NCBI RefSeq assembly: GCF_000972845.2
Contig: NC_040032.1
Coordinates: 3,987,073-4,051,072 of the forward strand
Source of the DNA: Larimichthys crocea
Lineage: Eukaryota; Chordata; Actinopteri; Sciaenidae
DNA length: 64,000 nt
Direction of reading: 5' to 3'
Part shown: positions 1-64,000 of the stretch, one piece after another
Layout: the number at the start of each line of letters is the position of its first letter
Position numbering within the stretch: the first letter of the stretch is position 1
Translations under genes and position numbers: made by a program
The notes under the pieces: generated by a model
What the model saw: the letters and a program-made list of their open reading frames with translations, nothing else
Told to the model about the DNA's origin: nothing
Databases searched by the model: none

Positions 1-3000
1 GCAACTAGTGATGGGCGAGAGACGTTTTAGAAAAAAAAAAAATCCCACAAACCTGACAAATCGTCTCATTCATGACCAATGATGGTGTTTACCTTTCCTC
101 CTCTGGGATAAACAATACAGCACTTTTGGGATGTTGTCGTTGATTGACTCTGACAAGGATCCATTATGCTGGTGAACAATGATATGGAGACAAACGCACC
201 GGGAGAAGATAGCAAAGAGGAAGGGATACTCTTCCCTGCATACATGAATCATTGCATTTTTTTGTGTTGTGTATTTGCAGGCCACAAACGCATGAACACA
301 AAGTATTAACAAGCCAAAGAGCTGGAAAAATGAGACAGATGTCAGAAAAACTAGACTTATAAAACGTTCAAAAAGCAGCTCTGAAATATAGCAGGTGGAG
401 TTCTATGCCTTTTACATTTTACAACCCAGACACATAGACTGACAGACAAATGGATGTCTGCAGGACTCAGAGAAAGAGCTGGGACATTTACACTCACAGG
501 GTGCCAACTGAAAATGCCGGCATCTGCCAGCCGACCTCATGTCTGCCTGTCTCTTTTACCCAGGGAGAGGTATTATTTATGAATGCCAGAGTTGTTTATG
601 CGCTGCAACATAACAGCCGGAGTGGGTCAAAATGGAACCGGTGCAGGAGTCTATGATGGGTACCGTATTATGTTCATTACATCTCCAGAAGCTGAGCTGA
701 GCTGTAGCTGACAAAGAAAGCGATTCACACTAAACTGCTTCAACATGCTGCCCTTTGACTCTGGTCATTGTAGTTATATGATTGCAGAATTTTAGATATA
801 GAGCTGTGAGTTCTTACATAAGTGCCAATAACAATATAATACTTTATTGATTTCAATTCTCCCCTTGTTTTCTAACCTTTCCAGGGAGGCCAGGCTTGAA
901 AAGCTACACTTCCATATTAAATGATCCATGTCTGCAGAAATTATTGTCAGAGAATTGTGCAATGATGAGATACTGCCGAGCCAAAGGCAGAATACAGACA
1001 GGCTGTGGGTTTCAAATAGGATTCTTTCAATTTTCGCCTCTTGGCAGTTATGGTTGGTTTATTTTCTCAGACAAAGACGCTTTTGCAATACAAAAGAATA
1101 CACGGTAGCTATACTCCTAACTTATATTTGCACTTCCATGAATAATGGCTGTAATCCTCTTCATCTTACTGTTACTGCAATTACATTTTATTTCAGTGCT
1201 GTGACATGCAACACTTGTTGAAATCCCTCGCTTAAAGTGTGAAATCTGACATTTTCTGGTTTCTTTGCTGCTTTGAACTGAAGCATTTTGGATTCTGTAT
1301 TCTTGTGTCTGTTTGTTCAAAGCCAGGCACATTTTATTGCAGTCTAATTAATACCTAATTATGTTATTTCTGTCTTTTCAGTGTGTACAGGGGTCCAGTT
1401 TCCAGTGTCTTGTTTGTACTCACCATCAGTTGCTGTATGTGCGTTTTACTCAGATTTGTCAGCTTGGTTCACATCAGGTGAAAATGTGTTTTTTTTTTTT
1501 TATTTGTTAGTTTTTTTTGCACAGTCTGGGTTGATGCTGTATACAGTTTGTCCAAGTCAAACATAATAAGAACTAATACAACATAGAAATAACCATAAAT
1601 TCAATCTTTACTAATGGTATGAGGTCCAAATTGCACCCTGATCTGGAAATGGCAATTCTATCTATTCAGCTACACACACGTACTGCATACACACACACTC
1701 ACAGATGAGCATCACATTCAGAATGGACTATTTTCACAGTGCAGCAAAGCTTCTATTACTGCCAGAGCGGGCATCTTGATTATTCAGTCTGTTACAGCAG
1801 CACAGTGTGGTGCCTCTCGCCAATGTTTCTAATGGGCTACTTATTATCATGCAGTATTCTAACACCAGTTTCACTGGCCTGCATAAATGATTGCTGTGTT
1901 TTATTGCACAGGACAAAAAAATCCGCCCTTTTTTTATTTTGCTGTTGTTTTTCCTTTTGATGAATGGAAAGTTATGAAACAGGACACAATGCAGAGGTCA
2001 ACTATCCTTCCTGTGCATTCCTGGGTTGAACAAGGGAACTCTGTGTCTCATTTGATCAAAATGTCAAGTCAATTTTCAATCAAATTGAATATTCATTTCA
2101 CCAGTAACTCTTTTCAGTTATGTCCTTGTTTGGTATTTGCTTGTTTTTCATATTTGATTATCTGACAGCAAAGCTTGTGATGAAATGCTTTTAGCAGCCA
2201 GCCCTTTTCAGAGTTTAACACAGAGCTGCTTCAACCTGTGGCAGATCTTGCGTCGTGTGGGTATGTTGCATGAATAAATCAGGAGGCTCAAAAGCCTTGG
2301 TGTGATCTCAGCAGATGATTTGGGTTTTGTAGACCCAGATGACTTTCAATGTGTCCTGAAGAGGGTTGAGTCAAGGAAGCTTCTTGTTTGTAGTAAGTAA
2401 AACACTATCATGTGCCACACACGAAACTGGGTGGCAACACACCCATTTGGTGCGGCAGTAGCGACTGGGTGTCTGTTTAAACTTCAGTTTCTTCTTCGTC
2501 TTCATCTTCTGGGAGGACAACACGTCATCTAAACTAGTTCTGTTTGAACTGCTGATTGCAAGTTATAGTGATAACATGCACTCAGTTGGCATTTTAGTAG
2601 TTTTTTTTTAAACTGATGTGGAGAAGTGTTTGCAAGACTTTATGGTCATTTGGAGGCTGTAATGCTGCTGTTAAACATGTAATACTCAGGGGTTTATACA
2701 GTTGTAAAGCTTTCAACCTGCAACAGATTTCAAAGTTACCCATTCTTGTTAACATGCCAATGAACCGTGCAGTGGAAGTTGAGAGTTTCTTTCAAAAGAC
2801 ACACATTATTCTTCTCCATATGGTCTGGCAGTTTGGCCCTAGCAGCTGACCACAGGACCAGGGCTCTGTGGCTCAGCCCCCCTCGGCCTGTGCATATGGC
2901 CTAGCTGGCTCCACTGGGCTGAGATGATACACTAGCCACTGCCGCCATCCTGCTTACTGCCAGGTAACACCCACCCACAGACACACTATCACTGAGGTTG

Positions 3001-4074
3001 GTGATGGCATGGAAACTGTGGTTGTTTTTGAGCAGTTTTGGCTCATGCAGTTTCTGTCATGTTTTCGTTTATTTGCCTCAGGCGTCAGCCCCGCAGCAGG
3101 TTGTGCAAATGGTGTGAAACACTGTATGACGGAGTCACACTTTAAGAAGCACTGTAGGACTGCAACATAGGCATCTGTGTTCTTTTCAGGTGAAGTCAAG
3201 TTTTCAAGAATAGCTGTGCAATTACCAATAAGCCATATTATTTGTTCAAATGTTGCCAAACCTGAACAAAATTTGTCTGCTGGCTCCAGCAAGTTGAAAT
3301 CAGCAGACGGGACATGGGACATACAAAAACAAAATACTAGCTGCGTTTTTTCATGTCACGTTTTTACATAAATGTATATATGGATCTCTTTTCATGGTAA
3401 TTTGAATATTGACACAGCTTGGCCAGAGGTCAGTGCAGCCACAGACACGTGCTGCGCGCACAGGTCAAGGCAAACAACATATATCCAAGAGAAGAAGGCT
3501 AAGGTAAAAGTAGCACAGCCATCAATAAAATCAGCACATGCTGAGAGATGAAGCCTCAAGCTGTTCTCCTCGTGTCAGTCATTGTTTCTAATTAGTGCAC
3601 ATTTAGAGGATGTCCTGACACACTTTGGCTGAGCCCACGCTGTGTCTTTTGATTACAGTGTACAGCCAGTGTTGATTGTGATGATGAAAAGAGACTTGAC
3701 CCATCGGTGCCCCTGCCTCAACCGAGCGCGCTCACACACCTTGCCGGGCTTTCTCTGGATGTTTGCGGACGTAATGAGGAAGCTTCACTAGAGGCAATTA
3801 GTAAGTCTATAATAACAAGCACTGTTTCTGCCAGTGCTCCGGCTTCAGATGCTTCTAATTTAGTTAATTAGTGTAAACTTTAATGAGTAATACCCAATTA
3901 ACTCCTGAGCAGGATCAATGGAGCCAATGAGTTATCGATATGATTAGCTCTTGACCTTTCAGTTTAGAAGGTCAGGAAGAGCTTAGAGTGAGATCAATGA
4001 GAGTGTGTGAGTTTTGTTTTTAGTTTTTAAAGAAATGCAACAGCTTCTTTTCAATTTATTTTGAAAGACTAACA
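1..4074. other. No gene seen
   Basis: AT-rich, with only short chance frames. The part at about 3590-3960 is free of simple repeats and rich in TAAT/ATTA homeodomain-like sites, and may be conserved non-coding sequence. Confidence 0.6.
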
Positions 4075-4440
4075 CCACCGTGTTGAGCAGTTCTTTTATT
4101 TTCGCGTTTCAAACTCGATGTATAAACAATCACCCAGCAAATATGCAGCACCTCCATTCCAACCCGTTCTCATTCCCAACGCGTAATATACCGACGCTTT
4201 GTCGCGCCCCTTGGCGTCTGATACCGACGTAAAAGGTACCCTTCCGCGTCTGTATGAAACGCTCTGGGTTGTCCATTGACTCCAGTATAATCCGTTTGCG
4301 CTGGTAAGAGACGCTCAGAGCAGAGCTCCAGCCGTCCATTCACTCCAATAATAACCCGACCACAGCGATACATGACGCTGCACGCTACAATCTGATTGGA
4401 CAACCGAGGACCCTCTGCCCGGAACTGTTTTTCTCACTAT
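4075..4440. repeat. CpG-rich repeat-like island with internal 63-bp tandem
   Basis: Much higher CpG content than its flanks (CCAACGCGTAATATACCGACG-type motifs, GTCGCGCCCC). GTCCATTGACTCCAGTATAA + TCCG at 4271 recurs as GTCCATTCACTCCAATAATA + ACCCG at 4334, a 63-bp offset, with GAGACGCTCAGAGC and CATGACGCTGCACGC in matching positions. It resembles a young mobile-element fragment; clear ends are not seen, and the two minus-strand open frames over it look like chance. Confidence 0.6.
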
Positions 4441-6636
4441 GTCAAGGATTTCTTTTATTGATATCATCAACGTTTCTCAGCACAAACACGCCAAAGTGTC
4501 ACTGATAATTCAACAATAAGATAGCTTCATGTTGTGGCCCTCAGTATGTTTTTATTCTCCTTCTAGCCTGAGAAATAAACTTTCATTCATATGTTTTGGA
4601 TAGCGGAAAGGCCTACACTACCCATAAGGCTTGTGTGTCTGTACAAAGGTTGACTCACATTGCTTATAATATATTCATTCAACATCTAGCTTAAGGCTGA
4701 AGGCTTGTTGCACACTGTGCCTGCTCAGAGTGTACAACAGGGTCAAGTAATCGTGGCTGTCCCTGTCTTAGGTTGTCCCAAAGTTTTCAGGGGGATCTTA
4801 CCCGTCATTGGTGAAGCAGCCTTCCATACTTGACCCTTTTCTGATGAGTGATTGAGTAAGTTTAGTGATATGACTCTATTTTGCCTCAGTTAAACTGAGT
4901 TAACTGATCTGTAACTGTAGGACCAGGATTTCTTGTTTAGTCCTCCTATGTCGTGTCCTGTTATCACACCGTTACAGCATTGTTAAAATAATAATTATTA
5001 ATATGTATTATTAAATTAACTATTATTCTCCTTTCAGATGCCTCGCGTGCCTTCACTACTCATTTAGGACATAATGTTCCTTCCTTGTCACATGTGAAGT
5101 CATTATTAATATACTGTAGGTCAAAATCAAACACAAATTTGCCTCAGAGGGTTTTACATCCTCAACAATTAGACCCTTTAAAAAGATGGAAAACCTTCCA
5201 AAAGGAGAGATAAATCAACACAATCAGATACATTTGTGTGCTGGCAAATCTTTTTTATGATTATTATGCATTACCCTTTGGCACATAGTAACACCAGCAC
5301 CTTAGAGACTAACAGTTGTTGTTGTTTTTTAAAAGAAAGAAAAGAAAACAGAACACTACGTTTCTGTATGTGTGGTAATGTCCATTCTGTGTTTTTAATC
5401 TTTTGTCCCTGTACCACTCTGTACACCCCCCGACTGGATCTTTCATTCCCCTTAACACAAAGATTGTTTCAAATTGTTTTGAGCAAGAGCAGAGTCTATT
5501 TCCTGGATTCTAATACCATCTCATATCATATCTCCACTTTAACTAAAGTTGAGAGGTAAAAAATAAATAAAAATAAAGCTCCTTTAAAGCTTTTTAACAG
5601 GTGATAAAAGAGCACAAGTGTTTTCCAACTATTTTGTGACAGCTGAAAAAACCTCGACGGAGTTAGATGAGCAAGTGTATTGAATGATATTAATATATTT
5701 TTTAAAGTAATGAATAAATTATCTATAGGGAGCAATTTAGTTTGCCATCACCTTATAGAAGATGACAGGAAGTGCTCTGAAAAATGTAGTTCTCTGAAGT
5801 TTTTTAGGGCTATCAAGGGAGTGATCAGAGAATCTAAAAATGAAACTCTATTAACTGAACGAGATCATAGCTGTTTGTTTCTTGTCATACCTCTAACAAT
5901 TATCCATTAAGAGAAAGTACACAAAATACTGTATGCACAAACAAGCACACCCTGAGACAAACACATCAGTTTCTCCATCTGTAACAATGTTCACATAGTC
6001 TGTGCATATGTCCAAGAGACAAATACATATACATAGATTTTAGAGATATTATTTCTGCTGACTGGAGAAAGAAACGTATACAAATCTTAATGGTTTAATA
6101 ACAACCATAATATGAGGAATGAGGAATAGGATAGGAACTTTTAAAGTCATTTTGGTTTGGTTATACATTCCTCACTTAAAAGACAATGCAGGCTTTTTTG
6201 TGGAAGGCGACATTTACCAACTTTAGTATTATGTTGTTACTGCAATGAGAAGGGCTTGTTGATATCATGTTCGCAAAGTCACACCACAGAGAATACATCT
6301 TTTTTTAGTATCAACTCTTACCATGTGGGATGCTAAAAGTTTCACAGAACAACAGCTTGAAGTTGTGTTGGTCACAATGTACTCCAACAAGTTTTCAATG
6401 CCGAACACAATATGAAACATCTAAACTTACCAAATCACCCCTGCACCGTAGTACCTCCCTGTTGTCCATTTGTATGCTGAGTTTGCTCCAAACATTACAA
6501 CAAGAAATAGCTAAATTCACCGCTTCTGTCACTTGCTAATGAGCAATCACGCTCACAAGAGTAATTGCCTCAGGAGCAAGCAAGAAATGGAAGTTTTAAT
6601 AGCATAATTTTTTATTTTGACGTGGGAAGGGCACAC

Positions 6637-6671
<35 letters not shown>

Positions 6672-9600
6672 TTTTTTTTTTTTTTTTTTTTTTTTGTGCC
6701 AGTCGAAAGGCTAAAGTGCGAGAGAGTTCTCAAGTCCTTGGAGTTAGAATATGACTCCAGTTGCAACTCATCAGATTTTTGACTCAGGTCTGACTGGTGT
6801 CAAAGTCACATGACCCCAATCCATACGTCTGGTGCATATGCACTCAGACACACACATACACAGTCTCACGTAGATATTTGGCAGAGATGAAGTCTGGTCA
6901 CGTCCTGTAGTGGCTGCAGTTTAAAGAGACGTATCTGGCTTTGCTTGCTGTGCATGTCTCACTCTGTGCTCCACCTGTTCCTTTGTCCTGACACCACACT
7001 ACGCTGGCACAGGATCCACATGTACAAACACACACAGACATCAACTCACACTGCACTTATACTGACTCATGTGCACAAGCAAACAGCTACATTATGTTCA
7101 CATAGATGGTGCATATGCACTGTATACACAGACAAACACACACCCTCAGTCACACACACAAAGTTCCCCTTTCCAACCTCCAACAGCTGCAACAACAGGA
7201 GGTTAGAGGAGTAAAATAAATTAACAACATCTGCAGACTGCAGATTAATGGGAGAAATCATCTGTAAATTAGGCATGGAGCTTATTCATCTGCTCATCCA
7301 TGCACTGAAAGACAGTGAGAACATGTAACAAGGCAGCCAGCTCATATTCTGGAATATTTTAAGCGTGTTAATTTTGGAAAATCATGTTTAATGGTCTCAC
7401 AAATTCTGATTTGTTTTCCCATGAAGTGGAAATTTTCCTCCACAGCTGCTTAAATAGGCATGATACATATGAATATATATATACACAGTATATATTATTT
7501 TTATCTTATTCAAAGTATTCTGCAGTTGGAAAGCATGCAGTGGGTGCACAGTGTGATCCAAATTACTTGAGGATATTCTAAACTGGACAGCAACATCTGC
7601 ATATTTAACATTTTTTACTTCTGTGATATTCAAGCACAATCAACCTTCCACATCAATCAAACCCAAAGATGTGCATTCATTTTCAAAATGTGTCTACCAC
7701 CTTCTGTTGGTCCTAGTCTGTTTATGTGTTTCATAAGATGTAAGTTTAATTATGATCAAATATACAAATTTGTACTTAGTTTACCAATAACACAGAAATG
7801 TATTAGTGACTACAGCTTATGTCACATAATGGAATGTTTCAGCAAAGCAGGAATGTTGAACTTCTCTGTAAGACTGGTTACACACTGTGTATCTAGTTAA
7901 GTGAACATGTGCAGAACACACTGTGCTTTGGGCTCTTTAGGCTTGACTCTTCATTCTTCATTCATGCACACATACAAAAAAAAAATCCCAACAGACCTTA
8001 ACAACAAAAAAAAGTTGAAGTTACATCTGGGGTTTGCCCACCAGCACATGAAAACAAGAAAACAAAAATTAAGGTTATTGATGCGTTCTGCACTTTGGGT
8101 CATGGCCATTCCTGCTCCCCTGTTACACCTCCCCTGGTGACCGGACCTGGGGCTGGTCCCACTGCCACAACATACTGCAACAGAAGGCTACTTATCAGTT
8201 AATAACCGATTAATCTATTTACATCTCTCCCCAGTTATCCTGATTATTTACACATGGGATACACAGACATTGTTGTAGGATGTTATATATATTATATTTT
8301 ATATCTACTGCATTATATTGCACAGACATGACAGCTCAGACTCATAATATAACTGGAGCAAGCTTCCACTCGAGAAAGGAACTAAAGAAGCACAACTATA
8401 TGACAGAACTGATAGATGTCATCTTCTTAAATATCAGTTCCTGAATAAAAATCTTCAAATGGTTTACCAAAGTGGTGCATCACACTGGGTAATGCACCTC
8501 AAATAGGTAAGTTATTTGAAATCACCATAAAATACATCTTTTCCAGAATCAGTGCTGAACACTACCGCACTCTGAGGAGAGCTCTTCCTTTCTGTAGTGA
8601 GATAACAAGCCAGGCTTCTTGGCAGTGTGGCTGGCCCTGTTTCACCTTTTTAGTTGTCTGGTGAGGCCTCAGTCAGGCAGGAAATGAAAGCGTTTGTTCA
8701 TCTGGGGATCCTGCTTTGAAGTCAGGAGGAACATGTACACCAGTCCACAGTGAATGTGGGTCATGTTCAAAGTAAAATGGAGTACCACAAGAAAAGACAG
8801 CATCTGTATTGCATAAGAACAACGAAATCAGTCAGTCAAACATAGGCTGCTTGCTTACAAGTGGCTGAGAAACTAATAAAGACTAATAAAACAGTATAAA
8901 AGCAGACAAAGAGCTTATTGGTCTGGAACTGACTTCACCAGCTGGCTTCTACAGGGAGAGGTCAAGGAGTCTTCATACAGGCTATAAATACACAGGCTAT
9001 GAATAGTTGGTCGGAAAGACAATTTAATTTAATGAGGTTAAGTTAAGGTTCATTTTGGGAGGGAGATCATTGTTAAGGTGACAAAGACATACAATGTATG
9101 AGAAAAACATATCACATCAAGCATTAGTTAGTACTTTTAAAATAGCCCATTAGTGGCCATAAAATAATGACATCAAAGATTTTTGCACTGTAACAGTATC
9201 TGGGTTCACTTACTCCTTCAGTTCACTGCTGCTGCCCAGTGTCTCTTAGAAAATGTGGACACAGTGTTGGATCACAGTCCTCATTCAGAGGCAGAAAAAC
9301 CTCTGTGATTCTCAGACTGGTGCTAATCACATCATAAAATACACAACCATCTACAGTTTTCATGTTTTAACATAACGTTACTGTCAGTTCTAGTTTTTTT
9401 TTTTTAGAAAGGCTTGCCAACAATAACCCCACCTTGTCATCATGCATTTGTTTTAATTATTAGTTGTAAAGTTAGATGTGAAAGGACATATTTTTTAAGG
9501 AGACAAAAAAATATGATGAAATAACAAGTTTGCACACTGTGTTTAAAATTGACACTAATGAGCATTCATTAAAATTTTACACTAAGAGACTTTACCTGAC

Positions 9601-10229
9601 AAAAGAAAATTAAGACTCAGTAAGCTGATTCCCTTTGTTTAAGTTTTGCTCTGTCTTGTCTTGTCAAAAAAATCATACTTATTAAAACATACTTACATAT
9701 TCTATATTTACTTATTTATTCACACTATATTAAATCAGTCAACCATCCTGTTATCTTTATTTTTAATATAGGGACAACAGCATGTGGATAACAGTGTCAT
9801 GTCAGGATCAGGGAAAATTCAAGATCTCTGAGTGCACACAAATATGACATTAAGATGTAGGAAATTATTGCTGTAAAGTGAAGGACGTTATGGATAAGAT
9901 AAGAGAGAGTCAGTTAAGGGTGTTTAAGCAATTACATGGTGGTGATAAATTTACATTTTCAGAAAATGTTATGGTACCATAGACGCATCAGCTGTGTGTT
10001 TATTCAGTAGAGTTTCAAATAATGATAAATGTAAGGAAAAAAACAGCAACAACAAAAGAATGAAAAGAAACACTTAATTACATTTCTCTGCTATGACAAA
10101 ACATCAATTAACATGATTTTTTCCTGGATCCCGTCTATTATTCATCTGTTTTTCTGTTTTTCTTCAAAATATTTACCAGCCATGACATCGACAGCTGGTA
10201 TTTTTTTTTATTTTTTTTTTCAGTTTTCG
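4441..10229. other. No gene seen
   Basis: AT-rich intergenic sequence with the poly-T tract at 6638 and short CA-rich stretches around 6840-7160. No frame has recognisable domains. Confidence 0.6.
6638..6695. repeat. Poly-T tract
   Basis: Runs of 31 and 25 T separated by GC. Confidence 0.95.
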
Positions 10230-10497
10230 AGTCTGTGCATGTCTCATCATGACAAAATGTGCTCCTGGAGATACCTACTGCAGTGGGAACTACCACAGAG
10301 GCAATTTTCAGTACTTTGGCAGGTGTTTAGAAATCTGTCTGGACAGATTTTGTCAAGGAACAACTGTGCAAAGATTCAGAGACAAAACTGTACAGCTGTG
10401 TAGTCGAGATCAAAACAAAGGCCAAGCAGTCACTGGTTGGAACATTAACATGTTGACGGGTGTCGTGGCTGGTCTGATCTCATTGCATGGTCTCTAG
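10230..10497 (+). CDS. Unidentified cysteine-rich frame, possible terminal exon
   Basis: An acceptor-like pyrimidine tract ending TTTCAG is followed by an open frame that contains ATG at 10249 and ends in TAG at 10497. The 82-residue product starts MTKCAPGDTYCSGNYHRG, has six cysteines in its first half (spacing C-x5-C-x14-C-x3-C-x4-C then one further on) and ends in a hydrophobic stretch (MLTGVVAGLISLHGL). AATAAA follows at 10744. A diverged homologue lies at 20440-20950, which shows the block is part of a family, but that copy is shifted in frame and split by a SINE. I do not recognise the protein and no upstream exon is evident. It may be the last exon of a lost gene or a non-coding repeat that happens to be open. 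Confidence 0.25.
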
Positions 10498-10759
10498 TCC
10501 TGATTTATTTATTATTTTAGTCACTATGACAGCTTATTTCTTTAGCAATATTCTTACTGACAGATTAATATTATGCAAATGGTTCCAAAAATGGAAAAGT
10601 TATTCCTAACAAGCAGAGGCCTAGAAAACTCATTAAAACTGTGATGATAAGTTGGTACTGAGCTGTATGTATCACCTCCCAGTCAAAGTCACTGTAAACT
10701 CTTCTAATGGCTGCTTTTCACACCCCCAGTATGACTTTTTCTCAATAAAACGACTAAGA

Positions 10760-12576
10760 AGCAAGACAGCTGAAACTGTAATAGCACAGTGACAGAATTG
10801 AAATCCGCTATGCAAATCTAACATATTAGCATAGACCTTTGGGGGGGAACAAATACAGCTGTTATTCTTGTAACAGGAAATTCAGCACCATATTTCTGAG
10901 AATCCATCAGTAGGTTTGTAAAACATGATTGAGGTCGCACCATCCCAGAGTAATACATATCCAAATGCAGCCATTTGTCCAGTTTTATTGATTCTGCTGC
11001 GGCACCTCAAGTCTTTATTAGTTGGCACATAATTTTCCCACTGGCTTGGCCTGTGAAAATGAGCTACAAGCTTAGCAATGGCCTCTGGCCAACCACTGCC
11101 TTCCTGCAGAATAGGCAAGTAGCAAGGGGCCAAGCAATGCATTGCACAAATTGACTTTGCTTGACAAAATGATTTTTTTTTCTTTTTCCCATAAAACAGT
11201 CAAATTTTAATGTACTGATGGCAGAATGGGGGGCTTAATGATCACACAAATATCTCGTTTACTGAGAATAATTTGGGTTCATGTAACAAACCTTTAGTGG
11301 CAATACTGTATTTGTAACATGTATCCTCCTCAGTGGGTCAACTCCTCATTTACTGTGCCCATGCAGGGCCAATTATATCTGTGGGTTCATACGTTACAGG
11401 AGGTCACGCTAGAAAGGTCAACATCATCAGTGTATTCCAACCTGTTCATCTATCCATCTCAGCATGAGTCAAAATTTTAATATGATGTTTAGCAGAGAGT
11501 GTGTTATCATTATTAAATAGAGATTGTGACAGTATATAGGCCAATGTCCATTTTGACAGCACTTAAAAGCATGCCACACTTACTACAGTAGGCCCCCTGG
11601 ATGAAAAAGGTAAGGGCCAAGTTAATTATAAGGAGCCTGAGCATATTGATCTAGTGGGAGATGCTTTCTCATCATTGGCGTCATGCTGATAAAGTGTACA
11701 TGGCAGCTGAAGTCAATCTGCCAATTCCATTTCAGGCAATAAAATGTTCTTCCTCCAATGAATTCTCCTTAGGTGTGGTCCTGCAGTAGGAGTCTTATTT
11801 TAACTTGAGCTGGATTATGTCCTGGAAAAAATGTTTAAATCTTTTCTTTTTTATTATGACGAAGAGCGGCCTCACAACGCCCCTCCTGTTCCAATTGCTA
11901 ATGAGAATACATGGCAGTAGTAGTGGAAAACTTTTGTCCTTCAAGCCTGAAAAACCCCCCAAAATTCAAATTAATTCACATAAAAATGCGTGTAAGGAAA
12001 GTTCCGCCTCCTTACTCTGCGCCTTGCTGACCTTCTGTTTGCTATTGTTCTGTCTCTTTCTGTCAGCTCTGTTCATTATTTGTCTTGCTTAACTTTGCCC
12101 TCGTTTCTCACTGCTGTGCACTTTTAAATCAAGTTTACTTTGAATGAATTGTTCGATGCTAATAAGCCATCACAAGATTTGGATGAAAAGGAGGAACCTA
12201 AGCAACATTGTATTCCCTCGGAGCTCAAAACTAATTGCCTTTTAATTGATAGCTTTCAGCTTGAATGCAGCTTGTTTCATTGTCTGCTTTGGGTCCATGT
12301 TATTCTGAAACCTCACAACCGGGCTTGGTGACTTTTGAGAATTTATTAAATTTCTGCGATATTATGAGTGAGAATACAAAGGAGAAGTTCACATGATAGC
12401 TGCATCGCACACTGGTTTATGTTTGATGTTTTTGCTTTCATTATCATTCATGAAAATATCCTGATACAGTGCAGTGTTTTCATGTTAGAGTTCACCCTCA
12501 CAACCCGTGATTATATTACTGTCTTACATCATTTTACATCATTTAATATAAATAATTTGTCTATGTCAGTTTACTC
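10760..12576. other. No gene seen; possible conserved non-coding block
   Basis: The stretch around 11590-11780 has balanced composition, no repeats and many short palindromic motifs, as in vertebrate conserved non-coding elements. The rest is plain AT-rich DNA. Confidence 0.5.
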
Positions 12577-12874
12577 TTAAAGATCCAGCATGTAGGATTC
12601 CGTGGCATTAAGCTGTGTAGTTCTGGATTGCAACCCCCTCCTTTCACTCCTTTTTAGCGTGAAATTCAGGAGAAACTATCATGTCCAGTGTTCAGTTGGT
12701 CCATTCTGGGCTACTGTAGAAACACGGCAGATCAACAAAGCAGACGAGCATAAGAGCATAAGAATAATAATTTTTAATTTTAGGGGATTAGAATGAAAAT
12801 CTTTAAATTATACATGTTGTATTCACTTTCTACCACATTCTGTAAATAGAGCTCCTTGAATCTTACACGCTGAC
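12577..12874. mobile_element. MITE copy 1 (family with GTGTAGGATT ends)
   Basis: Shares its start (TTAAAGATCCAGCATGTAGG), centre (GTCCATTCTGGGCTACTGTAG) and end (GAATCTTACACGCTGAC) with the copy at 26627-27002. The two ends are imperfect inverted repeats of about 20 bp. Diverged and non-coding. Confidence 0.75.
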
Positions 12875-13108
12875 GCTCAAGAAAATCTCAACTTTTCTTA
12901 AACATAAGAGATTAACAGCAGTTCAGTGCCAACAACAGTTCACAAAGCAAAGCTGGCAGAGCTACATTTGTTAGGTACAGCTAACTAACTGTTAACTAAC
13001 TAACTACTTAAAGTGACAAAGTGTTTACTTGGGAATGTACTGTATATGTTTAGTTTGTTTGTTTACCAGCAAGGCAGCTAAGGCAACATTGTGCCGGGCC
13101 CTCTATGA

Positions 13109-13513
13109 CAGAGCTGGGAATCTTTGCCCGGGTCCTGACGGGTATGGGCGGGTTCGGGCATAATTTTTATCATTTGAATCGGACCCGGGCCGGGCTCGGG
13201 CTTGCATTATGACTTTCATGGTAATTGAGTGATCATGTGATGTGTTTCGATTTGCGGTCAGAGAATTTATTTTAACCTAGGCTACTTTCTTGTTCAGACA
13301 TTTGTAGTCCTGAATAAAAAATGTTCAAAATGTACAGCCCAAATGACTCCTTCTTGACTGATATGCGCACATTTGAATAACGTCGGGCTGCAAACGGGTT
13401 CAGGCTCTACAAAGCTGTCAATCAAAACGGCCTGGGCCGGGCTGGGCTCAGGTCGAATTCTATCGGGCCCGGGCCGGGTCGGGCCTGACTTCTAAGGCCC
13501 GTTTCATGCTCTA
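13109..13513. mobile_element. GC-ended hAT-type MITE with 8-bp target duplication
   Basis: A 405-bp segment flanked by the 8-base direct repeat CTCTATGA (13101-13108 and 13514-13521). The termini are imperfect inverted repeats, CAGAGCTGGGAATC... and, read inward from the right, TAGAGCATGAAACGGGCC. The TAGAG/CAGAG ends plus 8-bp duplication are hAT hallmarks. Both ends are rich in CCGGGCCGGG runs that could pair into a long GC stem, while the middle is AT-rich. No transposase frame. Confidence 0.85.
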
Positions 13514-13521
13514 CTCTATGA

Positions 13522-14636
13522 GTAATTTGAATTATGAAGAGAGCCTCCAATGTCTCTGCCATCCCCTGGTGTGGAGATAAGACTACAATGGTTTAGTAGA
13601 AAGAATGAATGAATAACGTGAATAAATATGAATAAATAAATAAAACAATCCACTCCTTTCCTCTTTTTATTAAACATCAATGGAAGCCTGACCTCATATA
13701 AAAAGTGCTTCCATCCTATAATGGTGCAATTAGACAATCTGACTTTGTTTCTCTGCTCTTGCTATGGTTGCTTCAATGCTTTAATCCCACAATTTTCCTT
13801 AATCTGTCCATTCATGCTGCTAATACTGTATCCTCTTACATTAGTAATACCTCCTTCCCTTCCATGTCTGCTTGTATATGCCCGTGGTTTATATCTGTTT
13901 GACTGAGTGCATACATGATTCGACTTGTCTTAGCGTGCAGTATAGTGTGCCGTGTGTGAGCATATGCAAGTGTGTTGGAAATTATGTTCGTGTAGGAGGG
14001 CCCTGCACCCTGTCTCAGCAGGCCGCTGGTACACTGGCTCCAGCGTCTGGTGGCAGCTGTCTCTCTGTGTGTCCCTGTTTCAGGTGACAAGGTACCTTCT
14101 CATGTCGCATCATTGTTCTGCTTCGGCGCTCAGACGCTCATTCTTCTGGCTCAGCTGCTCCTGGTGAGATTGGTTTGCTCTCCCTAAAGATGGAAGGTGC
14201 TCCAGAGATAAAAACAAGAATGATTATTCACACGCCAAGCCCAGGAGCTGCTGAATGTGTGTGTGTTTATTGATGTATGCATGGCGTGCATGTGTGGATT
14301 TGCATGCAGCGTGTGTGTTCTCTTCAGTATTTTGGGATCTCCAAAGCCCACAGCTCACACTGGAATGAGCCAGAAAAGAAAGGCATTCACTGCTATTTCT
14401 ATATTATCCTACCCAAGGGCATGCTGATATAATGAATACATCATTTTGTTATCTGGAGTGAGCAGTACACTTTGCTGATACTTTTTGCCAAGAGGACTTA
14501 AACGATTTTCAGAAAGTTTCACATTTAAAAACATGTGCAGTCCTTCCTTTGTACATTTAAGAAGTTTATCTGTGGCCCTCTGAATTTCTTATGAGGAATA
14601 AAACTATGTCAAGGTGATCTGGATTGATATCCTATT

Positions 14637-14680
<44 letters not shown>

Positions 14681-17600
14681 ATATGTGCATGAGAGAGACT
14701 CTTTTGAATACAGTGTCATATCAAGGCCCATTCACAGATAAAAAATGAGGGCTTAGCTTATTCCTGTGCACAGACAAAGTTGTGAGTTAGGTCCTCTCCA
14801 CCAAATACCTATTAAAGGGGATTTTGGAGAAGAGGCCGCCGGAGATAAAAAACCAAAAAGGAACTGAATTTGCATCTGCAGGTGATGTCCTTGGCACATA
14901 TTAAAGCTTACACACACCCCCATCCTCCCCACACACATTCAGTTCATATTCAGTTACCACACTAATTTTGCTCAATGGCCCAAAACACCAAAACTCAGCC
15001 TCTTCTTTACACGGTCAGTTTATTTTTGAAATTGTTTATTTCTCTGCCTCCTCTAACTTTTCTGAAAAAATACAGACTTTATCTTGGGACACAGAATGTC
15101 TATTTCCATACAAATTAAAGTTTAATGCAAAAGCATTTTCAAAGCAAAATAGTGGTATGGCTGAGGGAGGGGGCTAAGCCTCTGAGAAAGTGGCCCTCTG
15201 GGAGGGAGAAGACTAGAGACTAGGGCACCAGGCAATTCATCAGTGACTGAGAATGCTGTGATCCGCAGCAGCCATCAGCATGCTAATGTTCTTCTCCTGA
15301 CTGGATATGTCACTCTTCTTCCTGATGTCAGTGCATGAAGGTGCCAGTTTAAACTCACATCTCAACAGATGTTAAGAGGAAGACTATAGAGTTGAACTTC
15401 CTTGTGGAGTTGATGAACAGTCGACTGTGACAGCTGTATTCCACATCAATAAAAAAAAAAAAAAAAAGCACATAAATGTAGAAGTCAATGACAGAGTTCT
15501 CTGAAGAAGAGTTGTTGTTCTGATTATTTAATCAATCACAACCTCCGGCAGAGGTGGATTTTTTTTGCACTTGCAGACTCCCGTACCAAACAAGTGTGTA
15601 CCTGTGAAGTCTGGAGTGCCTACTGAGGTCAAAGCCTCAAACCCCTTTCATTCTGGCAGGCATAAAACACAGTATTCTCACTCTTTTCAGAAAATAACCG
15701 CATTGATACTGATGCTGAGATTCATAAAATAATACATAAAGAAATTCAATTTCATCATGTTCCTTTCAATAAACACCAAAATAACAAAAGAAACAGCAGT
15801 TGGGATTTGAAGAAAAAGGTGAGAGAAGAAGGTGAAATATGCATACAATGAGTAGAGAAACAGGCTACTCTTGAAGTTACTATGAACAAATACAAACAAA
15901 ACAGTTAAGATGTATTGCACACAGCAATCTAACCCAACCTCATATTATGATCATGTAAAGCCTGCTGCAGACTCCTGTAACATCACATTAGCTAATTAGG
16001 ACACACAGATTGGATGTTCAGAGTCCCAGATAGTATGGTGTAACATCTATTCTCTTCTTTTACCACTGTGTATTGTCTCTGTCACTTTTGATGATTTTGA
16101 CTTTTTTCTGTTTATGAAATCTACATATTCCATCTACAATCAGCATTTAGAATTGAATTGACCAAAGAAAGATGTTTGTCTGTGATCTTTCTAAACTCGT
16201 CGGACTGCACAGTTTGCTATTAACCTGGGTTATGCTAAAATAGTAAAATAGCTTTGATTAGGCCAATGTGAGATATGGAAACACAGGAGAGCTTTGCTAA
16301 TGATAGATTACCAACTGAGGTGGACATAAAAAGGAGAATCAAGGGTTTAGAGACTGTTAGAACGGTAAATGTATAGACCCATTTTTAAAGATTTTTTATT
16401 ATTTTTTTTAGGGAAAAACTTTTTTCATCCTCCTAAATGAAAATGACGACATGACTCAATGCATCAGAGGGTAGAAAATTGTCTTATTGAATAACTGATT
16501 CATTAAAAAACAAAACAATGAATTAGCCATTACTGTTAATGAGTGCAATGGTTTCTCTCTTAATCATGGTGTTTGATAGCATATGGCCACATTACTAAAC
16601 AAGGATCTCCAAACCCAAAGTTCATCGAGTCCATGCAGGGCCTCAAGTGCACTTTCTGCTGATTTCACCAGACCTTTGGATGTGATAATGATGAAAAGTA
16701 GCAAACTAAGTTTGACACAATTTAGATATAAAGCATGCATGTTCCATGTCTATTTGAAGGTGCCTTAATGTATATTTTTATTTATCTAGTAAGGTCTGAT
16801 ATTGCACACAAATTGCAGACTCTTTTTGAAAACAATTCACAAAAATATTTTGAGATGAATTACAGGGGTCAGGGATCATACTCTTTTAAATATCCATGTA
16901 AAAGACTGATGTCTGAAGTCCCATAGTGTGATTTATTCCCCCAAAGGCTGTGTACATAGGACAAATCCAAGAGGACTGACATTTGGCTTTAGCTCTTGCC
17001 TAACATAACTACAGTCAAACACAAACAACTCTCACTCACCATGATTATGATTGCTTGAAGAACTAGAAACACTTTGAACAATTTCTCCACTTGACATCTG
17101 CTTCTCACCTTTTGTGTCACGTCCCTCTTTCTCACAAGTGCTAAAAGTAATCAAACCTTTGCAGACTCGCAATACATATTTCCAAACCTCCCATCAACCC
17201 CCCAGTGTTGAATGTCAGTACGCATTATGATTAGTTGAAGAAAACAAACAATCAGAATTTGGTTCAAGGTTTTTCCATTTCTCCTAATCCAGTTGGTACT
17301 TGAAGCTTTTTTCCCTTAATCAAAAGGCCTCCACTTCCCCACCCCCCTTTGTCGTGGTAACTTCGGTCATCCAGATGTTGTTCAAATCTACATGGGAAAA
17401 CTTTCATGCATTTTGCTGTAAAAGGAAGAGTTCCTGTACAGAATATTTCCTCTCAAGTCCTGTTTCAACTGGAGAATTGATCAGATAGCACTATATGCAC
17501 AGTATAGTGTATTGGGCCATATCTCGTAGCTGACAGTGATGACAGAGCATGATACTGCTTAGAGCATGTTACAAGAAGACATCTGCAAATTGATTTTGCG

Positions 17601-18846
17601 TCCCAGTGTCCTGTGGTTTTGTTATCGGGTAATTAAATGTGACTGGAAATGCTCATTCATTACTGCGTGTTCCACATTGGTATTCCGTCCAAGTCTAGGT
17701 ACAGGTTTCAGGAAGCAGAGGGCATAGGAGACAGGATTTATGAGAATTTACCACATTTTGCATCACTTGTTTACCCAACTGCTCTACGAAAATTGCAACC
17801 TGTAGGAATATTAAAGACTGTCAGTGTTTTGGCCTGGAGCAACAAAACAGAAAGAATAACTGCCTACAGTATTCAGTGACATTCTGCCCAGATTATTGTT
17901 ATAGGTACTATTCTCTTTTGCTTCATATTGATTATAGTAAAGGAAACATGACAGAACACAACAAACCAACAATAATAGGATGATAAGAGACATTATATGA
18001 AAAAACTGGCCATAGTCATGAGGATTCATCCTCTGGGAATCATGAATGTCAGGAGTAATTTGGGCTCATGGAATCTATTCAACAATTGTTGGGGCCAAAA
18101 ATTTCTACCTGCCACTGGTGTTTCAGGAAAAGTTAACATGATTTACAATGAATCTCTGTACAAAATGACATTGCAGTCCAGTTTATTGTTGAAGCATTGC
18201 CATGAATTTCTCAACCTGGTGCAGTTATTCTCATTACTGTGGACATTCTTTCAAGATATGGGAAACACGGACATTGTAAAAACAGCATATGGAGGCAAGC
18301 AGCAATTACCCCGCTGGATTAATTGGAGCCATCTGCATAGAGAGCTACTTCCTGTGCAATTTACCAGCTTACCAAAATAGATGCTTTGACAGAGGTGACG
18401 TATATGTAAAGGCACGAAACATTCTGCCTATTGTAACTTCACTCAAGTTAAAACACAAGAAAGATTCTCTTGTTTTCCTTTTTTTTACTTTAAATGCAAA
18501 TAATTTATATTCAAAACAACAAGTCAAAGTTCATGTCTGTTCATGTTATATTGCATATTTCTTTGTCTTTCAGTTTTATTTATTTTTAAAGCCGATCATT
18601 CTTTCATCTTGGACAACTGTGGCCCACTGGAGTCCTGCTGGCTTTTATCTTTATTTGTGCATCTTTATATGTTTATGCACGGCTCTCTTATTTTTAGTGG
18701 CTGCTGCACAGCAAGTTTCCTTTGATGGAACAATATAGAAAAGTGAAGTGAAGTGATGCGACGTGACATGAAGTCCTTTGTTCAAAGACAAAGATTTTAA
18801 GACATGGATGCTGTTGTTATTCCTGCCCACACTTACGCTAACTAAG
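13522..18846. other. No gene seen
   Basis: Apart from the (GT)n at 14641 and an A-run at 15450-15466, I see no gene, RNA gene or clear transposon. The open frames at 17649-18738 are short, overlap in several frames and show no domain. Confidence 0.55.
14641..14679. repeat. (GT)n microsatellite
   Basis: About 19 perfect GT units. Confidence 0.95.
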
Positions 18847-19740
18847 ATTGTCACTTTGTTCAGTTGTATGGATCTACGGTAAATGAGGAAAGGAAGTAAT
18901 CATATGGTTCAACCTTTCCTATTAACTGATAAGAAGGCCATCTGCTGACAGGTCTGCATGTTACGGGACTTGCCACTGACTAATACAAAACACAATTCTC
19001 TCTTCTTCATTGTTCTTCATCAAAGACAGCCCACAGGTGAAGGTTATATGGGAAAACGTCTAATGATGTGTGGACCGCATCAATCTATTTCCCCTCCTCG
19101 GTGGCTTTTCTCAACACAATGAATGGAGGTGGCTTTCATTTCCCATCTGTCCTCCAAGTGTTGTGTTAATGTGTGAAGCAGGGTTTAAAACCATATACCT
19201 ATCAGCGATTAACCTTTTCATCCAGATAAGGCAGTTTTACTCACACTAATATGTGTGTGGCATATCAAGATGTTGATTAAACTTCATAACTATGAAACAG
19301 CCGTGACTTGGACTGGTCATAATAAAAGGTCATTCCAAAATGTGCAGATTTACCATGTAAAAAGACATTTAAGGCACTGAACTATCGCTATTTCACATAC
19401 AGTAGAGCTATAAATACCTTTTTTATCCCTAGGAGGACATAGTCATGACCCACCCTGTTCTGCCTCTGATTCTCTAGCACTCATTGGGGTATCAGAATGA
19501 GTGCTGGAAGGAATAAATATTGTCACTTTGTTCAGTTGTATGGATCCGGGGTAAATGAGGAGAGGAAGTAATCATGTGGTTTAACCTTTCCTATTAAATG
19601 ATAAGAAGATCTGCTGACATGTTAAGAGACTTGGCACTGACAAATACAACACAGATAGGGTTACAAATAGCTTTTTTTTCCCTAGGAGGACAAAGTCATG
19701 ACCCTCCTTGCTCTGCCACTGATTAGCAAGTTCTCATTAG
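18847..19740. repeat. Local direct duplication in two blocks
   Basis: Block a (18847-18996) recurs at 19519-19655: ATTGTCACTTTGTTCAGTTG + TATGGATC, GAGGAAGTAATCAT-like, ACCTTTCCTATTAA. Block b (about 19409-19490) recurs at 19659-19740: CCCTAGGAGGACA.AGTCATGACC and CTCTGATT-like. The order a-b-a'-b' with a shorter spacer in the second copy fits a tandem duplication of about 670 bp followed by an internal deletion. No coding frame. Confidence 0.85.
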
Positions 19741-20205
19741 CGAAACAGGGCCCTGATAGCCATGCTGTTGATAAGTAGAATCAGCTGTCAGATGGATTAT
19801 CTTGGCAAAGAAAAAGTACTCACAAACATGTATTTTGACTAATTTAAAAGCGAAATTTGAGAGAAATAAACCTTTTATGTGCAAAGAAAAATGCTTTAGA
19901 GGTGGGTATTAAGTAGGTATTACAAGTTAACCCAATGTGCTTTACATTAAAATACAGACAACAACATGTATAAAAAAATATATAATTAAAATTCAACTCA
20001 ACAGTTAGTCAAAGAATTAATCAGCGAGTGAATTTAATTTTAAAAAATTAGACTTTCATCCTGCCTGAATGCATTTCTGATAATAATGCCAGTACACCGG
20101 TACTCAAGTTCATAACTTTGCCCCAGCTATAATTCTGTGTTCCCTTCACTTATAAAAAGTACCTAGAGTAAGTAAAAATATGGAACATTAACAGTACCTC
20201 TGTGT

Positions 20206-20250
20206 TCGCTGCACAGCTGTGTAGACGAGATGAATTCAAAGCAGAGGAAA
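20206..20250 (+). repeat. Short third match to the 10,2xx/20,4xx family
   Basis: ACAGCTGTGTAGACGAGAT differs from the 10,39x block (ACAGCTGTGTAGTCGAGAT) at one position, and the next bases are loosely similar. It is short enough that chance cannot be fully excluded. Confidence 0.35.
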
Positions 20251-20439
20251 GACGTGAGCATCCATCCATTCAATCCACATAGACTCCGACCTCAGATCAT
20301 CGCTGTCCTAAGAACCAGCTGTCCTGTCAGCAGCACAGCTCTTGCTGAGCTGACAGCAAGGTGGCCAAACTGTCTTCACCAAGCTGACTAATATCAGAAA
20401 TTTAAAGAGAAGTCATATAGGCTGACTTCAAAAGACACA

Positions 20440-20950
20440 CAGAAATGTGTCCACTGTAGACTGTAAATGTGCTCCTGGTGTGCCACCTACTGTTGTGGGA
20501 ACTACCACAGAGGTGATGCTCATGATTTTGGTCAGTCTTTATATATCTGTGGACAGGAAATGTAAAAGTGTGAGACCTGTGCAATTCTGTCATGAAACTG
20601 TACAGATGTGTAGTTTTGGTAGCTGTGGCTCAGGAGGTCGAGCAGGTCATCCACTAATCAGAAGAATGTTCTTCTGAGTTTGATCCTCCAGTTTGCATGT
20701 GTCCCAAATTGCTCCCAAGGGCAGTGCCATCATTGTCTGAATGTGTGTGAATGTGATTAGATACGTTCTGCTGAGCAGCCACCTTGCATGGCAGCCAATG
20801 CCAGTGTCAGTGTATGAATGTTGTAAGAATGGGTGTATGGGATGTGTAGTGTAAGTGCTTTGAGTGGTTGGAAGACTAGAAAGTACCATTACCATTTACC
20901 ATTTGTGATCAAAATGAAGGCCAATTTTGAAGGTGGGATAGTCCAATCCA
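20440..20950 (+). pseudogene. Decayed, SINE-split homologue of the 10230-10497 block
   Basis: Shared runs with the 10,2xx block include AAATGTGCTCCTGG, GTGGGAACTACCACAGAGG, ACTGTACAG.TGTGTAGT and, after the SINE, GATCAAAA..AAGGCCAA. Length changes shift the frame in the middle. A tRNA-derived SINE (about 20615-20903) lies exactly between the two flanks that are contiguous in the other copy. Confidence 0.65.
20615..20903 (+). mobile_element. tRNA-derived SINE
   Basis: The head, GTAGCTGTGGCTCAGGAGGT + CGAGC, has the layout of a tRNA with A box, and a degenerate B-box-like GTTTGATCCTCC follows. The body carries CCCAAATTGCTCCCAAGGGC + AGTGCCATC and ends GTGCTTTGAGTGGTTGGAAG + ACTAGAAAG with an ACCATTTACCATTT tail, the design of a common fish SINE. 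It interrupts the relic at 20440-20950. Confidence 0.85.
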
Positions 20951-23894
20951 TGACTCTACTACTTTTACGGCATCAATAATATGAGTACTCATGTCACAAT
21001 GTAGTAATGACTGAGTACTCATGGGTCTGAATGTCAACATGTTTGACAGGGTATCACAGAGGGGCATTATGTTCAGACGTTAAGGTGAACCTTGAGGATC
21101 TTTAAAACTGTGATTAAGAAAATGACTAATGTATTAGGCAAATCCAACCCAGTTTCTTGCTCTGCAGGCAACAAATGTATTTTCACTCTGGGCCGAAGGA
21201 CACGGCTTTAAGGTCAGCAGCTCTGTTAGTCTGTCTGCCTTAATCACCTTTCACATTAACATGTTGGTACCGCTGTGGATCGATCATCTGCCCACACCCT
21301 CCATGTTCTCTGGTCTTTGTTCAATCACACTTCTCTGATTCGAATCAACTATAATTTATTTGTCTTACAAGTGGAGGAGATGAAAACCAACTTAATCAGT
21401 GTCGGAAGGGAGAACGTTGGTAATGGATCGATCCCTTATTCTTCCATCACAGGCTTGTGTATGAGGGAGGCAGTGCACCAGTCAGAGACAGATCTACACA
21501 GCTATAGCAACTACACTTGCAGATAATGCAGACGACTCCTGTTCAGAAGCATGAACAACAAGTGAAGCAGGTTTGCACACCTACATCAGATGGAGGCTAA
21601 TTGAAACCTGTTTTTTGTTGACCTAAGTTGTTTTTCTTGTTTTACAAGATTACCTAATGGATGAGGTCCTGGATTATGCTTTTCTAAAAACATGTAACTT
21701 ATGCTGCTTCTTGATAATTCATTTCCAGAGTGCTCTTTTCTGCCTCCAAGATTGTTTGGCTTTCATTTTGACAGTCCCAATGTCTTTAAGTCCCCATATG
21801 GACGTCGCACCATCTGCTGCGTCTCAGCTCTGTAACTCAGCTTACATATATCCACCTGTCAAACCTGTACGGTGTTTTGACAGGTTCGCCAATTTATTCT
21901 CATACGACTTAATTCCAAGAAAATTGCTTTTAAGGAACTAGGGAGAACTGGGTCATAAAGTTGAAGGAGTTATGAAGTTATGGTGACTATATTAAATGCT
22001 GTTATTTGCATATTCAGTTTTTTTTCCCCCTGTGGTCCTATTGTGGGTGTGTGAATAGATTCTCCACACAGCATTTCCTTCTGTATGACACAGGTTACAC
22101 TTACCACACAGCATTCATGTTTTTGTGTTTTGCATAATTATGTATTCTTGTGCTGTGTTGCATTTTGCTTTGCCAACTCACACAAGGTATTGTGCCAGAG
22201 AGCCACAAGGTTTCATGCAGTAGTTTTGAGTGCCCCCAACAAACAAAGCACCACACAAGCATCATACAAATAAGTTCTCATGTAAAGCACTTCCCATGAA
22301 GGATCCTTGAACATGCTTCAATAAATTGTCACATTAGTCCCTTTCCTTCACTTACACCCTTAACTAGATAACATTAAAGCACAAATGCCCAAAGCAAATG
22401 TCTTGCATGACACAAAAGTTGAGAACTCTCAGTAATAATCGTGCTTACAAAACAACATTATTTCAGTTAATTCAGAGGATAAGGTTGAGAGTTGTGGCAG
22501 TGGTCAATACAGGAGGCGTGTGCAACACTCCACCAGCCCCAAAGTTCAATTCAGAGTCAGCAAGCTTCATAAAATATTGTTAAATATTTAAAACAAACAC
22601 ATTATTTTTTTTTACTTTTGGAACTACACAGTATGAAATTAACATCCTAAACTGGTATATTTTGTGTTTTCATGCCTAAAAGCCACCATCCAAGGTATTC
22701 AAGACACAATTCAACTTGAGTGAGAGTTAGATTAAGTAAGCAGCCAAACTGTTGGATGGAGTGCTTTTGCCTTTCTGCTTCAATTATTGAGTAGCCGTGT
22801 CTTCTATAATCCAGGCCTGCTAGAAAATATTATTGTGAGTGTAAAAGAAGAAGGTAAATAATCAAGTAAATAATCCCCAGCCACAACTGGTTAATAGCAT
22901 GCTCAGCCAGCAGGCTTGTATAATTTGTCTTTGTGACCTGAGCAGGTGGAAATGCGAGTAAACAATCTGACAACATGGACTTCACAATCTGCATGTATCA
23001 CTCTGTGACCCCCCCCTCTCTCTCACTCTGCTGTTGTACAGTCTATAATCCAAAATGTTATCAGAATGGATGCTGTCTGTGTTGGGACGGAGAGAGTGGA
23101 TTACTTGAACAGGCACATCAGAGGCATCACTGGAATTTCAATGTGTCCGGTATCAGTTTCACTAACAAAAATCCAACACGGACTCGCAGATAAAAATGTT
23201 TACTGCGGCTGAGCAACATTTGTCCTTGAATGCAAGCAGCATGTATGCATTCAAATACATTTGCCTTTGTGAGTATGTCTCTAGTCATGTGTGTGTTTGT
23301 GTGTGATTAAGGCTAGCTGGCATGCTTGGATGTAGTAAGTGATGGCAATATGGGATGCATGGAAGCATCAACGTTCCCTGTAGAGAACCAATTAGATGGA
23401 AGCCTTGGGAACGCTCAGAGCCATACGTTAGCTTGCCAGCATGTAACAGGCCAAATGTAGGGAGGGGGCCCTTTCTTCACACTCACACACAAGAGCCCAC
23501 ACACACTCCCAAACACACATACAAAGCAAATACACATATACACAGCACAGCACGTATGCACCAGACGTAAACAAATTGCCATTTTCAAGTGTCAGTGTGA
23601 TTGTTTTTTTAAGTGGTGACTTAAAGTGAAACGCAAACGCAAGCTCTTCACATCTCTTTATGTTTTGATGTTTGAGGGGTGCATAAAATGACAAAAGCTT
23701 TCAAGAATACAGAGTATTTACCGCTCCAAAGTTGAGTTAGAAGAAGTGAATATGAAATCTGCAGACAAGGAAAAAGTTATTAAACTCTGCTTTCTTTACC
23801 CTTCCCTTCAGCTCTGTGTTCTAAGATTATTTTGTGTGCACTGTGGAATATAGTAGTAACACATTTATTTAAGTCAAAGAAATATGGGTTAACT
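20951..23894. other. No gene seen
   Basis: Short chance frames only. A small inverted repeat (ACCTGTCAAAC...GTTTTGACAGGT) lies at about 21856-21889. Confidence 0.55.
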
Positions 23895-24115
23895 GGGCGA
23901 CACGGTGGTGCATTGGTTAGCACACAGCAAGAAGGCTCCTGATTTGACCCGCTCAGTCGACTGGGGCCTTTCTGCTTGGACGTTGCATGTTCTCTTTATG
24001 TTTGCGTGGGTTCTATCCTATAGTCCAAAGACATGCATGTTAATTGGTAACTCTAAATGTGCAAATGGGATCGGCTCCAGTCACCCTGCAACCCTAATAA
24101 GGATAAATAATGTTC
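23895..24115 (+). mobile_element. Degenerate fish dispersed repeat, SINE-like
   Basis: Motifs GGCGACACGGTGGTGCATTG + GTTAGCA, GGGGCCTTTCTGCTTGGACG + TTGCATGTTCTC, GCGTGGGTTCTATCC and AGTCCAAAGACATGCATGTT + AATTGG appear in order. I know this series from very abundant repeats in many fish genomes. The copy is eroded, with internal deletions. Confidence 0.75.
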
Positions 24116-26626
24116 TGAGCATTTTCTTTTACAAATTTGTCTACAGATATCTTTACATGTGTGTAAACATCACCTGCTGTAATACGCTGTTTGAATATGT
24201 ATCTTTATATAGGTTATCAATGCTGGCTTAAGTCTCATAGGCCCACTAAGAAACAGAAACTCTATTTTAGCCAATCTATTCCAGTGATCAATATCACAGG
24301 TGCTCTGTTTTAGAAAGCAGTTGTGATTGGATTTTCTCTTAAATCCCCCGCTAGAGAGTAGATTTACACACACAAACACATTGCAGCGAGGAATTCTGTT
24401 GACTAATGTTGGTGTAATTGCATACGTGACATTTAATAGGACCAACACTCTCCCCTCTCTGTCTTCCATGCATGCTCAGTTGATTTGTAGTGGGCTGATA
24501 ATTAGTCAAGCAGGTGGGAAGTCATTAAGGAACAGACACTCTCTAACTAAAGGGAAAAACCTGAGCAACAGAAAAGACGGTATTGTTGTAAATAGGGTGT
24601 AGTCACAGTTCGTGGGATTCATATTTTTTAGGGACTGCTTCTATGAAGGAACTACAAAACCATTAAACATTCTGGCAAGTCATCTGTAATCCAAAAATAA
24701 AGATAGCTGTTCAGGCCAAAACAAAACTGGAGATGATAATTATCTCATGGAACAGATTTCAGTTGTACACTGGGAGCAGTCATAGATTTTTAATGGTTGC
24801 TTTACTGGGGATGAGCTTTAAAAGAAATCCATGCTACAATAGTCCAAACTGCTTCCTAAATACAGCTCACAGCTCTCTGCTTCCCTCCCAGTGGAGGCAT
24901 TAAACATCCCAGTAGACCCTTACACTACTGAGTGGATACCCTGGCAAACTTTTTTGGTCTTTGTAGCTCATCCAAATAACTTCTCACTCGACACTGTGCT
25001 TTACTGGGTCCTGAGAAACACACCTACCAAGTATGAAGTTGGTCGGATGAATGCTTGTGGAGAGAATTGAAGGACGGATAGACAAATCGAGACTCCTTTC
25101 ATTTTTGCTAGATGACTGTGACCGGTTGAACCTTCACAGCATCAGCACTGAATCCCTCTCACAACTGCATGCACTGTAGACTGCAGCTCACAGCTGTGAT
25201 CCAACGCTGAATGTGAATCAGTTTACCTCACTGACATTTCCTTCCTGTGTAACATGCTGCAGGCAGTAGGGGAGATAACACTAACTCACATTGATCCTCC
25301 ATTTCAGTTCTTTTGTTCGCTGATTACTGGGGAGGCTTGTGACCACAGGCTGGCCCAATGTCAGGTCTAACTTAAGGCAAGACAACCTGAATACATTACC
25401 TAGAGGAGCTCTGATATATCCTTGAGTGCAGTTAATCTTTGATGTTGCACTGGACTTGAAGGACGCTGAAGGCAAATTGCCTCTGAGGTAAAATGAGTCA
25501 ACACTATACACACATTGCATGAACATTGTCAGATTACATTGTCTTACACGGCCAACAGTAAACATGATTTTGCATCGGAATGAAACAGAATACAAAGCAC
25601 TCAAAGCTACAAACAAAGAAAGTAAAAAAATAAAAAAAATCTTTGCACACAGTACAAAATTCCCCATTGCTAAAAGATTTCACAATGAACCATCTGTTGG
25701 TGAAACGTCCTGTCATGTCTGCACTGATGGTGTTGATTTATTTTATGGAGTCATCTGAGATCTCCTTTCTCTCTTTTTCTACTTAATTGCATTACTTCCT
25801 CAGGTGCCCAGAGCGCTGTGCACAGGCGGAACAATAACCATTCAAAAAGTTAATGGCCTCTCAAATGGTCGATGAACACAGTCATTCTTAAATCTTAAAG
25901 ACGGAGAAAAATACATGGTAAATGGTTGAGGTGAACAAATAGAATTGGTCTTGACTTTGACATCTTCCTACAGTTAGTACTGTACAGTGTTGTACGAGAG
26001 GCAGCAGAAGGCATTTATTTAAAAAATGTACAATTCACTCCTTCTAGAAATGGAGAGAAAGACCCTGTCATATCAAAAGGTATAAGTCAGCGTTTTTTTA
26101 ATTATAAAAACTTCTACTATAACTTGTTTCATTTTAAAATGCTTTTTTATTTTTTATATTCGGTCAGCCTATTAAATGTTCTTTTTCAAACCCGGGGTAA
26201 AAATAATCATTATTTCAGATTTTTTTTTTCATTCTGTATCTTCAATTTGATCTTCAAAACCTTTTTATTTTGCATCAATCTGTTAGAGTTAGTTAGCATA
26301 GTAAGGATAGTTAAAAATGAAGTGTTTTCAGTCTTTTAGCTCATTGTTTTGGTTTTGTTTCTCCCATTAACCTCTGATAAAGTGTACTCAACCTATCCAG
26401 CATCAGCCAGCTGACAGACAATGCTACCAACAAGTTGGTGAACAAAGTGGAGCATTTAGCTGCCAAATATTTACATTGGGAGCTGGGGGACACCAAATCA
26501 GAGCTAAAGGAGGACAGACACATGACTCCCAATCAATGTAAATGTTGCTTCATGTCTGCTATATGTGTAAATTGTCAACCCTTTCCTAACGTATCAAACA
26601 TTTTCCATAGCATCAGCTAATGTAGG
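24116..26626. other. No gene seen
   Basis: AT-rich; the 128-codon minus-strand frame at 25281-25667 has no conserved motif, splice context or coding-like codon use. Confidence 0.5.
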
Positions 26627-27002
26627 ATAAAAGACCAGTGTGTAGGATTTAGTGGCGTGAAGTTGCTGGTTGCAACTGCCTTGTCTCACCCTCCTTTCCT
26701 AGCATGAAGAAGAATGTATAGTGACCGCAAAACACACAAAATATGTGAAAGCCTGTCTACAGCCAGCATTTAGTTTGTCCCTTCTGGGTTACTGTACTGT
26801 ACTGTACTGTAGAAACATGGCGGATACCATGGAATAGGACCCACAGTATGTATAGATATAAAAGGTTCAATCTAAGGTCACAAAAAACATAACAATTCTT
26901 ATTTTCAGGTGGAAATACATAAACATTATATTCCATTTTGCCATATTCTGTAAAAAAAAAAAAAAAAAAAGAGCCTCGTAATCTTACACACTGTACCTTT
27001 AA
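26627..27002. mobile_element. MITE copy 2 (family with GTGTAGGATT ends)
   Basis: Better preserved copy. It starts TAAAAGACCAGTGTGTAGG and ends AATCTTACACACTGTACC + TTTA; the end is the reverse complement of the start with few mismatches. It holds a short ACTGT tandem (26791-26812) and an A-run (26952-26970). No transposase frame, so non-autonomous. Confidence 0.8.
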
Positions 27003-30000
27003 AATCATTTGCTGAATTGAAAGAATGCTACATTTTGGGAAGTGATTCAAAACTGGGTAAAACAAAACAAAACAACTTAATACTCAATTCAGTCCTATTC
27101 ATAAAATATGTCTTCAAAGTGAGGCTTCTCCTGGCATCACTACATTTAAAAACCTGCCAGGAAATGAGCACAATATTTGAGAGGGTGATTATGTCTCTCT
27201 CCTCGCTGCCTCAGGAATCAAATAGGACACTAGGAGATTTAGCTTGAGGGGAATTTAATCTTCCAGAGAATGCTCTCACACTATCGCTTAACTCGCTTTG
27301 GGGGTCAGATGAGGGGATGGAACCTGTGAATTGAATTTTGGCATAACTTGTTTTTCCAGACAGGACAGTTGAATGTCATGTTGCTCAGAGCAGTGTTTCC
27401 ACTTCATTGCTTCCGAGCTTTCAGACAAACACTTTGCTGACAAAGCAGGTGAAACTCCCTGATACCTGACATTGGTTTTATATTAAATTTAATAGAATTT
27501 GCGAATAAAAGCTCAAGTCCTTGTCCCTCAAACACTCAGACACAGTAAAATGGTAATCACTTAAGCGTTTATTGAATGGTAGCTTGCAGCTGTTGAGTAA
27601 TGTGTAAATGAGTTGGAATAGTCCACCCATGGTGCATTTAAATGTTTATCTGGCTGTGTGATGAGCAAGTGTTTCCAAATTTGAGTTTTCATAGACCAGA
27701 ATAAAGACATCAAGACTTTCTTTCCAGTATTTGCAGACCAGTATTGTCCATTATATTACTGCTTAGGTCTTGTGCAGCGGACAAAACAAAGGCAGAAACA
27801 AGAACAACAACATAAACCTTATGTTAAGGTTGAATCTTTAATCTGCTGGGTTTATTATGGTCTCACAACTCCAACTCCAGTTTTGCATGGAAAATTCTCT
27901 GACTTTGAAAAATGTACAAAAAGACGGTATGATTATCATTCATGCATAATAGGTTTTCTCAGGGGGAGCCAAAGTGTTTTGAACTACATTATCACTTGTT
28001 TTCAGAGCCTGGTGGGCCTAATACAAATCTCATCACTGGTCAGTCCCAGGTGGAGTCCTGGAGCTGTCTCCTTAATGACCTGCTGCCTTAGTAAACCAGG
28101 GATTCATGGATTGAACCCCGGTCGTATCCATAGCAACGAAGGAGTAAAGACTGCCTATCCTTTTTGGACCTTTTATGCAACCTCACACCTGTTTGCCCTT
28201 TTAAATCCACATTGTCATGCTGTGCAGTCAACCTCAGAACATTTAAAACCACAGTCTGTCAGCGAAAAACTTTCTCTGTCATGCACACATGTCTTATTTT
28301 TTTAACTTGAGTTTACGGTTGAAGTTTTGGGTTTTGTCCTTTCAGATGTCTTGTCTTTATATTAGTCCATGTGCATACCCACCACACACCAACTGAACTG
28401 ACAGCCAAGCTCTGCTCTCGACTGATCTTCCATCCCCCTCAACATGACCCCCTCACTGCACACACACGAACACAGTCACATTTCGTGATCCCAATGCTAG
28501 TCGGTTACAATGGCTCCCATTTACCATGTCAGAAGCAGTGCTCGTCGCAATCTGTCTCTCAAGATGCATCATGACAGCTTCTCCTGTCTGCTCTGGACAA
28601 TGTTCCCTGTGAAGTGAGACTGAAGGAGGTGGAGAGGTGCCAGGGTAAAGGAGCAAAGAGACAGACAGACAGAGAGAGAGATGATGTGAGACAACAGATA
28701 CATACAGAGAGACAGAGATGGAGTTTGTGCGAGAGTTTCTAGTCGTCTATCTGTTAAAAAATGTGACGGGGAAAAATGTTGAATATCACAAGGCTATATG
28801 TTACATCAGGAATACATGTCCAGGCAAAGATATTTTTCTTTCACTCGGGGTGAAGAAGTTGATGGTTGTGTGTTTGACTGGGCTTACATTTGAGAAATCC
28901 GTGAGACATTGGAGTCCCCATCATGCTATCGATCTTACTTATCAGGTTAACGCTTTTAGACTGTCACTTCAGAGATGTGACAAAAATACAAATACACACA
29001 TCTTTAAGACTATAGGAATGTAAACTGTACTTTCCTTTTGACCTGATATTGTGGGTTAAACTGTAGACACCACGATGATTGTGGTGCTGTAAGGGGATGT
29101 TAAAGGATAATTATGGTTTATTACAGATTTGGTCTTATTTTCCACCTGACATTGATACTTCTTGAAAATCACATAAAAATGTCAAAGAGAGAAGATGAGT
29201 TTACAATTGACAATGACATTTTAAATGGATAGAAAGTCAAAATGCATAACAAGTACTTCTTATTCCTCTTACGCCAAACTCAGATTGCACAATAATGGTC
29301 TGACCTTACAGATATAGGTTGTCTGGAATAAAATTATATGTCTGGCCGTTCTTCTTATGCTCATCTTATCCTGTGTAGTGGAAGATAACCAAGGCATCTG
29401 GGTCCCAGCATCTGGGACACCTATTCATTAACCCAGGAGGGGCAGAGAGTGCTCTTCACACATGAGTATAAACATGGCAAAGTAAAAGAGAATTGAAGCT
29501 TCTATTCAGTGCATATGTAACCATTTGACAATCACACTGAGGTCAGGACCATTGTACTAAATAAATCACACCTGTGGTTGCACTGCTGAACTCAAAATGG
29601 TGTGAAAATATGATAAAGTGCCCTTTTGGGTGCTCTGCAATGGATAAACCGTGATAAATTCCACTCTAGGGTTGCCTTCCAGTGGAGAAAATGTGATAAT
29701 GCGTACACATGGCTCTGTGACTGGCCTTGACATGGTTTTGGTCCATTCTCCATGCAGCGTGATTTCCCACCAGGACAATTTCAAAAGTGGAGCATTTTGC
29801 CCACCAGACTTTGTTAACTTGGTTAGATTTGATCTTTTTTCCTTGGTTTATGTGCTTTTACCATGGGTAAGTAAGCTATGTAGTTAAATTCTTACAGGTT
29901 AATTTATTTTGGAAATTGATCATGTTTCTCTATGACCTTTATTTGTCTGATTTCCGGTAAGTATTTTTCACTGGTACAATCACAAGCATTGTCTAGAACA

Positions 30001-30205
30001 GTCATCTCCAGCGCAGCCAAACCACATCGTATTTGTGTCCAGTGGAATTAAGTAGTTAAAACAGAGGAAACATTGTGCAGTGTTCTGTAGGATGCTCTAT
30101 ATCCTAGAAAGTTTGTTGGCCTTAACGGTTAAATATGGTTAAATATGGTTAATTGTTAATAGTTCCCTGTAGTTATACATTAAATCTAACTCACACAATC
30201 GTTTT

Positions 30206-30287
30206 AATCTATGGTTTGGAACTGTATGCATCACCACTTTTTGTACACATACAGTTGGTGCATACAGTTTCATAAAACCATGATTAC
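30206..30287. other. Imperfect hairpin of about 80 nt
   Basis: The left arm AATCTATGGTTTGGAACTGT + ATGCATCACC pairs with the right arm GGTGCATACAGTTT..ATAAAACCATGATT around a loop of about 24 nt. It has small bulges like those of microRNA precursors, but could equally be a small palindromic transposon relic. It matches no microRNA I know. Confidence 0.5.
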
Positions 30288-30408
30288 ATACGTAAACATT
30301 TGCTGTGTCTGCTGTGAATTCAGCCATAGGTTAAACCACTTCAGATTACCCACAGTATGTACACTAAATTGTGAAAACAGAACGCTTTATTTGGTTGGGT
30401 CTCTTGAC

Positions 30409-30658
30409 TATTTATAAATGAGGGATTATAGGGTTAAGAGATAATCTGACAAAGTGACCATATCAAAAGTTTAGGTTAATCGTGTGCATGGTTTTATTGT
30501 TATTGTTGTCATTAGTAAAGTGTAATTTAGTTTCACTCATGCCAAGATTAAAGCCCAAAGATGTGTGACGGACATGGATGACATATGCAAGATTACAGTA
30601 TTCATAAGATTAAATAGGGCCATATTTATAAATGAGGGATTATAGGGTTAAGAGATAA
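30409..30658. repeat. Exact 36-bp direct repeat, 214 bp apart
   Basis: TATTTATAAATGAGGGATTA + TAGGGTTAAGAGATAA occurs at 30409-30444 and again at 30623-30658 with no mismatch. The intervening sequence is unique, so this is a recent short segmental copy or the direct repeats of a small insertion. Confidence 0.85.
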
Positions 30659-33600
30659 GACAAGGGTAAAAGAAGTTGAAGAGAGAGAATACAAATGAGG
30701 GGTTGTTAGTATAAGGCTAGCAAGAGAGAGACTAAAGGGAGTAACGACACATGACATGGTAGAGTGGAATGGAAAGGACATTATGAGAAATGGATACTGA
30801 GATGGAGGTGTGATCAACTGAAGAAATGTGTAAACTAAGAATAAGAAAGGGAAAGGAGCCAAATCCCTTTTCTCTGTGTCCTCAGCAAGTGATGAAAGTC
30901 ATTCCAGTTTTACAGCCATGATGACATGTCCCCTGTGTCCACAGTCAAATCGATTAATGTGCAGTTGTGTGGTTATGTGTGAATGTAACCCATTTACAGT
31001 CCGTGACCGCTCTTGCAGTTTGTGTCTATTAACGTGCTCCTTGAGTGTGAACGCGTAGCAAACATTTATTTTTGTTTATATATTAACATAGGTATTTTTA
31101 CACATACAGAAATAAAAATAGAAAAATCCTTTAAAAAAAAAGTAAAAGTAAGAAATCTATTGATAAAGAGACACTTTGAGGTAAAGAATTGTGTTTTTTT
31201 CTTTACTGCCTTATCTTTGCCTTATGTTCAAGTCTTTTAGGAATTTTGCAATTGTACCTTGCCAACTGTAACCTTGGGTAGAGTCTTCCTCTTTGGCTGC
31301 ACAAGGGTTCCAATAAGCTCCACTAATCAACAACCTGCCTGAGAGATGAAATCCAGAGCCAAAGAAATATGCCAGAAAACACTTGTTGATAGTTGACAGC
31401 TTATTGCTGTGAGTGTACAGCTAATTATAATTAAAGCAATGTAGTGGATTTTAATATTTCTAGCAACTGACCAATCGTGGCATTTGTCTTTTAGAGATTC
31501 TGTGTGTCTACTTGTCTACCAGTGTATTACTTTGCGTGCATGTGTGTGTATACTGCTTTTTTTTTTCTTTTGAGGACACGAGAATGGACTTGTCATGCTC
31601 CTGGCAGCCTTCAGTGATCAAGCCAAGGCGAAGGTTCCTTGTCTCTTTGGTTTATTGCCTTTGATCTCCCTGACTGTCTGGTGAAAGAGGTGATGTGAGC
31701 TGTCATTCTCCTTTCCATTGCTGCACACGCTCCTCCAGAAGAGCTCACAAACACTGCAAGGATCACAGAGAAGAGCATATACACGATACGAGAATGCAGA
31801 TACATTCACACATACTGTAAAGCAATACAAGGAGGCACACCAACATGGACACGTAAAGACAGACACATGCGCAAAATTAGAACAGAGTTGAAGGTAGACA
31901 GTGAGATTGCTAAGTGACAGGCTGCCAAGCTGACAGCTGGCACCATTCAATATGTTCTTGGGACTCAGGCTTGTTTTGACTGGTGAGCATCTGTGGCATA
32001 TTCACTCACTTGGTTTATGATGAATGTGAAGCAGGGGATTACAGGAAACGAACTCAGCTGACTAAAAGTCCATTCATCCATTTTCTCTGAAAAATATAGA
32101 GAAAAAAAAAAAGAAGAAATGTGCTGTAGCGTGTCCAAAAGTTATACATTTCAACTTTCCAACATGTCCTTTGGTGTACACTTCCAATCTGTCTTGCCCA
32201 GACCACGTCTAAATGGGGTGATCCAAGGACATCCTCATCACATCTCAGTGTGAAGGAGCAATAACTGGACTCACCTTGATGTCTCAACTGTTAATGAGGC
32301 CACCATCGACTTTGTCACGTCAGTTTTTTTTCTTTTTCTTTATTCTTCTTAATTGGAAGCTCCACATGCTGGTGAAAGATAGATTTATCTTAATGGAACC
32401 TGACTCATGCATGTAATGCACTCCACTGGTGTAAACCAACACTGTGTCCATCTTTCCCTGAAAGTAGTAAGTTCAGTAAGGCTAACAGAAAATCTGATGA
32501 CCAAACAGTATGGTGTACTTTAACTATTGATAATACTGCATAAGATTTATTAAAGTACACTAAATGAAATTTTATTCACACAGATTTTGACTATTTGTGT
32601 GTATTTGCTACAAACTTCCAAGGTCCTGCAACAGAGTCTAAAAATACACACACCTGTACTGAAAGTCCACCTCTGGGGTGACAGTGCTATTACAGTTTGT
32701 GACATTTGGTGTTATGTAACATGAGTTACATTAATACTAATGAGAATTATGCTGTTATTAGCAAATGCATTGCTTTTAGTGCTTTACACACAGTATACAC
32801 AATGCATCCAATACATCAATGTTTTCATGTGTACTATGTATCTGACAAGCTCACACTAAACTATTTTAAATGTGTCTTTAGTGCGTCTCACCAGATTTAA
32901 CTCTTTTTATTTGGTGACAATGATTTTACAGAGAGATAATTTCCATCCTGCATCTCTGAATGGTGAGGGCTCGTGATAAAAAGGCTCATAAAGTTCTTTC
33001 TGCTATGATGAGCAATTGTACAATTTGCATATAGCTAACCTTTGATGTAGTACCTCCCTGGAGATGATTGTAACAACTAAACAGCATATTACAACAAGTT
33101 AACTATGAAAAAACGATCTCTACATGCACTCTCATTTTCACTTCTTTAAGGAAGTCATTTAACCTTGTCAAACTGCTTTAAGAAGGTACACACTGTTAAA
33201 CAACTTTAAACAGAACAGGCTTTTCTGCCTCAGATTTTCTAACATAATGTAAGCATGAGGAGGGAAAATAAAGAAATTCAATGAATTTATCGTTTCACTT
33301 TTTGTAATAAAGAAATATGCTTTTCAGGTTTTATAAATTGATGAAGTGTACCAGCAGCTTATAACCTCTGATTTTGTTCCACACAGGCTTACAGACGCTG
33401 AGGGACACTGAGTTCAGAATGACACCAGAGAGGTACCAACACTAGACATAGATGCAGAACTGTGGCATATAGTTCCACCTCTTGGGACAAAGCTTAAAAG
33501 TTACAGGCCCTACTTATGACTCATGAAATAAGCTGCTTCCTCTCAGAAGTTCACCTTAGGCAGAGTCCTATACAGTTCCAGTTTTGTCAGTGAATCTTGG

Positions 33601-36508
33601 ATTTAGAATGCAACGCTGAATTGCTGACTGGGCAAAGTGGGCAACTGCCCATGGGCCAAAAGGTGCCATCCTAATGTCCGTCAACTGGCATGGGGATATG
33701 GAAAACACAACATGACTAATATGATCAGGGCCTTGAGGTAAGTCATGCTTCATTATCTAAAATTGGGGCTCTGTTTTGCAGAGGATCACTGTGTCATAAA
33801 TCTTAATCCTAATATAAGATTAATCAAATTACTATACAGCAGTCCATGTAGTATTCCTGCAGAGGAAATTCATACACATTGCACAAAGGAGAGAAGCTCG
33901 GTTTTGCCTGAGGACCTTTAGGTTATTGCAGCCATGGTGCAATATATGAAGTTTTTTTATTTTCATAAGACTTTGTCACAAAAACTCTATAATGTCCTAC
34001 CCTGGACAGTCCCTCTGCAGCAGAAAAAGACAGTTCCATTGTCTGCACAGCGGATCTTTTTAGCCCCAGATCAAGGCAGGACATTGGCAGAACTCCAACA
34101 ACAAGAAAGCAGGAGATTTAGGGAAGGAAAAGTCGGCCCTCATTTTACATAGGGAGAAAGAGGAGGGAGGAGCAGGAGAAGGAGTAATGTTGTGTTTCTG
34201 CTATCTTGAAGTAGGTCACGTACACAGTGCTGCATTTGTCATAAGTGACAGCCCTATTAATCATGGAAGGGGCAGTGTCAATGCCCAATGGCTTTGCTCT
34301 GCAGGTGGGTTGTCCCTCTGGATGCCAGGGCTCCAACCTCGGTGTTCTACCCCTGTTCTCCCTACTTTACTTCCCCTCTTATCCCTCTGTACTGCGGTGC
34401 TCTGAAATGGCTCTCCTTGCATGCCCTCTGTGCACATCCGACTCTCACCTCTTCCTTTTTCCAACTCCAGTTCCCTCTTTTCCTGCCCTTGGAACTTTTC
34501 GCTAAATTTGCTGCACTGATTTTCCCATCGAACAGCTGACACTCTTGCCTCAGGTTTTTCTGACTCTTTCTCTCCGTCTTCTTATCAGTTTGTCCCTCTT
34601 TCTTTCTCCACTGTCCAACATTATCCATCTCTTCCCCAGATGATGGCTCTGGCTCTGGTTTAAGATACTCAGCAGGACCTGCATCAGCAATCAGCCAGTT
34701 TGCACTCCAGGCACTAACACATTTGGGTTCCCAGGTGATTTCACCAACCTTGTTCTACTCACACACCTGTCTCTCCATTCCATCTACTACTCTCTGTGTA
34801 GAGAGTTGTTAGTACAGGCCTTAAGGGAGAAAGATGTTGAGCGAGATGCCTGTGTAACTGTCTGTTTGATTGTCTGACAGGAGGTCTGTATACTAATGTA
34901 TGCAGGAACATGGGATATGGTGAGATATGACTAAGGAAGAGTTTTGACACTTCTGAATTACTTCCATAGCCCACAATTGATATGCAACACACTGTATTTT
35001 AATTCAGAGTAATAATGAAAAAAAAAATTATATTACATAAATCACAAGGGACAGTGCCAGCCAGCCAATTTATACTGTACCCATGCATTTCGAATGCCAA
35101 TGTTTTTCATGAATGTTAAAGGGACATTATATAATAATCTATAATCAAGAAGTCCTTTAATTGACATGCAGATATTATTATAAAAACATCTGCAAGTGGG
35201 TCCTCTTTGGTAGTCATGTAATAGCAGATACACACAAGGCATGTCATGGCAATAATTCTTGTAGATGATACATATGCAATCCACTGCCAAAAGGAAAGCA
35301 GCATCTTAGACCAATATAAATGAGCACTACAGCCAACTACAATTTTAATGTAATTTTACCTATCAGGTAATCATAAAACATACTACCAATTGGACAGTCA
35401 TAACATCGTAACTTCATTCAGTGTGGGCAGAAACAAAAGTAAAACATCTTGGTCTTGTTCATCTTGTTGGTCTTTTACTGTTAAAATAATCACCAACTTT
35501 GTTTGATCTAAATAAAACCTTAATTCACACACATGGACTCTTTTTTAGTTGCTCTGCTCAGTTGCACACTGAGGGAGTCACACAGCCAGGTTTAGACAAG
35601 GTGGAATAGCAACACAGCAAGGGAGTGTGACATCAATTTCTGCTCAGAATACCATGGGAAACAGTCTGCTGCTATATTAATGTTTTTAATCTCATACATA
35701 TATATATATAACCTTTAAGCGTTTTTGATCTTAGAAAGAACAAAAGTGCTGTTCCAACGCAACAATGTATGCAACAATTGACAGTAAAACAACAGTATTT
35801 CCACAGGGCCAGTTTAACAGTAGTTAAACTGCTGTGCCAGTCAGGTGATTATTTTTTTGAGTAGCAAGTAATTTAAGATTAGCATTTATCAAAAGTGGAG
35901 AAATCGACTCCAATAACTCCAAAAGTTATAGTTCTTAATATTAAATGTTTTCTACTTGTACATGTGTTAAATGCAGTAAATAAGTTGTGTAGGTGTTGAG
36001 GATTTGGATTTATTTAATGACACATATGACAAATATGTGTTGTGTCACAAATTAAACACTGTGGCTCTATATATATATCTCTACAGTGGCTCTATTAAAA
36101 CAATCAAACCAATCAAACCTACATAACAAGCTTTTTCAATGTCACCATGGAGATGTTACCCTCAACGATAAAATTTAGTCTATGACACTAAAACAAGATG
36201 TCGTGTCTTCTAATACTGTCCTCTGTTTATGTATATTTATTTGTGTGTCTGCCTGTGGGGATGGGTGTCCTCATCACCGCAGTTGATAGTGTTACATATT
36301 TCAGTCAGATTCCACGGTCATATATCTGGGTGCATTTGAGACCCGAGATAAGGAGGGATTTATGAAGGCAGCCCTCTGCTAAGTCAAGGTGAACACCAGA
36401 GATATGATGCTTCTGTGTGTACGTGTGAAAGCGTGTGTGATTCAGTGTTTGTGCGAGAGAGCACAAATGCATGATAGAATGTTACACCATACACATGCAT
36501 GTCTGATT

Positions 36509-36510
<2 letters not shown>

Positions 36511-36556
<46 letters not shown>
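36511..36556. repeat. (GT)n microsatellite
   Basis: About 23 perfect GT units. Confidence 0.95.
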
Positions 36557-36558
<2 letters not shown>

Positions 36559-39500
36559 ACCATTGCCTTATTTTCAACTTAACTATTCCCTCTGTGAAAT
36601 GCCTGTGAACGATTTGATGCCTTATAGTGCCTGAAATCCATCCTTTTAATATCTCAATATCACTTTATTCTTCCATTCATTCTTTTTTCCCCCCACCAAC
36701 TTAATCTTTCTCAAGGCCACAGGGCTGAAGCCTTTCCCAACATGCATTTGGCAGAAAGCAGGAAGACCTGTAATAGACTAGTGATCTTTTTTTAGCTGTC
36801 TCTTTTAGGTGACTCAATGTGTGCAATAAATCTAGGGATTAAATTCAAGTCTCACAACTATACAGACAGATAAGCTCATTTTAGCATAATTTCTTCACCT
36901 GATGTTATCAATGACTGGCACTAATTTCATTTCATTCAAAGGTGTTGCACTTTTCACTTAAATGTATTTTTTTTAACTATGTTTGAGGCTAAATTTAACC
37001 TCATGCAGCCAATATAATATGCTCCAGAACCTAAACTTGTTTTTATTTAAAATAATAGCGATGCATTCTAATTTTAAGTATGGAAAAGGCATCAACTGCA
37101 GCGGGTTGTGCATCATTAAAAACACTTTTTAATTGTTAGTACTGCCCATTTGATGTTTGCTAAGCTATCGTTAATGACGTGTTTCTTTTCCATCTGTCAC
37201 TTCTTATGAGTAGGCGGAGGATCATTAGACAATGCATTACTGCTAACTTTTTCTTTTTATATGGGTCAGTTGCCAACTTAGATTTTTTTGCCTTAAAGAA
37301 ACTCCACCTTTTCTCACCATGCTTTCCAACAATCATGCAAGGATTATCATCTAACCGTGGGCCCAAGGCAGAAATTCACTTAGGGCCCTTACAAGCATAT
37401 ACACTCTACCAGAGCAAATGATCTTATCTACAGTGAAATATGTTCTACCTAAGCCACAGGCTTCCTCTGGACTTCTATAAGTTATCAGTGCATTTCCTTT
37501 GCTTCAGGTTTATGCTTTGCTGACTCACCTGGAGTGTGATTTTTCATGTTGAAATAATGGGAAACATTCATTTCCACCCATTTAAAAATTTAAAAATGAC
37601 TATGTGTCACTTAGTGATAAACCCACAGAGAATAACGTGTTTCCTGTAATTACTGTTAATGACAAAACCAAAGTACAGTTGGGAGAGTATCTGAGGTGAT
37701 ATTTTAAGTCATACCTTGTACTTGGGGGTCAGATGCTTTTGGTTCTCTGTAAAGTTGTTGTGAATTTTATTGGGTCACAGAGGTTTGTAGAGCGTTTCAA
37801 TCAACGCTACAAAGAACAATGGTTTTCTGAACTGAGGACTTTTTGGGAAAGTTGTATAGGTGATAGTAGAAAAGTAAGTACGATTGGAGACATCACTGCA
37901 GAGGAGAATAGTGTTGGATGATGTATGTCACTCCCTATTGTATGTCTCTCTCTCAGCCCTCCTCCCCATCCACCGACACACTCCTAAGTGAGGAGGATCG
38001 GACCACACAGCACACAGCGACTCCTGCCTCTTCGCATTTTGTTATTTCATTGAAGAGTTTCTCTCTTTTTCGACTTTTCTTTTCGGTCTCTCAGATGCCC
38101 TTGTCTTCCCTGTCACATAACTTTAGTCTCTGTCTTGTTTTAACCCCTTTCCCACAGAAGAAACTCTGAAGACTTTATCTACTTTATATATCACTCATTA
38201 CTACAAGGCATGCAGAGAAGTGAAGAGAAAGATTAAATAGTGAGTTTGGAGGGAGATCGCAAATGTGTAACTACATTGTTGTTGGTGCATCTGATAAACG
38301 CCCAAGATGTTTCTATAAGTTGGGTTTTGCTCATAAAGTGAGTATAGAATACAGACAGAACTTTACATCTATCACTGTATTTGTGATAATGTTCCACTCT
38401 GTCAGTCAAGTGACAGCCAACGGAAAGCAGAGTGAGACTCCACAAGGGTTTAATTCTTCCAAAAACATATTGTGTTCAGCAGTACTGTCACATTCATGTC
38501 TTCTTATGGCCCATTCAACTAAAACAACAGTTACTTTCATACTAGGATTGACACTTGAGGGACTTTTTTTATTTTGAAAACAATTGGAATACAGTAAGTT
38601 AATAGACAATAGCACTCCATGAGAACTATATTGTCCTTTATCTGTCCCATGAGTAACGACTGTGTCTGACTGCAGGTTTCTAATTAACAGCATTTTGTAT
38701 TTTTGTGTCACAGTGTGTGAATTCAGTTGTTTTTGCTATCACATAATGGAATTCCCTCCTGTACAGTACTATCCTGGACAATATTCAAACCACTGGTGAT
38801 TCTGATGACAAAATACCATTTTCCTACAAAGGTATATGGAAAGAACATTTCCACCATGGGAGTACAGCATAATTGGAACACACTCTCACACACACTGAAC
38901 TTATTCACCAAGTTGGTCAATGCCCTTTGCTAAATGGGCAAAAAAGGCACCCCTGTGCATGCTTTATACTATTTATGTCTGACTGAGGTGACGCTAATGA
39001 CTACTGTTAACAATGCCCATGCTTCTAGCCTGTGGTTATTGACTGTAGGCCCATTAGCACACATTGCAGCTCCCTCACTTGCTAGCCCTTTTAGCTCTTT
39101 ACATCATTTTACTTTGTTTTATACATATATAATACTATCTTTAATACGGGGTGCAAATGGATTTGATGCACATTTTTTTTTACCAATCGAGCATTTCCCT
39201 GCAAAATAAATAATGTCCAATCAACAGTAATTATAGTAATATACGCAATATAACGTTCTCATTCAAATTTAAAACAAAAATCAGCTAATTTTGACTTTTT
39301 TGAGGAAAATGCCCATTACTTTAGTCACATTTATGTTCACATTTTAATATTTTGGTCTTCACTCATACCAGCTAATCCTAGTGCCTGGGGAAAATTGTGA
39401 AAGATGCTGAATCTCCACACCTTCATTCCATAAGAATTAGTTCCAAGTGATTTGTTACATAGTACAAAGTTTTCTGTTGTTGTGTCAACTATATATATTG

Positions 39501-42500
39501 ATGTTTCGATTTTGTGTAATATTGTTTTCTTACACTAGCTGTATCTATGTATTAATGTCATGTATCACCTGGCCTCCTGTGAATGAAACTGTATTGTATT
39601 CATCACCTTGCTGTTTTGAATTAATAAGTCTTTTATTACAATAATCAAGACTGGTTGGGGACATCAGATCGATACTACATCTATGTAACCTAGTAGTATA
39701 CTTTGATTTGAGTTATGTTTTTTAAGCGTTCTTTAGAAAGACTGAATTGTTGAATGAGCTTTTACCAAAGCTTTAGCTTGAGTTGATTTCATTGGGTTCA
39801 TTTTAGAATGAAATAAATTTATACTCATCAGATTATATGGTTATGGTACTAAACAGGGCAGTAAAGGTCAGAGAGATGATTAAAACCTAAACTTAAACGT
39901 CAGCTAAAGTTGAATTAAGAGGCCCCTCCTTACTCTTGCATTCGTTATCGTGACGAGCTAGATGGTGGCTGCCAGCTCCCGTGCACTCATGTGACAAATA
40001 CCAAATTGTTCACCCAGAGCATGATGGGATTACTGACATCCAGGAAGAGGTGGGTGGCACAGCAGGCAAAATTCAAATAAACGAAATGTGATCCAGAAAA
40101 GTATTGCTAAATTACACCTGGAGCCCTTTGAGCATGTTGTGTAAATAGATTTAAAATGTAGCCTATTATGGTTGTTGTTGAAATAAAACTCTAATGAGAC
40201 CCATTTCACTCGTCCCAACTGTTACATTCATGAAAGAATCGGAACAATGGATCCATCCACCCGCAACTACCAGACTGTGGGAGGTGTCAGCAGCCCATGC
40301 CACCCATTTCTGTGTTCAGTCTGGCAGTTAAGAGTCAACTCTTTTAATTTATATCATCTAATCAAGCAACCTTGAAAGTACCTCTCCTCTCACTGACCCG
40401 CATAGATGATCGTCACTAATCATCATTGCTTTTTTCCTTCCAATTAACTGCGCCTGAAGCCAGCTGCTTCCAGCACCTGACAGTAATCCCAACCACCAAC
40501 AAAAACCATGAGAGCTCATAACTGGGCATCAACACCAGATTGAGTCTACACCATTAGGTTGGTCCCTAAACTCTACCTATATATACATACTTTGAAAGAG
40601 TTATTAGTGGATGCAATTGTTCCCTGAAGAGATCCAAAAGCACAGTCCTAGTGCCTTGTGCAACTCATTCAGGAAACACTGCCATTGTAAACCCAAAGAT
40701 GAACTCTATTTTTGGAGGATTATCATTTGATTTGTCTAACTGTAGACTGTTAAAGCCTCATATTAGCATATTGCATTTTTGCACCAAATAGTAACTGCGG
40801 ACTCTTTTCCCCAGTACACTGAAATTGCTTTCGGGAGGGATTTCTTTGTGGGCCACAGAAATAATTACTGTATTGGGGGGGGGGGGAAACATCAAACCTC
40901 AGTTCTCCTGATCTACATTCATTTCATTATTGATTTATTTGTTTGTTTTTACTGAAGTTGAATTGTGGCAGTTACATTGGCTGGCCAATTGTTAATCTGG
41001 TTTCTTGTTCAATCCCTGGCATTGGTAGAAAAGGGCATTCAGGCTGTTATATGCATCTGCTTTAAGTCACTGCTGCTGTCCCCATGAGCAAGACACAGAA
41101 TTCTCCACCTTATTTATGACCCTGTCGTGTGACATTTCTGACCAAATGCTTGGGAATGGGTAAACTCACAATGAAGATTTGATCTTAGTTCTTTCTTTAA
41201 GATAGATCAGTGTTTTTTTGTTTAAACTGGCCCACCTGTCATGATAGACACAGTGTCAGAAAAGGAGCAACTGCACACCATAATGACAAATTCAGGTAAT
41301 AATGTGTGCAGATTATGAGCAAGCAAACACAGTGACACAATTATTAGCAAGCAAAACAAAGATTCTTTTTTCCCTACCTGCCTTCTACCTCTACCTCTAC
41401 CTCTCTCTCTCTGTGTGCTTCTATCCAGTTAGATACTGTTTGAATAATCACATTCCCTGACATGAGAGTGCTATGTAATTAACCTATGAGATTCTCGCTG
41501 TTGCAACGTGCCTCCTGCCTGCCTCAGTGGCCTCTTCTGGTGGATTATTACTGCCATCTTCTGGACTAACAAAAACCTGAATATCCCCACAGTGAGAGAA
41601 AGACGTGACAGAGGAAGTATTTGACATGTTAACCTGCATGTATTCCTGAGAAAAAAAAACTCTGTCTCTATGTTTTATAAATCTAAGAACAAAAAGGGGA
41701 ACACACTGGGTTTTATATTTGTAGCTTATATACATGTCTAATTATTTATTTATGCCTGCAAAAGAGGACATTTCTCAACTTCCATATTCACTATAAATTC
41801 TTGAAATCAATCATTTAAACATCTCTTCATTGAACTAAAAAAACAGAAATATATTTGACAGCACAAGTTGATTTCCTAAAACTCTTATTCAATCTACTCA
41901 TGTTGCATGACTACACATACACTTGGAGATACTCTGTACTGTTACTCTTACTGTCAACAAATCCCACAAAAAGACCAAAATATTGTCAGCAAAGCCTGAT
42001 ATTGCTTAATCCTACTCTGTTGACTAAAAACACACCAATGACCCACATTGCATGCAACACCTTCTGACTATCTATCCACTGTTACTAGTGTTAGATTGCT
42101 AGAGTAACCTGGCCGCTGCTATACCCTTTGCACTTTCTTACTTTCTCTTTTCTCCACTTTTTCCACTTTTCCATCCTTTTTGTTTTTTGTGGCTGCCTGA
42201 GAGGACAACACCTCATTTTCCATGTCAGGATTGGAGTTTTTGCTTCAAAAACAAACTGAAAGTCACAGTGAGCAGGTGGAGGACGAGAATGAAACAGGTT
42301 CAGAGAGGAGAGGTTTGCAGGTTTATATCATTGCACCGGTGCAACCCTGCGATGTCAGATCAATTATTCTTTGGAAGCCCCCTTCGATTCTATGGGACCA
42401 CAAGTGGTGTCCTGTCTTGCTTGTCCATAAAATACACATTTCTTCTTCTTTCTTTGGTTATTTTTTTTTTTTTACTTCATTGATACATGACAGTGATGCT

Positions 42501-44865
42501 CTTTTTTTTCTCACCATTCTCTGTTCAGCTGAGTGTTATCTCAGCAGGGTAGCAACTCGTATTCAGTTAAACAATAATCATCTCTGTGAAAAGGTTTATT
42601 TTGTGTCTTTGTAGATACTACTTTTTCTCTGCCTGGTAGACAGGTGTATTAGTATCAATTTCTATCTAATTATGTGTGTAGTAGGTGCTTACCAAGGCTA
42701 ATTATACATTGAAGCTGCATTGAAGGAGTTTTATCTTGGAACCGTGATGTAAAAACACTGTAATTATAGATAATGTGGGTGTAATTAGGTACTTCTTAAT
42801 GAAGAGAGTTTAAATGAGATGTTGCTTCGATGGGAGCAGGAGCTAGATAAGACTGAGAGAGTTTTTGAACTTACTTCTAATGCATTGTCCTCACTTACTT
42901 CTCTGTATAGGAGCTTGCAACAACCATCTTTGATGTGAAAACAGAGGGGTGTTGTTTGCTCATCAATGCAACCCCAATGCAACTGTAGGCTAATCAATCC
43001 AGTAGCTGCAGAGTCAGACACCTGGGATAAATTCCATGATCTTGGTCTCATTTCAGGTGCCGAACATCATACGCATGCAGCTGCAATGAAGTCTTACTTC
43101 TAAGCAAGCATCAGCTTTTAAAAAAAAAAGATCATGTTACTCTATCTTTCTTCTGCCTCCCAGCTAGCATCAGATACCAGTGCAGGATATGTCACCAGCA
43201 CTAGTATCTGACCACCATGTTTTTCAGCAGTGACTTCACTTTCTCTTAATTCATTTATTCCCCTGCTCCACTTCATCTCTCGCCACATAGCTCTGCCTTC
43301 TTCCTCATCAAAGCAAAGGGTTGTGATTTAGCCACCCTCCCCTCTGCGTTTGATATTCTCACTTTCTTCAGCTTTGATCCATCAATCATGAAACCGCACT
43401 TTGATCCGTACACGATTGACCATGACATGTGGGGACATTCATGAGCTTGGCCTATCACTTTCAGCGCAGTCTCTATGTCCAGTCCTGCACACTTAAAGTG
43501 CTTTGGTCCATGAAGTTTAATCTCTTTCCAATAGTTTTACTGCATTACACTGTTTTCACTCCTTCGCCCCCACTATTTGTTGTGTTATGGGCTTTTTTTT
43601 TTTATTCTCTCAGAATGGCGGAAGAAATGTGACAGGTTAATGGAAATGTGACAGGTTTAAGTGTCAAATGGAGCCATTTGTTTGAACACAAAAGATAAGA
43701 TGCACAGCAATTTTTACAAAAACGGTTCCAAATGCCAACTTTTATAACATTAAATCATTGTCAACAGGATAAAGCATTGCTGAGGGATAAGACATCTCCC
43801 TCTGCACCTCATATACCATTTTTGTACTTGTGGGAACCTTGTTGAGTGTAGCCAACCTCAAGCTGTGTCAAATACACACATCCATTGTAGAATATCAGTC
43901 TGGAATAACATTGCAAGCTGTTTCTTTGATTTGATGCTGGTCTATGCTTTTGAGGCTGATGGACCTTATGATTCCAGTCACATCTAGTCTTCTGCCTTGT
44001 TGTCTGTCTGCTCATTGCTCAGCCTGGCTTTTAACTTGTATCGTAGGCTCATGGGAATTTACCGAAGGAGTGAAGGACATGGATCGACATTTGTATATTT
44101 TAAAGGATATGCTCTGCCTAAATGTTGTTGTTTTGTTTCCCGAAGACCCAGAGAGAGACAGAGATGTGTGACCAGACTTCAGTCCATCTACTAACGCCCC
44201 TTGAAAGCCCTCCCTTGGCAGACATGAAAATGCTTTTAGTTGAACACATTAATCAGACTTTGGTGCCCCCTATCTGCTGCCGCCAGTGTCTCAGAGTTCA
44301 TCCCCTGCCCTATGGCGCTTTATTTGTCTGCACAGGCTGGCTAAACACCTGCTCCCCAAACCCCACGAATATGTTTACAAATCAGCAGAGCCAAGTGGGT
44401 GTGACTGGGCCACTGAGTTGAGAAAGCTGATTTAGATCCGCTGAGCAGTTCCGATCCATCAACAGACCACAGAGCCTTTTCACAAGCCTGTTTTTGTGAG
44501 ATGTTCCTTTCACCTGAGCAGCAGAAGGAGGTGCAGTAAAAATGAAATGAAAGAGTAAGTCAGGCTCATGCCCAGTGACCGCTCAGCCTGTAAAAGGGTG
44601 AAATATCACTGCGTTCTTTCGATACTTTGTCTGCCAACAGTTCTCAGCTGCAGCGCCTTCAACCTTCATAAGGAAAAGCCTTGCGGAGTGCTTTTTCTTT
44701 ACAGATGACAGGGGCCTGAATGTCATTTGATGCAGACCTGGCGATTTACTGAAGGAACAAGAGGGAAAGGAAAGGGGAGTCAGGAGAATTAGAATGTATT
44801 TCAGGTCTGAGGCAAGTGGTGCATTGCTGCAACTCACATCTCAGGGAAGGAGGGACTTTAAAGGG

Positions 44866-44893
<28 letters not shown>
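44866..44893. repeat. (GT)n microsatellite
   Basis: About 14 GT units. Confidence 0.9.
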
Positions 44894-44897
<4 letters not shown>

Positions 44898-45164
44898 GAA
44901 AGCAGTTGGGCGGGGGAGGCTTTTGCAGCAAACTGTTGCTAGGAAACACTTGTGGCATCTCTACTCCTTCTCATTGAAATGCCAGAACTAACTGACAGAG
45001 AAGCTGGAGTGAAATGTCAGTCCTATCCTCCCAGGAGTTTGAAGAATGTGGCGCATGTTTCTATTTAAGTATCCATGTTTATCAAAGGGTTCCCATGGAG
45101 TCAACACAAGCCTTTCTTCTTTCTGCCGAAGCAGAGAGTGTTTGGGATGCATGAACGCCGGCTT

Positions 45165-45360
45165 GAGCTTCTGTTGCTTCTTTCTCATCTTCTGTTTGTC
45201 TGATTGGCTCCCTCTCATTCTGTCTATTTTTTCACCACCTCCCTCTGTCGTCCCCCTCCTCACTCACCCACTCCCTATTCTCCTATCTCTAATTATTCTC
45301 CCCTTATTCCCTTTCTTTTATTGGTCTCACTCGCTCCCTAATTCCCTCTCTCCTTTACAA
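45165..45360. repeat. Long pyrimidine-rich tract
   Basis: About 200 bases of mostly C and T on the + strand (CCACCTCCCTCTGTCGTCCC, CACTCCCTATTCTCC, CCTAATTCCCTCTCTCC). The open frame across it is a by-product of the composition. Confidence 0.7.
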
Positions 45361-47319
45361 ATTCCGAGCCATATGCTCTATCAGTGTAATCCTCTGCCCT
45401 GATATTTGATTATCAAAGCTGCCTGGCAGAAAAAAAGGTTCAACTCTCTACCGGCCACTATTGAGTCCATTCCCCTACACACAGTAAATTGTAATTCACG
45501 GAGAGTAACCGGCTCTGAATTAGAATAAAAGCTTTCAGATTCTACTGTGACCTCATCTGCACCACAATACACCAGTAGATTAAGATACACTTGGACATAC
45601 AGATGAAGAGAAATTTGAATAACGATACAAAGATCAAATAATCTTTCATTTCTGGACTTCATTTCCATTCAGCTGGGGTACAGGAACAACACATTTGTTC
45701 TTGATATTAATTAAAATAAGAACATATTTGCTAACTTTTATCAAATATGAGTCATCTTCATGCTCATACCAGCTAAAACTGGTTTCTTTGTTTGCCAGCT
45801 ACTTTGTAAATAAGCATAGCATCTCTGATGAAGACAAATAAAATAATGGACAAGCTTTACCACACCCAATCAGATGGCTTGCCTTTGCACAGTTTCCCTT
45901 TGCATCTTTGACTGTCATCACTCACTCTTAAATACCTTATGCTTCATGACATTCATGCATGTTCTGTACCCACATTTCACTTTCCCACTGGGGGGTGATG
46001 AGATTTCTACCACTGATTGACTTCCATTACATTGTGTAAGGGCCTTTAAGCTAATTATCTTGTAATAGATGCCAGCCTCATGCAGAGTAATGTTGTTGTT
46101 TTGTCTTCTTAAAGATTTGACAGCATGAGGGCAGAACAGTGAGACTTTCACTGCATATATTAATAGGTTTGCATGGGGGGGGGTATATATTATAAAGCCA
46201 TGAATGTCCTTTGTCATTGTTTTCATTGCGCATCTATGAAAAACTCAGATAACCTTTTTGGACTGGCACAAGAAATGATATTTCACTTTACATTATACTA
46301 ACTGTCTGACATGCCTGTGAACATAATCCAGGCAGCAATTACATTTCCCAACTCAATGTAATTTGCAGAACCAAGAAGTAATACATAAACGTAATTTTTA
46401 GGTGACAGGTTTGCAATATAACATGAGAGATTGTAATAAAATATCCCTCTAAGTGAAATGAACATTATGATAAAAGTTAGAATCTATAAACATCACATTA
46501 TTACATTACCTGGTTATTCGTCTTCTTCTTATTATTATCATTATTCTAAATTAGTGCAGCAGTGTTTCTGCATGATCATTTACTGTCTAATACATATATT
46601 ATACATAATATAGATTATTTTTAGTCATAAATGTAAATATGAGTGCCATATGAGGCTGCAATGGTACATGAGCATTAATTGTACTCATTGTACGATGAAT
46701 ACTCAAACATGGTAACATTGCAAAGTAAAATGAAACTCACTCTAACTCATTTCAGATGGAACTGAACTGGTTATTTGTCCAAGCCTTACTTCCAGCTGCT
46801 TCTTCTCAGAGGTCAATGACTAGCTATGTGTAACTTTCAGTATAGCAACAAAAAGTCAATAAAGTGAGCCTTTTCCAGCTAGTAAATGGGTGTGTTCTCT
46901 CAAGGCCAATATCAATATTGACAGTGGGGGGACGTCCTGTGGCCCAGGCCCGCAGCTTCCAGAGCAGGCTGGTTTTCCAACAGTCCCTGCTTTGTGTTTC
47001 TACCCACTGCGCCAGCCATCACACTGCAACTTCTCCATAAGACTTGTATGTATAGTTCCATTTTTTTTTTTCACTAGAAAGTCAGAAAATTGGTATTTGG
47101 TGTGCTTTTGTTTTATACTTGATATTTGAGATGTTTAATGTTGTAAAAACTGAGTTAGTATGCAAGAAAATGCCTCAGATGTTATTGTTATGATGGAATT
47201 TGTATGTAATAACCCTAATAAACATAATAACCTGCTACTTTATATGAGACATTTACCTGACTCAATGGAATAAGTTTTCTGTTTTCTATTTTTATTTTGT
47301 AGATTTCTGAGCTCTCACT

Positions 47320-47374
47320 ATGATGATGAAAATGCCGTTGAGGGTCCATCTCATTGCAGCTCTGCTAATATGCT
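47320..47374 (+). CDS. lect2-like: LECT2-like gene, coding exon 1 (signal peptide)
   Basis: The exon encodes the start of the signal peptide, MMMKMPLRVHLIAALLIC, plus one base of the next codon, and ends at a strong donor (GTAAGT). Four Met codons lie in the first five positions; the first is taken as the start, but the choice hardly changes the product. A good acceptor (pyrimidine tract then TAG at 47300-47302) lies 17 bases upstream of the ATG, which suggests an upstream non-coding exon that I cannot place. Confidence 0.85.
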
Positions 47375-50300
47375 GTAAGTAGCCTTCTTACACTTACCAT
47401 GAATCATAACCTATCCATGCACATAGTATTCCTGGTCTATTGATGTACGGTAACTGTATCATATTGACCAACCAAACACAAACACAGAGACACATGCACA
47501 ACATGTCTACACACAACCACGTACTATAATCATGCATGCGGAGACACACTCATGTTTAGTACACACAGTAATTTGACATTCCATTGTACACTAATAACAA
47601 TCCTATTATAGAAACAATAAATGGTGTCGAAATATCTGCATGCCCCTGGAGATTACCATGAACTGAGACCTATTAGCAGACTGTAAACTCCTGTAAACAT
47701 AAACCTTGGGGGGTTCGGGCCTATTGCTGGAGTTACTGTGTGTTGGCGCAAGTGGATGAGACATTTAAAGCATGATTGAATGCTTAATGCAACATTGCAT
47801 AATTGCATCTAACTGCAAAGCTTAAGGCACACTCTGACTGTGAGGGGCTGTTGAGCTAAATGAAAATGAGAGAGCCATTTTGTTGTGTAGCTATATAATG
47901 ATCCACACACACAGTGGACGCAACTCTCAATCTGCAATTGAATGTGAGGCACCAAGAAGTCTGTATGTGAAGTATGTTGGTTGCCCTTTGCATTTAAGCA
48001 ACAATAAGGCCCCAGTTTCAGAGTGCAAATATGAACAGTTGTATATGTGTATTTGTTATGATTATATTACTTATGATCAAAAAGTCGTGGGTTGACAGCT
48101 TTGATAACAGCCAAACTTCAGTTAAGTCCAACAACACAAGACGTGGCAGCCAGCTAATGTTACTTACTTATCCAACAGCAAGAAGCCCAGGTTGGTGACT
48201 GTCTTTGAACCTTTGATGTCACAAAACTAAACTAAAAAGTCAGTCAGAGACTGAGACTCTTGTCCAGTTGCTTCTTGCTCGGTCACGCTCTCCTTTTCTC
48301 TTATCTTCCTCCATCAATGTCCCCTCGGTCTTTACACCTCTGGCATTACGTCCATAGAGGCTGCCAAACCTGGTTACATAGACCACTAGCCCAGCTTGGC
48401 TCCACTCCCAGTCTGCATCCCCTGAACAACTCCTCCGGTCCTCCAAGCTCACAGTCCGGGCATCCAGGCTAACAAATTGTGCTGACATTAGCTAACAGCA
48501 GCTATAGTTCGCTGCAGTTTACTTTACTGTCCCCCAGGAAACTCTGTCAGTTTCCGATATTTGAGGCAGCCAGAGGACATCAGAGAGAATACAGAGGCTA
48601 TTCTTCCATAAAATATGCAGTTTCGCCAGAATCTGAAAACCTTTGGTTTGTTTGTGCTAGTGCACAAACTTACAGTACAGAGTATGAAATAACAGGTTTG
48701 ATTATTCCTCCTCTGTAAGTCGCTTTGGATAAAAGCGTCTGCTAAATGCAATGTAATGTAATGTAATGTAAAATGATTTTAAACCTGTTATTTTATGGTA
48801 GAAAAGTTAGAGTGTTGCTTTAATCTGCTCTGTCGTTGACTCATTGACTGAGTATGCCTCATTTTGTTACTTAAAAGATTAAAAGTAACAGTTTGAAACA
48901 ATGCATCTGCCATATACCCTCTTTTTCCAGGTTTTTTTTTCTATTCCTTGTCACTAACTATACCCAAATTCTTCCTTTGTGTCTTCTATATATATATTCA
49001 CCAGAACACTCAAACAATGCCCAACTCCTTTTTTTAAAGCTATTCAACTTTGTCTAAAGAAACAGAAATGCTCTAACAGCCACTTTAAAACAATTTGACT
49101 TAAACAAACAAACAAAAACAAAAAATAGAATGTTCACATAATGAAACATTATGTGAACATTTGATAAGCATTACAATCCCTTTGCATAATTCATTGTGCC
49201 TCAAAATGCCCCATAATATAGCAACCACCGAGCAGTGTACTAAAAATCATTTAGCAAAACACCAGTAAAACTCTACTCCGACCAAATATTGCTCAGGCAA
49301 CAGGCACACTTACATTTTTGTCATTTTTGAAAATTGCTTTTCCATGCCACAGCCAGCTATCCTGCTCGACTTTCTCTCTGTCATTAAGGCCTTCTACTGA
49401 TAAGCAGCTTCTTTCAATCACTGAGCCCAGCATGTGTTCCTGTGCCAGGGCTGCATGATTGAAATATTTTTTGAGGTTAATAAAGTTAATGAAGATCAAA
49501 GACTCATGTCTGGGCAGGATAATTAGTATTCTGTCAGAACGGAAACACACCATGAATAACTGAACTATGACTCTGTCTGTCTATATGGACAAGTAACACA
49601 ATTCTCAACAAGTGTTCCCAGGTGGTGAGCTAAGACATACCTAGAGACTCGCGTCTAACAAAAGTACTTCAAAAACATGATCAAAATCAAGTTCTATGAA
49701 CTCATTCAAGTTTTTTTCTATTAGCATCCATCAACTGTTAATGTCTCAAAGGTGTGCTTTTTAGCATTCTCTGTAACATTACAGAATTTTTGTGGTACTT
49801 TATAGCAATCAGGAGTTAAGTGTGACTTAGAAATGTATTCAATTTGCTTCAGGATCAGAAAGTTTAATTAACTGAGTAGTAATTTAGTTTCCTTTCTTTT
49901 TGATCATGTGAATGACGTGTGATACGGTGAACGGTCTTGCAGTAAATCCTACCTTAAAATATACCTTGATGTTAGAATGTTTATTTTTTTGGACTTTTTT
50001 CAACAGGTGTTGATTCAACTACTGTATATCATCATTTTGGAGGCTACAGTGTGTGGTGCTGTTGAATTGTACTGCATTATATTGACAGGTGTTTCAATTA
50101 TTTGGTCCACTCTATTTATATCAGTGACGTTGGAATAAGACTGTGTATGATGCATGATGCATGATGCAACAACAAACATCTGTATGATGCAACATAGTTC
50201 AGCAGAACCACAAACTACAAACACAATTGAATGTACAGTCATTTGAGTACAGAGAGTAAAATCATTTCCAAAACTCCCAAACTGAAGGTAACTGTACCCT

Positions 50301-53300
50301 TCATCTCTTTTCAAGACGTTCTGTTAATTTGTGCTTTGGAGCATGAAGGAGGGAAAGGTGAAGAATTGCAAAGCCCCGAAAAGGATGTTGGCAACAGCAT
50401 CAAGGTGAGAAGAAATGACACAACGGCAAATGATGGGAAACCTAAGGCTATAACTCCAAGAAAGAAGGTCAAGAAGACTGGAAGTAAAAAAGCTTCAGTG
50501 GGATCAAGAAGTGACATCAGCTGCACCAAACTGGGAGGCATCTGCCAGCCTAGCCGATACATCTGCCAAGGCAGATACTTAAAAGACAAGTGTTCGGGTG
50601 CGAAGACGCGGCAGTGTTGTATGCCAGGTATTGTGACACAGTTACACATGAATGCACACATATGCAAACATTACAAAGGCTTAGTCAAGGTGAGAAATCT
50701 CCAGCACATGCTCTACTTCAGACACACAAATATCTGATTTTTTATTTTTTTTTTTTTTGCCAAATAGGGATTAAAGGATTGTGTACTGCTTTTTTCTGTC
50801 AGAGTCATGGAAATGTGGTATTGTGGGTGTGAGTTTATATCAATGTCTGACACCACTGATATAAAAAAAAACATGAATACATGACATTTGAATAGTGTAA
50901 TTTTTGCTGCAGTTTGGCTTATTTCCACATGAATGGTACATGAGATGACTCAGGCTTTGTGGATGTGTGATTTTTATGCTTGGCTACTATTGGTTTGACA
51001 TACTTTTGACTGACTTTGTAGTTGGAGCCTGGAACATCCTTTGTGCTGGACACCACAACAACAGAGTGAGGGCGTGTGATGTGCATGGCTGTGGAGCTTT
51101 CAACTCCAGAAGGTGATTCTTCCTGGTCTTATTTTATGCTTAAACCTCAAGATGATTTATGCTTCTATACAGATGAGTGGATAATGGTTAATACTCTAAA
51201 CCTTCATCTTTCATCCATTTGTTCCTTTTCCCCACACCCATATCATTTCCTGACCAGGCTTTGACTGCATGTCAACCATATGTGTGACACTATTTCTGAC
51301 TTTGAACATCATATACCTTTATTACCTTATATATTAGGAGGCACATGAGGAAATCTTTGTCTCCTTTACAATGGCAGAGTGCTCCTACCCTCCTAGTGTT
51401 TGATACTTTAAATTAGGGTCTGTAGCAAATATGAACTCAATGAATAGTTTCATGTATTAAAACTTCATGGGTGGAATTGAGAATTTTTGACTGGGGTCCC
51501 CCATGAACAAAACATTTTTCAAACAAAAAATGAAACGTCAACGTTGATTGACAAAGTCAAAAAATAAATGATAGCATAAGCACCTGTGAAATACATGAGC
51601 TATACCTCTAGGGTCTGTGGATACCCCAGTTGATTGATCAAGCTGTTCTGAAGACATGATGACAGCTCCACATCACAGAGAAAATTAATTAAGGATTTTA
51701 ATTTTAAGAATCATTTACTGTAAGGTGATGCCATTGCAAGGCACAGCTCACTTTTACCTACCAGATCTATTATCAGCCTATACTGAGGACAAGAAACTCC
51801 ATTGTTTTATAGATGATTCCTCTGGGTGGAGGTCCTTGCAGAGAAGTACTAGCCAGACAGTGTTGAAATATGACTAATTGAAAGAGGCCATCTCTTATGT
51901 TTAATTCCAATCTTATCTGTCATTTCTCTTACAGAGTTAATGGCCTACATAAAGCTGTGGACTTGGTGTGTGATGACTATGGCATTGTCAACACTCCATT
52001 CTCAGGATCTCTGGCGGGTCCAGTGAGTCGGAAAGACCCTGCTGGGAATCAGTATGATGGGGTCAAACTTCTTAATGATGGTAAGGAGGACAAAATGTCA
52101 ATACAATACTTGAAAGTGAGTGCAGCAGGGAAATAACTATTTAATCAGTATTTAAAATGATAGAATCCAGATCTTCAAAGTGCTATTTCAACCAACACTG
52201 ACATATAAACTAATGTTAAAGTCAGTACTTTTGAGGACATCTGTCTATTAAATAAAAGAAAAGTAAACAGTTTAGAGTCTACAGCTACATGTAGCAGCAC
52301 TGTGAGACTGTAATACTCATTGTGAGGAAGGATTGGTTGGATAAACCACGATGGTGCTAGATAAAAAGTCACGGGGTCATGAAAGCTCCCAAAGACCATA
52401 AATGCCTGCAACAGTTCTCAAGACATTTCACTAAATCATAGATTTGAATCTGTTGGTGGTACTAAAGGAGAAGTCAGGGGATCGCCAATGGCAGTAGGAG
52501 TTAGTCTCAGGGAACCATGAACGTTTAGACCAATAATTTGTCTGAGCTATGCTCCATGGGTGTCATTCCAAATGTCATGATAACCCATAGCTGTTGAGAT
52601 ATTGTAAAAGTTGATTGACACATTAGCCCTGTTTTCTGGAAATTATATTTAGATGAATACTGCTATTTCTATAACAAAAAAAAGCAACTGCAGGTTTTGT
52701 TAAACCACTTTAATGTTGTACTATGACCCCTGCAAATAAATTCCTGTAATCTATAGTGTATAGACAATGGCTCGGGCAAAGGCGATTTTAGGTTATTATG
52801 GTGTAGGTGTTAGATGGGGATGAAAGGAAGAAGAAGAGTGATTTAAAGGGATTAGTCATGGTGCTGGAGTTGTGACTCCATAGCTTGACTGTAAGACCGG
52901 GACCCAGCTGCATGTGAAACGCCATCAAAGGCTGTTCGTGAGTAATGACCCCCCACTAAGGGCCATCATTACAGAACAAAGCAATGCCTCAGCGTTTGTG
53001 TGTTTGTGCCTGGCAGAGGAATGGACACATGCCTTTGCAATGTACAGTATGTGTGTGTGTGTCTGTACATGTACTTGTGCGAGTGAGTGTATTTTGAGAG
53101 CATCCTGCGTTGATAAGACACTGCAGTGACGGATAAACATCATTAGTCCTCATTCTGCCTCTACCCCTAATTGAACTGTATTATCAGAAGAACACATGTA
53201 CTGTCAGCTCCTTTCATCTCAGGGTAAAGCACAGGCATGATTAGACATCACAGAGACACATTACCTCGCCACGATATCCACATTAATCCTGAGACACTCA

Positions 53301-54021
53301 TCATTAGGAGCTGGATTTAATGATGGTTTTGAGTTGTAGACTAGCCTACTTTGGGGTTGTTTGTTTCTACTTTGGCATCTTGCTTGTTTTTGTCTACAGA
53401 ATGGTGAAAAAGAGTAAGACAGGGTCTTAACTCTGTTTCATTTATCTATTTGAGAGGTACTATCTATTTGCTACTGTAATGTTTCTTCTTATTTTACACT
53501 ACCTTTAACCTGTGGTGTGGAAACACCTTTCTAATGGTGTGCACTCTTTCCAGAAACCGGAGACAGAAAAAATCTGATTAATTTCTCACAAATTTACCCC
53601 ATGAAGGTAAAGTGATAAGACCAACCTGACTTCACAGGTATAAATTAGCCTAAACTCCCAAAAATATTCCTAGTGGTGTCAGTAAGCAGAATGGAGTCAC
53701 TCTTGGCATTTGCACAATCTCTTTCTATTCCCAAAAATGTTATGAATACCCCTGAATTATTGAAGGAAATAAAAACCATTCAACAGGTCCATACAGGAAA
53801 TAAAAGGGGATTTATATCCTCCAAACTATATTTTTTTCTTTCTGTGTCACCCAGTGCACTGTGTTAAGATCTTCAACATCCGTCCTTATCGTTACATCGG
53901 CCCGGTGTCTCAGGGAGAAGCTTTGGGTTATCTGTTGCCACTGCAGGACCGCTTCTCTGGCATCACATCACACCTGGAGCTGCAAATGTGTGACGGCACT
54001 GACCCTTCACCTTTTATATAA
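47320..54021 (+). CDS. lect2-like: LECT2-like secreted protein with N-terminal beta-defensin-like module (five coding exons)
   Basis: Spliced model: 47320-47374, 50316-50627, 51022-51112, 51935-52080, 53855-54021, all with GT-AG junctions and phases 1,1,2,1, giving 256 residues. Residues 1 to about 26 form a signal peptide (hydrophobic core near 11-26). Residues 32-83 are a hydrophilic, lysine-rich linker. Residues 88-120 carry six cysteines spaced C-x6-C-x6-C-x8-C-x7-CC, close to beta-defensins. Residues 123-256 are a full LECT2 domain, with all six LECT2 cysteines (130, 141, 146, 165, 204, 247) and the HxxxD zinc motif (His158, Asp162). The HxH motif reads His241-Leu-Glu243, so one zinc ligand is changed. 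LECT2 is a secreted liver and leukocyte factor with an M23 metallopeptidase fold; peptidase activity is doubtful in the family and more so here. Known LECT2 proteins are about 150 residues and lack the N-terminal module. The LECT2 assignment is firm; the defensin-like label rests on cysteine pattern only. Confidence 0.9.
48712..48770 (+). mobile_element. 3' tail of a V-SINE/DANA-type element in LECT2-like intron 1
   Basis: GTAAGTCGCTTTGGATAAAA + GCGTCTGCTAAATG followed by AATGT repeats. This conserved 3' tail is shared by fish V-SINEs and related LINEs. No tRNA-like head is seen upstream, so the copy is 5'-truncated or the head is unrecognisable. Confidence 0.8.
49129..49161. other. Perfect 15-bp palindrome with 3-nt loop in LECT2-like intron 1
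   Basis: AATGTTCACATAATG, AAA, CATTATGTGAACATT: an exact inverted repeat. The GTTCACATAATG/CATTATGTGAAC half-sites give a symmetrical element that could bind a dimeric factor or mark a short inversion duplication. Confidence 0.8.
50316..50627 (+). CDS. lect2-like: LECT2-like gene, coding exon 2 (basic linker and defensin-like module)
   Basis: A 312-nt exon, phase 1 at both ends, so it can be included or skipped without a frameshift. It begins after a TCTTTTCAAG acceptor and ends at a GTATTG donor. Its first codon, completed by the last base of exon 1, continues a hydrophobic run (VLLICAL), so the signal peptide crosses the junction naturally. The rest encodes an acidic then strongly basic stretch (four KK pairs, residues 68-77) and the six-cysteine module ending QCCMP. 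An internal donor-like CAAG/GTGAGA at 50404 is not in phase with any downstream acceptor and is judged to be coding. Confidence 0.8.
51022..51112 (+). CDS. lect2-like: LECT2-like gene, coding exon 3 (start of LECT2 domain)
   Basis: Encodes residues 123-153, including AWNILCAGHHNNRVRACD and HGCG, matching the WANICAG...R.CD.HGCG start of vertebrate LECT2. Cys130, Cys141 and Cys146 are here; Cys141-Cys146 corresponds to a short disulphide loop of LECT2. The acceptor is TTTGTAG and the donor AG/GTGATT; it ends in phase 2. Confidence 0.9.
51935..52080 (+). CDS. lect2-like: LECT2-like gene, coding exon 4 (M23 fold, HxxxD zinc motif)
   Basis: Encodes residues 153-201 with LHKAVDLVC, the counterpart of LECT2 HQGVDVLC; His158 and Asp162 align with two of the three zinc ligands. 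It continues with TPFSG (LECT2 APFTG) and ends in YDGVKLLND before a GTAAGG donor. Acceptor CTCTTACAG. The loop between PFSG and DGVKL has the same general length as in LECT2. Confidence 0.9.
53855..54021 (+). CDS. lect2-like: LECT2-like gene, terminal coding exon 5
   Basis: Encodes residues 202-256: HCVKIFNIRP (LECT2 FCVKMFYIKP), QGEALGYLLPLQ (KGEKLGTLLPLQ) and GITSHLELQMCDGTDPSPF (GIQSHVHIENCDSSDP). The stop is TAA at 54019-54021. The second His of the M23 HxH motif is Glu243 (codon GAG), while the preceding His241 is kept. Acceptor GTCACCCAG. AATAAA at 54664-54669 is a plausible polyadenylation signal. Confidence 0.9.
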
Positions 54022-54690
54022 CTTCCCACCCCTTATTTTTTATACCATTGTTACGTTTCATATGACCTCTCAGCACTGAAATTACCTGTAAGTCATCACC
54101 TTTAATACAAAGTGACTTTCATCTTTTATGCAATCTGTAACCTCTCACCTTTTGACCCACAAGCCTGCTGATTACTGCACCCTGAAATTGATTTTTCTTA
54201 TTCTTTATTCGACAGCTGATATTTGTTCATATCATATTAAAATCTAGTCTATGATACAACAACTAATTCGTTATCCTCTAGGGAATATAGCCTTACAAGT
54301 TTTTGGTCTCTCTAATGACAGCATTTCAAAAGCCAATGTCTCATATTATGGAAACTACATTGGTTTTTTTTCCCCTAATGACAGCAATTTAAGTACACTA
54401 TTCTTACTCATGATGTGACTGATGATCTATTTATACTGCTTATGATCCTTTATGCCCATTTCTCCATTTTTTTTTTAGCCTTTTGTACATTTTATCCATC
54501 ATAAAGTTTACTGGAAAATCTAAATACGTCCATCTAAATACGTCCAATACGTACAATGACTCTTCATACAGTTCTCCTTCTCCTTTCTTATGAAAAGTTT
54601 TTCATCCCGAGGCACGGGCTCATATGACCATTTTTATGTAATCTCCTTTTATTCGAATGATGCAATAAATTCTGACTTTCATTTCTGCTT
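54022..54690 (+). other. lect2-like: Probable 3' untranslated region of the LECT2-like gene
   Basis: AT-rich, stop-rich sequence follows the TAA codon. The first clear polyadenylation hexamer is AATAAA at 54664-54669, with a TTTT-rich stretch just beyond. The extent is inferred from that hexamer only. Confidence 0.5.
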
Positions 54691-55221
54691 TTAAGTGTTT
54701 TTTATTTCCCATGAGTGGATGAAAATAAAATGTATATCATGAATTGGGGAGTCACATATTTTTATTACTTGTGATGAAAAAAACAAAAAAACAAAAACAA
54801 ATCTGATCACAGACATTATCTCCTTAATTCAGTAATCGTTTCATATTCAGCTGCCTTTCTGCATGAGATGTACCTTCTCAGACAGAAGAAAACTGCCACA
54901 TATACAGTGTTCATGTAATGATTTTAAGACACCAACAGATGGAGCTGTCTTGCAACAAAATTGTCAGTCAAATCTGAATCTTGGCAATTGGTCTTTTAAA
55001 ATCTGCAAATAAGACATGTTACAAGTATCAACATCTTTATACTTAGGGAGCAGAATTAGCACATAGCAACACACTTTAACACAACCACATATTTCACAAT
55101 CAGAGACATTAACCACATAAAGACAGAAGGGTATCATGTGATGCAGTCTTTGCAAGTCAACCTCAGCAAGTATGAGTGCTGGCGGCCCTGCTCCTCCTGG
55201 CCCTTTCTCTCTCTCTCTCTC

Positions 55222-55267
<46 letters not shown>

Positions 55268-56139
55268 TCTCTCTCTTCCTGTCCTTTCTCCCCTTCTTGT
55301 GCCCGTTGCTTACTTTTTTGCTTTTAAAGTTGATGGTGGGGTGCAACAAACAAAACAAAACAAAAATAGATCAGGTCACTTGGAACTGGGTTCTTAGGTT
55401 CATATGTATTATATGGCCCCAAACCACAAATGTGCCTTAAATGGCTTTACAGATCTGTGTAGTATTGTGTAGTACTGTATCAACCAGGGTTGTGTGGAAA
55501 GAACTAGCTCAATTCAATTGAAATATTATATCTCTATTTAATTAATACATTCGCTACCTTAACGTAACTTAATGTAGACTGAAATAGCCAGCTGCATAGG
55601 TTAAACTATCTAATAGCTGTATATATATGGATGAATGGTTGAACAAGTTAACTATAATTTAGTTATTCTGTTGATTAAAGTATTGGCTAAATAGTTGACA
55701 TTAGCTTGGGTTCAAAGTGATGTTAGCTTTAAAAAAAATACTCAAAACTTTTTTTTTAAATGAGCTGAAAGTGATCAAATGAAACATGTCCAGCTAATGT
55801 TACTTCTACTCCAGATGTTAACATTAGGTCAAAAGTGACCTGACAGTTCAACAACTCAACATGACAGTTCAATTGTATGAAAAACCATTTAACATGATCC
55901 ACTTGTTTATGTCAGGGAGTTGATTAGTTCATATGCTGTTGATTACTTATACATAAACACATTTTGAACATAAAGGATGGTGTCACTGAAGTTCATCTGA
56001 GAGGGCAGCAAATAAGTGTCAGTGTAGCCTATATATAGCTTTATATATGCTCTATAGTTTAACAGTATTCAAGTGAACTTTTTAATTATTGACATGGATG
56101 AAAATATTCACAGCCGGTAAGGTTGATACAGCTTTAAGT
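54691..56139. other. Spacer between the LECT2-like gene and sh3pxd2b
   Basis: About 1.4 kb of AT-rich DNA with the (CT)n tract; no coding sequence seen. Confidence 0.6.
55203..55295. repeat. (CT)n polypyrimidine microsatellite
   Basis: About 90 bases of imperfect CT repeats between the LECT2-like gene and sh3pxd2b. Mirror symmetry makes it a candidate for triplex (H-DNA) structure. Confidence 0.9.
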
Positions 56140-56576
56140 GAACGGATTGGAACCCGGCTCAGTGAACCTTCAGCCTGTGGTTTGCTGTGACGCTGGAGGG
56201 TTGGTCCATGGAGCATAATGAAGCGTCCCAGTTGCTGAAATGGGAGTGGGCGAGCTGGGATAGGCTGGGAGTTTGGTTGGAGCAGTCAGCGGGACGGGAG
56301 TAGGCACAAGAAAAACGAAGAACCGACTGATCATTAACTTCTGGTTTCTTTGCGGATGAATGTTGGACAGGAAATTTGACGTAGACAGCTTTACGGGAAA
56401 CAACATTTGTTGCATTCACAGGTTCGCGGATCTGAACGGCGCGGATGACAAAGAAGCGTCGCCGTGCAAACTTTCTCAATCGGGTTTAATCGCTCGCCAA
56501 AAAAAAAAAAAAAAAAAAACCCAGAAAGGGGGGATTCTGTTTTTCTTTCTAACGCAGGCGTAAAGAAGAGGACATC
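56140..56576 (+). promoter_or_regulatory. sh3pxd2b: Putative promoter and 5' untranslated region of sh3pxd2b
   Basis: This stretch is richer in G+C and CpG than the surrounding AT-rich DNA and lies directly upstream of the sh3pxd2b ATG. It contains an inverted CCAAT-like motif (GGATTGGAACC near 56144) and several CpG-containing motifs (GGCGCGGATG, GCGTCGCCG). No TATA box is obvious. The transcription start cannot be fixed from sequence alone. Confidence 0.45.
56499..56519. repeat. Poly-A tract in sh3pxd2b 5' region
   Basis: A run of 21 A residues lies 57 bases upstream of the sh3pxd2b start codon. If transcribed it would sit in the 5' untranslated region; it is probably length-polymorphic. 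Confidence 0.85.
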
Positions 56577-56648
56577 ATGCCGCGCCGCACCGTGCAAGAA
56601 GTAACAGTGCAAGATGTCCAGAAGCGGAGGAATCCGAACAAACACTAC
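56577..56648 (+). CDS. sh3pxd2b: sh3pxd2b coding exon 1
   Basis: 24 codons from ATG to the Tyr codon before a GTAAGA donor (56649), phase 0. The ATG follows GACATC with no in-frame ATG upstream in the same frame before a stop, and it aligns with the MPPRR start of vertebrate SH3PXD2B, which supports this start. Confidence 0.92.
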
Positions 56649-59600
56649 GTAAGACCCGCTTTATTTTCATAACAGCGACGCTTTTGTCGCTCCAAGTGAG
56701 CAACAGATCGAGGTTGTATTGCAGTCCTGCTGCCTTTCCTGTCGGGTAAAGTAAAAACAAAGAGAGTGTCAAATTACAGTTTGGCAAGCCAGTGGAAATG
56801 CTTGCTCAGACTCTTTAGACCAATCCTGATTTTATTATGAAGACCGTTAGCACCACAGCGAATAGAGAAACAGTTTTATTAGACCCCCAACAACCCATAC
56901 ACACCGTTTAAAGAGGAGACACTAACTTTGATACTCCCAAAGAGTTCTCATGTCTTGTTTTCAGGTTGGAGCAGACTGAAGAAATGAATGTTGGATTTAT
57001 CAGTTTTGTTTGAATCTGAGATTTTAGTTTTTTTCCCCCCTCCTTGCAGTTAGTGTTGTTATTTAGGCATTAAATATCTTCTAAAGTGGATTTAGCTCAT
57101 GTGACTTGTGACTCTGCATACCTTCAATTGACTATCATCCATTCACTATCACATGTATGTATGTGAATATAAGACATTGTATTATCACTAAATGAGTCTG
57201 CGGTCTCATATGTCTGCTGCCACGTGTGGGTAATTATAGAGGAAAGGTCCCTGGAAAACAACTTTTAATAGGCAAATCAATCCAGTCCACAAACCATCCA
57301 GAGTAATCCCAACGAGGATAAGAGTTCAAATGGAGCGTGTCAGCTTTGTCACGCCTCAGGTTCTCCAATTTACTCAGGAAAACATACTGATAGGCGCCGG
57401 CAAGCAGGAAGTATAACTAACAGAGTTTCTAAGGTGAACACAAGGCAATGGTTGAACAAAGAAGAGGCTAAAAACATTATGTACCTAATGACATGGCATT
57501 TGTATTTTTCATTTAGTCCAGCTTATGGCTGTGTTTTAATGAAGCGTGTGCACTTTTAGTTTGATTTAGTGACAGTTCAGCAGCTCAAGGTGATATAAGT
57601 ATCGAAGGTGATAATATCCTCCAAGAGATACCAGGTGATAATGCTGTCATTATCTCATTAAGTCTCATCACTGTGTGTGGCGCAGGAGAAAAAGGGGACA
57701 GACGAGGATTCAACGTGTGGATATTTTTCTTGTCTCGACTCATTTCCCACTGCTACTGGAAAGCTCGTGTGGGAGACAAGAATGTCAGAAAGACAAAGAG
57801 CCATTGCTCAATTTTTTTCTGCAATTTCTAAACAATGGAGCTTTCATCGTTCTTGTCTATAAGCGAGTGGCGGGGGATGCATGTGGGTGAATTTGTACCG
57901 CAAAAGTGCACACAGTCAGTTTTAACACGTATGACATCATAGGATATAGAGGGCCAACAGTCAGAGCCAAGGCCTTAGCAGGTGTTCGTGTTAGTTCAGT
58001 GTACATGGCGTGTGCCAGTGTGTGCGCTCGTATGCATATGTTGGTTTGCATCCGTATTTGTGTGAAAATGACGCCTGGGGTTGAGGGACCAACGGACCTT
58101 ATACCGCTGTGAGTGTTAGTGGTCAAGGACATAGAGTTCTCGAGGTCCTGTGTCTTCTCCATCTGTCTGTGTGCTCTCTAGTGCAGCCCATGTTGTGTTG
58201 TGCCTCTGGTACTCTCTTTTAACTCTATATGCAGAAAATCTTCCACAGCCACTGAGGCGTGGTTAAGAGTATAACAATCAGCTTAAACCTCCTCTGCTCA
58301 TCAGAGTTGAACCTATCATATAAAAAGGAAAAGAAAAGACTTTCCATGAGACTTGCATATATTTTATTAGATTTTATAGCTTTCCCTTTCTTTCTCAGAG
58401 CTATGGCTTCAGCCTTATTTACCAGGGTTGATGTTGGATTTGTAGTCTAGAGAGCCTATTTGTCTTAATTGTTTTTCATTGACCACTGCAAGGGGAAAAA
58501 ACTCATCATACACTTTTTTGCGTATAAGGTTTCTCCGTCTTTGTTGCTGAGCGTTTAGTACACTCACACACTGAATAAATATCCTGTATGAATGAAGGCA
58601 TCCTCCCTGCTGGCCAATAATACATCCTGTAGTTGGTCCGTCCATGGCCATATCTGACTCAAGTGCTCTGAAACAGACAACGAGGCCAGAGAAGGTCTGG
58701 GACTGGGGCCAGCAGCATTCACCCAGACACAGCAAGCCACCAGGGAGTTTCCAAATCACCTCCCTGCCTCTGCCCTCTTCTCTTCTAGTGAACAACATAA
58801 AGAATGATTTGTATTGGCTCTAGATTGAAAGAATTAGGCTAGATGCTATAATGATAATCATAGAAAGTAATGTTAACTTTAACATTTTAACTTTAATGCC
58901 ACAAATGATACAATGGGAGCAATGGTTTATTGATGTGTTCTAACAGTGTCTGTGGCACTCATGAAAGCATGAATTTACAATGTGACATTTAGGGATGTAA
59001 CGATACATCGTGACACGATTAAAGTCGGTACAAATGCGTGACGACTCGCATCGGTTGACAGAAAAAATGAATCGTGATTCTTGGTGAATGCGAGAGAAGT
59101 AGGATATGTTCTTTTTCGTTTTTTTTAAAATTAGAAATAGGTTACGTTGTGGCTGCACACACACACACACACACACACCTACACACATGCGCAGTAGTGG
59201 TAATCAGCGTCAGGCCTGACTGTACCGTAAATGATACCATAACACAGACCCTCCAGGAATTCACGATGTTGCGATTTGCAACTTCAACGCAACTTCAGTG
59301 AATCCCCGTGAATTCAGGGGTGTTGCAATTTTAACCAATCACCGCAACTTCTCCGCAACTTCCGCGCAGTCTGCCCGGGGGATTAAACTCGGGTCAGGGA
59401 CGGCCGCACGGTGCGGGAGGATCCCCTCATGGGACCTCTCCCCGGCGCTGGCTGGCCCCCGCCGGGCGCATTTCCTCCGAGGTGGTGCGCCGCGACCGGC
59501 TCTGCGTTTACAGCGCCCGGACCTCGTCGTGGACTCTCATTAAAGGGTTAATGAGCTATCATCTTAATTGTTTTTATTTTCATTTAGCTCATACTTCAAG

Positions 59601-62600
59601 CTGAAAGGTAAGGGTCAGATCAGCTGCTTGCTGGCAGCCCTAATAAGAACACAAACTGTTTGAGAGTTTCTGTAAAGACAGATTTTTTTCCTACAAATAA
59701 AAAGATGATTTTATTTGGTCAGAATTTGTCTGTAGCTCATTTTGATTTTTAAGAAATCGTGGAAAAAATCGTATCGTGAACAAAAAATCGTGACTCGAAT
59801 CGAGTCGTGAGTTGAGTGTATCGTTACATCCCTAGTGACATTAAATTGTGTTAAAGGTGTCACATCAAACTCATGAACTGATGTTTGCACAATCTTTCTT
59901 AAAGAGCTGCAGTTTTTAAAAGCAAAGTCAAATCTGGTGCATTTGAGCAGGATAACGACTTCCTCTTTAGCAGGAAGTGATGCCACTGGACCGGGAAGTG
60001 AAGTAGGAAGTGATGCCATTGGACTAGGAAGTTCAGGAAGTGATGCCATTGGACTAGGAAGTCCAGGAAGTGATGCCATTGGACTAGGAAATTAAATAAT
60101 CGGATATCCCTATTGCGTCCATGTGAACGGATGATTACATTGACTGTTGCCTGGCACTATGAGTCAGGAGTGATGCCCTGGGGGTTTTTTTTTTGGAAGA
60201 TCGGGTGGTTGACAATAATGGCTGTTTTGTGTGTTTGCATGTTCCAATTATTTTTGTCTCTTGCTTTTCCAGGTTTACATCATCAAAGTGTCCTGGAGCG
60301 ATGGCAGTACGGAAATCATTTACAGACGCTACAGCAAGTTCTTTGACCTGCAGGTGAGCAAGTGTGTGCATGTGTAATTGTGTGTTCGTGTGTCTTGCTA
60401 TGTGATTTTCTCATTATACTGTATTCACATGTGCAGTTGTTTTAGGGGGGCAAGTAGTGTGGTAGGTTTTAACCTTTCTACCAGTGAGGAGTAGCATGGG
60501 TCAGGAAGTGAATGGAAGCACTCTCTCCATACTGCACTGTGCTCCTGTAGACCTAGTGCTTGTAGCCAGTCTCTCCCTGCTCCACCCATATGACACTGGT
60601 AATTATATTGTGCGAGAGAAGTCGGAAAATGTCCCAATGAGGTTAATAGAGGACAATGATGAATGCGATGACCGCACTGATGACCACAGAAATGTCTGAA
60701 TCATTCTGGAACGTCACACTGGCAGTGTGTGTTGCACAAGGAGGGAATCTCGTTAGTATCCTAGTAATGGATCTAGGGCCCTGGCCACATTTGAGCTTAG
60801 AGAGCATGGACTCCAGGAAACCCAGAATGGCAACTGCTTTTAATGAGCACATAGTCGATTTAGGCGAAGTATACTGTCAGCCCTAATTGGATTAAATTCC
60901 TTTTAATTGATTAGGATGGTCAAAGCATGAGCAATGAAATAAAGAATCATAATGCTCCACAGAGGTTTTTCTGAGCCTGCAAATGCAATGTTAACCGGGA
61001 GAATGCAAACTCTTTCAGTACTAATTTCATTAGATTGACTTCATATCACACTCATAATTGTTTTCTAATTGTAGCACCTCTCTGTAGTAGCGGCCATGCC
61101 ACAGGAAAATTGCATGTAGAGCTATGAATAGTAATGTTTGTAGTGTAATGAACACAGATTGGCTTAAAACATAGAGTAAGAGCTGGTGCCTACTCTTTAC
61201 TTACTCTTTATCATATTTAAATAGGTAGTAAATCATCTGTGCTCTCTGTTGTTGAACTATTGTCAGTCCGAAAGAACAGCAGCAACAGTTAAAGGGCTTA
61301 TTTCCTCCTGCAGAAACTCCAGACTCTATCCCTCATTCTCATTACTTACGATGTGGTGTATTGATATAAAGTATAAAGTTTTCATTAAAGATGTAAGAAG
61401 GCTTGGCAATCTAAAAGTGTACTTATCTTGTACCTTGTATCAGTGCTAAAAATGAGCCAACATAGCTACTTAGGCCTTTCTAAAATAGTCTAAAATCCAA
61501 ACCATGTCTCTTGTTTCTTGTTTGTTTGTGTGTGTCTGTCTGGATTCATGATTTAAAATTGATTTAAGGTTCTGGACTTGTTTAGGCTGAATGGTTGCTT
61601 TATCATTTGTCATTGGCTTCTGTAGCTATTCTTATCTTATTACATATATCCAATTCAGACTAGTTATTTATGTTTTGTAAACTGAAACTAACTAAATTAT
61701 GGTTGGTGAGAGATTCCAAAAGTTTGTGCTCCAGTAAATTTGGTTTTATCATTCAGGCACTGTTCTTTGCTTTTGATGTTTTTGGCTCAAGATTAAGGCT
61801 ATGGGAGAACTTCAAATATCAATGAGAGAGGAGCTTTCTTTTCTATAAATGATGGAAAGTGAGACTTGAAAGCCAGACATCTTAGCAACACATTAATTAA
61901 TGACTGGAAACATCGTCATCTGTGTGCTTGTTCCATGCTTGTTTCTTGCATACCTTAGCATATTCCAAGCACAAATTACATCACTGACCTACAATATCGG
62001 ATCAATGGCACTGGCATGTATGAGATATTTTCAGCAGGGGCATTCCCCGCTGGTGTTTACCCCTGCCTTGCCATTCAGCTGCTTCATGCTGTGTCGACAG
62101 CCTGTGGGTGGGCCCTCACTGGTGAGGGAGTTGTAGATAAACTCAGCTGGAGAGATTACAAGCCAATCTCTTATCTGGTGTTAGGTCTGGCATTGATGCA
62201 TTATAAGCCACCTTGAGGCTGTGGTATTTTCTCACAGAAAAGTGTCAAGTTTGAATGCTGAAAATCTCATCAGCCCTACTATGATAAAGGAATTATACGA
62301 GTTTTCTGTGGCAGCAGTTTGTAGAATATATTTGAATTAGTTTTTTGTAATATAAGAGGTTATTTTATTATTTTAACCTGTGGACTATGATGAGGAATAA
62401 GTCAGTGGTTTGACACCATTGGGTGTCATCCCAGGTGCCTGGTCATTGAGTCATTCAGCTCTCCTCCTTAACATTTCTTCACCCCCTTTCATCTTATTTA
62501 TCTTCTGCCCTTTTCCCGTCCGCCTTGGTCATCTCATTTCTTTGGCTCGATGCTGTTGCCTTGTTGATTGATTTAGGAGGGGTTTATGTGAATAAAAAAA

Positions 62601-64000
62601 GATGATGCCATAAAAGAAAATCACACATGAAGTGTCCCTGGCCATTCTAAAGCCTCAGAGCCAGACAGGAAGTGTTATTCATCACATCCCGTTAACACAG
62701 CTGGCCAAAGCTGCGGATGTCTTAGCTCAACCAGGGCAACATGTGCTTTTTGTGTAATCACTGACCACAGACCGTGTTTACTCACTCAGTCCGACTTCAG
62801 TATCATTTCTACATTTATGAAGCAAATTTGTATTCTGCCAGACAATCCATATGTACTTATTTTACATTTGGATGACACATTATCCGACACGTGTTTTTAT
62901 ATAACAGATAAAATCCAGGCCATGTTGGGTTGAGCAGACACTAATCTTGATGACAAGCAGAAAAACACACGCAGGCTATCATTAGATAATTATAGTCTTA
63001 ATACTAATTTGCATTCCTTCATCGTTTTACAGTTCTGATGTACTAACTCGCCCAGTTATGATCCTCCTGCCAGATATTATACCTGTTAATGAAGGGGATA
63101 AACAAGCATAGGATAGAATTAACTACACCACATCAAATGCACCGTCTGCTTTACAACACGGTTGGTATCGTGGCTGAAACATCTCCCTAATTATCAATGT
63201 CTTGCATGTCTGGCAGCATTCACTTCCTGACAGTACTTGACCAAGAGCCAGACGTTTTTCTCACTCTAGATATTTCTGCTACTTCTCACTTACCTTTTTC
63301 GTGCAGCACCTTCAACCAGAGCCTCTATGTAGCTGTTACCTCTAAATAGCATCAGGGAGTTAAGTATTATTATCTGCATACTGGTGAAGGTCTCCATGGT
63401 GAGACAGAATTATTGCCTGCACTTATGCATAAATGCATGTGATGTAAAGTATGTGTTTCGTCTTGAGAGCTGTTGAATACTGATGGAAGGAACTGAGCAG
63501 TTTGCATTTTACCATCAAACCTGTGGGGTTTCCCCCCTCTGTTTCACTGTGCCCAACAAAAATAGACTGATCTGTTGCTTCAGACAGATGGAAAGTGCTG
63601 AGATTTTTAGCCATGGGGTCATCCTTGTTGATTTGCAACTTTATTTCCATGTCACTAAGAAATGTTTCCATGCTGCACATGTGTCCACCCGACTTCACAA
63701 GCTTAGTCTTCTAGCATTCCCAGTAGCTTCAGATACAGGATACACTTTTACTTTAAAGCTGACGGAAAAAAAAAATCCTAACTCATCGCTGCTTGCACAG
63801 CTGTCATATTTTCCATCTGCAGTAATCAAGTAACAAAACTTTTTTAAAGGGGGACAGTTTATTTTACTTAGAGCTGCCTACAATACTGTGCTCATTTCCT
63901 TCTTGTGCACAGTAACTTTGGGCATTTTCACAATAAAATGCACTGTATCTATCCTTAAGCAGCGCAGTTTGTTCCTGGAACAATAACCCAAGACATGTGT
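56577..64000 (+). CDS. sh3pxd2b: SH3 and PX domain-containing protein 2B (Tks4), 5' part only
   Basis: Two coding exons, 56577-56648 and 60273-60353, join in phase 0 to give 51 residues. They match the N terminus of SH3PXD2B/Tks4: [23 protein letters not shown], then VYIIKVSW and [12 protein letters not shown]. This is the first part of the PX domain, which binds phosphoinositides in podosome and invadopodium membranes; Arg42-Arg43-Tyr44 is the PX basic signature. Tks4 is a scaffold for NADPH oxidase and actin remodelling; its SH3 domains are encoded further right, outside the window. The MPRR start favours the 2B paralogue over SH3PXD2A (Tks5, which starts MLAYCVQD). No third exon is seen, so intron 2 exceeds 3.6 kb. 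Confidence 0.93.
59156..59179. repeat. (CA)n microsatellite
   Basis: About 12 CA units, within the hAT-type element. Confidence 0.9.
59361..59535 (+). pseudogene. 28S rRNA gene fragment (D2 region) inside hAT element
   Basis: A very GC-rich block in an AT-rich element. Segments such as TCCGCGCAGTCTGCCCGG, GCCGGGCGCATTTCCTCCG and GGTGCGCCGCGACCGGCTC match, from memory, consecutive parts of vertebrate 28S rRNA around expansion segment D2, in sense orientation. After CGGCTCTGCG the match weakens and the end is approximate. It is a captured or inserted relic, not a functional rRNA gene. Confidence 0.82.
59972..60091. repeat. 30-bp minisatellite, four units
   Basis: Four head-to-tail copies of AGGAAGTGATGCCATTGGAC + TAGGAAGTCC start at 59972, 60005, 60035 and 60065. 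The last three have a 30-bp period and are nearly identical; the first is 33 bp and more diverged. Located 130 bp to the right of the hAT element and 180 bp to the left of sh3pxd2b exon 2. Confidence 0.9.
60273..60353 (+). CDS. sh3pxd2b: sh3pxd2b coding exon 2 (PX domain core)
   Basis: 27 codons between a TTGCTTTTCCAG acceptor and a GTGAGC donor. It encodes [17 protein letters not shown] then [10 protein letters not shown], the beta2-beta3 and phosphoinositide-contact part of the PX domain. The codon sequence is highly constrained compared with its flanks. Confidence 0.95.
60354..64000 (+). other. sh3pxd2b: sh3pxd2b intron 2 (partial), no further exon seen
   Basis: No frame here matches the expected next PX segment (the part after FFDLQ). 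The stretch is AT-rich with no clear transposon. The block around 62940-63130 is TAAT-rich and of even composition and could be conserved non-coding sequence. Confidence 0.6.

Follow-up and report, generated by a model that had tools for sequence, protein, structure and literature searches.

The window, that is, the whole stretch of 64,000 nucleotides from Larimichthys crocea contig NC_040032.1 analyzed here, carries on its forward strand a gene of five exons. These join into a 771-nt frame encoding 256 residues, with the sole stop codon at its end, and all four introns have a GT donor and an AG acceptor, in phases 1, 1, 2 and 1. The features of the gene are as follows:

47320..47374, + strand: exon 1, with the start codon and the opening stretch of the signal peptide (residues 1-18 plus the first nucleotide of codon 19; donor of phase 1)
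50316..50627, + strand: exon 2, end of the signal peptide, followed by the basic linker and the six-cysteine module (312 nt, symmetric phase 1-1)
50333..50521, + strand: basic linker, residues 25-87 (net charge +6 by K/R/D/E count; poorly conserved)
50522..50620, + strand: six-cysteine module of the cysteine-rich repeat (CRR) type, residues 88-120 (C-x6-C-x6-C-x8-C-x7-CC; net charge +6)
51022..51112, + strand: exon 3, start of the LECT2 domain (GAWNILCAG...; from frame, LECT2 match and tblastn)
51935..52080, + strand: exon 4, LECT2 domain with H158 (51948-51950) and D162 (51960-51962), equivalents of the human zinc ligands H35 and D39
53855..54021, + strand: exon 5, C-terminal part of LECT2 and stop codon (from frame, LECT2 match and tblastn)
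53977..53979, + strand: codon 243 (Glu), in the place of human zinc ligand His120 (mature numbering; from alignment)

The gene encodes, in order, a signal peptide, a basic linker, the six-cysteine module at residues 88-120 and a single LECT2 domain at residues 124-256; the signal peptide and secretion were assigned by eye from the hydrophobic N-terminus. In tblastn, exon 1 gave a 100% match to residues 1-18 of protein P0001. An earlier note on this DNA had proposed that a signal peptide, linker, module and complete LECT2 domain share one spliced frame, and the 771-nt frame with GT/AG at its four introns bears this out (the signal peptide by eye); the spacing C-x6-C-x6-C-x8-C-x7-CC given there likewise agrees with module cysteines at residues 88, 95, 102, 111, 119 and 120.

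A search with the 256-residue protein, as that note had suggested, recovered 114 relatives, the named ones being ray-finned fishes from gar to croaker, with P0049 as the zebrafish member; the closest is a Larimichthys crocea protein with 253 of 256 residues identical. At least one six-cysteine module is present in 87 of the 114, a fusion far beyond chance, and 79 of the 88 module copies have loops of exactly 6-6-8-7. Across 64 aligned members, selected from the 114 on the joint presence of module and LECT2, pairwise identity averages 73% for LECT2, 66% for the module and 28% for the linker (residues 25-84). The other 27 of the 114 matches were counted as lacking a module; they include a predicted Labeo isoform (P0089) spliced from inside the module and a full-length member (P0017) whose module is without the second cysteine. 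As exon 2 is absent from some predicted proteins, it could be suspected of being part of another transcript, joined here by an artefact of gene prediction. We find this scarcely credible and reject it in view of the open frame and the fitting intron phases, the module in 87 of the 114 relatives, and four full-length members (P0003, P0037, P0042 and P0044; 246-254 residues) that sit on contigs of 1362, 905, 983 and 1325 bases, respectively. Contigs of 905-1362 bases are too short for introns like those of the 6.7 kb croaker gene and are thus read as spliced transcripts; alternatively, these four may be intronless retrocopies.

The database names of the members vary: many are 'LECT2-like', some 'myeloid protein 1-like' and several ch1073-204b8.1, a gene name for which we found no literature match. 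Given that many are called 'LECT2-like', work on expression in fish may be pooling two distinct proteins. Among the literature matches listed, from a search of openly accessible papers, there was no description of a CRR or defensin module in a LECT2 protein. The CRR-LECT2 architecture, conserved across many ray-finned fishes, is apparently undescribed.

LECT2 is a degenerate version of the wall-peptidase (M23) fold. Residues 124-255 match human LECT2 (PDB 5b0h) with an E-value of 4.7e-31, which upholds the claim that a complete LECT2 domain is fused to the module, and the domain has the M23 fold, Foldseek and VIA having covered this LECT2 part. The equivalents of the LECT2 cysteines (residues 130, 141, 146, 165, 204 and 247) are kept in all 64 aligned members. 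According to PMC13385698, the disulfides of human LECT2 are C7-C42, C18-C23 and C81-C124, and its zinc ligands are H35, D39 and H120. The croaker protein has H158 and D162, with E243 at the third zinc position; this third ligand is replaced in 97 of the 98 relatives with a readable motif, the single His being that of gar, which has the zinc ligand and the module together. Since the ligand set H35/D39/H120 is incomplete, we speak of a LECT2 paralogue and not of LECT2 itself. The incomplete site also means that the label 'bacterial-wall-type' used in the earlier note fits as to the M23 fold and fails as to activity, and that the LECT2 part of the teleost members seen is, judging from these residues, very probably no peptidase. 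In a Pfam scan of six proteins, a set without an ordinary LECT2 as control, Peptidase_M23 (PF01551) reached 17.3 bits in the gar protein, below the cut-off of 28.7; the croaker protein had no family listed, and the family was unlisted for the other four. A set of His-Asp-Glu could in principle bind zinc, and the HxH motif retains its first His in all 64 aligned members, as would suit a still-active wall peptidase in which Glu replaces the third zinc histidine. Such an enzyme is very improbable, and we reject it: among the 98 relatives, 19 have Lys, Gln, Arg or Ala at position 243, H158 is missing in 9 of the 64 aligned members, and human LECT2 with its full zinc site has no peptidase activity, as stated in PMC13385698.

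The module had previously been labeled beta-defensin-like, and its GGIC and CC motifs and positive charge favor such a comparison. In beta-defensins, the disulfides join cysteines 1-5, 2-4 and 3-6, and the fold is a three-stranded sheet. The published motif of the family is C-X4-8-C-X3-5-C-X9-13-C-X4-7-CC (PMC515299); loops 2 and 3 of the module (6 and 8) lie outside X3-5 and X9-13, and we reject a classical beta-defensin on this 6-6-8-7 spacing. In hhalign comparisons, the fish profile matched a set of five beta-defensins with a probability of 83% in local and 24% in global mode (0 of 60 shuffles as good in either), and mouse beta-defensin 8 (mBD8) alone with 91% (0/200), a signal resting mostly on mBD8, which was included in the set for looking similar. 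The three defensins left without mBD7 and mBD8 gave 20%, with 4 of 200 shuffles as good; taken singly, HBD1, HBD2 and BNBD12 were equaled by 14, 4 and 18 of 200 shuffles, and by hmmsearch HBD1 was no better than shuffles (234/300 as good). A Pfam scan of 20 of the 84 distinct module strings at E up to 10, with HMMER filters that drop most matches above E ~0.1, listed no defensin model; it listed four families, all weak, the best being Toxin_18 (conotoxin) at E 0.067. Nor did any PDB chain match the module alone at E up to 10. Structure models with low to medium confidence (block pLDDT 59-75) predict for the module a helix followed by three strands in P0027, and a helix, two strands and one two-residue strand in P0001. 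A defensin-like shape of the module is thus possible, with the published family motif departed from. The earlier label is partly right: the mixed profile signal, mainly from mBD8, speaks for it, and the two loops, the Pfam result and the CRR spacing (below) speak against it. A genuine, if diverged, beta-defensin exon that a LECT2 paralogue acquired and that serves as an antimicrobial peptide on a tether would account for the 83% and 91% matches, for the GGIC, CC and charge, and for the predicted helix and strands of P0027; we consider it unlikely, as the loops, the Pfam and PDB searches, the fall of the signal without mBD7 and mBD8, and the hmmsearch score of HBD1 all stand against it.

A better label proved to be the alternative already named in the earlier note, the GxC...CC modules of invertebrate and fungal secreted hydrolases. 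The croaker loops of 6-6-8-7 have the spacing of the CRR motif of rusticalin, Cx6Cx6-7Cx8Cx7CC (PMC6339383), and the module lies N-terminal to a wall-enzyme-type domain in a predicted secreted protein. CRRs, reported to be beta-defensin-like by HHpred (PMC6339383), are often fused to bacterial-wall hydrolases; proteins bearing them have been reported from fungi and, patchily, from animals, the chordates among these being tunicates and amphioxus (PMC6339383, PMC7379824). The CRR logo has conserved Gly at positions 10, 21, 26 and 30 and Pro at 29 and 31 (PMC7379824); by an inferred mapping onto 71 fish modules, G10 is present in 71, G21 in 70, G30 in 61, P31 in 14, G26 in 4 and P29 in 3. That most modules lack the CRR Gly at Cys4-2 (present in 4/71) and Pro at Cys4+1 (3/71) argues against the CRR reading. 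The CRR sequences compared directly are two, both from the placozoan lysozyme PLys, and the module is weakly similar to them in sequence: with the repeats taken singly, cysteine-preserving shuffles equaled the match in 85/200 and 28/200 cases by hhalign and in 216/300 and 16/300 by hmmsearch, and against both repeats together 1/60 (local) and 5/60 (global) were as good. Searching Pfam and PDB with the PLys repeats yielded nothing useful, and a CRR-like DNA pattern that demands the CPG form matched neither viral contigs nor prokaryote genome contigs (0 in each). The CPG form is absent from most fish modules. With its CRR spacing and the degenerate M23 fold of LECT2, the fish protein looks like a vertebrate CRR-M23 protein, and for the module and the CRRs we infer common descent as against convergence.

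The explanation that we favor, and hold to be reasonably probable, is a ray-finned-fish LECT2 paralogue with an extra CRR exon, which would be secreted, carry a cationic module, very probably be no peptidase and have a surface-binding or stabilizing role. The extra exon, symmetric and encoding the basic tail and one CRR, lies after the signal-peptide exon and ahead of the first LECT2 exon. In the exported product, the CRR would form a small, disulfide-locked, cationic, defensin-shaped module, and the LECT2 part retains the M23 fold and six cysteines without a complete zinc site in the teleosts seen. The cationic tail and CRR may help to bind or disturb bacterial surfaces and may stabilize the protein outside the cell, with the LECT2 fold as the putative binding and signaling part, as in ordinary LECT2. 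The protein is probably a non-enzymatic secreted host-defense factor.

Zinc is considered critical for the stability of human LECT2, and its depletion favors filament formation, according to PMC13385698; 97 of the 98 relatives are without the zinc ligand. In PLys, the variant lacking the N-terminal CRR domain denatured at 25-35 C, as against 50-60 C for the complete protein; the domain is removed on maturation (PMC12855814). These observations suit a module acting as an intramolecular chaperone or propeptide, which keeps a zinc-poor LECT2 stable until it is secreted and is then cut away. However, the variable basic linker precedes the module, which is set apart from the LECT2 match by three residues (121-123), leaving no evident place for cleavage between the two; among 58 members, two have a furin-type RX[KR]R site in the linker, and gar carries both zinc ligand and module. 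We treat this role as a tentative and rather doubtful alternative. Distinctly unlikely, in our estimate, is a wider scenario in which vertebrate LECT2 stems from a CRR-bearing wall peptidase in the style of rusticalin or PLys, the fish gene keeping the ancestral architecture and ordinary LECT2 having lost the CRR exon; the disulfide-locked teleost CRR would then have substituted for zinc as a stabilizer, leaving the zinc site free to degenerate. A conserved vertebrate CRR member with the signaling pseudoenzyme LECT2 would tie LECT2 to an older antibacterial architecture. As regards zinc binding, the paralogue as we read it is also a natural experiment: the teleost relatives seen appear to manage without the full site.

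Among known systems, ordinary LECT2, characterized by leukocyte chemotaxis and CD209a binding, has a homologous domain of ~133 residues with the same six cysteines and the M23 fold, and is likewise predicted to be secreted. The fish gene differs in an additional exon that encodes the basic tail and the CRR-type module, its replaced third zinc ligand, its length (256 vs. 151 residues) and its five coding exons in croaker, as against four exons in human and tilapia LECT2; the distinction from ordinary LECT2 drawn at the outset is borne out by the module-coding exon 2 (frame, tblastn). Bird mim-1 (myeloid protein 1), with two LECT2 units, is also LECT2-related, as the name 'myeloid protein 1-like' of some fish members recalls, whereas the croaker gene has a single set of LECT2 exons. 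A double LECT2 of the mim-1 type is rejected on a tblastn search of the window, which gave this one exon set and, apart from a 15-residue match at 58206-58250 (E 0.18), no further copy. Vertebrate beta-defensins share six cysteines ending in CC, GGxC, a basic character and a similar predicted order of helix and strands, but two loop lengths of the fish module are off their motif and it forms part of a larger protein. In the placozoan g-type lysozyme PLys, CRRs also precede a peptidoglycan-related domain; it differs in having two CRRs, only weakly similar in sequence to the fish module, an active GH23 lysozyme, and a CRR domain that is removed on maturation (PMC12855814). Rusticalin and rusticalin-like proteins, found in ascidians, other tunicates, amphioxus, coral and Trichoplax, are similarly predicted to be secreted, with N-terminal Cx6Cx6-7Cx8Cx7CC CRRs before a wall-peptidase-type domain, and the Styela rusticalin, like the fish protein, is missing part of its active site.

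The window gene consists of five exons separated by GT-AG introns; spliced together, they give a 771-nt frame of 256 codons plus the stop:

47320-47374, + strand: exon 1, the signal exon
50316-50627, + strand: exon 2, the end of the signal peptide, the basic tail and the six-cysteine module (residues 88-120)
51022-51112, 51935-52080 and 53855-54021, + strand: exons 3-5, one LECT2 domain

This frame bears out the earlier note's claim that module and LECT2 are encoded together. The intron phases are 1, 1, 2 and 1. Exon 2 is therefore flanked by phase 1 introns on both sides (a symmetric 1-1 exon), as is classical for an extracellular module spread by exon shuffling. Whereas this gene has five exons, the ordinary LECT2 genes described from human and Nile tilapia have four and code for 151 residues (PMC9258709; PMC8174566), so that the additional exon seems to be the one that follows the signal exon and precedes the first exon of LECT2. 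A TC-rich simple repeat lies downstream of the gene at 55206-55290.

A search with the 256-residue protein, as the earlier note had proposed, recovered 114 relatives (E up to 0.001), 87 of them with the module, so that the protein is not confined to the window. The best match, also from Larimichthys crocea, differs at 3/256 residues. The named hosts are all ray-finned: herrings, tarpon, bonefish, bony-tongues, carps, characins, salmon, cods, many spiny-rayed fishes and the spotted gar, a non-teleost (Holostei). The loops are exactly 6-6-8-7 in 79 of 88 module copies. Most of the 27 relatives counted as module-less start just before LECT2 or contain a late LECT2 exon only; two of the 27 (P0089, P0079) have a truncated module, and another, the full-length Semicossyphus pulcher relative P0017, has a tyrosine in place of the second module cysteine. 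In P0089 (Labeo rohita isoform X2) a predicted splice from within the module to exon 3 would delete most of the module; P0061, P0070, P0083, P0084 and similar entries (141-161 residues) are predictions lacking exons 1-2, whose odd N-termini just ahead of GAW or AW resemble what an alternative start, or reading through the intron upstream, would give; and the database protein P0085, in which a PX domain (PF00787) is attached to the module and the beginning of LECT2, is probably a gene-model fusion. The contigs that carry four full-length relatives (P0003, P0037, P0042, P0044) measure 905 to 1362 bases; spliced RNA is the best reading of them, with intronless gene copies as the alternative.

When 64 of the 114 relatives, selected because each has both module and LECT2, are aligned, pairwise identity averages 66% for the module, 28% for the linker and 73% for LECT2; across these sequences the module is thus maintained and the linker drifts. 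The third LECT2 zinc ligand (codon at 53977-53979) is replaced in 97 of the 98 relatives readable there and retained only in gar P0077.

The earlier note called the module beta-defensin-like. Its loops 2 and 3 (6 and 8 residues) both fall outside the published motif C-X4-8-C-X3-5-C-X9-13-C-X4-7-CC (PMC515299), and its spacing exactly matches the two repeats (Cx6Cx6-7Cx8Cx7CC) of the ascidian blood-cell protein rusticalin, named cysteine-rich repeats, CRR (PMC6339383). The resemblance may still be real in shape, since CRRs are themselves reported, by HHpred, to resemble the beta-defensin fold (PMC6339383). Given this spacing and the location ahead of an M23-type fold, rather than sequence scores, we consider the module probably a CRR and a true beta-defensin unlikely. 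Among 71 distinct modules, glycines lie two before Cys2 (71/71), two after Cys3 (70/71) and two after Cys4 (61/71); however, the CRR glycine before Cys4 and proline after it occur in just 4 and 3. Similarity to the two CRRs of a placozoan lysozyme hardly exceeds shuffled controls, if at all: shuffles did as well in 216/300 and 16/300 cases by hmmsearch, in 85/200 and 28/200 by hhalign against single repeats, and in 1/60 (local) and 5/60 (global) against both together. Five beta-defensins together gave hhalign probabilities of 83% (local) and 24% (global), with 0/60 shuffles as good in each, and mouse beta-defensin 8 (mBD8) singly 0/200; but this signal depends on mBD8, included for its apparent likeness. 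Without mBD7 and mBD8 it falls to 20% (4/200 shuffles as good), and singly HBD1, HBD2 and BNBD12 were equalled by 14/200, 4/200 and 18/200 shuffles, HBD1 by 234/300 under hmmsearch.

The protein is predicted to be secreted, with a net charge of +6 in the tail and +6 in the module (medians +9 and +5 among 58 members) followed by a LECT2 domain that is close to neutral. We infer by analogy that the CRR may help the protein to bind or disrupt bacterial surfaces, a role proposed for rusticalin (PMC6339383), and may stabilise the fold, an effect measured in placozoan lysozyme (PMC12855814), while LECT2 would provide receptor or surface binding.

Databases name the relatives LECT2-like, LECT2, myeloid protein 1-like or uncharacterised, and the matches listed in our literature search held no description of the module-LECT2 architecture. 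A CRR survey of 382 proteins (374 eukaryotic, including 301 fungal and 69 animal) recognised a partner domain in 124, 63 of these having a hydrolase of the bacterial wall (phage lysozyme, amidase and M15 peptidase among them); it gives Chordata as one animal group, members unspecified, and its main text names neither M23, LECT2 nor fish (PMC7379824). We file the window protein as a CRR-type module, a kind already known, joined in vertebrates to an M23-fold partner. The mudskipper relative P0074 (Periophthalmus magnuspinnatus) has two six-cysteine modules (residues 32-64 and 108-140) ahead of LECT2, paired as are the repeats of rusticalin.
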